DNA from: Prorocentrum cordatum
Taxonomy: Eukaryota > Sar > Dinophyceae > Prorocentrales > Prorocentraceae
DNA length: 64,000 nucleotides
Assembly (NCBI GenBank): GCA_963575745.1
Contig: CAUYUJ010000769.1
Location: 460,001-524,000 of the forward strand
Direction: 5' to 3'
The notes under the pieces: generated by a model
The model's database searches: none
What the model saw: only the letters and a program-made list of their open reading frames with translations
What the model was told of the DNA's origin: nothing
Translations under genes and position numbers: made by a program
Shown: piece by piece, positions 1 through 64,000 of the stretch
Position numbering within the stretch: position 1 is the first letter of the stretch
Layout: each line of letters starts with the position of its first letter

Positions 1-238
1 CGTGTCACTGTTGGGGGTTTTGTCCGCCCCCGAACAGAAACCTGCACTGTTCGTAGAACTGCGCGCATTCGATGCACTGTTCGTGGAGTCGGCGAGCAAA
101 CCAACACTGGGATAAAGCAATTCTGCAGTCGATCCCCTACTCGACGGACGATGGTCACGAGCGGCACACGTATCCGTATCCCCAAATCTGCCTCGAGTCC
201 TGGGGCAAAAACACAAAACAAACACGGCAGGATGCTTT

Positions 239-345
239 TCGCCACGTTCGGCCTCCTGGGGTTTTTCGCGGTCCTCGGGGCCGTCCACAAACGACTCTTG
301 ATGGGAAGCCGGTCCCGGGGAATGGGTCGACACCTCTGGGGGTCG
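239..345 (+). repeat. dispersed family A copy
   Basis: A GC-rich stretch with the core TTCGGCCTCCTGGGG followed by a second CTCGGGGCC block and a CGGTCCC..GGG block. The same order of blocks recurs near 59.09-59.29 kb, and weaker copies lie near 3.47-3.57, 20.71-21.33, 29.84-29.95 and 31.24-31.44 kb. No inverted termini could be defined. The overlapping ORFs on both strands here are by-products of the low stop-codon density. Confidence 0.5.
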
Positions 346-434
346 ACGTCATTCAAAACATGTCGACGCGGGTCATGGATTCGCGCCTTCGCGGTGTGGA
401 TTCCGGAGCGCGATCCCGCGGATACGCGGTCGCA

Positions 435-545
435 CAGATACGTTCCGCGCGGGGCAGCCGCGAAAAGTCGCCCCGTACGCGCGGGCGGGTTGCGGCCCAG
501 GGGCCTGGCCCGCGAGGCCGCCGATACGGATATGATTTCCGCCCA
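435..545 (-). repeat. dispersed family U, copy 1
   Basis: The reverse complement resembles 49.08-49.18 kb: both contain CATATCCGTATC or CACATCCGTATC followed by GGCCTCGCGGGC, a GGGCCGC/GGCCGCGACC block, and GGGGCGACTTTTCGCGG or GGGGCGCTTTTCCGCGG. The two copies are in opposite orientation. Function unknown. Confidence 0.5.
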
Positions 546-814
546 CGAGAAGTGGGGGATAGCAACCCTGACATCCCCTGGGGGAGGGCTGACAAAATAG
601 CACCAGGACCTCGACATAGAAATCCCACCAGCCCTCTGGGCGTAGGAAAAACTCCTATTCCAACCCCCTTTATCCCCCTTCGTGAGGGGGCTGACCCCTC
701 ATCCCTACTAACTATGCCCACTTAGCCGGCCGATAGCACCCCCCCCATCCGAACTGTCGAAACAACAACACAAACATAAACTCAACTTTTTTCTCGCCAG
801 CATGTCGTCGAATT

Positions 815-1500
815 GCGAAGTGTGTAGCAGCAATGGGACGGAATGAACATTGCGCGGGTCACCCCAAGCGGGTGGTCGCGTCCTACCCATCAGAAAAATA
901 CGAAGTCAACGTTTTTCTTGTCAACGTGGACTTTCTTGTCGTCGGCGCTGCGGAACAATGTAGCAGGAATGGGACGCGGCGCACATCGCGCGCGGACGAC
1001 TGGCCGACCCTACGCGGGACCCCCGTCCTACCTGTCAAAAAACACCGCAACGTCGACTCTTTTTGTCACCAATATGTACTTTCTCCTCGTCGGCGCTGCG
1101 AATCGCGAGGCGGGAATGGGACGCCCCGCGAACTCCCAAGAGACATTCTCTCCTCTTCCTTCTTAGTTTCTCCTTCCCTCCCTCTCTCCCTCCCCTCCTC
1201 CTCCTCCTCCTCCTCCTCCTCCTCCTCCGCCTCCACCTCCTCTTCCTCCTCCTCCTCCTCCTCCTCCTCCTCCTCCTCCTCCATGCGCGGCAGGAGCGAA
1301 ACGAACGCGCGTGCTTGGAATGAGACGCGGCGCACTTCGCGCGCTGGACATGTTGTTGCCGACGATGCAACATGAGAGGCCGGAGCGGGGCGCAGCGTAC
1401 ATTGCGCGCGGTCTTGCTTCTCCTCGGCGTTGCTGAATGCGCGGCAAGAATAGGACGCAGCTCTTGTCGCGCGCTGAACGTATAGCCGCCCGCGATATAA
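815..1500. repeat. degenerate ~140-bp repeat
   Basis: The motif GGAATGGGACGC..GCGCACATCGCGCGC and variants recurs about every 130-150 bp (near 830, 965, 1113, 1315 and 1450), usually after a CGTCGGCGCTGC block. A TCC microsatellite interrupts the array. Strongly diverged; no coding frame is convincing. Confidence 0.5.
1195..1282. repeat. TCC microsatellite
   Basis: About 28 units of TCC/CTC with a few CCG and CTT variants. It produces long Ser, Leu, Pro, Glu or Arg runs in all reading frames. Confidence 0.95.
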
Positions 1501-1659
1501 GATGAGCGACAGGCGTCGGACGCGACGCACTTGCTTCGTATGTTGTGGGGGGGCGGGTGGGATTGGACGGCCCTCTGGCTCGTTCGAGCTGCCTAACTCG
1601 AACCCTACCCCCTGCTCCCGGACATGCCTGGGGGTGGTCGCGGGTAGTTGGAGCGTCCA

Positions 1660-2215
1660 GAATGGCCCAAGTCGGCTCCAAGAGCGCCTCGGCAAGCCGA
1701 AGATGACTTCCAAGATGGCTCAAGATAGCGCAAGATGCCTCAAGATGGCTTTCAAGATGCTCTAAGCAGCCATAAGAATGCTCCAACACAGCTCCCAGAG
1801 CCCTCCACGGATTTCCCCAAGAGGCAAACATCCTTCAACAACCTAAAGAACATCAATGATTTGTGCTTTGTCGCCTTGTCGCTTCCGATGGCCATCCGAG
1901 GCCTCAAGATGGCTCCAAGATGACCGAAGAGGGCCCCAGGAGAGGCCCAAGAGAGCCCCAAGACGGCCCCAAGAGCGCCCGAAGAGCGTTCCAAAAGGGG
2001 TCCAGGAAGCGATTTCGGGGGCTCCCGAGGGGGGAGGCTCATTGGAGCTCCCCTCTTTTTTGATCGATGTCCTCCAAGTTGGCCCCAAGAGTGCCCCTCA
2101 AAGCTCCCAAGAGCGCCCCAAGAGCACCCCAAGAGGCGCCCAGGCAGCAACAAGTGGCGCCCAAGAGGCTCACAAGAGACCTCATACGAGGCCTCAAGAA
2201 GATCTCCGAGGTACC
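1660..2215. repeat. CCCCAAGAG minisatellite
   Basis: Many short imperfect units of the form GCCCCAAGAGCGCC or CCAAGATGGCTC, spaced about 10-20 bp. The same family occurs at 34.15-34.35 and 49.36-49.70 kb and, in reverse orientation, at 14.59-14.78 kb. Here and at 14.6 kb it runs into a TCC microsatellite. Open frames across it are repeat artefacts. Confidence 0.75.
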
Positions 2216-2220
2216 CAACT

Positions 2221-2318
2221 CTCCCTTCTCTCCTCCTTTTCCTCCTTCTCGTCCTCCTCGTCCTCGCCCTATTGCACCTCCTCCTCCTCCTCCTCCTCTT
2301 CCTCCTCCTCCTCCTCCT
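2221..2318. repeat. TCC microsatellite
   Basis: TCC/CTC run with CTT and TCG interruptions. It is followed by a CTTGGGGTATRMYGGCTTCC block that also follows the TCC run at 37.2-37.34 kb, so the microsatellite and its right flank move together. Confidence 0.9.
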
Positions 2319-2605
2319 CGGACGACGACTCCATCCTCGTCCTCTTGGGGTATACGACGGCTTCCCCCCCCTTGTTCTCTGCATGCTCCCCCACTGCCCT
2401 GATCACCTCAACTCCTATGGGCATCGGTGCTGGAAAGCTGACCGAGAAATCCCGATAGTCGGTACTCTTCGCTAGAGTGGCTGCTTTAGCACGGGCTGGC
2501 GTGGGGATTCACAACGCGTCCACAATTCTGGTCGAGGCTGTACGCAGTCGAGATCGGTCTGGAGACCGTGATGGCTCCTAGAGCTTTGCAAGGTCAGGGA
2601 CGAGG

Positions 2606-2665
2606 CGGGTGATCGAATCGGCTCAAGTAGCTGATCTTCCCGGCACCTCCTGGCGCCGGAGACGC
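2606..2665 (+). mobile_element. family J element fragment
   Basis: Contains GCTGATCTTCCCGGCACC followed by TCCTGGCGCCGGAG, matching the centre of the better-preserved family J copies at 38.07-38.24 and 51.87-52.05 kb. Both ends are missing, so this is a remnant. Confidence 0.5.
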
Positions 2666-2987
2666 CAGTGTTATGTTGCTCCCATCGTACTGAAGGACGA
2701 CATCCCAGAAATAATTTCGAGCACATAGAAAAGTGCCGAAAGAGTGTCTCCCAGGGCCCGACACGTGAAAACCCTCGAGTTTGGGTGTGTTTCCTTGGTG
2801 TTCGAAACTCATTATGGTGATCAAGGCTAAAGTAGGTTGGAACATCGTAACGCCAGTGCATCGAGGCAGGCGCCGCGCGCTCTCGCGCCGCCTCCCAGGG
2901 GAGAAAAGGAGGACGAGGAGGAATGGGAGCCGAACCGCGAAGCGCGAGTAACTTCGCGCTCTCGAGGGCGTCCTTGAAGACGGGGTC

Positions 2988-3150
2988 CGAGTAGATGGGG
3001 TCGGAGGGGCGACGTCGGCGATGCATCGGCGACGTTCTCATGGAGAGAGTCGGGCTCCACATCGAGCCGAGTCGCCGATGTATCTGTATCGCCGATGCAT
3101 CGCCGATGTGGCGCGATCCTCCGACCCATCTACTCCGCAACAATCTGGGA
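2988..3150. mobile_element. fold-back element W, copy 1
   Basis: A long imperfect inverted repeat. The left arm starts AGTAGATGGGGTCGGAGG and carries GGCGATGCATCGGCGACG. The right arm is its inverse and ends GATCCTCCGACCCATCTACT. The centre holds further GCATCGGCGATGC palindromes. A second copy with the same outer ends is at 54.81-55.01 kb. It has no coding capacity, so it looks non-autonomous (MITE-like). Confidence 0.7.
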
Positions 3151-3268
3151 GGCCTACACTATCCGCCCCTCTTCGTCCGACCCGAGCGCCGGCCTCCAGC
3201 CGGAGAGCTTCCCCAGCTCCCTGCCGCCCAAGAACGCCTCGACGCGAGGATCTGATACATAGCTATGC

Positions 3269-3320
3269 GCCGAGGTTCGAACAAGATTCGAAGCTCGAAG
3301 GTTCGAGGCTCGAACTTTGA
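3269..3320. repeat. TTCGAA-rich short palindromes
   Basis: Clustered alternating TTCGAA, GCTCGAAG and GGTTCGAGGC words that can pair with each other. Not a tRNA: no acceptor stem or anticodon arm could be drawn. Confidence 0.6.
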
Positions 3321-3588
3321 CTTTTGCTAGCCCTTTTGGAAGCCTCCCGGGCTCCGTGTCGCCACGGCTGCATCCGCCTCGACATTCTGGCAGCCCTGCC
3401 CAGAACGCGCCCTGGAGCAAGTCCAGGGATCGACGTCTGCCCTCTGGGCCCTGGCACCCCTGAGCCGTGAAAACGACACGACGGGAGGCTGTTGCCAGTC
3501 CCCCGGGCCTTCAGAAAACGACTCGGGGGGGGGGGAAGCCCGTCCCAGGCAAGGGGCCCAGACCTCTGGGGAGCCGAGTTGTGAACAC

Positions 3589-3630
3589 GGAGGATGAGGA
3601 GGAGGAGGAGGAGGAGGAGGAGGAGGAGCT
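3589..3630. repeat. GGA microsatellite
   Basis: About 13 GGA units. Confidence 0.9.
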
Positions 3631-3932
3631 GGATACATCAGCACGGCATCCTGGCCAGGCCCCTCCTGGGCCCCATCCGGATCGGCACGCACCCCTGGTC
3701 GGGCTTAGATGACGCGCCCAGGATCGATGTCGATGTGCCGTCCCAACTGTCTTGTTTTTATGAGCGGGGCCCCCGGAAGTCCCGACCCTTTCGACGGGGC
3801 CCGCTTCTCATCCCGAATCGTTCTTCTTTGACGCTCCGCGACGCGGCGAGGGCCCCCCAAGGGCCGAAAACTGCCAAAACTCTCCTGTCGTGATTTCTTC
3901 GAAAGCACCTTTTTGTATTCGCGGCGATAACT

Positions 3933-4060
3933 GGCCATCGCTCGGACGTCCATTCCCTGTGCTTTTTTCGGTTTCGTGCGTGGCTTCTTCGCCAAATAAT
4001 CAAGGACGCTCCTCGATGGTCCTCGCCGAAGGAAAAATGCACATGTCCGAGCGATGCCAA
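3933..4060. mobile_element. family M MITE, copy M1
   Basis: About 128 bp, bounded by GGCCATCGCTCGGACGTCCA on the left and ATGTCCGAGCGATGCCA on the right, which are near-perfect inverted termini of about 17 bp. The interior holds GCTCCTCGATGGTCCTCGCC. No coding capacity. Four further copies lie at 15.98, 40.28, 52.05/54.16 (interrupted) and 58.20 kb. Confidence 0.85.
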
Positions 4061-4636
4061 GATAAAGCACATTGTGCGTGGAGGGAACCAGGGGAGGCGG
4101 GCGGCGGGGGGGCATAACGCAACGCCCCACCCCCCCGCGTTGGTCCAGCACCAGAGACTGTGGTGCCCGACGCACCCCTGTGGCAGTGCCAAGGACGCAC
4201 TGGGGGGGGAGCGTTCTGCTATGGAGGGAGACGGGGGACATAACGCGCGCTATGGCCAACAGGGTAAACAACACACCTTCTCTTCACGACGCCGACCTGC
4301 CAGGGCTTGGCGCCCTCTAGCCTTGGGAAGGTCCCCGCCCGCGACGAACGCGCGCGTCATGGCCGACGCGTTCTCCGGGAGTCGGCCGCTGAGCTCCCAG
4401 GCGGAGGCCGCGACCTCTCGGTATGAAGCGGGCGGGTGCTGAGAGAAATGTTTGTGGCGACTCGTCGGAGCCTCCCATGAGCTGGAGACATCCGAACACC
4501 AACCATCGCTTTCTCCGAATCGACGCACGTGCTCGACGGATTCCGAACCTTGTTCCCGCCGCCCATCGAATTGCCTGAATCGTTGATCGGCCAGGGTCGG
4601 GTTCGGATGTTGCCGCCGGACGGTGCCGCCGAACAG

Positions 4637-4715
4637 CGACATAGACATAAACTGTTGGCGGTCCGCGCAGATTCCTTGGATCGGCGATGGAGCCCACTGG
4701 CGGGCGCGGACCCCC
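4637..4715. mobile_element. family D element fragment, D1
   Basis: Left half of family D: an ACATAAACTG lead-in, GGTCCGCGCAGATTCCTTGG, then ATCGGCGATGGAGCCCACTG. The right inverted terminus is missing or replaced by family C sequence. Confidence 0.6.
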
Positions 4716-4734
4716 GTCAGCTTCTGCTTGTTTC

Positions 4735-4925
4735 TGTCGTTGTTCCTCGAATGAAGAAACCTTCCGTGGCGGCTCGTGAAAGCCTCCCTTGCCGTCCTGC
4801 TGATGCTGGCTCTTGCGAACCGACGCGGCCGACGCGAGTCGAGACTCCTCGTCGCTGAATGGACGCAAATCGACGCCAAATCGGCGACTGCCAGACGCCA
4901 AAGCACGCCAGTGCACTCTGCAGTC
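4735..4925. repeat. dispersed family C, copy 1
   Basis: Shares TTGTTCCTCGAATG/AAG, GTGGCGGCTCGTGAAAGCCT, GCTCTTGCGAACCGACGC and GCCAAATCGGCGACTGCCAG with 30.99-31.22 kb, in the same order and orientation. A shorter fragment lies at 4.44-4.54 kb. Ends not resolved. Confidence 0.65.
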
Positions 4926-4964
4926 TGAACTTCGACAACTTGTTTGGCCAGCGGCCGCAAGAGT

Positions 4965-5128
4965 GAAGAGGCCCCAGGACACACAAATAAATACACACAA
5001 ATAAAAAATATCCCCCATAGTCTCCCGTATCTTCTGGGTTTTTGTCTTCCCCCCCCCACTTCCCATATTTTCCCATGTTTTCCTGGGACTCGACGATTAA
5101 TTGTGTCTGTGATTTTTCCCCTCCTGAG
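4965..5128 (-). mobile_element. family B introner-like element, B1
   Basis: About 160 bp. On the plus strand it begins GGCCCCAGGACACACAAATA, carries CCCCCCCACTTCCCATATTT and ATCGACGATTAATTGTGTCT, and ends CCCCTCCTGAG. On the minus strand the left edge reads CTCAG|GAGGGG, the same edge used as a splice donor by copy B5 at 45.5 kb. Flanking coding sequence is not convincing here. Confidence 0.75.
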
Positions 5129-5220
5129 AGAGAGTCAGACGGCGGTCGACCACCGGCGGGGCGCGCTGGGGCGCAGAAGGCACGGAGGAGGAGGCGCGTC
5201 GGGGCGCGGGGAGGCAAGAT

Positions 5221-5392
5221 TGAAGGGACCCAAGAACACACAAAAAAATACACACAAATAAGAATATTGCCAATCTTTTTTAATATTTTTACGGGTTTTG
5301 TCTTCCCCCCCACTTCCCATATTTTCCCATATTTTCCGGGGGATCGTCGATTAACTGTGTCTGTGTGTTTTCTTCCCTCCTCAAAGATGGCC
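5221..5392 (-). mobile_element. family B introner-like element, B2
   Basis: Second copy of family B, about 100 bp to the right of B1 and in the same orientation. On the minus strand its donor-like edge is TTTGAG|GAGGGAAG. It diverges from B1 mainly in the AT-rich centre. The B1-B2 pair shows that copies can sit next to each other. Confidence 0.75.
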
Positions 5393-5439
5393 GAGAAAGA
5401 AGACGGTTTCGAAAACACGCAGGGCTTCCGGAGAAGCGG

Positions 5440-5620
5440 GTCCCGAATCCGAGGGCGGCTTTCTTCTCGGGACCAGCCTCTCGCCCCAAGGAATTCTTCG
5501 GGTGTTGCCGACAATGGTCAGGGCCCAGGGCGTCCCCAGCTCTTCGCGCCGTGTTGGAGCCCCTGGGGCCCTCCTGGACCTCGTGAGGTGTGGTTGCGCT
5601 GGAGGCCACCTGGTCCTCTC
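5440..5620. repeat. dispersed family V, copy 1
   Basis: Shares TTCGGGTGTTGCC and a GTTGGAGCCCCTGGGGCCCT / CTGGACCTCGTGAGG block with 48.47-48.71 kb (there partly inverted). No inverted termini resolved; no reading frame is convincing. Confidence 0.45.
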
Positions 5621-5788
5621 CGGGAATCCTGGGGACTTTGTTGACAATCCCCAGGCCCATGGAAAGCGCCGGAAAAATCACAGACACATAGAAATACCTA
5701 AAGACCCAATGTTCCCCTCCAGCAACGGGCAGCGATGGGGGGGGAACAGCCCTTGGGGAAACGTCGAGGGATAATCAGAGATACAAAC

Positions 5789-5849
5789 ATATATATATAT
5801 ATAAATGTATATGTATCTATGCATATATATATATATGTATATATATACC

Positions 5850-5883
<34 letters not shown>

Positions 5884-5885
5884 GC
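5789..5885. repeat. AT dinucleotide repeat
   Basis: Alternating TATATA with ATGTAT, TACC and GCAT interruptions, about 97 bp. By far the most AT-rich stretch in the left part of the window. Confidence 0.95.
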
Positions 5886-6483
5886 CGATAAGTAAACGAT
5901 AGGCCCCAGATCGCAAATCCGCATGTTCCTGGGAGGAATGGGCTATCGGGCCCCTATCCGAACTGAGTGGGCGATTGGAGTCGTACCTGGGGGGGGGGCC
6001 CAGGAAAGGGCAACGCTTCAGCTGAGTGGGGCGCGTCGGGGTGAGTGTGCGCTGCGATCGCCATGGTACGCGCGCGGCGCGAGCACCAGCATGTGTGGGG
6101 GGTTCCAGCCCCTCCCCCCCTGCGCGCGCTCGTTGTCGTCCCTTCGGGGAAACGTTAAGAAATATGCTGGGCGAGACGTCGACCAACTAATTTCGCCAGC
6201 CTGGGCGCCCCCACATTGAGTGGACACAGAGCTCGGCCGACGGAGGGGCGACCATTCGGGTTGGCCCCTGGGCCGTCTAGACGGCCAAAGGGGGCTCGAA
6301 GGCTGACAATTCGATGCGTTGGGCTGGCGATCCAGACCCGCGAGAGGCCCTGGCGAGCCGTGGCCCTCCCAGGGCGCTCCCAGGCGCTCCCAGGGCGCCT
6401 GGTTGCGCTTATGACAGAAGACCTAGAAGACTCGATCGACGGAGGGCGGCTGGCGGTTCGGGTTGCGATTTGTCGTCGCCGTC

Positions 6484-6535
6484 TTCGTAGCATTGGTAGT
6501 AGAAGTGGTGGTAGTAGTGGTAGGGGTAGGAGTAG

Positions 6536-6572
<37 letters not shown>

Positions 6573-6573
6573 C

Positions 6574-6614
<41 letters not shown>

Positions 6615-6625
6615 CGTAGTAGTAA

Positions 6626-6661
<36 letters not shown>

Positions 6662-6663
6662 AA

Positions 6664-6698
<35 letters not shown>

Positions 6699-6780
6699 CG
6701 TCGTGGTATTATTGTTAGTATTAATATTATGATTAGTATTAGTAGTAGTAGTAGTAGGAATAGTAGTAGTAGTAGTAGTC

Positions 6781-6832
<52 letters not shown>

Positions 6833-6852
6833 TAGCTATAGTAGTAGTAGTC

Positions 6853-6886
<34 letters not shown>

Positions 6887-7246
6887 GAGAAGTCGTAGTC
6901 GTAGCAGCAGAAGTAGTAGTAGTAGCAGCAGCAGTCGTAGTAGTAGTAGTAGTAGTAGGAGGAGGAGGAGGAGGAGGAGGAGTAACAGTAGAAGTAGTAG
7001 TCGTAAACATAATGGTAGTAGAAGTCGTAGTAGTGGTAGTAGTAGTAGTAGTAGTAGTAGCCGTCGTCGTGGTAGTAGTAGTATTCGTAGTAATAAAAGT
7101 AAAAGAAGTAGTATAACTAAAAAATAGTAGTACTCGTAATAGCTGTAGTAGTCGTCGTCGTAGTAATAATAATAATAATAGTAGTAGTTGTAGGTGTAGT
7201 AGTCGTCGTAAAAGTAGCTGTAGTAGTAGTAGTAGTAGTAGTAGTA

Positions 7247-7280
<34 letters not shown>

Positions 7281-7606
7281 GACTAAGCAGGTGGTAGTAC
7301 TGGCAGTCGTAGAAAGAGTTGCAGTAGTAGTAGCAACAGAAATAGTCGTAGTAGTGGTAGCAGTAGTAATAATTGTAACAGTAGCGGTAGTAGGCTAGTA
7401 GCAGTAGTCGTCGTAGTCGTAGTCGCAGAAGTATTTGCGGTAGTAGTGGTAATAATGATAGAAGTAATAACAAGAGCAGCTACAGTAGCAGCAGGGGCAG
7501 TAGAAGTGTAGCAGGACCACTAGCAGCAGTAGTAGTAGTAGTGGTAGTAGTAGTAGTAGTAGTCGTAGTAGGCGTGGAAGTATTAGTAGTAGTAGTAGCA
7601 GGAGTC

Positions 7607-7644
<38 letters not shown>

Positions 7645-7807
7645 CGTAGTAGTGCAAGTATGTCGGGGTAGTCGCAGCAGTAGTAGTAGTAGTAGTAGCA
7701 GCAGCAGCAGCAGTAGTAGTATTACTCGTAGTGTGTAATGGTAGTCGTAGTAGTCGTAGTAGTAGTAGTAGTAGTAGTAGTAGTAATAGTAGTAGTGGTA
7801 GTAGTAA

Positions 7808-7848
<41 letters not shown>

Positions 7849-8275
7849 ACACTAATAGTAGTAGTAGCATTAGCAATGCACTTATTTATACTAGTACTAG
7901 TAAATGCTGTCGTGTTAGTAGTAGTAGTAGTAGTATTATTAGTATTAGTAGTAGTAGTAGTAATAGTAGTGGTGATCGTAGTACAAGCAGTAGTAGTAGT
8001 AGTAGTAGTAGTAGTAGTCGTAGTAGTGGTTGCTGTAGTAATAGCAGTGGTGACAGTGGTAGTAGTAGCAGTAGCAGTAGCAGTAGCAGTAGCAGTATTA
8101 GCAGTAGTAGTAGTAGTAGTAGTAGTAGAAGTGATGGTGGCAGTGGTAGTATGTCTTTGTAGTAGTCGTAGTCGTCGCAGTAACAGTAGTAGTAGCAGTG
8201 GTAAGAGTAGTAGTCGCAGTAGTAGTAATACTAATAATAGTGTTAGCAGTACTGGTAGTAGTAGTAGTAGTAGTA

Positions 8276-8310
<35 letters not shown>

Positions 8311-8335
8311 CGTAGTACGGGTAGTAGTAGTAGTG

Positions 8336-8375
<40 letters not shown>

Positions 8376-9290
8376 TAGTAGTAGTAGTAGGTCGTATGAG
8401 TCGCACTCGTAGAAGTAGTAGTAGTAGTCGTAGCAGTAGTAGTAGTAGTAGTAGAAGTAGTAGTAGTAGGAGTAGAAAGAGAAGTCGCGGTAGGAGTAGT
8501 AGTAACAGTGGTAGTAGTACTAGGAGTAGCGGAAATAGTGGAAACGATAGAAACATTAGTCGTCGTGGTAGTAGCTGTAGTAGTAGTAGTAGTAGTACTA
8601 GTGGTAGTAGTAGTAGTAGTAGTCGTAGTAGTAGTAATAGTAGTAGTAGTAGTAGTAGTAGCCGTAGTAGTCGCAAAAGTAATAGTAGTAGCAGCAGTAG
8701 TAATAGTAAAAGTGATGGTTGTAGGTGGCATAGTCGTCGCGATAGTAGCTGTAATAGTAATGAGAGTAAGTCGTGGTAGCAGCAGTAGTAGTAGTAGTAG
8801 TAGTCATGATAACAATAGTTACACAAAAAGTAGTAGTAGTAGTAATAGTAGTAGTAGTAGTAGTAACAATAGTAGTAGTAGTAACAATAGTAGTAGTATA
8901 CATTGTGGCAGTAGCGGCAGTAGTCGTAGTAGTCGTAAGAATAGTAGTAGTTGTCGTAGCAGTAGTCGCAGGAGTAGTCGTAGTAGTAGTGGTAATGGTA
9001 ATAACAACACAAGTAATGGCAAAACGAACAGCAATAACAGAAGAAACAATAACAATACAAAAGCCAAGAACAGTAGCAGTAGTAGTCGTAATCGTCGCAG
9101 TCGTAGCATCAACAGTCGTAGTATCGCAGTCGGAGTGGTAGTTGTAAGATGTCGTGGTCGTACTCGTAGTAGTCGCAGTAGTAGTATCAGCAGTCATAGT
9201 AGTAGTAGTAGTAGTAGTAGTAGCAACATAAGTCGTAGCCGTAGCAGTAGTACTAGTAGTAGTCGTAGTAATAGTAGCAGTAGCAGTAGC

Positions 9291-9321
<31 letters not shown>

Positions 9322-9537
9322 ATAGAAGTAGCAGTAGTAGTAGTAGTAGTAGTAGTAATCGTACAGATATGTAGCAATAGTCGTCGTACTAGTAATAGTA
9401 ATGGTAAACGGAATAGTAGGAGTGGTAGCAGTAGGGGCAGCAGCAACAGCAGCAGCAGCAGCAGCAGTAGTAAAAGTAGTAGTAGTAGTAGTAATAGTAG
9501 TAGTAGTAATAGTTGCAGCAGTCGAAGTAGTGGCAGC

Positions 9538-9570
<33 letters not shown>

Positions 9571-10118
9571 CGTCGTCGTCGCCGTCGCAACACTAGTAGT
9601 AGCATCAGTAGTCGTAGTAGTAGTAGTAGCAGTAGTAGCAGCAGTAGTAGTAGTAGTCGTAGTAGTAGCCGTCGTAGTAATGGTAGTACATGTAGCAGTA
9701 GTAGTGGTAGGAAGTGGCGGTCTGTCGTAGTAGTAGTCGTAGTATTCGCAGAAGTAGTATTTGGAGTGGTAGAAGTAGTAATAGTAGTAGTGGTAGTAGT
9801 AGTAGTAGTAGCAATAGTAGTAGAGTAGTCGTAGTCGTAGTAGTCGTAGTAGTAGTAGTCGCCGACGTAGTAGTATCAGAGGTAGTAGTAGTAATGGTCG
9901 TAATGGTTGTAGTAGCCGTAGTAGTGGGGGTCGTCGTACCAATAATAATACTGGTAGTGGTGGTAGCGGTGACAGTAAGAGAAATACTCGTCGTTGTAAT
10001 AGGGGTGGTCGTAGTAGGAGTATCGGTCGCCGTAGTAGTTGAAGCCGCAACAGTAGAAAGAATCGGAGCCGTGGCCGTAGTAGTACTACTAGTATAGTAC
10101 GCGTAGTAGTAGCATTCA

Positions 10119-10157
<39 letters not shown>

Positions 10158-10206
10158 CAGCAGTAGTAGTAGTAGTAGTAGTAGGCGTAGAAGTAGTAGC
10201 AGTAGC

Positions 10207-10243
<37 letters not shown>

Positions 10244-10425
10244 ATAGTAATAGTAGTAGTAGTAATAGTAGTAGAGGTAGTAGTAGTAGTAGTAGTCACA
10301 GAAATAGTGGTAGTAACAACAGTAGCTGCGGCAGCCGTAGTAGTGGTAATCGTAGTGTTTGTTGTCGTAGTAGCGGTATAAATACTAAAAGTGGTAGCCG
10401 TGGCAGTAGTAGTAATCCTTCGTCA

Positions 10426-10473
<48 letters not shown>

Positions 10474-10544
10474 TAGTAAACATAGTACTGGTCGTAAAAT
10501 CGGAATTCAAATAGTAGTAGTCGTAGTAGTAGGTAGTAGTAGTG

Positions 10545-10582
<38 letters not shown>

Positions 10583-10764
10583 TTTGGAAAACGTATGTCT
10601 AGTAGCAGCAGCAACGGCAGAAATAATAGTACTACTAGTAGTCGTGGTAGTCGTCAGCGTCGTCCTTGCCGTAGCCGTCGTAAGAAAAGTAGCACTAATA
10701 ATATAATTCGTAGCGATCGTCGTAGTAGTAGTAGTAGTAGTAGTAATAGTACTAGTACTAGTAC

Positions 10765-10803
<39 letters not shown>

Positions 10804-10877
10804 TAATAGTAGTAGTAGTTATCGTAGTAGTAGTAGTAGTAGTAGTGATAATAATAATAATAATATGAATAGTGGTA

Positions 10878-10909
<32 letters not shown>

Positions 10910-10940
10910 CGTAGTCATAGTCGTAGTCGTAGTGGTAGTG

Positions 10941-10972
<32 letters not shown>

Positions 10973-10973
10973 C

Positions 10974-11005
<32 letters not shown>

Positions 11006-11006
11006 C

Positions 11007-11037
<31 letters not shown>

Positions 11038-11335
11038 GAGTAGTAGTAGTAGTGTACCAGTTGTAGTAATAGTGACATGCTACTCGTAGTAGTAATGGCA
11101 CTAGTAATTACACGAGTTCCAGCAAAAATAACAGTAGCAATAATGGCAAGAGTGGTCGGAGTCGTAGTAAGAGTGGTCGTAGACGTACGAATAGTAGTAG
11201 CAGTAGAAGCAGTGGTAATCATAATCATCGTAATGATAGTAGTAGAAGTAATCATCCGAGTAGCCGCAGGAGTAGTCAAGATAACAATACCAATACTAGT
11301 CATCATACGAATAAAAATGTCAATGATGGTACAAA
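6484..11335. repeat. 4.85-kb TAG trinucleotide array
   Basis: Almost all the sequence is built of AGT/GTA/TAG triplets on the plus strand, with frequent TCG triplets and occasional AAT, GCA and AGA variants. Two of the three plus frames and all three minus frames stay open for long stretches and read as Ser, Val, Thr, Leu or Tyr runs; these are not genes. Purity changes along the array: nearly pure blocks alternate with degenerate blocks near 7.1-7.5, 8.9-9.2 and 9.9-10.1 kb. A 14-G run follows about 10 bp beyond its right end. Confidence 0.97.
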
Positions 11336-11343
11336 TGGCGCAG

Positions 11344-11358
11344 CGGGGGGGGGGGGGG
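11344..11358 (+). repeat. poly-G run
   Basis: About 14 consecutive G at the right border of the TAG array. Possible G-quadruplex former, or a site of assembly uncertainty. Confidence 0.85.
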
Positions 11359-11773
11359 GAATTAAATTACTCCGACGGAAGAACCCCACATAAGAATCCT
11401 CTGGGCGAATCTGGAAAAACCATCACCGTCGTCCTCGTGGTTGGTGAGGCGTCCTGGCTGTCTCTTCTGCGTATATTTCCTCTCGCCTTGGCGCGGGCCC
11501 CCCTTCCACTCCTTACGTTGTCCCCATCCTCGCCCCCCTGTTTGTTCCGCGCCCCGCCACCTCCTCCCCTTCCTGTTGCACGAGCGCGCATGTCGATGTT
11601 CCTCGGCGCCGTCGCCGCCACGGCCAGCACAGGCGCGTTCTCTACTGGTCACGTCGCGCAGCCGTTGGGACAACCCCGCGGGCCAGGCTGTCGGGGCAAC
11701 CCCGCGAGCCGTTGGCGCGCAAGACCAAGCCGTTGGGACAACCCCGCGGGCTTCGAGCGAGGCGCAGCCGCGC

Positions 11774-12256
11774 TCAGGCGGAAGGCAGCACGAAGCCCAG
11801 CTCTGCCGCGAGCTGCTTCGCCTCCGCCCTGGACAAAACCGCTCTCTTGTCGAACTCCAGGAGCGCCTTCCGCAGGGACGCCGGCGGCCCGCACTCCAGG
11901 AACTCTCGCGGCGGCGGCCGCAGGATCAGCATGTTCCGCATGCACGTGGCGCGGGAGAACATGACGTAGAGGTGCAGCCACCACTGCTCGTCCGACATGC
12001 CCGTGCGGCCAGCGTCCTCGTCTCTCGCGCAGTCGATGGTGACGCCCTTGCGCAGCGTCTGGCCCTGCGACAGCGTGGAGGTCAGGTAGGACGCGTGCGT
12101 CAGGGTGAACCCCGAGCGGCGCACGCTGTGCGCCCCCGAGCTCTGCCATGTGAACTCCCTTTCGCTGGGCCTGAACATCAGCAAGCTCCGCGCCCGCGCC
12201 TCGGCCTGGCCGTCGTCGTCGGCGCCTTCGGCGCCCTGTCGCAGCACCTCGGCGAC
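11774..12256 (-). CDS. C-terminal exon of a PIF1/RecD-like SF1 helicase
   Basis: 161 codons including the TGA stop. Helicase motif V is visible as THASYLTSTLSQGQTL (residues SQGQT) and motif VI as LYVMFSRAT, with the conserved Arg. A leucine-rich tail follows, with EFLECGPPASL and a closing EAKQLAAELGF. In superfamily 1 helicases motifs V and VI bind ATP and DNA in RecA-like domain 2. The upstream motifs I-IV are not in this exon. The exon start is placed at a CTCCTCAG acceptor followed by GTCGCC, in phase 0. The codon third positions are mostly G/C. The upstream intron holds a 160-bp satellite. A degraded paralogue of the tail lies at 53.54-53.81 kb. A Helitron-type or other mobile-element helicase is possible; the family is confident, the biological role is not. 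Confidence 0.75.
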   Translation of the reverse strand, partial: VAEVLRQGAEGADDDGQAEARARSLLMFRPSEREFTWQSSGAHSVRRSGFTLTHASYLTSTLSQGQTLRKGVTIDCARDEDAGRTGMSDEQWWLHLYVMFSRATCMRNMLILRPPPREFLECGPPASLRKALLEFDKRAVLSRAEAKQLAAELGFVLPSA

Positions 12257-12258
12257 CT

Positions 12259-13077
12259 GAGGAGCCCAACAACTTCCTTGTTGCGTCCAAAATGTGGCCT
12301 GGGAGCTGCGTTCTGGCAGCGCGAGAACCCAAAATTGACGACAGTAACAGGTTTTGGATGACCCGCTCGGATTACCAACATGATCTGCGGGCCCCATAGG
12401 GAGGGGGCTCCCGCCTGAGACTTCATCGCAGTTCACTCACAGACGAGGCTCCCGCCTGAGACTTCCTCCATATTCAAGCTTGAGGAGCCCAAAAGTGACG
12501 ACAGTTACAGGATTCCGATGACCCGCTCGGATTACCAACATGATCTGCGGGCCCCATAAGGAGGGGGCTCCCGCCTGAGACTTCCTCACAATTCACTCAG
12601 AGACGAGGCTCCCGCCTGAGACTTCCTCCAAATTCAGGCTTGACGAGCCCAACAGTGACGACAGTTACACGTTTCCGATGACCCGCTCGGATTACCAACA
12701 TGATCTGCGGGCCCCATAGGGAGGGGGCTCCCGCCTGAGCCTTCCTCAGAATTCACTCACAGACGAGGCTCCCGCCTGAGACTTCCTCCAAATTCAGGCT
12801 TGAGGAGCCCAAAAGTGACGACAGCTACAAGTTTCCGATGACCCGCTCGGATTACCAACATGATCTGCGGGCCCCATAGGGAAGGAGCTCCCGCCTGAGA
12901 CTTCCTCCCAATTCACTCACAGACGAGGCTCCCGCCTGAGACTTCCTCCATTTTCAGGCTTGACGAGCCCAAAAGTGACGACAGTTACAGGTTTCCGATG
13001 ACCCGCTCGGATTACCAACATGATCTGCGGGCCCCATAGGGAGGGGGCTCCCGCCTGAGACTTCCTCACAATTTACT
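12259..13077. repeat. 160-bp satellite, ~5 units
   Basis: Units start at about 12321, 12481, 12641, 12801 and 12961 with a period of exactly 160 bp. Each carries GAGGAGCCCAAAAGTGACGA, GATGACCCGCTCGGATTACC and two copies of GGCTCCCGCCTGAGACTTCC. A partial unit abuts the helicase exon: the acceptor region of that exon is itself the first bases of a unit. Low divergence suggests recent amplification. The unit length rules out a CRISPR array. Confidence 0.92.
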
Positions 13078-13345
13078 CAACGATGATGAGGATGAGGATG
13101 ATGAGTGGTGGTGAAGATGAGTGGTGAAGAGGATGATGATTGATTGTGAGTGGTGGTGGCGATGATGATGTTTGAATGAGGATGATGCCGATGCCGATGA
13201 TGATGATGATGTTCGTGAGCGTGTGAGAGAGTGCGAGTGATGATGATGAGTATGTGAGTGACTAAGCATGTGAGAGAGCATCATCGATGATGCTGATGAG
13301 GTTGATGATGAGAGAGTGTGAGTGAGTGTGAGTGGGTGTGTGTGT
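13078..13345. repeat. GAT/GTGA low-complexity repeat
   Basis: Degenerate GATGAT, GAGTGGTGGT and GTGAGTGTGAGT units, following directly on the 160-bp satellite. Confidence 0.85.
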
Positions 13346-14575
13346 GTTCCTGTTCCTGCGCGGGGTGCCCAGAGAAAACAAGAACCCTACTTTGGATGTA
13401 GGGAAAAAAATCAGATTCTCGGATTTGGTGAATCTAACTCTTAGAATCGAATGAGGGCCTGGTGGGGTGAGGGGATCTTTTTCATAGTTTAATCACATTA
13501 GCTGGGGGGAAAGGTGTTCCCAGAACCCCGACATCATGATTTGTTCATGACCACGGCTTCCAGAGGTCTCGCTGGGACTGGTCTCTCATCCCGAGTGGTG
13601 TTTTGACAGCCCCGATGCCCCAAAAGGCCCCTGGAGGCTGGGGGGAAGGTCTGTGTTTGGCCCAAGCAACGACTGTTACTCCAAATCCCTTGTTAATTGA
13701 CCCCCCCTCCAAATGCGACCTAACATTCCGGACCCCCTCTTCGACGGGCTCCTTGATAAACCGGACCCCCTAAGCTCCAATCCAAAGAAAACGCCCCAAT
13801 AAACGGGACCCCCCCACTTACAAAAAAAGGCGCCGTGCCCCAGTGGACAACTCACCCCCCCCAGATGTGGATATAGGCTATTCCCTTCGGGTTTCGAAGG
13901 GTACGTATATCCCCAACTGAGGTAGGATGGTGGGGATCGAGATGGGGATGGGGATGGGGATTGGTTCAACGATGCTGATCAAAGAACTCCGCGCGGACCT
14001 CCCAGAAATTATCTGCATGCAGCCTTTTCTTCTTCAAGATACACCTCAAAACCCCGACTCCCGTCGCGCCCCTAACCACGTCGCATAGTCGCATACGTGT
14101 CGGATCCATAACGGACTTTTCGCACCCGCGTCGAATCCATGTCGAATCCGCGCCAGATCCACGCCAAATTCGTGTCGAGTCCGCATCGAGAAAAGAAACC
14201 AACTTGGGGGACAGACGAGGTTCCTCGAAGATAAGGGGGATGGAGGCAAATCCTGTCGAAGTCGGTCTCTGGACCGCTCCTGGGGTCCATCAGGTGCAAT
14301 GTTTCACCCCGAATCCGTTTTGACGGTGCTTGAGAGCCCCCAAACCAAGTGAAGAGATGTCAGGTGGTGACCTGGAATCCCCCAAAAGTCACCGCCGGGT
14401 TTGAACACGGGGTCACCGCCGATTTTGTGACTCCTGAACCCACCAGCGTTCGGGACATCCTCGAAAAACCACACGAGTCCCAAAACCGGGTGGTGACACC
14501 AAATTGCCCGAGACTCACCACCGGGTGTTCTCACCACCACGTTTCGGGACTTCCAAGGTGCCAGCGCCCGAAAAC
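13346..14575. other. no gene recognised; relatively AT-rich spacer
   Basis: No convincing exon on either strand. Small direct repeats of TCGAATCCGCG/CCAGATCCACGCC type lie at 14.10-14.18 kb. The TTTTGACGGT/TTTTGACAGCCCC motif at 13.60 and 14.32 kb recurs at 59.53 kb, so parts belong to old dispersed repeats. Confidence 0.5.
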
Positions 14576-14584
14576 GCCCCCGGG

Positions 14585-14780
14585 CCGACTTGGGGCCCTC
14601 TTGGAATGCTCCAGGGCCGTCTTAGAGGCCATCTTGGGCGTCTTAAAGGCCTTCTGGGCTGTCTTGGGGGCCTCTTGGGGCCGCCTAGGGGGCCTCTTGG
14701 GCCGTTCTGGGGCCATCTTGGAGGCCTCTTGGGCGATCTTTGGGCGATCTTTGGGGGCTCTTGGGCCGTCGGAAGGCCGA
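14585..14780 (-). repeat. CCCCAAGAG minisatellite, reverse orientation
   Basis: Units of CTTGGGGGCCTCTTGGGGCC type. On the minus strand this is the family seen at 1.66-2.2, 34.15 and 49.36 kb. Confidence 0.75.
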
Positions 14781-14885
14781 AACGAAGCAAATGGCAAAAT
14801 CCTTCAAGATCCAACGAACAAAATTGGTACTTCTTGCCTTTTCTGGCATGCCAAAAACCTTTCGGGCCCAGCACCTCGAACCTTC

Positions 14886-15043
14886 TCCTCCTCCTCCTCC
14901 TCCTCCTCCTCCTCCTCCTCTTCGTCGATCTCCTCCTCTCCCCCTCCTCCTCCTCCTCCTCCTTCTCCTTCTCCTCCTCCTCCTCCTCCTCTTCCTCCTC
15001 CTCCTCCTCCTCTTCCTCCGACGAAGAGGAGGAGGAGGAGGAC
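14886..15043. repeat. TCC microsatellite ending in a GGA hairpin
   Basis: About 130 bp of TCC units, then CCGACGAAGAGGAGGAGGAG, so the right end can fold back on the array. Confidence 0.9.
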
Positions 15044-15074
15044 CTCGAACCTCAGAGGCGAACCTCCCCTTCCC

Positions 15075-15206
15075 TCATAAGGCCGAGGCCTTACTGCTAG
15101 AGGCGGACGGCGTCGGGCCCACGTCGGCGGGGTCCTGCGGCCACGACGCCTGCAGCGGCCACGCGAAGCCCAGCGCGACGGTGCGGCCGGTGCGCTTCTC
15201 GGAGAC
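15075..15206 (-). CDS. terminal exon, unknown protein
   Basis: 43 codons plus TGA. The peptide begins VSEKRTGRTVALGF and ends SSSKASAL. It is bounded upstream by a good acceptor, CATCCCACCAG|GTC, with an AT-rich intron beyond it, in phase 0. Third positions are mostly G/C, unlike the surrounding low-complexity DNA. The TCC microsatellite starts about 30 bp past the stop, so the 3' UTR is repeat. Not recognised; it may be the 3' end of the minus-strand exon series further right, or a separate gene. Confidence 0.45.
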   Translation of the reverse strand, partial: VSEKRTGRTVALGFAWPLQASWPQDPADVGPTPSASSSKASAL

Positions 15207-15309
15207 CTGGTGGGATGTTGAGCAATGGTGATTACATTCATACATGTGTAGGTATACAGATCTAGATTCGTGTATCTTACCATATCTATATACATACATC
15301 TGCTATCTG

Positions 15310-15690
15310 TACACGTGTACATATACTAGAAACAACCGCGCGCTCGCTTTGCGCGCACTCAAGTTCTAGAGACGTTCAAACTAATGTTTGCCGCGATAAG
15401 CCAGTCCCCTTCGTTCACAGATTGTTGATCATCCTCTCATTATTCCTCCCCCTTTCCTTCATTTGCCTTCAATCATCCTCCACCTCATCATTCGCCTCAT
15501 GCTTCGCATATGTTATTCCTGCCTCATCTTCATCTGCTGATCCTGTCACTTTGTGAAATTTCGCTTGTTAATGCGATCCCTGCCCCAAAGCGTCCCAGGA
15601 TGCCCCCCAACAAAATGCGAAGGGGCCCAAAGACTCCAATCGGGCGAACGTGTGCCCAGGCCACGTCCACGTGGGCAGAAAAGCGGCCCA
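15310..15690. other. no gene recognised
   Basis: Mixed-composition sequence with TCATTC-type pyrimidine-rich stretches. No exon with a coding-like third-position bias was seen. Confidence 0.4.
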
Positions 15691-15695
15691 AGGGA

Positions 15696-15713
15696 GAGAG
15701 AAAGAGAGAGAGC

Positions 15714-15769
<56 letters not shown>

Positions 15770-15810
15770 GGCAGGCAGACAGACAGACAGACAGAGAGAG
15801 AGAGAGAAAA
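15696..15810. repeat. GACA tetranucleotide repeat
   Basis: About 20 GACA units flanked by GAGA runs. A second, longer GACA array is at 57.35-57.48 kb. Confidence 0.95.
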
Positions 15811-15983
15811 CAAATTATCCTGGCGAAGGACCCAGCCATATGCAGCTGTGAGTACCGTCGTTTCGGGTATCGCCGTCGGGGGATCTCCTCGCGGGGCCAT
15901 GAAACGTGCGGAGGGCGTGCCGATGTGGGGCGGGGCTGGCACGTGGGCGCTGCCACTGGTGCTCTAGGCGGAACGCACTACCT

Positions 15984-16116
15984 GGCCATCGCTCGGACGC
16001 CCATTCCCTGTGTTTTTGTTCGGTGTTGTGTGTGTGTGGTTTTTCCGGCCGAATGATCAAGGATGCTCCTCGATGGTCCTCCCCGAAGGAAACATACACA
16101 CGTCCGAGCGATGCCA
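15984..16116. mobile_element. family M MITE, copy M2
   Basis: Bounded by GGCCATCGCTCGGACGCC and ACGTCCGAGCGATGCCA; interior with GCTCCTCGATGGTCCTCC. Lies at the left border of the 78-bp satellite array. Confidence 0.85.
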
Positions 16117-16119
16117 GGC

Positions 16120-17545
16120 TACGGGGCCGCGAAACGTGTGAGGGGTGCGCCGCAGTGGGGCGGGGCATCCATTGGGGCCTTCGTTGGAGTTCCCCATAGG
16201 GCCACAAAACGCTGTACTGGGTGGGGGAAACGCGTGCGAATTCCGCCACTGGGACCTCCAATGGAGCTCCTTACGGGGCCGCGAAACACCGCACTCGACA
16301 CAAGAACCGCATGCGAGTTCCGCCCCTGGGACCTTCGGTGCAGCTCCCTATGGGGCCAGGGAACGCTGCACTGGGCGCGGGAACCCATGCGGGCTCCGCC
16401 ACTCGGACCTTGGGTGCACCTCCCTATGGGGCCACGAGACGCTGTACTGGGTGGGGGTGTCGCATGCGGGCGGTGCCACTTGGGGCCACGAACAACCGCA
16501 CTGGGCGCAGGAACCGCATGCGAACGCCGCCACTGGGATCTTCGGTGGAACTCCCTATGGGGCCACGAACCACCGCACTGGGCGCAGGAACAGCATGCGA
16601 GTGCCGCCTCTGGGACCTTCGGTGGAACTCCCTATGGGGCCACGAAGCGCAGTACTGGGTCGGGCTGTCGCATGCGGGCGGTGCCACTTGGGGCCACGAA
16701 CAATCGCACTGGGCGCGAAAACCGCATGCGAACGCCGCCACTGGGATCTTCGGTGGAACTCCCTATGGGGCCACGAACCACCGCACTGGGCGCAGGAACA
16801 GCATGCGAGTGCCGCCACTGGGACCTTCGGTGGGGCCACGAAACGGTGCACTGGGCGCAGGAACCGCATGCGAGTTCCGCCACTGGGACCTTCGGTGGAG
16901 CTCCGTATAGTGCCTCGACTCGCTGCACTGGGCGCAAGAATCGGATGCGGACTGCGCCACTGGGACCTTCGGTGGAGTTCCCTATGGGGCCACGAAACGC
17001 TGTGCTGCGCACAGGAACCGCGTACGGATTGCGCCACTTGGACCTTCGGTGGAGCTCCCCATGGGGCCACGACACACCGCAATGGGCGCAAGAAGCGCAT
17101 GCGCACTGCGCCACAGAGACCTTCGGTAGACCTCCCTATGGAGCCACGAAGCGCTGCATTGGGCGCAGCAACCGCGTGCGGACTGCGCCACTGGGACCTT
17201 CGTTGGAGCTCCGTATGGGGCCACGACTCGCTGCCCAAAGCGCAAGAAACGCATGCGCACTGCGCCACTAGGAACTTCGGTGGAGCTCCGTATGGTGCCA
17301 CGACTCGCTGTACTGGGCGCAACAACCGCGTACGGACTGCGCCAATCGGACCTTAGGAGGGGCTCCCCATGGGGCCACGAATCACTGCGCTGTGCGCAGG
17401 AACCGCATGCGTACTGCGCCACTGGGGCCTTTGGTGGAGCTCCCTATGAGACCACGAAACGATGCACTGGGCGAAGGAGCCGCAAGCGGACTGCGCCACT
17501 GGGACCTTCGGTGGAACTCCCCAAAAGGGCCACGAAACGTGCGAG
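16120..17545. repeat. ~78-bp satellite, array 1
   Basis: About 18 units, each with the order CTTCGGTGGAGCTCCCTATG, GGGCCACGAAACGC, CTGGGCGCAGGAACCGCATG. A few units are extended by a CGGGCGGTGCCACTTGGGGC block, giving spacings near 130 bp. Long ORFs in every frame result from the repeat. Array 2 of the same family is at 59.61-62.41 kb. Confidence 0.93.
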
Positions 17546-18000
17546 GGGTGTGCCAAAGTGAGGGGGGTGACGGGAGGAAGGAGGGGGGGAGGGGGGAGGA
17601 GGGAGGAGTAAGGAGGGAACGTGGACCCATGACGATGATGACGACGATGTTGATGATGAGAACATGATGATGGGATGATGGAAGTGATGATGGGACGATG
17701 GGATGATGGTTGGTAGGAGGAGGTGGGAGGAAGAGAGGAGGATAGGAGTGGAGGTGGGACGCAGGTTGTTGTCTCTTCAAGGCGAGGACCCATCACCACA
17801 GGATGGTTGGAATCACGCATTTTTGTGTCATGCAGTGAGCGCGCGCGAGCTGCGCGACGCTCGTGTCCTAATCCTCCTACCGTGCCTCGGCTTCGCTCGA
17901 GAGGCAGCTCCCTGCCCGCGCACAGCCCCATGAAAGGGGGACGATGACGCGCGACGCAGCCCCCCAACATCGAACAACCACACACAAGCAACGAACACGA
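17546..18000. other. spacer with GGA/GAT low complexity
   Basis: Purine-rich GGAGG and GATGATGG stretches, then about 150 bp with no feature. The order satellite, then GGAGG, then CAAGGCGAGGACCCATCACC recurs at the right end of block 1 of array 2 (60.36-60.49 kb), so this flank belongs to the same duplicated unit. Confidence 0.5.
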
Positions 18001-18001
18001 C

Positions 18002-18007
18002 AGTGAG

Positions 18008-18063
<56 letters not shown>

Positions 18064-18072
18064 ACGACGAAC
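18002..18072. repeat. ACG microsatellite
   Basis: About 21 GAC/ACG units; reads as Asp, Thr or Arg runs. Confidence 0.95.
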
Positions 18073-18424
18073 CACGAACGGCGACCTAGTCGACACGTAC
18101 AAGCGAGCGACAAGCAACACGACTACGGATTACGAGCGACGAACGTTCAACGATGTCGCATATGCGAGCACATCGCTCGGTGGCCATCTCGCGGGGGGAG
18201 TCTGCATGAGAAGAAATTCGATGGCCTCGGGAAACCTCAGGCCGCGTCGGTCATGCGTCGAACGCGCGTCGCGCCAGGCGCGGTGGCACAACATCGCAAC
18301 TTCGGCGACGAAGCTGCTGGCGCTCGAATCGGCACGCGGCGCCAGCCAACTTCCTTGCTTGCCTGGATGGCGATCGCGCGCGCGGGCGGAGGCTCCCGCG
18401 CCGCGTGGTGGGCCTAATCCGGGA

Positions 18425-18656
18425 ATTAGACGCCCGAGTTATCCGGGGTAACTCGGGTCCGGGGTAACTCGGGCTTGGGTTCCCGAAGAACGAACCCGAG
18501 TTAGCCCTGACCCGAGTTACCCCTGATGATTCAGGGCTCTGGACGCCCGAAATATCCGGGGTAGCTCGGGTCCGGGATAACTCGGGTTCGGACTCCCGAA
18601 AAACGAACCCGAGTCAGCCCTGACCCGAGTTACCCCTGATGACTCGGGGCTCTGAG
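18425..18656. mobile_element. palindromic element H, dimer 1
   Basis: Two tandem units of about 118 bp. Each begins CGCCCGAGTTATCCGGGGTA or a close variant and carries AACGAACCCGAGTTAGCCCT and GAGTTACCCCTGATGATTC. The unit is strongly self-complementary through repeated CCCGAGTTA/TAACTCGGG words. A second locus at 37.72-37.95 kb is also a dimer. Non-coding. Confidence 0.85.
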
Positions 18657-18994
18657 GGAACGCAATGCGTTGCCCCGCGGTCGGCGCGCGGCGCCGATCC
18701 GACTCCGCGTGGCGTCGGCAGCGTGGCTCGGCGAACGCCGCTCGCGCGGCGGTCGGCGCGTAATTAGCGCCGAGCGGTGATGGCGCCTCGCTGCGCGGCG
18801 GGCACCCCTGCGGGGCGCGTCGCGGGGGCGTCGAACATGCACGCTCGTCGCTCCGCGATGTTCGCGGAGGGGATGGGGGGGGGAGATCGTGGGGAGGGGG
18901 GAGCTCCACGGCTCTGCAGTCGGCTGTGCCTCCTGTGCGGGACGCGCTATGCTGGCTATGCCGAGCCTGGCTTCACCTTCAGCCTTGAGAGTGC

Positions 18995-19156
18995 TGATGG
19001 GCCTGTTTTCCACCACCACCACCATAAGTTAGATGGAGGAGGAGGAAGAGGAGGAGGAGGAGGAGGAGGAGGAGGTGGAGGAGGAGGAGGAGGAGGAGGA
19101 GGAGGACCCCCTCCCCCTCCAACTTATGGTGGTGGTGGTGGAAAACAGGCCCATCA
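18995..19156. mobile_element. MITE-like inverted repeat with GGA core
   Basis: Left arm TGATGGGCCTGTTTTCCACC followed by CACCACCACCATAAGTT; the right arm is its near-perfect inverse (36 bp). The centre is a GGA microsatellite of about 75 bp. The CAC run encodes consecutive His in one frame; this is a coincidence of the repeat, not a vector tag. Confidence 0.8.
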
Positions 19157-19239
19157 AGTGCGGCGCGAGGTGTGCGTATCATGTGAGTGACCAGGTCTGC
19201 GCCTGCGAGTCTTGCATCTGTTTATGGTGTGTGTCTGTG

Positions 19240-20412
19240 TGTGTGAGTGTGTGGCCGGCGGCGGGGGCTCCCTGAGCTCCGAGAGCGCCCCCGAGAGCCC
19301 CGACTCCCCTCGGTACAACCCTCGGCGGTGCTGGGCCGACGCCGAGGACGCGGCCGAGGAGTTGGGTGAGGCAGCCGCGAGGGCGGCTGAGCCCTCGGCC
19401 AAGCCACCGACCCTCGATAACGCTGACCGTGGGGTAGCGGCGGCGCCCAGCGCCTGGCGCAGGTCTCACCGCAAGGCGAGCCCGTGGCGCCCGTTGCCGA
19501 CGACGAGTGCGGCACTGGCCCTCGGCAACCTCCCGAGGACGTGGGCCCCTTGGTCGAGGACGGGTTGGCCGCTTGTCTGGAGGCGCGGCCGCTGGACGCA
19601 GAGGACCCGCCGGGCGCCTCCGCCGACGGCATCTTCGACATTGAGCGCGAGTGCGCCGCGCTGGAGTCAGCCTCGCTTGCCGCTTGCCCTCCCCCTTGGG
19701 CGCGGCCCCGCGGTGGTCGAGGAAGTGACGAGGGTGGAGGCTGCTGCCCAAGGCGCGCTGGTCGCCCCCCTCCCCCGGGGCGCTCCCGGCGGAGGTCGAG
19801 CGAGGTACAGGTCTCGGAGATAGCGAGGGCGCGGCGATGCCTTCGCGAATGGAGCGGCTGGACCCCGGCCTCCACGGCGCCCAGGGCCAGCGCCAGAGGC
19901 AAGGGCCAGGAGCATCGCTGGCTGCGAACGCTGGGTCCCCAGGTGGCGGCCGCGGCGGCGGCGCTGCTGGGGCGCTTTTCGCTGACGGCAACGGCGGTGG
20001 CCCCCCTCACTCCTGGGCGCGGCCCAGTTGAGGTCGGAGACGCGGCAGCGGCGCTGGCCCTGGGCGCGCAGCCCGCCCACCTCCCCCCCGCGACGCCCCC
20101 GGCTGAGGCCGAAGGGGGGGGCGGCGCCAGCCCCCCTGCCTCCCGGGGCGCCCCCTGCGGAGGTAGTGGCGCCCGGCCGCGGAGTGGAGGTCGCGCGGCT
20201 CCTGCTGCGGAGGTGGAGCGACTGGGACCCAAGGCCACCGGCTCCGGTTGCGGAGCCGTGACCACCGGCTGGGGTCAGCAACGGCCGCGCAGCTGGAGGT
20301 TATACCCTCCCTCCCGCGACGCCGCCGGTGGAGGTTGAGGTGACGGCTGCCGCGGGAGACGGCGGCTGGAGGCTGCCCTCCCTCCTGGGCCAGGCCCGGG
20401 GGCGCGTGTGAC
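19240..20412 (+). CDS. acidic, proline-rich coding region (frame shifts)
   Basis: Strong third-position G/C bias on the plus strand in successive frames. The first part has an AEDAAEELGEAAARAAE helix-like stretch. After a frame change near 19.44 kb comes a very acidic segment (LVEDGLAACLEARPLDAEDP). A third part has repeated PPATPPAEAE / LPPGAPPAEVV / LPPATPPVEVEV units and ends at a TGA near 20.41 kb after LLGQARGRV. The frame changes mean short introns, indels or a decayed gene; I cannot tell which. No family was recognised. No mapped mobile element lies inside. Confidence 0.45.
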
Positions 20413-20709
20413 GTGGGTGGGAAGAAACCACAGCCCCACCACGGTCAGCTCCCACTCCTCGATTTTTATGCGCGTTGGCCAGGCAACGAGCTTCTCAGGC
20501 CGCACACAGCCCCCAGCGCGGGGCTGGGGCGGCGGACAGCCAGGGCAGGAGGCGCAGCGGCGCCGCCGCGAAGTGAGGAAGGGTGTAGACGGGCGGGACA
20601 AGCGGCCCCGCTCTCGACCAGAAGGCCGGCGACGGACGTGCTGCTGGACGCACGTGCGCGCGCAGGGAAGCGAAGAGGGGAGGGTGAGAGTCTCACTTCG
20701 CTGAAACCT

Positions 20710-21330
20710 CGCGAGCCAAAATGTTTGGCAACGTTCGGCCTCGGGCCCCCACGGAGGACGAGTCGGCATTAAAAAGCAGGGCGATGGGGTCGGGACATCT
20801 CGGGACCGCGCATATCAAGAGCTAGAAACAAGAACGCATCGGATGGCTGCGACGGCGGCGCTCCATCGCCCCCCTCGGGCCGCATGGAGGCTTTCTGTCG
20901 TCACGGCTGGATCCGCCTCGAAAAGCGGGCCATAATGGACCCGCAGAGGGGTCTGGGGGCAGATTTTCAGCGGACGTGGGCCACGCGGACACACTTCTGG
21001 CGGCAAGATGCTTTCACGACGTGGACTCCCCGAGGTCTGGACCCCTCTCGCGGAGGCTCGTGTTTCGCCTTGAAGCGCTAGCTGACGGCACCCGAAACTC
21101 CTCAAAAGGCCCCCCCCAAACAAAAAACAGGAACGGCCAAACGCCTCCCGTCGTGTCTCCTGGCGCGAGGTGTGCCAGGGCCCGGGGGGCAAACGCTGGT
21201 CCTCGGGCATGTTTTTTGGCAAAACAGTCGAAGCGGACCCGGAGGAGGTGACGGGGAGCCCCCTTGGTGGCCCCAGGCGGGCGGGCCCAGGTCGAAGCTC
21301 GAGCCCTGGAGCCTCTGAGCCTCGAGCCGT
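20710..21330 (+). repeat. diverged family A repeats
   Basis: Contains AACGTTCGGCCTCGGGCCC, GACCCGCAGAGGGGTCTGGG and GGTGGCCCCAGGCGGGCGGG blocks that resemble family A in altered order. Probably several nested fragments. Confidence 0.35.
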
Positions 21331-21399
21331 CGGCGCCTGCCTCGCGAACGAAACTGCAAAAAAACCTCCCGCCGTGTTTGCGTCGATATCGCGAGGAGG

Positions 21400-22000
21400 T
21401 CGGATAACTGTTCCTTCTGTGACAGCTCATGAGAGCATCTCGGATTAACTCGATGGCTCTTGCGGATCGATGCTAACCGAAGCTAGCTCGACGCTGATCG
21501 ACGCTGCATCCGCGCTAGATCATGGACTACCAGATGCTAATCGACGTTAGCGCACTCCCAGAACTGAATTACGAAGGTGCACAAGGCCCCCATGAGTTGC
21601 CACCGAAGAACTGGCCCTCCTGCGACCTGAGTCACCTCTACTTCGAAGTAGTAACCGCGCCAGCCTGCTGGCACCCCCACGTCCTCTGGGCCGCACAAGG
21701 ACATACTAGAACGATGCGTCTTCCTTGGAGGCGCGCGTCCGACCCGAACCAATATATAGAACACATATTGCATCATCCCGTTTCTTGAGCGGTATGGCCA
21801 GAAAGCGCCCGCCACATAGCTTACAACATAAGATTCCTTATGATTTCTCAGCGCGCGCATCGCCACTAAGGGGGGAGCGACGCACACGTTATATTAGCAA
21901 CCCTGTGCCCCTGATATTCAATCCCTGGGGACAATACAATTCGGGGTCCACGGGGAATAATAACCAACAGCCCCTGATATTAATCCCCATGGGATGATAA
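21400..22000. other. no gene recognised
   Basis: Short GATCGATGCTAACC/GATCGACGCTGC repeats at 21.46-21.55 kb. ORFs of about 90-115 codons on both strands at 21.52-21.89 kb lack coding-type third-position bias, so none was called. Confidence 0.4.
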
Positions 22001-22200
22001 GATTTGGGGTCCAGGGGGGGATAATCCGCCAATCCGGCATGTGAGTTTCTGAGAGCGTGGACTTGAGCTCGCTCAAGCTTCGCTCTGCAAGGAGGAAGGG
22101 GGGGGGGACACCATTTCCGAAGCCATTCAATGTTCGGGAGCCGGGGGGGGGCTCGCTCTGCAAGGGGGGGGAGAGGGGCGCCATTTCCGACGCCAGTCAG
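21907..22200. repeat. two short tandem duplications (~73 and ~75 bp)
   Basis: The first pair shares GCCCCTGATATT..AATCCC..GGGGTCCA..GGGG..ATAAT. The second shares CTCGCTCTGCAAGG followed by GCGCCATTTCCGACGCCAGT. Each is present twice in tandem with about 80% identity by eye. Confidence 0.65.
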
Positions 22201-22724
22201 TGCTTCTAGAGGCTCCAGGCTCCGAAGGGCAAGCCTCTCTATAATCTAACTAAGTCGTTTTAGAAAACAAGCAACCCCCTTGTAACTACTGAGTACGATC
22301 GCGGAACGTACCAACTATATATGACAAGTTATGTGTTGTATTACTGCATCTGTAATGGACTTGTCTAAGTTAATACAGAGTTACCAAGTGAACCTATAAG
22401 TAAGTCAGAGTTATAAGAAGCTAGCGACTGTATAGCATCAAGCCAATCCAAGTTAAGAAAAATTAAAAGAACTTCTGAGATGTTACAACAAGTTACAGGA
22501 AACTACAACATGTTACGACGAACTGCAACAACGGAACCCCCATCGCAGAGTATGCACTCCTTTCCATGCCCCCTCTCGGGATGCAGCCTCTTCTGGTTCA
22601 AGATAGAGCCCACACGGAAACATCATAAGATTGCTGGGACATTTCAAGCGACTGGACTGAAACACCCAATTGAAGCGTATTATAAAACACTTATCGGATG
22701 AAGAAAACATGAAGGTTGACCTCG
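22200..22724. other. AT-rich spacer, no gene recognised
   Basis: Lower GC than the surroundings, with TTACAACAAGTTACAGG-type words. No exon seen. Confidence 0.45.
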
Positions 22725-22973
22725 CCTTAGTGGGCCCTGGAAACGACAAGGCCGTTTTTTTACCGGTTCCGTTTTGCCGTTGTTTTGCCGGTTCCGACGC
22801 CGTTGTTTTACCGGTCCTGTCGCCGTTGTTTGACCAGTTCCGGCTCCGGTTCCAATCCTGGAGCCGTTTTTTTGCCGTTTCCGGTCGCCGTTGTTTTGCC
22901 TTTTTCATTTTCGAGAGACATTTTTTTGGAAACGGTCAAAAAACGGCCCTGCCGTTTCCGGGGCCCACTAAGG
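22725..22973 (+). mobile_element. family G MITE, G1
   Basis: About 249 bp. Ends are CCTTAGTGGGCCCTGGAAAC and the inverse of CCTTAGTGGGCCCCGGAAAC; the inverted termini extend about 40 bp through GGCCGTTTTTT. The interior is a string of CCGTT-rich words such as GCCGTTGTTTTACCGG. A second copy is at 47.59-47.83 kb. Confidence 0.88.
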
Positions 22974-22985
22974 ACCTGGCTGATG

Positions 22986-25314
22986 TGAATAAGTGCGGTC
23001 GGAAGTCTGTTTCAGAGATGTCCACTCCTTATGGGCCAGTAGTTCAGACGTTGCAGCTTCCTCTTACTGACGGCACGACATATTCTTGGCCATTCGCGAG
23101 CCCACCCTCGCTCTTACACATCGCTTGCGCAAGCAGGTGCCATCCAGGTTTCTTGCCAAACACATTGGTGGGAAACGCTCAAAATACGCTTCTTTGGGGG
23201 ACGAGACGACAGTTGGGAACCAGCTCACTCTGCCACGAAACACGTAGCGACATACTTTACCTTTGCCTGCGGCACACCCCGCCACCCCCGAACATCGTCG
23301 TCTCCCACTTCCCCCATGCAGAAAACGAAGGGTTCGATCTGAACCACCTGAGAACGGAAGGGGGGGTGGGGGAGGAAAGACAGCCGCCAGAAATTTGACT
23401 CGAATGACGAGGAAGGGGGAGGAAGGGGGATTCATGGGGGAGGGCAGGAAGAGGAAGGGAGGGGGAGGAGGCAGGAACGAGGAGGAGGGAGGGCGTCGCA
23501 ATCCCCACGCCCCCCCCCCACCCCACCCTAATTACCCCTGCACGCGCCCCCCCCCGCCCCCCACACGCGCACACCTGAAGCTTCTGGAGGGGAAGAGGAG
23601 ACCTTTCGCCTCGGATCGCCAGGTGGCGCAGTGGCGGGCTTATGGACGGAGCTGCCTGAATGGTGGCGTTGCACAGATCAGGGGTGGACCCCGATCGGAT
23701 CCATTCGATGTTCGCAAATGCAACACGCGGGCGGCGGGTTTTCAGGACTGCCCAAACACATGATGATGCTTAAGTTTATAAGCAGAGAAACTATGGACGT
23801 CGGCATCGCTGTCCCCGATGGCTCTGACAGTCAGATCCACCATGTCGGCGGTAATCCAGGACGAACACGCCCACGCATAATTCTACGCTGTGGAGGGGGC
23901 GGGCGGGAATTCGTGCTGGGCGACACGTAAGAACGTGCATTACGGAATCAACTTGGCAGTTGGACCACGCGAGTATATAGGACACGCATCAGTGATGATG
24001 CCAAACAGATTTGCATGAGTCATGGCAAAGCGGTGGTTGCACGAAGGGCGCATTTGAATTGGAGGCCGCATCGTTTGGATTGACATTTGACCAAGACGCC
24101 GCGTTGCGGTGCCAAGCGCTCGGACCTCTTCTGAAACCTGCAAGCGCCTTTTTCCATGATTGGATGCGCACCCTGGCGGCCAGCGGAGGAGGTGCGCAAT
24201 GCATGATCAATGGTTTCTGTCCCAAGCTATCGCGAGGCGGCAATATCAGCATGGACCAACTCGACAAGTAGGCGGAGGAGTTCGCGGGGCCAAACAAACA
24301 TGCGTCGAGGCCTCGGCCTAGGCAGTTTACAGTGCGCATTGTTCAGAGGGATCATTCTCATTGCAAAGCTTTCGCAGGGGAGTGCATGACAGCAGTCGCG
24401 GTGCCAAGCCGCGCGCGGGCCTTCGGCTCGCCGCCCGCCCGTCGATCTGCCATGCATCCCAAGGGAGGGCTCGCGACGAGAAGCCCATTGCAATTCGCCT
24501 CGGGGCCGCTGCGCGCGGCTGCGGATTTCAGCAAGACTGTGCTCGACAGTGACCCCCCCGTGCTCCAAGAGCACAGCCGGTGCATGCAACTGATGGGTGC
24601 AATGTCTAACGCGCTGTCGTTTGGGGGGGGGGTGGCGCGGCCGCGCCACTCGCTCCGAGGCCCGGCTCCCTGATCGATTCGCACCGCCAGGCAATGCTGA
24701 GAGCATGCGGGCGCGGAGTGCGCAAGGTGAACAGCCACCTGCAGCACCGCGTGCCTGAACGTCTAGCACCATTTCAGCTGAACCTCTCATGTTTCACAAA
24801 CGAAAGGAGAAACAAATTCCTAAATGCAGTCACTGTACATGCGGCCTCCCTGCGGGGCCCATCGCGCGCTATCGTATCTAAGATAGTTCTTGATATGAAC
24901 ATCAAATCAACAATGCTGTGTTCATGCCGGAGTTTCTGATTGAACCAGTGGCTGATGCCTAGGGCCTTTTTGAAAGATGTTCCGAGCGACCGACGCCCCG
25001 TGGAAACATGCGCCTCGCGGCGGTTTCACTGGGGGCGAGGGTCCTTGCGTGATGGCAGCGTTGTTTCCTGCGTGGCGCCACCAGGCAGCTTGGGGCACGC
25101 TGAAGTAGTGGGTTGCTTAGACGCGAGGTACAGCTGTCATCCCGGCGTGCCCGGGCGCTGGCTCGTTGCGACGGCGTTCGTGCAGTCGCCGACGGACGAT
25201 TCGCTGTGGAGGCTCGGGGTGGAACGCGTCGCGCTTGCTACGGGGCAGGTTCGCGACGTTCATGTGGTCGAGCGCGTAGGCATATGCATTCGCCCTATGG
25301 CGAAATCGTTATAG
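22986..25314 (+). pseudogene. decayed multicopy dinoflagellate-type protein gene
   Basis: Colinear protein-like pieces occur in shifting plus-strand frames. They are: PVVQTLQLPLTDGTTYSWPF (about 23.03 kb); LWTELPEWWRCTDQGWTPIG then GGGFSGL (23.64-23.75 kb); FELEAASFGLTFDQDAALRC then HDWMRTLAASGGGAQ (24.05-24.2 kb); one in-frame TAG at 24269; then HCKAFAGECMTAV; then QLNLSCFTNERRNKF (24.78 kb); and a C-terminal part ending ERVGICIRPMAKSL before TAG at 25312. From memory, the DWM and NLSCF-ER landmarks resemble a repeated, unnamed protein family predicted in several dinoflagellate genomes; function unknown, possibly transposon-derived. At least three frame changes and one or two stops make an intact gene unlikely. 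The G1 element lies just upstream. Confidence 0.6.
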
Positions 25315-25329
25315 ATACGATGCGGTGGC

Positions 25330-25880
25330 AGCAGGGGACGAGCAGGAGACGATATGGGGGGGCACCCAATGGGCGCATCGCGGCTTGTTAGCACGCTGCA
25401 CCTGACCGTAGGATTGTTTGGCCGCGTCGGCCATCGTTGCCAGCAGAGGCTCGCGTTGCCCATGGCATCGACGCTTTTTCCCGACCGTGAGTTCGGGCCG
25501 GAATCTTTCGGCGCGATCGCCCGAGTCCGACGCCCTATCGGGCGCGGAACGCTTGCGAGCGCCCAGTCCCGCTTTGCAATGGCCAACGCACTGGTCAAGT
25601 GCACGATTCGTGATCGCAGTCGCGGGCAGGGCGGAGAGTTGTTGCTCGTTGGCAGGGCTTCCCGCCCGGACTGGGGGGCGAGGTGCGCGACGGAGCTCGC
25701 GGGGGCGAGCGGGGCGGAGGGCGGTCGCGAGAGCAAGCAGCTACAAGACGAGCGGAGGAGGCTGGACAGGCTGCGCCGCTGGGAGGAGGTTGGCGAGCCA
25801 GTGTTTGTAGAGCAGCGTTCGGCATCGAGCTCTCCCTCCGCCTCCGAAGCGACGGCGGCAGCGACGGACGCGGCCAGCTG
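25330..25880. other. long ORF of doubtful coding status
   Basis: A 213-codon plus-strand ORF (25354-25995) includes ESKQLQDERRRLDRLRRWEE, which is helix-like. However, its 3' part runs into the CpG-rich repeat below, and ORFs of similar length exist on the minus strand. Kept as a possibility only. Confidence 0.3.
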
Positions 25881-26510
25881 CCCCCCGCGGCAGTGGCCCC
25901 TCGCCACGCGCGCGCCCGCGCGCGCGCGGTCGAGCGATCCGCGCGCGGGCTGGTCACCCGAGACCTCGTGGGTCACCGATAAGGGTTCACTCTAGTTTTC
26001 CAGGCTAACATGGCGATTTTCCCATGCTGGAAAATATACGGCGACTTTTTCATGCTGGAAAATAATCAGCTCGCAACGAGCGCGGCGGCGCGCGCGCGAT
26101 CGGGTGGCGCGCGCGCGGGCGTGTCACCCGAAATCCAATCGGTCGCCATTGAAGGTTCACTCGGGTTCCCAAATCAGCATGGCGATTTTCCCACTTTGGA
26201 CAATGCAGAGCTCGCCGCGCGCGCGTCCGCGCGCGCGCGCGATCGGGCGGCACGCGCGCGGCCGTGTCACCCGAGATCCCACTCGCGCGCGCGCGCGGGC
26301 GCGCGCGGGGCGATATCAGCATTGCCCACAATGGAAAGAGTAGCCATGTTGGCCTGGGAACTAGAGTGAAGCCTTGACGGTGACCGATTGGGTTTTGAAG
26401 TTAACATGCGTCATGCATATATGAACGTTTCAAACAAAAAATACAACACATCCCCATGTTGGCCCGGTACCTGACGTGAGCACTTAACTGTAACCGACTG
26501 GATTTTGAGG
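25880..26510. repeat. CpG-rich ~150-bp repeats, direct and inverted
   Basis: Units combine GCGCGCGCGATCGGG / CGCGCGCGGGCGTGTCACCC with GGTTCACTC and ATGGCGATTTTCCCA. At least two direct units are followed by inverted half-units at 26.33-26.39 kb (ATGTTGGCCTGGGAACTAGA) and 26.45-26.50 kb. The long alternating CG runs could adopt Z-DNA. Confidence 0.7.
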
Positions 26511-26544
26511 TGGACGTGCGTTTTCAATGTTTTCCAAACAAATC

Positions 26545-28270
26545 ACTCGGATTCCTTCGGGATTATCCGATGGATGACCTAAGGGGTCCTGTGAATTCCC
26601 CATCAGGTCCGATAGAATTACTGCGGAATCCGATGGGTGTCCTACGGGGTCCATGGAAGTGCCTCAGGAATCCTATGGCGGCCCTGGGGGATCCTCACGA
26701 TTGTCGAAGGTTGCGATGGATCTCCTAGAAAGAATCCGGTGGCTGTCCTAAGGAATCCGATGGATGTCTTAAGGCTTCCCATATATGTCCTAAGGGTTCT
26801 AATGTATGTCCTGAGGAATCCCATGAATTTCCGAGAACGACTCATGCATCTTGCGCATGTCTTGGGTAACCCGGCAATTTTTATATGGAATGCGATGGGT
26901 GTCCTAAGGGGACATATGGATGTCCGGAAGAATCCGATGGATATGGGTGTCCGAATGGACCCTATTGATTTCGAAAGGAATATGATAAATGTCCTAAGGA
27001 ATCCGATGACTTCCCTGTGGCGCCCGATAGCTTTCATGAGGGACCCCGTGGATATCCCAAGGAACCCGATGGATTTCCAAAGGAGCATGCGGATTTCCTG
27101 AAGAAGCCGATGGGTGTCCCAAGGAACCCCCGAAGTTTCTTAAGGATCCCTTTCGATGTCCTAAGGATCCCGATGCATGCCCCGAAAACTTCTATGGCTG
27201 CCCTCGGGAATCCGATGGGTGTCGTGAGGGTTGCTATGGAATTCCACAAGACCCCTACGCACTTCTGGAAGGGAAACAACTGGTGTCCAATCGAAACCAA
27301 TGGATTCCCTAAGGGATGCGAGGATGTCCTAAGGAACCCTGCGGATGACCGAAGGATTCCAATGTAATTGCTTTGGGGTCTTATGCGATTCCCAAGGGCG
27401 GCCTATTGACACCCCCATGGACTTCGAAAGGAATCTCATGGATGTCCTAGGGGGTCATGTGCATGTCCTGCAGGACCCGTTGGATGTCCGAAAGGATCCG
27501 ATGGGTTTCCGAAGGAAACGCGTTGCCTTCTCAAAGAATCCTTGTGGATGTCGTGGGGAAACCAATGCATCATCGAGGTTCTACAATAATCTCATCGGAA
27601 TCTATAAGACACCCACGAGATAATTTATGACATCCTTAGGAATCCGTTGGACATTCATAACATTCCTTGGAAAATATGCAAGGACCTTCGAATTCACCCA
27701 AGAATTCATCGTATCCCAAAGGGATCTCAAGTGATTCCTCATGGCATGCGTTGGGTTCGTTTGGAATTCCAAGAAGGATTCCTCCTGAAATGCATGAGGT
27801 CCCGAAACACGTCCCAAGGATTCCTTAGGACAGCCACCGGATTCCTTAGGACATCCATATTCGTCTTTCGGAAAAATTCATCGTATTCGGCAGGCAATCC
27901 ATGGTGCCCTTCAGGACATCTACAGGATGCGTTCGGACAGCAACCGGAATCCATGGGAAACCCGTCGGACTCCTAAAAGAATCCATCCGAGTCTTTTCGG
28001 AAAGCCATGGGTTTCCGGATGAAATCTATAGGAACTCCTATGACATCCATCCAAGAATTCAATGGGGTGCCTCAGGCTACCCATGGGACTCCGAAGGAAA
28101 TCCAGATTATCCCTTTCGACATCTATAGGACCCCTCAGAAAATCCATGAGATCCCTTAAGACAGCCATCGGGTCCTCAGGTCAACCATTTGATTACTTAC
28201 GACATCTATCTGAATCCTTGGGGCATCTACAGAAATCCGTGGGAAATCCATAGGCTCTCTTTGGAATCCC
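26545..28270. repeat. 21-bp minisatellite with internal inversion
   Basis: About 80 degenerate units of roughly CGATGGATGTCCTAAGGAATC. Three consecutive exact 21-mers are visible at 26748-26810. From 26.55 to about 27.59 kb the units run forward; from about 27.60 to 28.27 kb they are inverted (for example GACATCCTTAGGAATCCG). Because 21 is a multiple of 3, the plus strand on the left and the minus strand on the right both read as RNPMDVL-type heptapeptides. Lower GC than the surroundings. No start, stop or splice context suggests a real gene. Confidence 0.9.
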
Positions 28271-28299
28271 AGCTACTCGCTACTCAACATAATAATGCA

Positions 28300-28430
28300 G
28301 CAACTTTGATTTGCAACTTCCCCCGCGATAATCGAACTCGGCCGTGTCGCCCCTCTTCCCCGACCCAATCTGTATCGGCTGAGAGCATTAAGCTCTCAGG
28401 GGGAAAGGGGGTAATTATGGCTTCATATCT
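28300..28430. mobile_element. element P, copy P1
   Basis: Begins GCAACTTTGATTTGCAACTT, then CCCCGCGATAATCGAACTCG, CCGACCCAATCTGTATCGG and a GGGGTAATTATGG end. The copy at 28.73-28.86 kb is in the same orientation, about 75% identical by eye. Confidence 0.65.
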
Positions 28431-28464
28431 GGGGCGCTCGGCTAAACGTTTTCTCGTAGATCGC

Positions 28465-28512
28465 AACATGATGATGATGATGCTGATGCTGATGCTGATG
28501 ATGATGGTCGCG
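28465..28512. repeat. GAT/GCTGAT microsatellite
   Basis: ATGATGATGATGCTGATGCT pattern of about 15 units, between P1 and the exon at 28.58 kb. Confidence 0.85.
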
Positions 28513-28579
28513 GGCGCCTTTCCAGATCCTCGCTCTGATGGAGTTTGGTGCTCCTCGAGATATGGTATCTAAAGTTTCC

Positions 28580-28716
28580 CTACGCTCTGGAGGTCCTTGG
28601 CGCTGCCAAGACACCTCTCTTGCGAACCACCTCGAACCAATCGCCCACGCAGGCTCGGCATCCCTTGGAGCCGTCAGCGGAAGGCATTTCGTGCATGCTA
28701 GCGCTGCAGCGCTTGC
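28580..28716 (-). CDS. probable exon, unknown protein
   Basis: Reads RCSASMHEMPSADGSKGCRA then CVGDWFEVVRKRGV, with strong third-position G/C bias, to a TAG at 28580 or to an earlier donor. It is separated from the next exon upstream (28.89-29.08 kb) by element P2. Acceptor uncertain (AAG|CGC proposed because it keeps phase 0). Cys and His content could suggest metal binding, but no domain was recognised. Confidence 0.4.
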
Positions 28717-28724
28717 CTCCTTCG

Positions 28725-28860
28725 CTGCAACTGCGATTTGCAACTTCCCCTCGCGAATCTGAAGTTCGGCCTTGCCGCCCCTCTCCCCCGACCAAATCTG
28801 CATTGGCCGGGGAGCATCAAATATCAGTCGTGGAGGGGGGGTGTGATTTATGATCCGGGG
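28725..28860. mobile_element. element P, copy P2 (lies in an intron)
   Basis: Shares GATTTGCAACTTCCCC, CCGACCAAATCTGCATTGG and GATTTATG with P1. It fills most of the gap between two coding stretches on the minus strand, so it behaves as intronic DNA. Confidence 0.65.
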
Positions 28861-28889
28861 CACGGGGTTATGTTGTGGTGACGCCGATC

Positions 28890-29081
28890 CTCGCCGAGCT
28901 CTGGCAACGGCGCGGCCGTCAGGGCGACACCATTGACCAGGCCGCTGACCCGGGAGGCGACGCTGCGGCAGGCTTCCGCGGCGCCCTCCTCGCTGGCCAG
29001 CTGCACGTTGGAGCTGCACGCCCCGAAGGCGACGGACTCACAGTAGCGGAACGCGTCCTTGGGCTCGGCGGCGAACCCAGG
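28890..29081 (-). CDS. exon (64 codons), unknown protein
   Basis: Exactly 192 nt, phase 0 at both ends. Contains PKDAFRYCESVAFGACSSNV, then a helix-like QLASEEGAAEACRSVASRVS. Nearly all third positions are G or C until the proposed donor GGCGAG|GATCGG (GA type), where the bias stops. Acceptor AACGCAG|CCT; an in-frame TAA lies just upstream, supporting the exon start. No methionine is present, so a start-codon-based ORF search misses it. Not recognised. Confidence 0.55.
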
Positions 29082-29313
29082 CTGCGTTCGACTTTATGGG
29101 AGCCTTCTCTTGGTCAACATGCTGGCGAAGTCGCTGCAAGTAGCGGCGAATGGCGGCAGCTGGCAAGCGGCAAAGAATGGCACACGCCCCGCACCAACCG
29201 TCCACCAATCACTCCCTATCTGCCGCCAACAGCCACGAAACGCCGAAATCGAAAACACTCGGTGCGAGGCGGCGAGGCTTCCATACAAAAAAACACCCTA
29301 CCCCAGGAATTCG

Positions 29314-29518
29314 GACGCCCGGAATGGGTACGGAAAAAATGGATACAATGCCCAACAACAAATGTTGTCCCAAACCATCAGCGGCCGCTGTTGGGCAGGC
29401 GGCCTTCTGTCTCGAATGGACAGAGGCCGCGGCGGCGTGGACAGCGAATCCTGTTCAAAATGAACAAGAACTGCTGTTGGCCAGTGTACCCATTCTTTCA
29501 GTACCCATTTCGGGCGTC
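29314..29518. mobile_element. family F MITE, F1
   Basis: About 205 bp with inverted termini of about 45 bp: GACGCCCGGAATGGGTACGG at the left, and at the right the inverse, GTACCCATTTCGGGCGTC, both extending to a CCCAACA word. Interior has GCCGCTGTTGGGCAGGCGGC. The second copy is at 39.58 kb; a fragment at 30.00-30.11 kb lacks the ends. Confidence 0.88.
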
Positions 29519-29559
29519 CAGAAGGGAGGGGGGAGTTCCACGTGTTAACGCGTTTTCGT

Positions 29560-29759
29560 CGGGTTGTCCAGCCCCGGGGTGCTCTCCAGCAGCTGCGCCG
29601 GGACGGGAGCGTTCCGGGGGCCGCCGGACGCCCGGGCTTGGCGCAGGCACCGGGTGCAGCGCAGAGAAGACTCGTCCGTGGCGCTGCGAGACGGCCACCG
29701 CGGGGACCGCCTTCGGTGCGGCTGCCCGCCGGGCAGTCTTCGAGCCGAACCTGGCCTAG
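29560..29759 (+). CDS. possible terminal exon
   Basis: A plus-strand frame with biased third positions reads GTGCSAEKTRPWRCETATAG then FGAAARRAVFEPNLA and stops with TAG at 29757. The minus strand is also open here, so the assignment is weak. Confidence 0.25.
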
Positions 29760-29999
29760 CTAGCCTGAAGTTGGGCGTGTCCCTCTATAGGAGGAATTGC
29801 CGATCACAAAGAAGAGGGGACGTCTTCTGCATCGTCTTCGGCCTCTCTGGGCCCATACTGGGCCTCAGAACCGTCCAACAACGACTCGGGACGCAAGACG
29901 GGCCCCGGGGAAGTGGTCGAGAGGTCGGGGGCCCGTGTCTCGAACCGAAACCGAAGCGCTGGATGTCAGGGGGGAGGTGCTCAACAGCGAGCGCTGTCC

Positions 30000-30110
30000 A
30001 AAATCGACGGCGGCCGCTGTTGGGCAAGCGACTTTCTGTCTTAAATGGGCAAAACGTCCGCGGCGACACGGACGGCGAATCCTGCTCTGAATGGGCTGGA
30101 CCTGCTGTCA
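30000..30110. mobile_element. family F fragment, F3
   Basis: Carries GGCCGCTGTTGGGCAAGCGA and ACGGCGAATCCTGCTC, the family F centre, without the inverted termini. Confidence 0.6.
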
Positions 30111-30311
30111 GTCTTCATCCATCCTCTTCCCGTGCCGAGCAAGGTCATGCATTTGTGAAGGAGAATGGATGGCAACCGCACGACTTCACACTGCTCGGCC
30201 TCAACCGCTATGCCAATGTCCCACGATGCCCAAACGGCCAACGACATTGCCTACGCACGACACGCCGCGATGAGACTCCAGTCTTCCAGAGTCATGTAAG
30301 CTCGCGACGAG

Positions 30312-30660
30312 GCGCGCCGCGCGGCTTTCTTGGATCGGCGTTGGACGACCCCCCTCCCTGACGCGCGGAGCGCGCCAGGGGCGGCACCGGAGGCGGCACC
30401 GGGGGGGCCCAGGCGCCGAACCAAGAAATCTGCTAGCAACTCCGAAAGATCATGTGTACGTAGCGTTTTCTTGTTCAACGTGCAGTATCCGAATACCCCT
30501 CGAAATGTAAACGGCCAACGATATCGCCTGCGCAAAACACGCGAACAATCGCTGGACCGCGCCACGGGCGGCGCCGGAGGCGCCGCCAGGAGCGCACACG
30601 CCCCGACCCAAGAAATCCGCGCAGAACTCAAAGAAACTATGCCTGTGTATGCCAGTTTTT
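30312..30660. mobile_element. family D copies D2 and D3
   Basis: D2 has a left terminus with CTTTCTTGGATCGGCGTTGG and an inverse AACCAAGAAATCTGCTAG..CTCCGAAAG. D3 keeps GGCGGCGCCGGAGGCGCC and the right terminus CCCAAGAAATCCGCGCAGAA. Between them a CAAACGGCCAACGA-type repeat (30.23-30.28 and 30.51-30.54 kb) is also duplicated. Confidence 0.65.
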
Positions 30661-30816
30661 GTTAGGGCAGATTCGCCGAGAGGATCTTTCAACCTTGAAC
30701 GATCGGCCGATTCCGAAGCGTCAGATCGTTCACCATGGATGGATTCTGGGTCGCTGGCGGCGCTCAACGATGGACGCCAGCGGCGAGGTCGCCTCCGCTG
30801 GTCAACACGACGCGAA

Positions 30817-30985
30817 CTCACCGTAATTTCGACGGTCCGTGCGGATTTCTTGGATCAGCGCTGGAGCCCACTGGCGGCGCCGCAGGCGCGGCCCCTGGCG
30901 CGCTCCAAGCGCTATGGAGGGGGGTCCAGCGCCGATCCAATAAATCAGAGCTGGCCCCGGGCAATTCATGTTTGTGTCTTTGTGT
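30817..30985. mobile_element. family D element, D4
   Basis: Left terminus GGTCCGTGCGGATTTCTTGG then ATCAGCGCTGGAGCCCACTG; right terminus CCAGCGCCGATCCAATAAAT. Directly followed by family C copy 2, the same D-C neighbour order as at 4.64-4.93 kb. Confidence 0.75.
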
Positions 30986-30994
30986 TTGTGTCTT

Positions 30995-31215
30995 TGTTCG
31001 TTCCTCGAAAGGGCGGGCGGGTGCTGAGGGACACGTTCTGTGGCGACTCGTAGGAGCCTACCGTGCGACTCTGCTGGCGCTTGCGAATCGACGCTCGCCG
31101 ACGCGACTCGACGGTAACCGTCGCTGAATAGGTGCAAATGGACGCCAAATCGGCGCTGCCTCGTCTACTGCCAGACGCCAGTGCACGCTGGGGCACTCTA
31201 AAGACGGCATTCCGA
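30995..31215. repeat. dispersed family C, copy 2
   Basis: GTTCGTTCCTCGAAAG, GTGGCGACTCGTAGGAGCCT, GCGCTTGCGAATCGACGC and CGCCAAATCGGCGCTGCC in the same order as copy 1. The D-C linkage implies that a larger unit was duplicated. Confidence 0.7.
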
Positions 31216-31234
31216 GGACGCACGAAGCTCCCAT

Positions 31235-31440
31235 CGACTGCTTCTGGAGAAACGGGTCCTGGACCCCAGGGCTTGCTCCGGGGGCCATCAGAAAAGGGCG
31301 ACTGAAGACACTGGAAGCTCAAGATCGGCTCAAAGTCGGTCCCCGCCCGGCCGTGGCGACGAGGGGCCCCCCGAAGGCCAACTGCCAGTGTCTCAAGCGG
31401 CCCTCCGCTGAGACCAGCCTTTCGCCCCTGGGCCGCCGGT
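31235..31440 (+). repeat. diverged family A copy
   Basis: Resembles the family at 0.24 and 59.1 kb in its CGGGTCCTGGACCCCAGGGC and GGGGCCCCCCGAAGGCCAAC blocks. Confidence 0.35.
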
Positions 31441-31764
31441 CGGCACGCCGCGAACCCACAGTCAACCCGCATAGTAGGGATGCGCGATCAGGATGCAAAG
31501 GGCCTTGGACGCCCATTTCAAAGCTTTTCGTTTTTGTTTTGTTTTTACTTTTTTTGTCCCGCTCAAGCAATCCTCGCGGCCACGCTGGGTTCATAAGTCC
31601 TCTCGTGTGCTGTGGTCGGATCACGACGAAACCCGCCGAGCAGAATCAACAGATCCGCTGCTCCAGGCTCCTCGAGCGGGCCGCGGCCACCGAACGCGGC
31701 CCAAGATGGGCCGAGAGGGCAAGGGCGCGAGGGTGCCCTTGGGACGGCTGCCCGTCCTCATTAA

Positions 31765-31958
31765 TCGGGAGCGGCCAAGAGGGGGGTGTCCAAGAGGCGG
31801 GGGTGCAAATCATGACCAGCGGCATGTGCGCGGCCCAGCGGGGGGGCCAGGGACGTGAAGAACTAAGAAGAGGCGCCATGAAATCTGGGGAACTATCATG
31901 GCCCATGCCAGGAGATCCCCACCCCCCTAGTCATCACCCCCCTCTTTGCCGCCCCCGA
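31765..31958. mobile_element. family E MITE, E1
   Basis: 194 bp. Left end TCGGGAGCGGCCAAGAGGGG; right end the inverse of TCGGGGGCGGCAAAGAGGGG; inverted termini about 22 bp. The interior has GCAAATCATGACCAGCGGCA and GGCGCCATGAAATCTGGGG. Copies at 33.45 and 57.82 kb are about 90% identical, so this family moved recently. It lies about 50 bp downstream of the donor of the minus-strand exon at 32.0 kb. Confidence 0.92.
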
Positions 31959-32009
31959 ACTACGCGGGTCGACTGCACGGCTGCCTTCGGCCCCCGTCGC
32001 GCATCGGTC

Positions 32010-32156
32010 CTGCGCGCTGGCGACGAGGCGCTCCCAGCCCGCGGCCCGCGCCTCCACGGCCAGCGGCGCCCCCGCCCGGCCCGGCGGCAGGCGCACGCGC
32101 ACGCCGCCGCCGCCGCAGGGGCCCAGGATCTCGGCCCTGGCGCCGCCCACCAGCAC
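32010..32156 (-). CDS. exon (49 codons), unknown protein
   Basis: Exactly 147 nt, phase 0 both ends. Reads [49 protein letters not shown]. Essentially every third position is G or C, the strongest coding bias in the window. Donor GCGCAG|GACCGA (GA type); acceptor CACCAAG|GTG. An in-frame ATG lies 9 nt upstream of that acceptor, so this could instead be a 5' exon. The alternation of Gly and Val/Arg suggests a beta-rich segment, but no family was recognised. Confidence 0.6.
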
Positions 32157-32194
32157 CTTGGTGGGGGGCATCAAAGGGGTGCTCTTTTGGGTGT

Positions 32195-32830
32195 GCGTGC
32201 GCGGGTGTGTGTGTGTGTGTGTGTCGGTGCGTGTGAGTGCGTGTGCGTGTGTGTACGTGCATGTGTGTACGCCTGCTTACGTGTGTGTGTGTGTGTGCGT
32301 GTGTGTGCGTGTGTGTGCGTGTGTGTGTGTGTGTGTGTTTGTTTGTGCGGACGGCCGCGCGCGCTTTTTTTGTTCTCTCTCTCTCTCTCTCGAATTGGAC
32401 TTCTACGCATCGTCCACGCCTCGTCGCTGCGCGCGAGGCCGCGACCACCGAAAAAGTGCATGTGTGTGTATGTGTCTGCTTGTGTGCATTTGTGTGCATG
32501 TGTGTGTGTGCTTGAGTGCGAGCGTGCGTGCGTGTCTTTTGTTCTACGTGTGCGTGTGCTTGCGTGTGCGTGCGTGCGAGCGTGTGGGCGTGCGTGCGTG
32601 CGTGCGTGCGTGTGTTGTGTGTATGTGTGTGTGTGTGTGTTTGTGCGTGTGCGTGATGGTGCTGCGTCTGAAGGCCTGGCCGCGCGCGCTAGCTCGTTGC
32701 CGATTTTTCTACTTGCTCCGCCTCGTCGCCGCGCGCGAGGCCGCGACCGCCAAAATGCGTGTGTGCGTGTGTGTGAGTGTGTCCGCGCGCGTGTTTCTGT
32801 GAATGTGTGTGTGTGTGTGACCGGCGCGAT
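32195..32830. repeat. GT/GTGC dinucleotide-rich array
   Basis: Long GTGTGT and GTGCGTGC stretches in three blocks, separated by a duplicated segment (TCGTCGCTGCGCGCGAGGCC and TCGTCGCCGCGCGCGAGGCC). Cys/Val ORFs over it are artefacts. It forms the upstream intron of the 32.0-kb exon. Confidence 0.92.
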
Positions 32831-33235
32831 GCGTCCCGCGGACTTGTTCTGGCAGGTACCTGTGCCACCACTCCTTGGACCTCGTTCGGTGCGCATACTT
32901 GTGACCAGGATCTTGAGGCGAATCCTGTCGTTGCGACGAAGGGGCCTGGTGAGCAAACCAACAGTTCCCGATGCTGAGGGGTCTGCCAAAACAGGGTGTT
33001 GAGTCGTAGTTTCGCGGGGTGCGTTATCACCATGATCGCGAAGTGAATCCAGCTGTGGTGGCGACGAGAAGGGGCCCCCAAGGGGCCGAGCAAAGTCAAA
33101 AGGCCGGAAGGGGTAGCGGCAGCGGTGACTTTTCCTCTGCCGAGCCTCGGCGATGGGAGCGCCCAGCCCCGCGGCGGCCACCTCCAGAATAACAAAACAC
33201 GGCATACATAGTTTCTCGGAGTGCGAGGCGGGGAT

Positions 33236-33388
33236 TTATCCATATCCACCGCCTGGGAACCGACGTCCGGGTGCCCCAGCGGGCGGTGGATATGGATATA
33301 GTTCGGCCCCCGGGGGCCCGAATATGTCCATATCCACCGCCTGCCGAGGCTCCGAAAACTGACCCTCCAGGCGGTGGATATGGACACG
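33236..33388. mobile_element. hairpin element S, locus 1 (dimer)
   Basis: Two hairpins of about 65 bp in tandem: TTATCCATATCCACCGCCTG paired with GGCGGTGGATATGGATATA, then GTCCATATCCACCGCCTG paired with CAGGCGGTGGATATGGAC. Related pairs lie at 55.03-55.14 and 58.65-58.82 kb. Confidence 0.88.
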
Positions 33389-33399
33389 TTCCCTCCTCG

Positions 33400-33745
33400 G
33401 ACGGAGGTCCGCGCGGATGTCATGGATCGATCGGAGCTCAAACGCTCTCCGTGTCGGGAGCGGCCAAGAGGGGGGTGCCCAAGAGTGGGGGGTGCAAATC
33501 ATGACCAGCGGCATGTGCGCGGCCCAGCGGGGGGGCCAGGGACGTAATGAAACAAGAAGAGGCGCCATGAAATCTGGGGAACTATCATGGCCCACGCCAT
33601 GATGTCCATCCCCCCCTAGTCATCCCCCCCCTCCTTTTCCGCCCCCGACCGTGGCGCGCGGAGCGCGCCGGGGGCGGCGCCGGAGTCGCCGTCAGGGAGG
33701 CCCAGCGCCGATCCAAGACGTCTGGGCGGGCGGACCTCCGAGAAA
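33400..33745. mobile_element. family D element D8, split by E2
   Basis: The left part has CGGAGGTCCGCGCGGATGTC. The right part has GCGCGGAGCGCGCCGGGGGC and the inverted terminus CCCAGCGCCGATCCAAGACG..GGCGGACCTCCGAG. The 195-bp element E2 sits between them, so E moved after D. Confidence 0.75.
33454..33648. mobile_element. family E MITE, E2 (nested in D8)
   Basis: Same termini and interior as E1. Nested inside a family D element. Confidence 0.9.
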
Positions 33746-34149
33746 GCCCAGCAGGCCCTTGAGGGATGAAAACACGACCCTGCCCTGGGTTACAAGCGCG
33801 TGGTCTGTAAACCTCCTGGAACCCCCAAAGCCTAGAGCCGCCAGGACGCGGCACATCACGCAGGGTTTACCCTGTCAGCCCACAGGAGTTTCAGCGCACA
33901 GCGCCTCGTAAACCAGGGTAGGGGTGTTTTTGTTTTGCCTTTGACTTCAGGGCGTGAGTGGTCTAGAGAAAACCCCCTGCCAACCTCATTTCTCCCCCTT
34001 TCGGGGGAAACGTCAACCCCTCCCCCATGCCCCCTTTCCCTGGACATGGACGGGGTGTTTCGCGAGGGTTCGGAGCGTCCAAAACGGCCTTGGCGATAAG
34101 GCCCACCTCAGTGATTTTACCAGGGTTGTGGTCTCAATGTGGCCTCTTG

Positions 34150-34345
34150 TGGGTTCCCAAGGGTACTCCAGAACGGCCCCAAGAGGTATCCAGGAGGCCC
34201 CAAAAAGACTCGACGAGGCCCCCCAAATGTCCCAAGAGGCCCCCAAGAGACCCCCAAGAGGCCTAAGAGGCCCCCCGGGGCACCCTTTGCGCCCCAAGAA
34301 GTCCACTGAGACTGCCAGGAGACCCCCAAGATGCCCCGACAAGCC
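34150..34345. repeat. CCCCAAGAG minisatellite
   Basis: Units of GGCCCCAAGAGG / CCCCCAAGAGACCC type; same family as at 1.66 kb. Confidence 0.8.
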
Positions 34346-34676
34346 TGCAGCAACCTGTCAAGAGACGTCCGGAGAGACTCCGAGAAGCACGTGAGAGGCC
34401 TCTGGCCTCTGCTCGCCCTCTTCCGCCTCCTCTTCCTCATCCGCCTGATCCTTCCCCCTTCTCCATCCTCCCTCCGCCCCCTCTCTCGCAACCGTTTCTG
34501 CGATTCCCTGTCCGCGCCGGCTCTCGGGCGCGCGGGCGCGCGCGCGGCGCGGGCCCGGGCCCTATCTGGACGCCGCCGGAGAATCGTTTCCACGGGGGGG
34601 GAGGCCACCACACTGCTTCCCCCATCTCCTGGAGCCCAAAATGAAGAGGGGAAGGAAGAGGAGCGGAAGTATATTG

Positions 34677-36738
34677 TCAGTAGCGTCGTACTTGTAGTGC
34701 CCTTGTCCGTAACGCTGCGCCGGCCTTTGATGCTATGCCGACATCGTGTTGCACAAACGGTTTCCCCTCTGCAACTTCCGCCGGGTTGTAGCTCTGCCTA
34801 ACGTGGACTCTCGGCCGTCCTCCCGTCGGATCGTAGTCTACCAGGCGCCGATCTGCATTACTACACGATCGACGTACTTCTTGACACCCATGGTGATCGG
34901 TCGCTTGGTCTCCTTGGGCGCCCGATTGCGGCGGTGTCCTTCAGCCTCGTAAGTGCCAAGCTTCCCAACAGGTCATGTCTCAAAGCACTTCGCTGATATT
35001 CTGGAGTGGGCCCTGCTAATTTTACTCTCCACGTTTTGCCACTGCTGCTCCAATAGCTGCTGGAAATGTGTTTCTGCGTATTCCCCCTGCCAGCATATAT
35101 CCAATCGTAAACGGCCCTCTCGCGCTCAGCAGGAGGCCTTCGTAGCTGAGCGGGGGGTCAACGTAGCTCTGCGCGTGGCCCTTGTAGCCCAGCTTGTGGT
35201 CATCGTTGTTCAGCTGGTGGCCCAATAGCTGTGCTGGAAATTTTCGTGGGTCAGCCCGTGGCCCCGGTAGCTCCGCCGGTGGCCCTCGTAGCTCATGAGG
35301 TGGCCCTGGTAGCTCCGCTGGTAGCGCGCGTATCGCAGCTGGTGGCTCTCGGAGCTCTGCTTGCGGCCCTCGTAGCACAGTCTGCTGCCCTCGAGGCTCA
35401 GCATGTGGTCCTCGAAGCTGTGCTGAAGTTCTCGCGGCTCTGCTCGTGACTCTTGTCGTTCAGCTGGTGGCACTCGAAATCATATTCGAAGCTTTCGCTG
35501 CTCACCCTGTGGCCCTTGTAGCTCAGCCGGCGGTCCTCGTAGCCATGCGCGTGGCCCTTGTAGCCCAGACTGAGGCCGCCGTGGCTCAGCAGGTGGCCTT
35601 CGGAACTCTCTTAGCTGTGCCTGTGATCCTCGTAGCCCAGCTCGCACACCTTGTGGCTGTGCCGGTCGGTCTCGTAGCCATGCCTCTGGGCCTCGTAGCT
35701 CAATTCGTGGTCCTCGAAATTCTGCTGGGGGCCCTAGTAGTTATTTTTGGGTGCTGTAGTAGCTGTGCCTGTGGTCCTCGTAATTATGTGTGTTGTCCTC
35801 GTAGCCCAGACGGTGCCTCCGGTAGCTCAGCTGGTGGTCCTCGTAGCTCAGCTGGTGGCCCCCGTAGCGCAGCACACGGCACTCGTTGTTCGGCTGGTGA
35901 TCCTCGTAGCCCTGCTTGTGGTCTTCGTTGCTCAGCATGCGGGCCGCGTGACTGACCTAGTGGCTGTCGTGGCGATGCTGGTGGCTCTCGTAGCTCAGCA
36001 AGAGGGTCTCGAGATCTTTTCTGGTGGCTCTCGTAGCTGTGCCTGTGGTCCTCGTGGCTCTGCTGGTGGTCCTCGAAAGGCCGCTGATGGCCCCGGTAGC
36101 ACTGCTGGAGGCTTCGTGGCTCGGCATATGGCTCTCGAAGCTTTGCTCGTGGCTCTCGTCGCTGCGCTGGTGGCTCCCGTAGCTCTCCTGGTAGTGGCTC
36201 ACCTGGTGGGCCTCGTAGCCCTGCTTGTGGCTCACGTAAGTCAGCTCGCGGTCCTCGTAGTTCATTTTGTGGCTCTCGTTGCTGGTGGCTCTCGTAGCTG
36301 GGCTGGTAACTCTGCTTGGGGCTGCAGCACGCAGGGGGCGGGCTCTCTTCGTAGTCTCCGAGGTCCGGATCGGAGTCGTCGGCTGCCAAGTCGTAGCGTT
36401 CCACGTTCTGGAAGCGGAAACAATCCTGGGAGCCGTAAGCGTACAAGTCACTGTAGTTGTCGCCGTGCTGGTCGCTGTACTGCTCGCCGTACGGCTAGAC
36501 CCCACAGATGCTGCGCTGGGACATGCACGACGATGTAATGTCAGTGCTGATATATGTGCGCATGGTGCTCTCGTATAGCATCTCTCTCGTGCGTGCTCTC
36601 GTATAGCACGTCTTCCGTATGTTTCCGCGCGTACTCTCGTACAGCACCTCTTCCCTCTTTGTCGTACTTGGTGTCGTACTTGCCGCATCCGGTGTTGTAC
36701 TTGCTGTCGTAATTGGCGTCGTACTTGGCATCCGCCAT
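34677..36738 (-). CDS. Tyr/His/Gln-rich heptad-repeat protein locus
   Basis: The best start is ATG at 36738 (GCCGCCATGGCGG context), giving MADAKYDANYDSKYNTGCGK then YDTKYDKE. A downstream segment (36.35-36.49 kb) reads YGEQYSDQHGDNYSDLYAYG, then an acidic DDSDPDLGDYEE. From about 36.3 to 35.1 kb there are some 55 units of 21 bp coding for heptapeptides close to Q-L-S-Y-E-G/D-H. The reading frame changes several times (36.3, 36.0, 35.7 and 35.2 kb), so units are intact but the frame is not. The tail reads VDYDPTGGRPRVHVRQSYNP, then to TGA at 34677. The composition suggests a disordered, self-associating or extracellular-matrix-like protein. It could be a gene with short introns, a decayed gene, or an assembly with indels. 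Confidence 0.5.
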
Positions 36739-36964
36739 GGCGGCCACCATGTGGGATACGTTACTCCATCTGGCGCTCAGGCAGGCCGAGCCGCATACCA
36801 TAGCCAAGCCTGCGTGCCGCAATTCGCAAAAGCCAAGGTCTCGGAAGTGAGGAGGCCCAGGCGAGCGCGCGTCGAAAAGACCCCCCCAAGAGAAAAGCCG
36901 AGAGTGGCACGGTACTCGCACGGCCGCAGCCCCGCCGCGGGACAGCCTCCCCGAAACGAGAGAG

Positions 36965-37050
36965 GACCGAGTCGGAAGACCCGTCACATTCACCTCGTAG
37001 CGATGTGACGGGCCTTCCGAGTCGGAAGGCCCGTAACGTTCATCTCGTAA
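36965..37050. repeat. short inverted/direct repeat
   Basis: GAGTCGGAAGACCCGTCACA is followed by its partial inverse GATGTGACGGGCCTTCC and then by a direct copy GAGTCGGAAGGCCCGTAACG, about 50 bp later. Confidence 0.7.
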
Positions 37051-37197
37051 CCAACTCTCCTCGTGCTAATCTCTTGCCTGTTGGCGCCCGCTGTGCCGTC
37101 CTCGCGCGAAAAGCGGCCAGCGGGCTCAGGCTGGCCCCGCTGCCCCGGGGCCTCGAGTGCGGGGGATGGATACCGCACATGGCCTTACCCCCCCTCC

Positions 37198-37340
37198 CGC
37201 TCCTCCTCCTCCTCCTCCTCTTATCCTCCTCATCTTCCTCCCTCATCCTCCTCCTCCTCTTTTTCCTCCTCATCATCTTCCTCCCTCCTCCTCCTCCGCC
37301 TCCTCCTCCTCTTTTTCCTCCTCTGGTTCCTCCTCCAGCC
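37198..37340. repeat. TCC microsatellite
   Basis: TCC units with CATC and TTTT interruptions, followed by CTTGGGGTATGATGGCTTCC as at 2.34 kb. Confidence 0.9.
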
Positions 37341-37717
37341 TCCCCCTCTTGGGGTATGATGGCTTCCTAGTCTTTATTCCACTGCGTGCTCCTCAACATG
37401 CATGATCATGGCAACTCGCCTGGGCATCGTTTCTGGATGGGCTGGTGGTGTCACGCGAAACGTCTACAATTATGCGTATGCCGTCTCCTGCATGGCTCGT
37501 TTTGTGTTCGTTACCCTCCTGCTAGACGAGACCAGAACGAAAACGGCCCACGGAATACCCAACACACCGTTCAGCTCCGGCCCCGGTCTCGAGCAGGGAC
37601 CGACCGTCCCAGCATACCCATAGGCAAATCACGGAAGTCTTTGCAAATAGAAACATGCTCGTATAACAAAAAAAGTTGTCCGAGAAATGATTCAAACAAG
37701 ACGGCCTCCGCCAGAAA

Positions 37718-37943
37718 TTGGGCGCCCGAGTTATCCGGGGTAACTCGGGCCCGGGGCAACTCGGGTTTGGATTCCCGAAAAACGAACCCGAGTTAGCCCT
37801 GACCCGAATTATCCCTGATGATTTAGGGCTCTGGACGCCCGAATCATCCGGGGTAACTCGGGCCCGGGGCAACTCGGGTTCGGATTCCCGAAAAACGAAC
37901 CCGAGTTAGCCCTGACCCGAGTTACCCCTGATGATTCGGGTCT
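37718..37943. mobile_element. palindromic element H, dimer 2
   Basis: Two tandem ~118-bp units nearly identical to those at 18.4 kb. The exon at 37944-38056 ends directly at its edge, TTCTTCAG|AGACCC on the minus strand. Confidence 0.88.
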
Positions 37944-38056
37944 CTGAAGAAATGCTCCACGTGAGAGCACCCCGCGAAGGCCACGCGAGCCCCTCGGACC
38001 ACTCTTCCGGGGGCCCGCGGGCCAGCCGGGGCGCCTCGCAGCTGCTCGACGGCTTT
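37944..38056 (-). CDS. exon, unknown protein
   Basis: Reads KAVEQLRGAPAGPRAPGRVV, RGARVAFAGCSHVEHFF, with strong third-position G/C bias. It joins in phase 0 to the exon at 38250-38429 if the intervening family J element is removed (acceptor CCCGAAG|AAA). Its 3' edge abuts palindromic dimer H, in phase 2. Not recognised. Confidence 0.5.
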
Positions 38057-38068
38057 CTTCGGGCCGGG

Positions 38069-38243
38069 CGAAAGGGGGGGATAGCAAAGAGGGAGGTTGA
38101 GCATCAGCTCACGCAGCTGATTTTCCCGGCGCCTCCCGGCGCCGAAGGCGGCTATGTCTCGAGGAATGGGCCCCTCGTTAGTGCCCAAACCAGCTGCATG
38201 CAGCAAATTTCGTAACCACCCCTTTCCCAATCCCCCCCTTTCG
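38069..38243. mobile_element. family J element, J2 (intronic)
   Basis: About 175 bp with inverted termini CGAAAGGGGGGGATAGC and CCCAATCCCCCCCTTTCG. The interior has GCTGATTTTCCCGGCGCC and GCATGCAGCAAATTTCGTAA. It occupies almost the whole 193-nt intron proposed between the two neighbouring exons. Confidence 0.82.
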
Positions 38244-38249
38244 TCTGGC

Positions 38250-38429
38250 CTGATTTTTGTTGCTCCTCGGGGCCTCGGCCTCGCACCCCTCGCAGGCCCC
38301 GAAGGCGGGGCGGACCCGCACGGCGGCGCAGCCGTCCTCGGCGGGCGGCGCTGCGGCCGCCGCCCCGCTGGAGTCGGCGGCGCCGGCCGCGGGGCCGCGC
38401 GCCTGCTCGGGGTCCCCTTGCTGCACGAG
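38250..38429 (-). CDS. exon (60 codons), unknown protein
   Basis: Exactly 180 nt, phase 0. Reads LVQQGDPEQARGPAAGAADS, an alanine-rich stretch, then RPAFGACEGCEAEAPRSNKN. Acceptor GCTGTCACAG|CTC; donor AAATCAG|GCCAGA (GC type). The CEGCE pair could bind metal, but this is speculation. A family D hairpin lies about 20 bp upstream, and J2 fills the downstream intron. Confidence 0.5.
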
Positions 38430-38448
38430 CTGTGACAGCAGTCCTACC

Positions 38449-38594
38449 CTAGGGGAACCAAAAAAGTGACATAAACAGAAAAACTCGGAGGTCCGCGCGG
38501 ATTTCTCGGATCGGCGCTGGGGCCCCCTGGCGGCGCCACCCCTGGCGCGCTCCTCCGAGTTTTTATGTTTATGTCACTTTTTGTTCCCCTACAC
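38449..38594. mobile_element. family D element, D5 (complete)
   Basis: Near-perfect inverted repeat of about 146 bp. The arms carry AGGGGAACCAAAAAAGTGAC, ATAAACAGAAAAACTCGGAG and their inverses. Inside are GGTCCGCGCGGATTTCTCGG and ATCGGCGCTGGGG, then GGCGGCGCC. Best-preserved copy of family D. Confidence 0.9.
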
Positions 38595-38599
38595 TCGGC

Positions 38600-38820
38600 G
38601 CCACGAGGGGAGCGAGCAGCGGGAGGCTTGGAAAGGAGCACCAACACCAACACAAGGGGGGGCTGCCTCCGCCGAGGGAGGATGATCCAAGATTCTGGTG
38701 TTCGTGGACCTACTCCGGCCGCCTGAGGAGCCCAAACATTACCACCATCACCGAGCTCAGGGTCATCTTCCATCGGTGGAGGCACACCGCCGATACTGCT
38801 GCTCGTGTTATCCTCTAGGC
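38600..38820. other. no certain gene
   Basis: A minus-strand frame reads EDDPELGDGGNVWAPQAAGV near 38.7-38.77 kb and could be an exon, but no donor/acceptor pair fits. Otherwise unremarkable. Confidence 0.3.
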
Positions 38821-38822
38821 CT

Positions 38823-38995
38823 GCGAAACAATGACATCAGCATTCGGAGGTCCGCGCGGATGCCTCGGATCGGCGCTGGGCCATCCCCCGTTGACCTCTT
38901 GCGCCGCCCCTGCCGCGCTCCGCGCGCCATGGGCCGATCCGCCGAGAAGTCTGCGCGGACCTCCGAGCTGCTGTGTCTACGTCGCTGCTTGTGCA
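38823..38995. mobile_element. family D element, D6
   Basis: Arms TTCGGAGGTCCGCGCGGATG and the inverse of CTCGGAGGTCCGCGCAGACT, enclosing ATCGGCGCTGGGCC and GCGCTCCGCGCGCCATG. Confidence 0.85.
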
Positions 38996-38999
38996 CCTA

Positions 39000-39570
39000 A
39001 TTACACAAAATGCCGCATTCGACGAGCTGGATCCAGGATGCGCTTCAGAGACTTTCCAGGACCAAAAAGGTTGACGCCGTGTTGGCATGCGGCTGCTCGA
39101 ACGTCGATCTTTGAACGTAACCTGCTAACCGAATTGCTCGACTCAACTGACGGAATCAATCTGAAGAACGACGTTTAAAACTCTGGGCGGCCAAATTAGG
39201 CCCGCGTAGCTGAGGGCGTGTGGGGTCGCTGGGCGTGCGTAAGAGGTGCGCGCTGGCATCATATGTACTAATTATTTTTGATAATACCTAAACGAAGAAC
39301 GTAGTGGTCGTTGGTCGATTCGGAATGATCGTGTTGGGCATGCCTACACGAAATTGGAGCATGTCTGAATTAATGTGCGTCGTTTTGACATGCTTTTGAG
39401 CATGCCCTGAACTAGTTTAGAGCGGCAGTGCCTTTTCGGTGGCGAGCCTGGGGGGAAGCGAGGAGGGGGTGGGCCTTCTCAGAAGGATCGGAAGGCCTCC
39501 AGCCTTTTGGGCAAATTGTCCGAGCCTTCTCCGAAAACAGAGACGGCTTCTCAAAGGCCGGAGGGCTTCT
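39000..39570. other. spacer, no firm gene
   Basis: A plus-strand frame ending RNLLTELLDSTDGINLKNDV before TAA at 39176 may be a terminal exon. The remaining 380 bp is AT-richer with no feature seen. Confidence 0.3.
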
Positions 39571-39575
39571 GTTTG

Positions 39576-39915
39576 AACGCCCGAAATGGGTACGGAAAAG
39601 ATGGGTACAATGCCCAACAACAAATGTCGTCCCAAACCAACAGCGGCCGCTGTTGGGCAGGCGGCCTTCTGTCTCAAATGGACACGGGCCGCGGCGGCGC
39701 GGACAGCGAGTCCTGCTCGAAATGCACAGGAACTGCTGTTGGGCATTGTACCCATTCTTTCCGTGCCCATCTCGTGCGCGCAGAGAAGGAGGAGGAGGCG
39801 GAGGAGGAGGAGGAGGGGGAAGAGGAGGAGGAGGAGGAGGAGGAGGAGGAGGAGGAGGATTGCTGCTGTTGGGCACTGTACCCATTCTTTCCGTACCCAT
39901 TTCGTCCGTGCCGAC
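39576..39915. mobile_element. family F MITE, F2, with GGA insertion
   Basis: Left terminus AACGCCCGAAATGGGTACGG. A right terminus GGGCATTGTACCCATTC is at 39.74-39.77 kb and is repeated at 39.86-39.91 kb after a GGA array (39783-39858). A partial duplication of the right end with microsatellite growth explains the structure. Confidence 0.8.
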
Positions 39916-39954
39916 TCCGAGCAGCCCCACTGCCTTCTGAGCAGGCCTGCCCCC

Positions 39955-40050
39955 TCTCTCCACTCCCCCCGTCGGCACCGATCGCGACCGCCTCCCGAAG
40001 CGGTCGCGGCCAGCCGCGACCGATTTTGAAGCAACTCGGTCGCGGCCGGT
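39955..40050. repeat. GGTCGCGACC palindrome cluster
   Basis: Several CGGTCGCGGCC, CCGCGACCGATTTTG and GATCGCGACCGCC words that can pair. The same vocabulary fills 57.62-57.79 kb. Confidence 0.7.
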
Positions 40051-40065
40051 CGGTGGGGACGCGTG

Positions 40066-40230
40066 TTTGAAGAGGCCCTGGGACACACAAATAGATACAC
40101 ACAAATAAACATATGCCCCATATTTTGCCATTTGTTCTGGGTTTGTGTCCTCCCCCCCACTTCCCATATTTCCCCGTATTCTCTGCGGAATCGACGATTC
40201 ATTGTGTCCGTGTGCTTTTTCCCCCCCTGA
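40066..40230 (-). mobile_element. family B introner-like element, B3
   Basis: Starts TTTGAAGAGGCCCTGGGACA, contains ATCGACGATTCATTGTGTCC and ends CCCCCCCTGAG. Family M copy M3 lies about 45 bp further right. Confidence 0.75.
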
Positions 40231-40276
40231 GTTTTGGCCTTCCCCCCCCCCATGGCTCGCCACGGATCTTCAGCTC

Positions 40277-40403
40277 GCCATCGCTCGGACGTCCATGCCC
40301 GTGCGTTTTTGTTCGGCTTCGCGCGCGCATGTTTGCGCAGGCGGGCCCGGGAAGGCTCCTCGATGGCCCTCGCCGAGGAGACACGCACGCGTCCGAGCGA
40401 TGC
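40277..40403. mobile_element. family M MITE, copy M3
   Basis: GCCATCGCTCGGACGTCCAT at the left and CGCGTCCGAGCGATGC at the right; interior GCTCCTCGATGGCCCTCGCC. Confidence 0.82.
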
Positions 40404-40445
40404 TCGCGCGTGAAGACAGACCCAAGAAGAAAAGAAACATCCGGG

Positions 40446-40523
40446 AGCAGGAGGAGGGGGAGGGAGGAGGAGGAGGAAGAGGATGGGGAGGGAGGAGGAG
40501 GAGGAGGAGGAGGAGGAGGAGGA
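40446..40523. repeat. GGA microsatellite
   Basis: GGAGGA units with GGGGAG interruptions. Confidence 0.9.
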
Positions 40524-40659
40524 CCCGTGCAAATCCAGGAGTCATCAACGATGTTGGAATCAACCCACCCTCCAAGCTCCCTCTTCACAAGCCCCTACAA
40601 AGGTTCATTTCAATTGGGGGGACTTCCTCGTTGGAAGACAACCGTTCGAAGACCCTGAA

Positions 40660-40810
40660 GCATACCAAACCATTGTTCTCGGGATCCCAACGCCACAGAT
40701 CAACCTGACTGTTGCGTGTTGACGATCCTGACAAGTGCCAGAACGCAATTCCTGGGACTCCAACACATCGAATCAACGTAACTGTTGCGCCCGCGTAATC
40801 CAGAATCCTT
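40660..40810. repeat. short tandem duplication (~75 bp)
   Basis: GGGATCCCAACGCCACAGAT..CAACCTGACTGTTGCG is followed by GGGACTCCAACACATCGAAT..CAACGTAACTGTTGCG. Confidence 0.6.
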
Positions 40811-40849
40811 TCAAAACATCTTTTCTGGTACGTTGATGATGGGAATCCG

Positions 40850-41275
40850 TGGAACTCTTGCAACTGTTCAAAACGAATGTGCGCCGCGCTAAGGCGAGAA
40901 CCACATTCTGAAAACGACCCGCCCTCAACCCGCGTGAAACTCTCGCAAATGTTTAAAACGAATGTGCGCCGCGCTACGGCGAGAACCACATTCTGAAAAA
41001 GACCCGCCCTCAATCCGTGAAGCTCTCGCAGATGTTTAAAACGAATGTGCGCCGCGCTACGGCGAGAACCACATTCCGAAAACGGCCCGCCCTCAATCCG
41101 CGTGAAAATCTCGCTAATGTCTAAAACGAACGTGCGCCGTGCTAGGGCGAGAACCACATTTTGGAAACCATCCGCCCTCAACCCGTGAAACCGTTGCGAC
41201 TTGTACAACGAATGTGCGCCGCGCTGTTAAGGCGAGGGTCACATTTTGAGAACCGCCCGCCCTCCACCTGCGAAG
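40850..41275. repeat. 84-bp satellite, 5 units
   Basis: The marker AACGAATGTGCGCCGCGCTA falls at about 40872, 40957, 41040, 41124 and 41207, a spacing of 83-85 bp. On the minus strand the units read as about 28-residue repeats (ARRTFVLNICESFTRVEGGS type) in a 207-codon ORF. Since the unit is about 28 codons, the open frame is expected by chance. Confidence 0.9.
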
Positions 41276-41339
41276 CTGCTACCAACTTTGAAGCTGCAGA
41301 ATCACAAGTGCCGAGGAAATCTGATGTCAAACGCCTGTG

Positions 41340-41477
41340 GAAAAGGGGCCCCCGGACACACAAATAAATACACACAAACAAAACGATCCCCCATATCTTA
41401 TCATATGTTCTGGGTTTTTTGTTTCCCCCCCCACTTCCCATACTTTCCCATATTTTCCTAGGAATCGACGATTAATT
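41340..41477 (-). mobile_element. family B element B4, left part (interrupted)
   Basis: Starts GGGGCCCCCGGACACACAAA and stops at ATCGACGATTAATT, where the 1.9-kb composite insertion begins. The missing right part (GTGTCTGTGTGTTTTTTTCC..CTCCTGAG) resumes at 43396. Confidence 0.85.
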
Positions 41478-43395
41478 CCCAACCATCCTGCGTTAGGTTC
41501 TCGTTTTGAATAGAGCACTGCTCGCGCCTTCCTTCCCGCCCCCCCCGTCCCTCTCTTCCCCCCTGCCTTCGCTCGCCGCCGCGTGCAAGCTGGGGGGCTG
41601 CGATCTGTGAAACTGTCGCCACTTTCGAAGCCTGCTGGGGGGCCCAGCACAGTGGGTACCCACGGCGGACTCAAATGGGACCTCGCTGTCCCTGGGGGGT
41701 TGCGACCTGTGAAACTGTCGCCACTTTCGAGGCCTGCTGGGGGGGGGCCCAGCACAGCGGGTACCCACGGCGGACTCAAATGGGACCTCGCCATCCCTGG
41801 GGGTCTGCGATATGTGAAACTGTCGCCACTTTCGAGGCCTGCTGGGGGGCCCAGCGCAGTGGGTACACACGGCGGACTCAAATGGAACCTCGCCATCCCT
41901 ACGGGGCTGCGATCTGTGAAACTGTCGCCTCTTTCGAGGCCTGCATGGGGGCCCAGCGCAGTGGGTACACACGGCGGACTCAAATGGGACCTCGCCATCC
42001 CTGGGGGTCTGCGATATGTGAAACTGTCGCCACTTTCGAGGCCTGCTGGGGGGCCCAGCACAGTGGGTACACACGGCGGACTCAAATGGGACCTCGCCAT
42101 CCCTGGGGGTCTGCGATATGTGAAACTGTCGCCACTTTCGAAGCCTGCCGGGGGGCCCAGCACAGTGGGTACACACGGCGGACTCAAATTGGACCTCGCC
42201 ATCCCTGGGGGGTTGCGATAAGTGAAACTGTCGCCACTTTCGAAGCCTGCTGGGGGGCCCAGCACAGTGGGTACCCACGGCGGACTCAAATGGGACCTCG
42301 CCATCCCTGCGGGGGCTGCGATATGTGAAACTGTCGCCACTTTCGAGGCCTGCTGGGGGGCCCAGCGCAGTGGGTACACACTGCGGACTCAAATGGGACC
42401 TCGCCATCCCTGGGGGGCTGCGATGTGTGAAACTGTCGCCACTTTCGAGGCCTGCTGGGGGCCCAGCACAGTGGGTACACACGGCGGACTCAAATGGGAC
42501 CTCGCCATCCCTGCGGGTCTGCGATGGGTGAAACTGCCGCCACTTTCGAAGCCTGCTGGGGGGCCCAACGCAGTGGGTACACACGGCGGACTCAAATGGG
42601 ACCTCGCCATCCCTACGGGGCTGCGATCTGTGAAACTGTCGCCACTTTCGAAGCCTGCTGGGGGGCCAAGCGCAGTGGGTACACACGGCGGACTCAAACT
42701 AAACCTCGCCATCCCTGGGGGGCTGCGATCTGTGAAACTGTCGCCACTTGAGGGGCTTGCTGAGGGGCCCAACACAGTGGGTACCCACCGCAGACTCAAA
42801 TTAGACCTCGCCATCCCTGGGAGGCTGCGATCTGTGAAACCTTCGCCACTTTCGAGGCCTGCTGGGGGGCCCAGCACAGTGGGTACACACGGCGGACTCA
42901 AATTAGACCTCGCCACCCCTGGGGGGCTGCGATATGTAAACTGTCGCCACTTTCGAGGGCTGCTGAAGGGCACAGCACAGTGGGTACCCATCGCAGACTC
43001 AAATTCGACCTCGCCATCCCTGGGGGGCTGCGATCTGTGAAACTGTCGCCACTTTCGAGAGTTGCTGAGGGGCACAGCACAATGGGTACCCACCGCAAGA
43101 CTCAAATTAGACGCCGCGTTCGTCCTTGTTCTCCTCCTGCAGTCACCTTCCCTCTGCTGCTGCCGTGCTGATGGTTCGGCTTCGCGCACGTTTTTCTCCT
43201 GCTCTGCGTTCCCGACTCCCCATGTCCTCTTCGAGCCTGTAGCTGTCGCCCCTCGTTCTTGTATGGTTCTCCTGCGCATCATGCCATAGGCGCGTGTCCC
43301 AAGTAGCTTACACATCAAGTTGATTGTCCATGGAAGGTTCGGCCAACTCCTCGTTTCCATTGATACAAATGGGTTGGGTACGTCACAGGGTAATT
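41478..43395. mobile_element. composite insertion I1 (~1.9 kb) with satellite
   Basis: Inserted in B4. Left end CCCAACCATCCTGCGTTAGG..TCTCGTTTTGAATAGAGCAC; right end GGGTTGGGTACGTCACAGGG then TAATT. TAATT on both sides suggests a short target duplication. Inside is an array of a ~102-bp satellite. I2 at 52.09-54.16 kb has the same ends but sits in a different host element. Confidence 0.8.
41592..43110. repeat. ~102-bp satellite, array 1 (~15 units)
   Basis: Each unit has GGGGGCTGCGATCTGTGAAA, CTGTCGCCACTTTCGAGGCC, GGGCCCAGCACAGTGGGTAC and ACCTCGCCATCCCTG. Units are 85-95% identical by eye. Every frame is open, giving spurious ORFs of up to about 400 codons. Confidence 0.95.
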
Positions 43396-43425
43396 GTGTC
43401 TGTGTGTTTTTTTCCTCTCCTGAGC
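43396..43425 (-). mobile_element. family B element B4, right part
   Basis: GTGTCTGTGTGTTTTTTTCC then TCTCCTGAG completes the copy begun at 41340. Confidence 0.8.
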
Positions 43426-43658
43426 CTGGCCCGCCCCAGAAACTGGCCTCGGGGTGCGACAGGGAGAAGTTGTTTATAAGGAAAGGGAATGGAGGGGAGG
43501 GGAGGAGGAGCGCGCACACCCTGCGCGGCGGGCCGTCTGTCTCGGCGCGCCGCCCGAGCGCCCGCGCGGCGCGACGACCCCCGCCGCCCCGCCGCGGGCA
43601 CGGCACGCCCTCGCGGCACGGCGCCGTCCGCCGCCGCCGCGCGGGCGAGCTCGGGAGG

Positions 43659-43950
43659 AGGAGGAGGAGGAGGAGGAGGAGGAGGAGGAGGCGGAGGAGG
43701 AGGAGGAGCAGGAGGAGGAGGAGGGGGAGGAGGGAGGAGGAGGAGGAGGAGGAGGAGGAGGAGGAGGAGAAGGGAGGAGGAGGAGGAAGAGGAGGAGGAG
43801 GAGAGGAGGGTGAGGAGGAGGAGGGGGAGGGAGGAGGGAGGGAGGGAGGGAGGGGGGAGGGAGGGAGGAGGAGGAGGAGGAGGAGGAGGAAGAGGAGGAG
43901 GAGGAGGAGGAGGAGGAAGAGGAGGAGGAGGGGGAGGAGGAGGGGGAGAG
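43659..43950. repeat. GGA microsatellite (intronic)
   Basis: Nearly 290 bp of GGA units with GGGGA and AGA interruptions; downstream intron of the exon at 43.96-44.11 kb on the minus strand. Confidence 0.95.
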
Positions 43951-43961
43951 GGACCCAGCGC

Positions 43962-44108
43962 CTGCTCCAACTCCTGCTCGAACTGCCCGCTCGCGGCCTC
44001 CGCGGCCCGGCCCCAGGACGCGGCCAGCCGCGCGCCGGCGCCGAGCAGCGCGTGCAGCGTCTGGCGCACGTGGGTGGTGCGGCGCTGGGCGAAGACGCCC
44101 ATGGCGTC
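43962..44108 (-). CDS. exon (49 codons), unknown protein
   Basis: Exactly 147 nt, phase 0 both ends. Reads DAMGVFAQRRTTHVRQTLHA, LLGAGARLAASWGRAAEAAS, GQFEQELEQ: a long amphipathic helix by appearance. Acceptor GCCGACAG|GAC; donor GAGCAG|GCGCTG (GC type). It is sandwiched between GGA and TCC microsatellites that fill both introns. Strong third-position bias. Not recognised. Confidence 0.6.
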
Positions 44109-44135
44109 CTGTCGGCCACACGCAGGAGCCCCAGG

Positions 44136-44343
44136 TCCTCCTCCTCCTCCGCCTCCCTCCTCTCCTCCTCCTCCTCCGGTCCTCCTCCTCCTCTCCCTCC
44201 TCCTCCTCCTCCTCCTCCTCCTCCTCCTCCTCTCCTCCTCCTCCTCCTCCTCCTCCTCCTCCTCCTTCCTCCTCCTCCCTCCTCCTCCTCTCTCTCCTCC
44301 TCCTCCGCCTCCTCCTCCTCCTCCTCCTCCTCCTCCTCCTTCT
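44136..44343. repeat. TCC microsatellite (intronic)
   Basis: About 200 bp of TCC units. With the GGA array at 43.66-43.95 kb it forms a long inverted pair around the ex­on. Confidence 0.95.
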
Positions 44344-44851
44344 CCTGGCCCTCCCAGTAGGGCGAAGAGAAAGTATCACTGAGACTTCAACGTCAGAATC
44401 CCAGTCGAGGCCTCAGGCCGTCCAGGTGGGCCTGCAGGTCTGGAGGGCTACTCTGCACAGCCTGGAAGGGCGGGGGTGACCCTGGGCGAGGCACCGCTTT
44501 GGTTCTATTCGCGATAGCGCCCATGACCGCCCCCGCCGACCACGTCCCCATCCACCCTCCCTGGTCACGTAACGGTTCGCACCGGCGCCATCTGGGGATG
44601 AGCCATTCTAGGCATTGTGTAAGCATTCCCAGACGGTGCCAGCGCGGATCGTGACGTCACTGGCCCCCTCTCCTCTCCCCCTCCTGGTGCGACAATGGCT
44701 GCCTGTGCGCTTGGGTTTGACCGTCCCGCGCCCCAAAGCCGCGAACCCTAAGGCACTCCGCCGACGGGTCACCTCTTACGTGCAGCCGAGTCACAATCGC
44801 TGGCGCGGATTGCCCCGTCTCGCCACCGACGAAAAAAAGAGTAGCCGAGTC

Positions 44852-44881
44852 CTGGCAGGCCTGCTGCCGGTCCCGCGCCAC
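44852..44881 (-). CDS. possible 30-nt microexon
   Basis: VARDRQQACQ, ten codons, all with G/C third positions, between a pyrimidine-rich acceptor (CGCCGAGAG|GTG) and a GA donor (TGCCAG|GACTCG), phase 0. It would continue the exon at 45241-45348. Too short to be sure. Confidence 0.3.
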
Positions 44882-44904
44882 CTCTCGGCGAAGAAAGAGC
44901 AGCA

Positions 44905-45030
44905 CCCGCATAGGCGTTCGGAGGTTCGCACGGAGTTCTCCGAACGGCACGGGAGACCCTGGAGACCCCCTTGGCGGCGCCTCCGTCGCCCAGCGCCGAT
45001 CCGAGAAATCCGCGCAGACCTCCGAAAGTT
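44905..45030. mobile_element. family D element, D7
   Basis: Arms GTTCGGAGGTTCGCACGGAG and CAGCGCCGATCCGAGAAATC..CGCGCAGACCTCCGAAAG, enclosing CTTGGCGGCGCC. Confidence 0.82.
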
Positions 45031-45032
45031 CA

Positions 45033-45222
45033 TGCCTACAGTCGGGGCGTTGACTTAAGGAACCCTAAATAAGGAACGAGGCCCCTTGTCCTCCATAAGT
45101 TAAGCTTCGATTTCCCACAGAAAACCAAAAGGAAAACCCAAGGCAAACTGCGAAACAATTAAGGAACACAGAGCCCCTCCCCAACACAAAGGGTTCCTTC
45201 TTCAGCGCCCCGACTGTATGCC
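45033..45222. mobile_element. MITE-like inverted repeat (intronic)
   Basis: About 190 bp; arms TGCCTACAGTCGGGGCGTTG then ACTTAAGGAACCC, and the inverse of GGCATACAGTCGGGGCGCTG then AAGAAGGAACCC. Single copy in the window. It lies in the intron just downstream of the exon at 45241-45348. Confidence 0.8.
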
Positions 45223-45240
45223 GCTTATCGCTCTGTGAAC

Positions 45241-45348
45241 CTCCCTGGCGCGGTCGCGCTTCTCGACGTTCCGCGCCAGCTTGTCTCGCTCGGAGGGCGT
45301 GATCGTGGCGAGCTTCTCCTCGTAGTGCTGCAGCTCCGCCGTGGCCTC
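45241..45348 (-). CDS. exon (36 codons), helical protein
   Basis: Exactly 108 nt, phase 0 both ends: EATAELQHYEEKLATITPSE then RDKLARNVEKRDRARE, strongly charged and coiled-coil-like. Acceptor TTATGAG|GAG; donor AGGGAG|GTTCAC, the only GT donor in this series apart from 48900. The upstream intron is exactly a family B element. Joined to the exon at 45510-45635 the peptide stays in frame. Not recognised. Confidence 0.65.
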
Positions 45349-45509
45349 CTCATAAAGGGGCCCCAGGACACACAAACAAATACACACAAATAAACAGATC
45401 CCCCATATTTTCTTAAATTTTCTGGGTTTCTGTCCTCCCCCCCACTTCCCATATTTTCCCGTATTTTGCTTGGAATCAGCGATTGATTGTGTCTGTGTGT
45501 CTTTCCCTC
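45349..45509 (-). mobile_element. family B element B5 = 161-nt intron
   Basis: Family B copy lying precisely between two phase-0 exons. On the minus strand it starts |GAGGGAAAGACACACAGAC and ends GGGGCCCCTTTATGAG|. If spliced as GA..AG the reading frame is continuous (GNEDQ then EATAEL). AG|GAG is present at both junctions. Known introner elements use short duplications at AG|G sites in this way; the GA donor is inferred, not proven. Confidence 0.7.
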
Positions 45510-45635
45510 CTGATCCTCATTGCCCCGCACCAGCTGCGCTACCTCGTCGCACTCGGAGGCCACGCAGTCGCACATGAGCCGGATGTCTGCCAGCTGGCTC
45601 GCCCGCAACGCATCCTTGGGGCGCAGGAGGGCGTA
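45510..45635 (-). CDS. exon (42 codons), unknown protein
   Basis: Exactly 126 nt, phase 0 both ends: YALLRPKDALRASQLADIRL, MCDCVASECDEVAQLVRGNE, DQ. Acceptor CGGGTCAG|TAC; donor GGATCAG|GAGGGA (GA type). High third-position G/C. CDC and EC give three cysteines in a short span. Not recognised. Confidence 0.65.
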
Positions 45636-45786
45636 CTGACCCGATGCTGGTTGCGCGATGATCGACTGACCCCTAACAACAATTATCCCAGTGCGACCCT
45701 ACCTAGGAGTTGGAGCCTCTAGGAAAGCAACATTAGTAGGAACGGTAAACGCCGTAGATATATCGCAGCAGCAAAAATAGTGGATG

Positions 45787-45945
45787 CTGTGCTGCGCTAT
45801 GCTATGCTCTGCTCTGCTCTGCTCTGCTCTGCTCTGCTGTGCTGCGCAATGCTATGCTGGGCCAGGCTAGGCTAGGCTAGGCTATGTTATGCTATGCTGC
45901 GCTATGCTATGCTATGCTATGCTATGCTATGCTATGCTATGCTTT
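45787..45945. repeat. GCTAT/TCTGC pentanucleotide repeat
   Basis: CTATG, CTCTG and GGCTA pentamers, about 30 units in three sub-blocks. Confidence 0.92.
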
Positions 45946-46075
45946 TGCTTTGCCTTCGCTTTTGCTTTTGCTTGGCACCCAGGGAGCGCAACTGGGGGAA
46001 CCGCGCGTTTGCTTTTACCTTTGCTGTTGCTTGTGCTTGGCTCCCAGGGGACTGGGGGAACCGCCCGGGGCGCGT
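45940..46075. repeat. ~65-bp tandem duplication
   Basis: TTTGCTTTTGCTTGGCACCC..ACTGGGGGAACCGC occurs twice in tandem, directly after the pentanucleotide array. Confidence 0.7.
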
Positions 46076-46339
46076 TCCACTGACCGGCCCCTTTAAGCTA
46101 GAGAGTAAGAACCCTTCTAGGCAGAGCCTAGGTAGGGAATAAGCGACTGCCCATCTTGGACATACATGGACAACCCTTTGCCGCGACATGGTCAAGCATG
46201 GGCCACGTCTACATCGCAGAGCGGGGGTGAGGGCTGGGAAGGGCCTTGCCGCGATTTGTGACCGCCCCGATCGGGGCAACGACCTCCCAAACCGACCTGG
46301 AGGTTTCGTTCAGGGTCGGATATCACGCAACGATCTGCG

Positions 46340-46715
46340 TCCCACTGACTATATTCAGGTCGGGCATGTCCTCCTACGGGCGGATCTTGGGCGAACATCC
46401 CGAGTAGTCCCGACATGCATATCCAAAGGTAGTCAAGAGCGAATTGAAACATCGTCCCCAGACTATTCTAATGTCGGGCGTGTCCCCCTACAGGGGGATT
46501 TTTGACGAAAAAAAATGAAATAACCCCAAAATGCACCAAAAAGGTCAAAAAATACTAAAAAACTAGTCCCTGGACTATTTTTGGATTATTTTTGGGGCAC
46601 TTTTTATTTTTCGTCGAAGATCCCCCTGTATGGGGACAGGCCCGACTTAAGACTATTCTTGTTTACTAGTTTTGAATATTCCTCCCGTCGAGGGGCACGC
46701 CCGACTTCGGCGTGC
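46340..46715. mobile_element. nested inverted-repeat element T
   Basis: The inner pair (46.46-46.66 kb) has arms of about 50 bp with GTCGGGCGTGTCCCCCTACA and GGGGGATTTTTGACGAAAAA facing their inverses across an A/T-rich centre. The outer pair has GTCGGGCATGTCCTCCTACG (46.36 kb) against CCCGTCGAGGGGCACGCCCG (46.69 kb). Either nested insertions or a single element with double termini. It lies in the intron after the exon at 46784-46906. Confidence 0.8.
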
Positions 46716-46783
46716 GTGCCAGCAGAGAACTCCGAGCGCGCGCGCGCCGCCCCCGGGGGGGGGCCCACGCGCACAACAGGTGC

Positions 46784-46906
46784 CTGCGAACGCCTGGGCG
46801 ACGCGCCGACGTCCTGGCACCCCGCGAAGAAGGAAGCGCACGCCGTCACGAGCATCATCGCGGACGCGTCCATCGAGTCGGAGGAGATGTCGAACGCGAG
46901 GTACTC
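46784..46906 (-). CDS. exon (41 codons), unknown protein
   Basis: Exactly 123 nt, phase 0 both ends: EYLAFDISSDSMDASAMMLV, TACASFFAGCQDVGASPRRS, Q. Acceptor CCCCTAG|GAG; donor TTCGCAG|GCACCT (GC type). The MMLVTACASFFAG stretch is hydrophobic and helical in look. Joined to the exon at 46991-47080 by removal of an 84-nt palindromic intron. Not recognised. Confidence 0.65.
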
Positions 46907-46990
46907 CTAGGGGGCCACGTGCGAGCCCTACCCCTCCCCCTCAGAAATCGTGGGGGGTAGGGGTAGGCTTCGCATGTGGCCCCCTAGCTC
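46907..46990 (-). mobile_element. 84-nt palindromic intron
   Basis: Almost the whole intron is one hairpin: CTAGGGGGCCACATGCGAAG, CCTACCCCTACCCCC on one arm and the inverse on the other, around a 13-nt loop. The splice borders are GTGCAG|GAGCTA and CCCCTAG|GAG, i.e. GA..AG, phase 0. CTAG at both hairpin ends may be the insertion footprint. No second copy was seen in this window. Confidence 0.7.
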
Positions 46991-47080
46991 CTGCACGGCC
47001 TGCATCAGGCCCATCTGCGCCAGGTTCAGGCCCTCGTAGCTCTCCGCCATCTTCCGGGCCGCGTCCTGCACGGCGCTCAC
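46991..47080 (-). CDS. exon (30 codons), unknown protein
   Basis: Exactly 90 nt, phase 0: VSAVQDAARKMAESYEGLNL then AQMGLMQAVQ, an amphipathic helix by appearance. Acceptor CGCCTCCCCAG|GTG with a good pyrimidine tract; donor GTGCAG|GAG. Third positions strongly G/C. Confidence 0.65.
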
Positions 47081-47084
47081 CTGG

Positions 47085-47240
47085 GGAGGCGGAGACGTGC
47101 CAACAGTTCCCGCTGCTGCCCGGACCTCTTCTGGAGTGCGTGCTGACTGAGGATTTCGAGGCGACTCCAGCGTTGGCGACGAGGGCCTGCCAGGAGGCCC
47201 CCCGAGGCGAGAACGACAGAAGTGCCCAGCGGTGTCGGTG
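47085..47240. repeat. family A fragment (intronic)
   Basis: CCAACAGTTCCCGCTGCTG, GAGGCGACTCCAGCGTTGGC and GGGCCTGCCAGGAGGCCCCC resemble 32.89-32.99 kb and family A. Occupies the intron between the exons at 47.08 and 47.25 kb. Confidence 0.45.
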
Positions 47241-47251
47241 CCTCTTCCTCC

Positions 47252-47419
47252 GCGGATCACAAGCTTCCGGTGAGGCTCGACATCGAGCTGGAACGACGAG
47301 GCGGTGACTGGGCGCCTCGGGCGCCCAGTGAAGCTGCCGGTGGCCTTCAGCATTGCCACCGCCCGCGCGCGCGGCCCCGGCAACGCGAGCTCGGGCGTCG
47401 AGAAACGGGGGTGCGGTAA
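47252..47419 (-). CDS. exon, unknown protein
   Basis: Reads ELALPGPRARAVAMLKATGS, FTGRPRRPVTASSFQLDVEP, HRKLVIR. About 85% of third positions are G or C. An in-frame TGA just upstream (about 47.42 kb) and the following repeat set its limits roughly; the exact donor was not found in phase 0. Probably the most upstream exon visible for the group at 46.78-47.08 kb. Confidence 0.55.
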
Positions 47420-47434
47420 ATTTCAGGAGAGACA

Positions 47435-47835
47435 AATGTACCACCACCACCACCAGCTAGAAGGGTGGCCACTCCCTCCCCTCGAGCTGGTGGCACCTCC
47501 TTCCGGGAACTCTCTGCAGGCATGCCCAGAACGAGGTGCCACCAGCGCGAGAGGGTGGGACAGCCCCCCCCTAGCTGGTGGTAGTCTGAGTGGGCCCTGG
47601 AAACGACAAGGCCGTTTTTTTTTCGGTTCCGTTTTGCCGTTTTTGTTGCCGGTTCCGACGCCGTTTTTTTACCGGTTCCGTCGCCGTTTTTTGACCGGTT
47701 CCGGCTCCGGTTCCAATCCTGGAGCCGTTTTTTTGGCCGTTTCCAGTCGCCGTTTTTGTTGCCGCTTCCATTCTCAAGGGGCATTTTTCTGGAAACGGTG
47801 AAAAAACGGCCCTGCCGTTTCCGGGGCCCAGAAAG
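47435..47835. mobile_element. inverted-repeat element interrupted by G2
   Basis: Arms GTACCACCACCACCACCAGC..TAGAAGGGTGG and CCCCCTAGCTGGTGGTAG; the remaining arm GGTGGTAGTGGTAC appears after element G2. So G2 inserted near the right end of an older element. Confidence 0.65.
47589..47832 (+). mobile_element. family G MITE, G2
   Basis: Inverted termini GTGGGCCCTGGAAACGACAA and the inverse of TGGGCCCCGGAAACGGCAGG. About 85-90% identical to G1 by eye, same orientation. Confidence 0.88.
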
Positions 47836-48130
47836 GTGGTAGTGGTACACCATGCGAAATGCTTAAGAAATCATGGGTTAAGAAATTCATAGTCTCAGAA
47901 ATTGAATAAAACCCAGAACTTCTATCAAAATCTTGGGATTTACATTGAAAAAGTTAAGAATAATCGAGACTCTGGACGAAAACTTAGGTTTTCTTAAGCA
48001 TCGCCTAAGGTGTACTTTTGTCTCTGGCGAAAACTTGGGGGGGAAAGAAGAACGGTGCACCTCTTGTGCCCTACAAGGGGCCCCCTGGGGCCCACAAGGG
48101 GCACGAAAGGTGCACACGTTTCTCCCCCCC
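47836..48130. other. AT-rich spacer, no gene recognised
   Basis: TTAAGAAATCATGGGTTAAG-type words; no exon seen. Confidence 0.4.
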
Positions 48131-48324
48131 CCATTATTATCGCCCCCGATTAACTACAGTGGGGGCCCATGCCAAGAAACACCCTGCTTGCCTCCGGGGT
48201 GCCCTGGGTTTCTTGGGTTTCAGTGGTTTTGCTGTGGAAAGCGTGACGTTCCCACACCACAGATCAATGGACGTCCTGGGGGCTCCGGGTTGGGTTTCTT
48301 GGGGACGGTTTCTTGTGGACTGGC

Positions 48325-48450
48325 CGCCACTGCAACGCCCGACGAGCCGTCTGGCCACGCGGGTCCAGGGCAGCCGCCCGGGCGGGGCGATGGGGCGGGG
48401 CGGCCCTGCTTGCGCCTCCGAGGCGCGCGAAGCAAGCGACGGAGGACACT
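48325..48450 (-). CDS. possible exon, frame uncertain
   Basis: A frame with about 80% G/C third positions reads SLASRASEAQAGPPRPIAPP then GRLPWTRVARRLVGRCSGGQ. No convincing donor or acceptor, and other minus frames are open too. Confidence 0.25.
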
Positions 48451-48469
48451 TCAGAGGAGGCAATTCCTC

Positions 48470-48705
48470 TGAGGTCTTCGCAAGAACGGGTAACGGCCGT
48501 TGGGCCCGACATCGTGGGCTGCCAAAGGTGCCCCTGGCCCAAGGTGCCCCCCCAACTTCTCGCTCCATTTTGGAGCCCCTCGGGTCCTCTGGGCCTCGTG
48601 AGGGGTGCTCTGGAAAACGTCGGGGCCTCCTTGGGAATGTGGGGCACCTTCGGCTATGGGGCACTTCTGGCAACACCCGAGACAAGTCTTCGCGAATAAC
48701 GGCTG
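48470..48705. repeat. dispersed family V, copy 2
   Basis: TTTTGGAGCCCCTCGGGTCC / CTGGGCCTCGTGAGGGGTGC resembles 5.56-5.60 kb. Its flanks GAGGTCTTCGCAAGAACGGG and the inverse of CGCGAAGACTTGTCTCGGG form weak inverted arms. Confidence 0.45.
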
Positions 48706-48900
48706 GTAGGCCCGATGGGGGGCCACTGAGCCCGATCAAGCCGGAGTAAGCCCAGGACCAGGTGGAATTACGACCAGAACTCTCTTCTCCGGGGTGAAGC
48801 AGGATTGGGTCGGTTCTTGACCACGCAGATACCAACGCTAATAATGAATTTAAAACTGCTGTCACACACATGCACCCACCGTGAACAGCACCAGCGTCAC

Positions 48901-49050
48901 CTGGGCACGACCCACGCACGGTTGGACGGAGTGCCGCGGCACGATGGGGGATGCACTCACGAACGCCACTCCACTGGGCTCTCCACGCAGCTCGGCGGCT
49001 GGGACGATCGTGAGAAGCAGGATTTGCAGGAGGAGTGGAACGACTCTCGT
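48901..49050 (-). CDS. exon (50 codons), hydrophobic segment
   Basis: Exactly 150 nt, phase 0: TRVVPLLLQILLLTIVPAAE, LRGEPSGVAFVSASPIVPRH, SVQPCVGRAQ. The first third resembles a signal or membrane segment. Donor GCCCAG|GTGACG (GT type); acceptor AGAGGCAG|ACG. Third-position bias moderate. Not recognised. Confidence 0.45.
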
Positions 49051-49077
49051 CTGCCTCTCATGGGAAGCGCCTGTGGA

Positions 49078-49180
49078 CGGAAAACACATCCGTATCCACG
49101 GCCTCGCGGGCTGGGCCCCATCGGCCGCGACCCCTCGGACACGGGGCGCTTTTCCGCGGACGCCCTGCGCAGCACGTACC
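49078..49180 (+). repeat. dispersed family U, copy 2
   Basis: Opposite orientation to the copy at 0.44-0.55 kb; CACATCCGTATCCACGGCCT then CGCGGGCTGGGCCCC. The CCATCAGCCCTCAGGGCGTGG block 40 bp further on also has a partner near copy 1. Confidence 0.5.
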
Positions 49181-49359
49181 CTGATCTTCCAGGAGGCTTG
49201 AAACATAGCGAAATTCCATCAGCCCTCAGGGCGTGGATGGTTTAACAAACGTTGTTTTCTCTCTGCCAGAGCTCCCTACTTCCCTTGCCTGGGGGGGTAC
49301 CCCTCCCCCTACCCCCTCCCCTGGGCCTGGAAGGGGCGCCCCGCGAGGGGATAGTGATA

Positions 49360-49700
49360 GAGCGTCCAAAATGGCCCAAGATGGCCCCAAGAGGGCGTAT
49401 GAGGGCGCAAGATGGCCAAGTGAGCCCCAAGAGGGAATGTAGAAATACTCAATACAGCCCCGAAAGCGCCCAAGAGCGCCCCAAGAGTGTCCCAAGGGGG
49501 GGATCTGAATCTCGTACCCCCCTCGTTTAGAATCATGGGGGCCAAGATGGCCCCAAGAGGCCTCCCAGACCCGCCCATCGAGCCCCAAGAGGACCCCAAG
49601 AAGGCCCCAAGAAAACCCGAAAAGGGCCTCAAGAGTGCTCCAAGAGGCCCCGCGAGGACCGCAAGAAAGCCCCAAGATGGCTCAAAGAGACCTCCGAGAA
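49360..49700. repeat. CCCCAAGAG minisatellite
   Basis: Fourth locus of this family; units of GATGGCCCCAAGAGG type. Confidence 0.8.
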
Positions 49701-49783
49701 AACGCTTCCTCGGCGGTTGTTACACTTCACTCTTCTACACTTCCCTGATCAAGGCAACTCGACTGGCGATCTTTTTCTGGATG

Positions 49784-49905
49784 GGCTGGTGGGGATACTT
49801 TTTCGGTCGCGGCCGCGAAACAAAGGTCAGGCGGCGAGAAGGCTGGTGGGGATATATTTTTTTTGGTCGCGGCCACCAGACGACGGTCAGGCGGCGAAGG
49901 CAACG
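49784..49905. repeat. TGGTGGGGATA repeat N, two direct units
   Basis: Two ~63-bp units: GGCTGGTGGGGATACTTTTT then GGTCGCGGCC and AAGGTCAGGCGGCGA. Related inverted units lie at 50.34-50.55 kb. Confidence 0.75.
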
Positions 49906-50334
49906 TCTGGGCCACGGGCGAGGCTAATTGCAAATCAGAGGCGCCGGCCGGCCCAGACGGCGGCTGCAGGCTGGGTGACTCTGAACTGGCTGGCGTACTG
50001 CAACCTCGGGCTCGTGCACTGGACAAAATGACGAGAATTCAAGTGGCCATCGCGGGAAACGCGCAGGACCCGCGGACCTCAATGGGCAGGAAATGAGTCG
50101 CCGACGAGGCGCCAGACTCCAAACGGACGACCTGCGTACGCCAAACCGGCAAAGCAGTCGTGAACCGTGGTGCAGCGCACTGGGGGGGTGAAGGTGGGCC
50201 TGAGCGGCTGCCATGACGCTGAAGGCTGAACCACTCAGCACACAGGCCAGTCCCACTTGGGCCGCATCACAGTGTCGGGGGGTACCGTGCGACTGTGACC
50301 CACCCAGCTCGCGCCGGCCCAGTGCGGTAATTCC

Positions 50335-50545
50335 TGACGCTTCGCGTATCCCCACCCAGTTTCGGCCGGCCTGTGCCTGTTGTAGCTAATCCGCCTCGTT
50401 CGTGCCCCAGACTTTGCTTCTCGCCGCCTGACCTTTGTCTCGCGGCCTCGACAAAAAAAAAATATCCCCACCCAGCGGTTGGTGGGGATATGTTTTGTTC
50501 GCGGCTCCAAGGCAAAGGTCAGGGAGCGGCTGGTGGGGATACGCG
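50335..50545. repeat. repeat N, inverted pair (long hairpin)
   Basis: GCCGCCTGACCTTTGTCTCG, CGGCCTCGACAAAAAA, TATCCCCACCCAGCGG faces GGTGGGGATATGTTTTG, CGCGGCTCC and AAAGGTCAGGGAGCGGC. A hairpin with arms of about 50 bp (50.415-50.53 kb), with a partial arm at 50.34-50.38 kb. Confidence 0.8.
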
Positions 50546-50552
50546 AAGCGTC

Positions 50553-50617
50553 AGGAATTCGGCTTCGCAGGGTCCTGCAGGATCTGGCGCTCTTGCCGAG
50601 CCACGTTTGCAATGAGC
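50553..50617. repeat. CTGCAGGATC repeat L, single unit
   Basis: GGGTCCTGCAGGATCTGGCG then ACGTTTGCAATGA, matching the array at 51.38-51.59 kb. Confidence 0.6.
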
Positions 50618-50745
50618 CCGCTACCTGCCGCTCAAAAACTACTCGGGGCGAAAGGCCACAGTCCCCAGGGACCCATATATCTGGGAAGCCGCGCTACTAA
50701 AAAGACGCGACGTCGGATGTCCGCAGGGGCAACTCTAGGGGAGAG

Positions 50746-50810
50746 CTGGCTCACGGAGGGAAACATCGAGCTGGAATGTGCGATGCATCGTCCAGGTGGG
50801 TCTGTCGTAG

Positions 50811-50849
<39 letters not shown>

Positions 50850-50883
50850 CGCAGTCGCCGCCGTCGTCGTCGTCGTCGTAGGC
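50746..50883 (-). CDS. probable exon with poly-Asp/Gly tract
   Basis: Reads AYDDDDDGGDCDGDGDGDGD, DDDDATTDPPGRCIAHSSSM, FPSVSQ. The acidic tract comes from a GAC/GGC triplet repeat. Acceptor TTCCAG|GCC is good; the donor GCCAG|CTC is not canonical even by dinoflagellate standards, so the 3' end is uncertain. Acidic tracts of this type are common in nuclear proteins; no family recognised. Confidence 0.4.
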
Positions 50884-51079
50884 CTGGAAGGCCATGTCTC
50901 TGCTCTCTGGAAGGTCGGGGATCCCTGCGTCCGCGCATGCACGGGACCGCGCCCCGGAGCCCGGCGAGCGAGGGCGCGTGGCTGTGGACGCGCTCGCCGC
51001 TCGCGAGGCGCGGGGAGGCGGGGAGCGCACCGGCCCCGCAGGAAGACCCATACCTCCGAGAGGCCTCGCATCCGCTCCT

Positions 51080-51205
51080 TCTGCTCTTTCTCCTTCTCCT
51101 CCTCTTCTTTCTCCCTTCATCTGCTCCTCCTCCTCTTGTTCCTCCTCCTTTTCCTCCTCCTCCTCCTTCTCCTCCTCCTCCTCCTCCTCCTCCTCCTCCT
51201 GCTCA
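51080..51205. repeat. TCC/CTT microsatellite
   Basis: CTTCTCCTCCTC units followed by CATCAT. Confidence 0.9.
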
Positions 51206-51236
51206 TCATCATCATCACCCTAGATGGGGCCGAAGG

Positions 51237-51372
51237 ATCCGCGGGATGGAGGGCAACAAAATCCTCCCCACAAGAATCGCCCCGGCACGCGAAGCCGCTC
51301 AGTGCGCGCATCCACAGGAGGAGTCGAACAGGGCAGGGCTGTGTCGTAAACGCCCAGGGCCTTTTCGGGGAC
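51237..51372 (-). mobile_element. element R, diverged inverted copy R3
   Basis: The reverse complement shares CGGCTTCGCGTGCCGGGG, GGGAGGATTTT and CTGGGCGTTTACG with R1/R2 at 55.8-56.2 kb. Confidence 0.55.
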
Positions 51373-51378
51373 ATGCTG

Positions 51379-51590
51379 ACACGGGTCAATCCAGACCCGG
51401 GTCAGTCAAGCCTTGCAAGATCCTGCAGTGTCCTGCAGGATACTGCACCCAAACCCGGGTCAGTGCGACCCTGACCCTGCGGGATCCTGCAGGATCCTGC
51501 ACCCAAACTGGGGTCAGTGCGACCCTGGCTCTGCAGGATCCTGCAAAATCTGGCGCTCTGGTTGACCCCCGTTTGCATTGACCCCCGGTC
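51379..51590. repeat. ~65-bp tandem repeat L (3 units)
   Basis: CCTGCAGGATCCTGCACCCA..GGGTCAGTGCGACCCTG, period about 65 bp, with internal GATCCTGCAGGATC palindromes. Confidence 0.85.
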
Positions 51591-51734
51591 TCTGGAGCCC
51601 CGACCTTTTCGCAAACGCCAGTCATCGGGTCCGGGCGGTGTCTCTCCTCGCGGGGAGCGCACCGCCCCCGCCAGAAGACCCGGACCTCCGACGCCCTTCT
51701 GTTGTTCCCGCGGCGCGGGCCTCGTCCTTTTGGG

Positions 51735-51801
51735 CCCGGGGAGGGCCGCCGGAAGGCAAGGACTCCCCCAAAACCTTGCGCAGCAGCTTTCCGACCGAGT
51801 A
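51735..51801 (-). CDS. possible exon (duplicated segment K1)
   Basis: YSVGKLLRKVLGESLPSGGP then PRAQK, with biased third positions; acceptor GTACAG|TAC and GA-type donor CAAAAG|GACGAG, phase uncertain. A related segment (K2) at 54.28-54.37 kb carries the same GESLPSGGPPRA, with several differences. This suggests an exon duplicated together with its flanks. Confidence 0.35.
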
Positions 51802-51872
51802 CTGTACTGTGTACCGCGCCCGACCCGAACCCGCAGAAAGTCATGCCAGCAGTGTACTGTGTACCGCGTACT

Positions 51873-52050
51873 CGCAAGGGGGGGATAGCACAGGGGGGGT
51901 TCGAGAATCGGCTCTCACATGGCTGATTTTCCAGGCGCCTCCTGGCGCCGGAGGGGGCCATGTGTTTTGGAATGGGCCACTCGGTGGGGCCGAAACCAGA
52001 GCTGCATGCAGCAGATTTCGTAACCCCCCCTTTCCCAATCCACCCCTTTC
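51873..52050. mobile_element. family J element, J3
   Basis: Termini AAGGGGGGGATAGCAC and CCCAATCCACCCCTTTC; interior GCTGATTTTCCAGGCGCCTC and GCATGCAGCAGATTTCGTAA. Directly abuts family M copy M4. Confidence 0.8.
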
Positions 52051-52051
52051 T

Positions 52052-52088
52052 GGCCATCGCTCGGACGTCCATTCCCTGTGTTTTTTTT
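52052..52088. mobile_element. family M copy M4, left part (interrupted)
   Basis: GGCCATCGCTCGGACGTCCA to the T-run, where composite element I2 begins; the right part resumes at 54157. Confidence 0.85.
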
Positions 52089-52199
52089 CCCAACCCTCCT
52101 GCGTTGGGTACTCGTTTTGAATAGAGCACTGCGGTCTCCACCTTCCTTCCTTCCTTCCTTCCTTCCTCCCTTCCTTCCCGATTCCTCCCGCCTGCGGTC

Positions 52200-53430
52200 G
52201 CCATCCCTGGGTGGCTGCGATCAGTGAAACTATCGCCACTTTCGAGGGCTGCTGGGAGGCCAGCGGAGTGACGCCCCACGGGGACTCAGATTAGACCTCG
52301 CCATCCCTGGGGGGCTGCGATCTGCGAGACTGTCGTCACTTTCGAGGGCTGCTGGGGTGGCCAGCGGAGTGACGCCCCACGGGGACTCAGATTAGACCTC
52401 GCCATCCCTGGGGGGGTGCGATATGTGAAACTGTTGCCACTTTCGAGGACTGCTGGGGTGGCCAGCGGAGTGACGCCCTACGGGGACTCAGATTAGACCT
52501 CGCCATCCCTGGGGGGCTGCGATCTGCGAAACTGTCGCCACTTTCGAAGGCTGCGGGGTGGCCAGCGGAGTGACGCCCTACGGGGACTCAGATTAGAGCT
52601 CGCCATCCCTGGGGGGCTGCGATTGTGAAACTGTCGCCACTTTCGGGCTGCTGGGGTGAGTGACGCCCTACGGGGACTCAGATTAGACCTCGCTGGGGGG
52701 CTGCGCCAGCGGAGTGACGCCCCACGGGGATTGAGATTAGACCTCGCCATCTCTGGGGGGCTGCGATCTGCGAAACTGTCGCCACTTTCGAGGGCTGCTG
52801 GGGTGGCCAGCGGAGTGACGCCCTACGGGGACTCAGGCCAGGGGGGCTGCGATCTGCGAAACTGTCGCCACTTTCGAAGGCTGCTGGGGTGGCCAGCGGA
52901 GTGACGCCCTACGGGGACTCAGATTAGACCTCGCCATCCCTGGGGGGCTGCGATCTGTGAAACTGTCGCCACTTTCGAAGGCTGCTGGGGTGGCCAGCGG
53001 AGTGACGCCCTACGGGGACTCAGATTAGAGCTCGCCATCCCTGGGGGGCTGCGATCTGTGAAACTGTCGCCACTTTCGAAGGCTGCTGGGGTGGCCAGCG
53101 GAGTGACGCCCCACGGGGATTGAGATTAGACCTCGCCATCTTTGGGGGGGGCTGCGATCTGCGAAACTGTCGCCACTTTCGAGGGCTGCTGGGGTGGCCA
53201 GCGGAGTGACGCCCTACGGGGACTCAGATTAGACCTCGCCATCCCTGGGGGGCTGCGATCTGCGAAACTATCGCCACTTTCGAGGCCTGCTGGGGGGCCC
53301 AGCGGAGTGACGCCCTACGGGGATTCAGATTAGACCTCGCCACCCCTGGGGGGCTGCGACGAAGGCTGCGTGGGGGGCCCAGCGGAGTGACGTCCTACGG
53401 GGATACAGATTCGACCTCGCCATCCCTGGG
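52200..53430. repeat. ~100-bp satellite, array 2 (~12 units)
   Basis: Units have GGGGGCTGCGATCTGCGAAA, CTGTCGCCACTTTCGAGGGC, GGCCAGCGGAGTGACGCCCT and CAGATTAGACCTCGCC. Same family as 41.59-43.11 kb, but the second half differs (GAGTGACGCC against CAGTGGGTACAC). Some units are truncated (near 52.65 and 53.36 kb). Confidence 0.94.
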
Positions 53431-53534
53431 GGGCTCGCCATCCCTGTCGCGTGATCGACCTGAAGTCCCAATCGCGCGTGCACTGTACCTGCGTGGCGTT
53501 CAGGCACGCGCGTGATGCTGCTCGCTCCGCGTTC

Positions 53535-53805
53535 AACCAGTACGTCGCCAGTGCAACTTTGGACGATGGACAACCGATTGATGATACGCGACCCCGGCCT
53601 TGAGTTTCTTTCCCGCGGGCCGCCCGCAGACCTGGCGGCGCGCCTGCGAGCGTTCAGCTCCCGCGCTGAAATGTGCGGGAAGGAGGCGGAGAAGCTAGCG
53701 GGCGAGCTACGCCTCGCTCGTTCCTTGCACTCTAAACAAGTTTTATCATGTGGAACTCTGCGACGACATGGCGCAGGCAGCGCTGCGGGTTTAGCTCGCG
53801 CTTGA
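53535..53805 (+). pseudogene. degraded helicase C-terminus inside I2
   Basis: After a broken YVASATL, reminiscent of motif VI, it reads RLMIRDPGLEFLSRGPPADL, AARLRAFSSRAEMCGKEAEK, LAGELRL. This aligns with the helicase exon at 11.77 kb: EFL-x-x-GPPA-x-L, then RA-x5-EA-x2-LA-x-EL. Motif V and the rest of the helicase are absent. It lies between satellite array 2 and the right end of I2, so an ancestor of I2 may have carried a helicase gene. Confidence 0.6.
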
Positions 53806-54156
53806 AAAACGCGGCAGTCTTCTGTCTCCCCCCGCCACTTTCATCGTCGTCCGATTCCCCGCCTCACCTTCTCCATGTATGCTGCTGCTTCCGCGATGGC
53901 CTTTCGCTTCCGCACCTTCCTCGCCCCTCCCTCCATTCCATCCCTCTCCTACCCCTCGTTCCCGTGCCCGTTCTTCTTCGATCCTGGGGCCTCAATCCTC
54001 GTTCTTTCGATCGTCGTCCTGTGAATCGTGCAACGCATGCGCATCCCATGTAGCTTGCACAGCAAATCGCCGCGTCTACACTGTCGTTGTTCCTGCTAAT
54101 GTTGGCATGCTCCTCTTGCCATTTGATGCACGCGGGTTGGGTACGTCGCAGGGTAA

Positions 54157-54250
54157 TTCGCTTTCGTGCCTGGTTCTTTCGCCAAATGATCAAGGATGCT
54201 CCTCGATGGTCCTCCCCGAATGAAGAAAATCACACGTCCGAGCGATGCCA
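54157..54250. mobile_element. family M copy M4, right part
   Basis: TTCGCTTTCGTGCCTGGTTC to ACGTCCGAGCGATGCCA, including GCTCCTCGATGGTCCTCC. Confidence 0.85.
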
Positions 54251-54283
54251 GGCTTGCGTTCGGCCCGACCGTCCCCGGGCCCG

Positions 54284-54372
54284 GGGAGGGCCGCCGGAAG
54301 GCAAGGACTCCCCCCCAAACCCTGCGCCGCAGCTTTCCAGGGGACGCAGGAAGTCATACCAGTGCTGTGTAC
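54284..54372 (-). repeat. duplicated segment K2
   Basis: CCGCCGGAAGGCAAGGACTC and the CTGTGTACCGCG block match 51.74-51.87 kb at about 80%. It adjoins M4, so the segment may have been copied with its neighbour. Confidence 0.55.
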
Positions 54373-54812
54373 CGCGTCCGACCCGAACGCATGCCATGCA
54401 GTCTGGCTGTGTGTCGTCTCCCGAGCGGTGTGGCCAGAACGCGCACGCCACGGAGCTTCTGCTGCAAGACTTCTTGGCGTGCGCGCCGCCCTTGCGGAGC
54501 CGACGCACACATAGTAGTAGTGTGCTTGGGCGGTGCCGATTTCACTCCGGGCCCAAACCGACCCCCGTCGCAGGCAAAAGCCGCGCGCCACATAGGCGCC
54601 GAAAACCCCACCGGCGCGGCGCTTGCCGACACGAAGCCAGGCAGGCCCCCATTGTGGGGGAACCCTTGCTACCAGGCGCAAAGATGTGGAAGTTGTGGGA
54701 AGTGCGAGGCGAGGATGTGTCTTTGCATGTGTACATACAAAGAGGGAGAGGGAGTGAGCGAGAGAGAGCGAGAGAGAGAGGTATAAGAGAGAGAGAGAGA
54801 GAGAGAAAGATT

Positions 54813-55012
54813 GGAGGCCTCCCAACTGGGATCCAAGTACATAGGGTCAGAGGATCGCGCCGCATGGCCGATGCATCGCCGATGCATCGGCGACGTCGGC
54901 GATGCATGGGCGACGCTGGCGTGGAGAAAGTTGGACTACACATCGAACTTGTGTCCCCGACGCATCGGCGATGCGGCGCGATCCACCGACCCCATCTCCT
55001 CGGACCAACAGC
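54813..55012. mobile_element. fold-back element W, copy 2
   Basis: Arms GGGTCAGAGGATCGCGCCGC and GGCGCGATCCACCGACCCCA, with several GATGCATCGGCGACG palindromes inside; outer end AGGCCTCCCA as in copy 1. Confidence 0.78.
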
Positions 55013-55021
55013 GGCAGGCCG

Positions 55022-55140
55022 TGACCGCATCCACCGCCTGGGTAACCGATGTCTTCTGGGATCCCAGGAGGCGGTGGACATCGATACATCTGGACCCAAG
55101 GACACCCCCCCGAATACATGGAACGTTCCGCCGCCTGCCG
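55022..55140. mobile_element. hairpin element S, locus 2
   Basis: CATCCACCGCCTGGGTAACC pairs with GGCGGTGGACATCGATAC; a second, weaker hairpin ends CCGCCGCCTGCCGAGG. It lies directly next to W copy 2. Confidence 0.75.
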
Positions 55141-55457
55141 AGGTCGAGGAAGGTCGGTCTCCCAGACGGTGTGTCTGGATAAATCCCAGTCTCGAAAGTG
55201 AGGCCCTCGCCGAGCCCTCGCTGGAGGGACAGAAAACGGCGATCATGACCAAGACTGAACGCGGAAGCGTCGGTGTCGATCTTGGTCACCGTCCATCTTG
55301 GTCACCGTCAACTCGTGGATCATCCTCGCGAATCGGCGACGGCGGGCATGGCCCATGAACAAGGCCGGCGTCGCCCAAACCCCAATCAGAGTAAGGGGGC
55401 CGAACGGTCATTCTTTGTCTCTGGGTGCGTGGCTGAATAGGGAATTCGTGTTGAGGA

Positions 55458-55578
55458 TTCTGCTTGTTGCGTTGTTGTTGTTGCTGCTGCTGTTGGTGTT
55501 GTTGTTCTTGTTGTTGTTGTTGCTGTTGTTGTTGTTGATGTTGTTGCTGTTGTTGTTGTTGTTGTTTGTTGTCGTCGT
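55458..55578. repeat. GTT/GCT microsatellite
   Basis: TTGTTGTTGCTG units, about 40. Confidence 0.93.
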
Positions 55579-55579
55579 C

Positions 55580-56300
55580 CCACCCGCGACCCGCAACGCA
55601 CCCGCGACCCACCCCGCGACCCGCCCCGCGACCCACCCGCGACCCAACCGCGACCCACCCCCCGACCCACCCGCGACCCACCCCGCGACCCACCCCGCGA
55701 CCCACCCCTCGACCCACCCCTCGACCCACCCGCAACCCACCTGCGACCCACCCCGCGACCCACCCGCGACCCACACCGCGACCCACCCGCGACCCACCCC
55801 GCGACCCACCCTCAAGGAGGGAAAAACCACCCGGACCCGACAGTTGACGTTTACTAGACGGCCTTGGGGGTTTACTAAGCAACCCTGCCTTGTTTAATTA
55901 ATTCCTTATGTGCGTTTACTAAACGGCTTCGCGTGCCGGGGTGATTACTCTAGGGTGGATTTTCTGCCCTCTACACCCGCGACCCACCCGCGACCAACCC
56001 GCGACCCACCCCACGACCCACCCGCGACCCACACCGCGACCCACCCGCGACCCACCCCGCGACCCACCCTCAAGGAGGGAAAAACCACCCGGACCCGACA
56101 GTTGACGTTTACTAGACGGCCTTGGGGGTTTACTAAGCAACCCTGCCTTGTTCAATCAAGTCCTTGTGTGCGTTTACCAAACGGCTTCGCGTGCCAGGGT
56201 AATTATTATAGGGTGGATTTTCTGCCTTCTACACCCGCGACCCACCCGCGACCCAACAGCAACCCACCCGCGACCCATTTGCTACCCACCCGCGACCTAA
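55580..56300. repeat. CGCGACCCACC minisatellite with R elements
   Basis: 11-12-bp units CCCGCGACCCA at 55.58-55.81, 55.97-56.07 and 56.23-56.30 kb. The two intervening segments (R1 55.81-55.97, R2 56.06-56.23 kb) are about 95% identical and carry CCGACAGTTGACGTTTACTA, GGGGGTTTACTAAGCAACCC and CGGCTTCGCGTGCC. The whole is a ~255-bp higher-order repeat. Confidence 0.9.
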
Positions 56301-56309
56301 CCACATTGT

Positions 56310-56660
56310 TTTAAAGAAAAAATCGGCGCCTGCGGCGGGCTTCTCCAGAGTCTGGCAAACTGCAGACGTCCCCACCGCCACCTCACTCTTATTCGCATGT
56401 GCGGGGTGCTACGTACGGCAGGTTCGTGCGGCGTCGGCGCGCGCAAAGGTTTTTGACACCGCGTCGATCGTTCAACCTTGAATGAATCGCGGACCCGATC
56501 GTTCAAGGTAGAATTCCGTCGGGCCCAATGGCGGTATCTTGTCCCTCGGTGCTTCCGCGTCGTGAACGCCTTCGCCGGCGTCGCCGGCGCGCCAACGCCG
56601 CGCGAACCTACCGTACATCTTCGGCATGGTCATCGCGGTTCTGCCCTTGATTCGCTATGT
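56310..56660. other. no gene recognised
   Basis: Short GTTCAACCTTGAATGAATCG / GATCGTTCAAGGTAGAATTC inverse words at 56.47-56.52 kb; otherwise unremarkable. Confidence 0.4.
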
Positions 56661-56679
56661 TATTTGGCCTGGCGATATC

Positions 56680-57065
56680 CGAGCAGCGAGCCGTCCACGG
56701 AGGTGGCGCCGTTGCATCCCATGTGCATCGGCGATACGGCGCGACCCACCGACTCCACCTCAACTCGCGCTTTTCTTCGGCCTGGCCCGCTCCTAGCAGC
56801 GAGCAGCGTACAGGAATGGCGACGATGCATCCCCGATGCGTCGGCGATGCGGCGCGATCCACCGACCCCATCTGCTCGGACCTCATGTGGGCGGCATAGA
56901 CAGGCCTGGCGCCCGAAACCGATGTCTTGGCCATGGCCATCGTGCTTTTCTTCGGCCCGGCCCCCTCCGAGCAGTGAGCCTTCACAGAAGCAGCGCCGAA
57001 GCGGGCTGGCACGGCGGCGATGCGGCGCGCTGCACTGACCCCATCCGCTCGGACACAATGTGGGC
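56680..57065. repeat. ~170-bp tandem repeats related to W
   Basis: GCTTTTCTTCGGCCTGGCCC, GAGCAGCGAGC and GGCGATGCGGCGCGATCCAC recur at about 56.68, 56.77, 56.94 and 57.00 kb. A further unit at 57.53-57.60 kb is cut off from these by the CA and GACA arrays. Confidence 0.8.
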
Positions 57066-57084
57066 AGCATAGATAGACCTGAAT

Positions 57085-57106
57085 CACACACACACACACG
57101 CACACA

Positions 57107-57142
<36 letters not shown>

Positions 57143-57234
57143 CACACGCACACACGCACACACGCACACACGCACACACGCACACACGCACACACATACG
57201 CACACGCACACGCACCCACGCACCCACGCACACG

Positions 57235-57275
<41 letters not shown>

Positions 57276-57345
57276 GCGCACATGCGCACACGCGCACACG
57301 CGCACACGCGCACACGCGCACACGCGCACACGCGCACACACACAC
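57085..57345. repeat. CA/CGCA dinucleotide array
   Basis: ACACACGCACGCACAC units, about 260 bp. Confidence 0.95.
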
Positions 57346-57480
<135 letters not shown>

Positions 57481-57614
57481 CACACGCACCACCCAAGGAG
57501 CCGATGGCATGGCCATCGTGGTCCTTCCCTCACCTCGCGCTTTTCTTCGGCCTGGCCCGCTCCGAGCAGCGAGCCGTGCACGGAGACGGCGCCGACCCTG
57601 CCCCTTTGGATGCC

Positions 57615-57795
57615 GGATCTTTCGCGGCCGCGACCGGCGAGATCGGCCGGAACCAAATTCTGCTTCAGATTCCGGTCTCGGTCGCGACCGGTTTGCCTCA
57701 AAGCCGGTCGCGACCGATGGCTTGGGATCGGTCGCGATCGGCGATCCGTCGCAGTCGACCAGGAGAGCCGAGATCGGTCGCTGCCGATCGCGACG
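57615..57795. repeat. GGTCGCGACCG palindrome cluster
   Basis: About ten GGTCGCGACCG / GATCGGTCGCGATCG words within 180 bp, able to form multiple hairpins. Related to 39.96-40.05 kb. Confidence 0.8.
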
Positions 57796-57823
57796 GGAAC
57801 GATCCCAGCAGCCAATGGTCTGG

Positions 57824-58017
57824 TCGGGAGCGGCCAAGAGGGGGGTGTCCACGGGGGGGGGGTGCAAATCATGACCGGCGGCATGTGCGCGGCCCAGCGG
57901 GGGGGCCTGGGACGTCATGAAATAAGAAGAGGCGCCGTGAAATCTGAGGAAAAATCATGGCCCGCGCCATGAAACCCAACCCCCCCCAGTCATCGCCCCC
58001 CTCTTTTCCGCCCCCGA
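57824..58017. mobile_element. family E MITE, E3
   Basis: TCGGGAGCGGCCAAGAGGGG to CTCTTTTCCGCCCCCGA, interior as in E1 and E2. Confidence 0.92.
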
Positions 58018-58019
58018 TC

Positions 58020-58203
58020 TGGGGCGGCGGGCCGGCCCTGGCGCGCACGCGCGCGCGGCACGCACGGGGGCCTCCGTGACCGGGCCGCGGGAGCTGCGCA
58101 CCCCCGCCGCCCCCTGGCGGGGCCTCCCTCCGCGGGGCCTCTCCGCGGGGCTGCGCGGGCGCCCTCCCGGGGCAGGGCCGCGAGGGCGCGGCGTGCACTT
58201 CCT
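58020..58203 (-). CDS. possible Ala/Pro/Arg-rich exon
   Basis: Directly downstream of a TGGCAG|GAA acceptor formed by the edge of M5, a frame reads EVHAAPSRPCPGRAPAQPRG and continues to element E3. Very GC-rich, so all frames are open; weak. Confidence 0.25.
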
Positions 58204-58322
58204 GCCATCGCTCGGACGTCCATTCCCTGTGCTTTTTTCGGTTTCGTGCGTGTTCCTCGATGGTCCTCGATGGTCCTCGATGGTCCTCGCCGATGGAAAC
58301 ATGCACACGTCCGAGCGATGCC
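58204..58322. mobile_element. family M MITE, copy M5
   Basis: GCCATCGCTCGGACGTCCAT to ACGTCCGAGCGATGCCA. The inner block CTCGATGGTC is repeated three times here. Confidence 0.85.
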
Positions 58323-58332
58323 AAGACTGGGC

Positions 58333-58379
58333 CCTCCTCCTCCTCCTCCTCCTCCTCCTCCTCCTCCTCCTCCTCCTCG
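58333..58379. repeat. TCC microsatellite
   Basis: About 15 TCC units next to M5. Confidence 0.92.
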
Positions 58380-58470
58380 CGCGTCGCACACCGCGCGGCG
58401 GGGCTCCGCCCGGGGCCCGGCCAGGGGGCCGCGGGATCTGCACAGCCGCCGTCGCCCCGGCTCGGAGGGC

Positions 58471-58640
58471 TCAGGCGGCCAGGCTCAGCAAGTGTCGCCG
58501 CGCGGCCGCCGCGCCCTCGCCTCGCGCCCCCGCCGCCGCTCTCTCTCCCCGCGGGGGGCTGGGGGGGGGCGGGCCGCAGGCACAGCGGGCCTGTCCCGCG
58601 GCTGCTCGCGGGAGCCTCCCCCCTCCTGCGTGCTTTCGGG
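58471..58640 (-). CDS. possible terminal exon, Ala-rich
   Basis: One minus frame ends GERAAAGARGEGAAAARRHL then LSLAA and TGA at 58471; another frame stays open. Composition-driven ambiguity. Confidence 0.25.
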
Positions 58641-58645
58641 CAGTA

Positions 58646-58823
58646 TTTATATCCATATGCAGAGCGTCGTGGACTTTTAGGGAAGAGGTGCCTCAACGCC
58701 GAGGCGCACCGGATATGGATAAAATTAAGCCTCTTGGGGCCAGATTTTTATCCATATCCAGTGCGTCTACGGTTTCTTGGGAAGAGAGCCCAAGAATCCA
58801 AAACGCACTGGATATGGATATAA
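58646..58823. mobile_element. hairpin element S, locus 3 (dimer)
   Basis: TTATATCCATATGCAGAGCG pairs with GGCGCACCGGATATGGAT; then TTATCCATATCCAGTGCGTC pairs with ACGCACTGGATATGGATATA. Two ~75-bp hairpins in tandem, as at the other S loci. It directly abuts the exon at 58.83 kb. Confidence 0.88.
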
Positions 58824-58825
58824 CT

Positions 58826-59026
58826 ATTGCCCGCAGTGCTGGCCCCCCCGAGGCCGACGCGAAGCGACGCTGGTCGACGCTGGATCTGCGCGCGCTCGCC
58901 TATGAGCATACGCTGGCGCACGCCAGAGTGCTCCTCTGAAGACGGAGCCGCGAAGGCACACCAGGCTTCCACGAACTGCTGCCGAAGCACCGTGCGCGGC
59001 AAGGACCGGGCGAGGTCCCTGACATC
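58826..59026 (-). CDS. exon, helical protein
   Basis: Reads DVRDLARSLPRTVLRQQFVE, AWCAFAAPSSEEHSGVRQRM, LIGERAQIQRRPASLRVGLG, GAS. Acceptor GCGGCGAG|GAT, phase 0; its 3' end meets the S hairpins (exact donor not resolved). Good third-position bias. Not recognised. Confidence 0.55.
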
Positions 59027-59084
59027 CTCGCCGCGGAGACGTACCCAACCCGCCCCGCGTCGTGGCAAGAATCGTGACCAAAGG

Positions 59085-59285
59085 TCTTTGGCGATGTTCG
59101 GCCTCCTGGGGCCCTTGCCGGGCCTCGGGGCCGAAACGGGCACCAGAGAGTGTGTCGAGACCTCCCGGAGTCGACCTGATGAACAAATCACAACTTTCTG
59201 GGGGCCCTTCGCCAGGCCCCGGGTCCATCAGCAAAACGACTCGGGATGAGAGGCTGGTCCCAGGGAAGCTGGAGTCCAGACCTGT
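59085..59285 (+). repeat. dispersed family A copy
   Basis: ATGTTCGGCCTCCTGGGGCC, GGGCCTCGGGGCCGAAAC, AACGACTCGGGATGAGAGGC. Closest to the 0.24-kb copy. It is the upstream intron DNA of the exon at 58.83-59.03 kb. Confidence 0.55.
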
Positions 59286-59611
59286 TCGGCGCGTGCGTGC
59301 ATACACGCAGGAGTGACCTTGGACAAGAGTAGTAACCTTTGGTGCGCGTCCTCAGGGGGCCGCTGGGGGTGCCACAATATCAGCGTGCAGGCCAGTGCCG
59401 AACGGGCCCCCGTGAACCCGCGCCAAAATTCACCCCAGCGAAGGGTCCCTCTCACGGAAAGCCGACCTCTGAGGAGCCGCATCCCCAAATCCCAAACGCC
59501 ATGATTTCTTCACCCCATTCTTTACTGGTTTTGACGGTCCCAAGCCCAATGAAGGCCCCCAAAGGCCGAAAATTGCGAGCAACCCTCCGTCAGAAACTTG
59601 TCACGGCCCGA

Positions 59612-62415
59612 TGGCCACCCCCACTGGGGCCGTGTGTGGAGCTCCCTATGGGGCCAAGGAGCGCTGTACTGGGTCTGGCAGGCGCATGTGGCCACCCCCA
59701 CTGGGGCCGCAGGTGGAGCTCCCGATGGGGCCACGAAGCGCTATACTGGGTGTGGCGGACGCATGTGCCCACCCCCCCACCCCACTGGGGCCGCAGGTGG
59801 GGCTTCACATGGGGCCACGAAGCGCTGTACTGGATGTGGCGGACGCGTGTGGCCGCTCCCACTGGGGCCGCAGGTGGGGGGCTCCCCATGGTGCCAAGAA
59901 GCGCTGTACTGGATGTGGCGGACGCACGTGGCCACCCCCCCTGGGGCCGCAGGTGGAGCTCCCTATGGTGCCACAGAACGCTGCACTGGGTGTGGCGGGC
60001 GCATGTGGCCACCCCCACTGAGGCTTTGCGCGGAGCTCCCTACGGGGCCACGAAGCGTTGTCATGTGGCCACCCCCACTGGGACCGCAGGTGGGGCTCCC
60101 TATGGGGCCACGAAGCGCTGTACTGTGGCGGGCGCATGTGGCCACCACCACCACTGGGGGCCGCAGGTGGAGCTCCCTATGGGGCCAAGAGGCGCTGTAC
60201 TGGGTCTGGCGGGCGCATGTGGCCACCCCCACTGGGGTCTTGGGTGAGGCTCCTTGTGGTGCCAAGAACCGCTGAACTGGGTGTGGCGGACGCATGTGGC
60301 CACCCCACTGGGGCCGTGCGTGGAGCTCCCAATGGGGCCACGGAACGCTTTGAGGGTGGGTGAAACGCCTGGAGGAGGGAGGAGGGGGAGAAGGGGAGAG
60401 GGGGAGGAGGGAGTGGACAGCGGGAGGAGGAAGGAGACGCGGGGCGATGCCCTCTCTTCAAAACGAGGTCCCTTCACCACAGGATGGTCGTGAACTAAAT
60501 AAGCATGAAAATGTTGAGTGGCCCAAATGTACGCAATTGTAAAAACCGTCGTTGTAAGCATCGCCGTCGTGAACATCCTCATGGGGCATTAGGTGGAGCT
60601 CCCTCTGGGGCCACGAGACGTGGGAGACATGTGAAGTGACGTGTGGGCGGGGCGCATGAGAACAGTGGATCTGGGCCATTAGGTAAACCCCCTGTGGGGC
60701 CATGGACCGTGTGGGGCGTGTGCCGAAATGGGTGGCGGGGACGCGTGCGCACGTCGCCACTGGAGCGTTCGGTGGAGTTCTATGGGGGCACGAAACGTCT
60801 GAAGGGTGTGCATCTGCCTTCGGTCAAGCTCCTTGCGGGGCCGCGAAACGTGCGATGGGTGTGCCGACAAGGGTGGCGGGGACGCACGCGGTCGGCACCA
60901 CGGGAGCCGTAGGCGGAATTGCAGAATTTGCTGGCGGCGACGTGCGCGGGCAGCACCATTTGGACATTGAGCCTTGAGTGGGCCCTCTTCTGGCTCCACG
61001 AAGTTATCATGGCGAGGAACCCAACTATATGCAGTTGTGAGTAGCGCGTTGTGGGTGCAACTTTCTGTGGAAACCCCTATGGGGCCACGAAGCGCGTGAG
61101 GGACGTGCCGTACTGGGTGGGGAGACGCGCGCGGGCGGTGCCACTGGGGCCTTCGGGGGGGGCTCCGTATGGGCCACGAACGGTGACGCGTGTGGCCACC
61201 CCCACTGGGGCCGCAGGTGGAGCTCCCTATGGGGCCACCAAGCGCTGTACTGGGTGTGGCGGACGCATGGGGTCACCGCCACTGGGGCCGCAGATGGGGC
61301 TCCCTATGGGGCCACGAAGCGCTGTACTGGGTGTGGCGGGCGCATGTGGCCACCCCCACGGGGGCTGCATGTGGAGCTCCCTACTGCGCCACGAAACGTT
61401 GTAGTGGGTGTGGCGGGTGCATGTGGCCACCCCCACTGGGACCGCATGTGGAGCTCCGTATGGGGCCACGAAACGCTGGACTAGGTGTGGCGGGCGCATG
61501 TGCCCCCCCCCCCCATTGGGAGCTTGGGTGGGTCTCCCTATAAGGCCACGAAGCGCTGTACGGGGTGTGGAGGCCGCATGTGGCCACCCCCCACTGGGGC
61601 TGCATGTGGAGCACCCTTATGGTGCCACGAAACGTTGTACTGGGTGTGGCGGACGCATGTGGTCACCCGCACTGGGACCGCAGGTGGAGCTCCGTATGGG
61701 GCCGCGAAACGCTGTAGTGGGTGTGGCGGGCGCCTGTGGCCACCCCCACTGGGGCCTTAGGTGGGGGTCCCTGTGGGGCCACGAAGCGCTGTACTGGGTG
61801 TGGCGGACGCATGTGGCCACCTTCACTGGGGCCTTACGTGGAGCTCCCGATGGGGCCACGAAGAGCTGGACTGGATGTGACGGACGCATGTGGCCGCCCC
61901 CACTGGTGCCTTAGGTGGGGACCCCCTATGGGGCCACGAAACGCTGTACTGGGTGTGGAGGCCGCATGAGGCCACCCCTACTGGGGCATTGAGTGGTACT
62001 CCCTATGGGGCCACGGAGCGCTGTACTGGGTGTGGCGGGCGCACGTGGCCACCCCCAGAGGGGCCGCAGATGGAGCTCCCGATGGGGCCACCGAGCGCTG
62101 CACTGGGTGTGGCGGGCGCATGTGGCCACCCCCACTGGGGCCTTAGGTGAAGCTCCCTATAGGGCCACGAAGCGCTGTACTGGGTGTGGCGGACGCATGT
62201 GGCCACCCCACCTGGGCCCCTAGGTGGGGCTCCCGATGGGGCCACGAAGCGCTGGACTGGGTGTGGCGGACGCATGTGGCCACCCCCACTGGGGCCGCAG
62301 ATGGAGCTCCCGATGGGGCCACGAAGCGCTAAACTGGGTGTGGCGGACGCATGTGGCCGCCCCTTCTGGGGCCTTCGGTGGAGCTCCCTAGAAGGCCACG
62401 AAGCGCTGTACTGGG
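59612..62415. repeat. ~80-bp satellite, array 2 (two blocks)
   Basis: Units carry CCACTGGGGCCGCAGGTGGA, GCTCCCTATGGGGCCACGAA, GCGCTGTACTGGGTGTGGCG, GACGCATGTGGCCACCCCCA. Block 1 is 59.61-60.36 kb, block 2 is 61.17-62.41 kb; between them (60.36-61.17 kb) are a GGA-rich stretch and diverged units. About 25 clean units. Same family as 16.1-17.5 kb, with block-specific variants. Confidence 0.94.
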
Positions 62416-62419
62416 TGGG

Positions 62420-62910
62420 TGAAACGCAAGGAGGAAAGATGAGGGGGAGGAGGGGGAGTAGTAGTAGTACGCAGCTGATGAGCAATGAATGTACTGTGCC
62501 GTGCAAACTCACGTGCCGTGGAAAAAATCGGACACAAGCACGCTACACGCGCCGCGCTGCTCGCACAGGGAGGCGGGACCGACCGAGGACCGACACGGGG
62601 CCCGACCGAGGGGGACCGAAGGCGGGGGCGAACGAGGGCCCGAGCGGCCGCGAGGGAGAGGAGGCGAGAAGCAGGCGGGCGAGGGCCACTACGCACAAGT
62701 CAAAATCGCATAAGCTACTGCCCGCTGTCCGTGGCCTCAGACCACTACATCGTTACCCTGGTGCCGCGGCAGCACAGCCACGCTCGAAGGCGCGGCGCTG
62801 TGCGCGGCCACACATCGATGGCCAGGTCCACGCCCAAGCTTCACACCTAGCGACCCGAGCAAGCCGAACAGGTAGGCGCACGCCGCTGGTGATGGCAATG
62901 GTCCGTGGCT
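62420..62910. other. 3' region of the partial gene; no feature seen
   Basis: Includes a short GTAGTAGTAG run at 62.46 kb and GC-rich sequence with ACCGACCGAGGACCGACACG repeats near 62.58 kb. No polyadenylation signal can be pointed to. Confidence 0.35.
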
Positions 62911-62914
62911 GCCC

Positions 62915-64000
62915 TCACGCTGATACGTCGATCCACTCCGAGAGTTCTTCTCCCATATCCTCAGTCTGGTCGGTGACCATGAACACACTCTCGATCATGT
63001 TCGACTGGTAGCAATTCACGCGGCGGCAGAACATCACGAAATCTGGCGGGTCGCCCACCATGGCCGCCGACCACTCCACGAGTGTCTGCCAGTTGGCGCG
63101 CCCCACCTCCATCTTTGCCAAGCACTCGACCATCGCGGCGTCACCCGCGTCCCTTGCCGCCTTTTTCTTGTCCTTGAACAGATTGACCTTGTCCCTCAGT
63201 GCCCGCGCGTCGAACGAGAACGTCTGGGCCTCCACCTGCCAGGCATTGGCATCCTCCATGTAGTCCTCCAAGATCACCGTCTTCATGCTCATGCCCCTCA
63301 CCGCGCGGCACCGCCGCGCACGTTGGGTGTCCCGTAGCCTCGACCCCAACGCTGGCACCACGTCCTGCTTGCTCCGAATCAGCGCATACTGCCGTGCTGC
63401 CGGCGACTGGTCCATGTACATGTCGCTCCTCTTGGGTACCACCACACCGTCCGCAGCGTGGGCCATACCCTTCGGCACCTGCAGCGGCTTGAAGATATCG
63501 CCCATGGGCGCGCCCACGCAGGAGCTCACCATGAACTTGCAGAAGGTGATGGTCGTACACTCAGCGTTCTGTCTTCTCTCGAAGGCCGCCCCCACGTGGA
63601 CCACGTGATAGTTCTGCATGAGAGTCTCTGGCACCGACGTGTCGCCCTTGGGGCGCCCGCTGCCACTGCGAACGGCACACCTCGCATCGACCGCGTCGAT
63701 ACTCACAGTGAGGTTGCACCTGCGTGTCCTCGTCACGTTCGTGGCGTAGCGGATGTCCTCCTCATCCAGCTCCTTGATCAGGTGTGCCGTGTGCCCCGTC
63801 ATGATCGCCCTACTCTCCAGCATCTCGAAGGCCGCACGATGGGACTCGGGCTCATTCTGCAACTCCTCCAGCAACTCTTCTCGCCCTTCACCAGTGAGAG
63901 TCGCCTGGCTGAGTTTGGTACGGTCCCACCTCGCACGCATGGGGGTGCTCTGGCCGTAGGAGCCCGCGAAGGTGGGGCCGCAGTCGTGGCACGTGTTGAT
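62915..64000 (-). CDS. partial uncharacterised protein (5' end outside)
   Basis: 361 codons and a TGA stop at 62915; the frame stays open to the right edge, so the start lies beyond the window and the ATG at 63940 is internal. No intron in over 1 kb, unlike the other minus-strand exons. Near the edge it has TCHDCGPTFAGSYGQ, whose C-x2-C could be half of a zinc site. It then has mixed helical, charged regions such as GREELLEELQNEPESHRAAF and VNLFKDKKKAARDAGDAAMV, and ends TDQTEDMGEELSEWIDVSA. Codon third positions are mostly G/C. No family assigned; it could be a retrogene or a domain of a repeated dinoflagellate protein. Confident that it is coding, not about its function. Confidence 0.85.
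   Translation of the reverse strand: MNTCHDCGPTFAGSYGQSTPMRARWDRTKLSQATLTGEGREELLEELQNEPESHRAAFEMLESRAIMTGHTAHLIKELDEEDIRYATNVTRTRRCNLTVSIDAVDARCAVRSGSGRPKGDTSVPETLMQNYHVVHVGAAFERRQNAECTTITFCKFMVSSCVGAPMGDIFKPLQVPKGMAHAADGVVVPKRSDMYMDQSPAARQYALIRSKQDVVPALGSRLRDTQRARRCRAVRGMSMKTVILEDYMEDANAWQVEAQTFSFDARALRDKVNLFKDKKKAARDAGDAAMVECLAKMEVGRANWQTLVEWSAAMVGDPPDFVMFCRRVNCYQSNMIESVFMVTDQTEDMGEELSEWIDVSA

Follow-up and report, generated by a model that had tools for sequence, protein, structure and literature searches.

Introners in which the target site duplication (TSD) supplies splice sites, GA donors included, are described in the available portions of Gozashti et al. 2022 (PMC9860276). In that material, both splice sites come from the TSD or insertion site in Florenciella, and the 5' site does so in Symbiodinium. 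Dinoflagellate introners were also treated by Roy et al. 2023, here as summarised in the accessible part of PMC11453091. For Prorocentrum cordatum itself, the sections of PMC10666404 at hand give a published assembly of 4.15 Gb in 22,724 scaffolds with 59.7% G+C, intron donors of GT (24.7%), GC (51.4%) and GA (23.8%), an AGG acceptor context in 79.7%, and a mean exon length of 240 bp. According to the same sections, the introns are enriched in 'introner elements', which were called by their repeat pattern: inverted repeats 8-20 nt long plus direct repeats of 3-5 nt, at most 30 bases from the intron ends.

In this study, we analysed a 64,000-nt stretch of P. cordatum DNA (the window; G+C mostly 55-65%), in which one copy of a repeat, family B, lies between two coding-like stretches on the minus strand. 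MITEs are non-autonomous DNA transposons that are short and very numerous and have TSDs of fixed length and terminal inverted repeats. Like MITEs, family B is short, has very many copies and a fixed-length TSD; unlike them, its terminal inverted repeats are imperfect (TCAGGAGGGG versus TGAAGGGGCC). We give a probability of about 70% to the reading that a MITE-like B copy in an exon became a GA-AG intron via AG|G in both TSD copies, the splicing being predicted from the DNA sequence.

Compared with introners of dinoflagellates and other eukaryotes, as far as the cited excerpts present them, family B is likewise a repeat with TSDs, apparent introns in several genes and recruited splice sites. 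It differs from them in having no clear enrichment in coding sequence, a 5-bp TSD and weak terminal inverted repeats; both of its predicted splice sites come from the TSD, and its donors are GA or GT. The introner elements of Amoebophrya, in the portions available of PMC7789003, are similar in being repeated introns with direct repeats at their borders in a dinoflagellate host, but their borders are non-canonical and vary greatly and their inverted repeats measure 8-20 nt, whereas the borders of family B are AG|GA or AG|GT and are set by the TSD. The introner rule of PMC10666404, as worded in the sections at hand, would catch few B copies, since perfect terminal inverted repeats of at least 8 nt occur in 13 of the 117 clean copies, although it could catch the window copy and that at locus L018. 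No description of family B was found in the literature searched, which comprised parts of freely accessible articles without their supplements.

We searched a 4.13 Gb genome assembly (21,875 contigs) for family B by BLAST. With the 161 nt given in a preliminary description of the window as the query, 40 places were scored out of 3,172 genome candidates, and two other window B copies yielded the best 40 of 4,451 and the best 40 of 3,816 candidates. The sampled copies are best matches to three window copies and form a non-random sample. The first set comprised 78 fetched loci with 93 long B copies, both ends being recognisable in 85. The second set contained 37 fetched places, 36 of the 40 from the third window-copy query and one from the second; the window itself, one place already in the sample and two at contig ends were omitted. 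Of these 37 places 35 were counted, L079 and L110 being excluded because they share their border with another copy, as was L068 from the first set. The contig pairs L068/L069, L079/L080 and L110/L111 share identical 50 bases at the B-copy border; they are probably duplicated or allelic assembly stretches, and each pair was counted once. The full set amounted to 131 B copies, 117 of them clean.

The copy alignment showed an element of about 163 bp (median 163 bp, 85 copies), TCAGGAGGG...CCCCTTCA, with strong conservation of TCAGGAGGG at its start across the family. An exact 5-bp TSD was present in 60 of the 85 clean copies of the first set, and the per-position match between the two TSD copies was 81-87% in these 85, compared to 20-34% with shuffled partners. 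In the full set, the TSD was exact over 5 bp or more in 83 of the 131 copies. Among the 117 clean copies, the TSD measured exactly 5 bp in 80, 6 bp in 2 and 7 bp in 1, and a TSD of at least 3 bp was absent in 31. The median divergence from the family consensus was 5.5%, in copies picked for similarity. The longest perfect terminal inverted repeat is 7 nt in the consensus, 8 nt in the window copy and L018, and 7 nt in L083 and L102. Imperfect, weakly inverted-repeat-like termini and fixed-length TSDs make the anatomy MITE-like, and family B therefore looks like a short non-autonomous MITE-like DNA element, presumably moved by a transposase. A B-box-like stretch was also noticed by eye, and a SINE origin was considered. 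A search of viral contigs with one 33-base pattern of the family gave 0 exact matches. The 233,743 bases surrounding the first 78 fetched copies held 15 extra B copies; if these surroundings are typical, the genome copy number would be of the order of 10^5, an estimate from a sample biased upward.

In the window, alignment confirmed the copy reported at 45.2-45.6 kb as well as the other reported copies, four of them long and one a fragment (Table 1); BLAST with the 161-nt query returned these four long copies together with short pieces. All five long copies have the same orientation. In the preliminary description the other copies would, if its reading is right, mark recent insertions. This is not supported: the five long copies have 86-90% identity to the consensus, and the copy at 45.2-45.6 kb, hereafter the window copy, has 19 differences in 161 sites (11.8%, one indel event) from the closest subfamily consensus and a difference of 14.1% including gaps from the family consensus. 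The window copy spans TCAG to TTTA in sense, and its TSD is 6 bp long, against a family norm of 5 bp. In the preliminary description the element was exactly the intron, bordered by CAG|GAG and GAG|GAG. The ends fixed by the TSDs place it otherwise: the CAG|GAG site sits 4 nt inside the element, and the GAG|GAG site falls in the duplicated target.

Table 1. Positions of the family B copies in the window and of the parts of the interrupted exon
Feature	Position	Strand	Basis or remark
Family B element, 161 bp, sense TCAGGAGGG...GGGGCCCCTTTA	45353-45513	minus	Copy alignment and TSDs
Upstream TSD copy, TGAGGA (sense), with predicted donor AG|GA	45514-45519	minus	Exact 6-bp direct repeat
Downstream TSD copy, TGAGGA (sense), with predicted acceptor AG|GA	45347-45352	minus	Exact 6-bp direct repeat
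Predicted GA-AG intron, 167 nt: element and parts of both TSD copies	45349-45515	minus	Sequence and splice options
Exon, left half, 40 codons; acceptor-like CAG| before it	45516-45635	minus	GC3 0.88 over 45510-45635
Exon, right half, 36 codons; then GAG|GTTCAC (GT donor-like)	45241-45348	minus	GC3 0.97
Family B copy	4964-5127	minus	Flanks not coding-like in sense
Family B copy	5221-5383	minus	5-bp TSD ATCTT; flanks not coding-like in sense
Family B copy	40068-40230	minus	Flanks not coding-like in sense
Family B copy	41341-41504	minus	Degraded 5' end; flanks not coding-like in sense
Family B fragment, 5' end only	about 43393-43411	minus	BLAST

The two stretches beside the window copy had been described as coding, and the codon composition supports this. 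At the first, second and third codon positions, the right half has a G+C content of 0.69/0.42/0.97 and the left half (over 45510-45635) one of 0.74/0.40/0.88, with one frame common to both. Cutting out the predicted intron restores an exact 228-nt pre-insertion exon, near the mean exon length stated in the sections at hand of PMC10666404 (240 bp), and if the element is retained, the right half is out of frame. Of 18,172 placements of the same shape within the window, 27% gave an open joined frame, so such a frame alone is weak evidence of coding, and we rejected it as proof. An open frame with a GC3 of at least 0.85 and a GC3-GC2 difference of at least 0.3 was reached by 0.1%, a figure that includes the true exons. 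The flanking stretches are very probably a single coding exon. A homologue search with this exon among proteins of similar length gave none at E<=0.001, in a database perhaps poor in dinoflagellate proteins; the best PDB match had E=0.48, and Pfam returned 0 families for five window proteins. On the same strand, 46784-46906 and 46931-47113 have a coding-like codon composition, with no Pfam match, and are possibly upstream exons of the interrupted gene.

The intron could have arisen as follows. Family B would duplicate 5 bp of its target, rarely 6 or 7, and one copy would have inserted in sense into the 228-nt coding exon at ...AATGAGGAGGCC..., where duplication of the target TGAGGA would leave AG|GA at either end of the element. 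With a host spliceosome that accepts GA donors, AG|GA in the upstream TSD copy would act as the donor and AG|G in the downstream copy as the acceptor. Positions 45349-45515 would be removed, and the resulting mRNA would be identical to the pre-insertion mRNA. Both splice signals of the window intron seem to derive from host letters duplicated at insertion.

The window offers two possible GA donors, a TSD donor, AG|GATCAG, and an element donor, CAG|GAGGG. With the former the exact pre-insertion sequence is obtained and with the latter 6 nt are added; both are in frame, so the choice between them is not settled by frame. The GA-AG border first proposed holds for the predicted intron, but the donor that restores the exon exactly lies in the TSD, 6 nt upstream of the donor first chosen. 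That earlier choice would mean that the element brings its own donor, TCAG|GAGGG, takes the acceptor from the target and adds Asp-Gln to the window product. Removal of 45349-45509 indeed joins GNEDQ to EATAEL in frame, as reported, the sequence TCAGGAGGG shows good conservation among B copies, and extra codons after introner insertion are known in another alga (available portions of PMC9860276). The bearing of other copies on this is different. Clear coding composition on both sides was found at the window and at L018 (TSD AGGAG), L083 (AGGAT) and L102 (GAGGT), four loci without evident mutual relation whose introns are predicted. A donor inside the element would leave 7 extra nt in L018 and L083, breaking the frame, and 6 nt in L102 and the window, whereas a TSD-borne donor restores the frame in all four. 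AG|G is present at both ends in 4 of 4, and an element-borne donor leaves the AGG in the TSD of the coding copies unexplained. We consider such a donor improbable. The predicted introns are GA-AG in the window, L018 and L083, and GT-AG in L102. With this GT donor, and with coding flanks in just 4 of the 83 exact-TSD copies, the proposal of GA-donor introners as a general description of family B is not supported.

The L102 locus codes for a coiled coil. Once joined at the TSD, its exon (query residues 3-124) aligns with residues 791-913 of 8tek_N, whose name is flagella associated protein, at E=8e-8; we take chain N of 8tek to be a CCDC39-like protein of Tetrahymena. The alignment is ungapped at the junction, with one single-residue gap a few residues beyond. 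The joined exon scored 36.0 bits, compared to 30.4 bits for the left half alone, and the right half alone found nothing. The L102 queries also matched unrelated chains, phage capsid-like (E=2e-4 and 4e-4) and C-type lectin (7e-4). Since a coiled coil yields chance matches, the 8tek_N alignment lends moderate support to the predicted joined exon of L102. For L018, no homologue was found at E<=0.001 among proteins of similar length, and the best PDB match had E=0.027; for L083, neither PDB nor Pfam gave a match. The only Pfam matches for L018 and L102 were below the curated cut-offs.

After the first 78 loci, AG|GA was noted in the TSD of both coding cases then known, and this was generalised to AG|G. 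Among the 83 copies whose TSD is exact over 5 bp or more, coding flanks in the predicted sense were found in 4 of 7 with AGG in the TSD and in 0 of 76 others (P=1.9e-5); with the window copy excluded, the counts were 3 of 6 and 0 of 76 (P=2.3e-4). In the 35 copies fetched after the hypothesis, 23 of which had such a TSD, the flanks were coding in 2 of 2 AGG copies and 0 of 21 others (P=0.004); in the earlier set this was so in 2 of 5 and 0 of 55 (P=0.006). The coding thresholds were set after the copies had been inspected; nine settings were run, and the sign was the same in all, the loosest giving 4 of 7 against 2 of 76 in sense (P=2.7e-4). In antisense, where introns with AG|GTGAAG donors were considered, coding flanks occurred in 0 of 5 AGG copies and 0 of 78 others, the latter rising to as many as 2 of 78 at the loosest thresholds. 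This count omits 48 of the 131 copies, which had no clean ends or no exact TSD; the single coding-like case among them, L002, is antisense, in low-complexity sequence and without an exact TSD. Three of the 7 AGG copies (L027, L048 and L076) have no clear coding flanks.

It appears from these counts that B insertions into exons persist when the TSD supplies AG|G at both ends, with survivorship as the simplest reading. Exon insertions would last mainly where the TSD has AG|G, most other sampled copies lying outside recognisable coding sequence, and selection would be the cause of the association. An insertion preference of the family for AGG in coding DNA, unrelated to splicing, could produce the same association, and insertion preferences are common in DNA elements. 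We consider this very improbable, as the TSDs are not clearly AGG-rich overall (AGG 7/83 and CCT 5/83, against 5.2% and 7.2% in the flanks) and the coding-flanked AGG copies were seen only in the sense orientation. Family B showed no clear excess in coding sequence, with 4 of 83 copies in sense and 0 of 83 in antisense compared to 82 of 3200 nearby strand-positions (2.6%), and the idea that it lies mostly in coding sequence was rejected on these counts. Earlier, differently set counts gave 1 of 85 in sense and 0 in antisense, against 3.8% and 3.3% nearby, and 4 of 116 against 7.6% on both strands.

The window insertion might also have struck a dead gene or former exon, a chance MITE insertion into a pseudogene or unexpressed gene without splicing. 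The window gene has no homologue in the searches described, and coding flanks at B copies are no commoner than nearby, both of which suit this explanation. However, frame and high GC3 are intact despite 11.8% divergence of the element. In a simulation of neutral decay to that divergence, 14-20% of runs kept the frame open and about 0.2% kept an open frame together with the present GC3; at 6% divergence these values were 34-42% and 3-4%, and in an earlier simulation that allowed more indels they were 9% and 0.1% at 12% divergence. The decay model used uniform substitution, which would underestimate the GC3 figures if mutation favours G+C. These results support, without proving, that the interrupted gene is still in use and hence that the predicted intron is spliced. 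The AGG rule common to the four exon cases would also be unexpected in dead exons, and we regard insertion into a dead gene as unlikely.

If a TSD can make an intron in this way, it would write AG|GA at both ends of the insertion, and any family with a short TSD could make introns at AG|G in exons, with splice sites of its own needless. The relaxed donors of dinoflagellates (GA, GC and GT) would then both follow from such a supply of introns and permit it. Family B would offer countable intron birth by a transposon not specialised for genes, in which a few duplicated letters seem to decide whether an exon tolerates the insertion. It would also explain simply where dinoflagellates got their GA donors and AGG acceptor context. 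With its non-coding copies as a built-in control, one genome would suffice to measure what a new intron costs and how far each splice-site letter is needed. Introner-type elements were already known, but family B and its proposed exon-tolerance rule are directly testable. A speculative extension, which we think rather doubtful, is that dinoflagellate GA-AG introns, a class making up about a quarter of all introns in P. cordatum, mostly go back to ordinary transposons that inserted at AGGA sites, with the corollaries for TSD and donors.

Several other features were observed in the window and the fetched loci. On the minus strand, 62918-64000 is an open stretch of 361 codons with strong coding composition and no Pfam match, which runs off the window. 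The sequence at 45034-45221, immediately downstream of the right exon half, is a different repeat. It has inverted ends, ACAGTCGGGGCG...CGCCCCGACTGT, and is flanked by a short repeat near GGCAT; L021 and L025 carry similar sequence by or near B. A further family, C, with inverted ends of roughly TTAAGTCGGGC...CTACAGG / CCTGTAGG...GCCCGACTTAA, was seen at 46357-46390 and 46486-46594 of the window and in many fetched loci, including L018, L083, L031, L045 and L053. In L018 and L083 it stands directly behind the coding stretch that follows B. A further exon border behind B in these two loci was considered and rejected, since the sequence is the end of the family C repeat. By eye, the family C copy of L018 has a flanking repeat ending in TTTAGG, and family C may be a second intron-making element.
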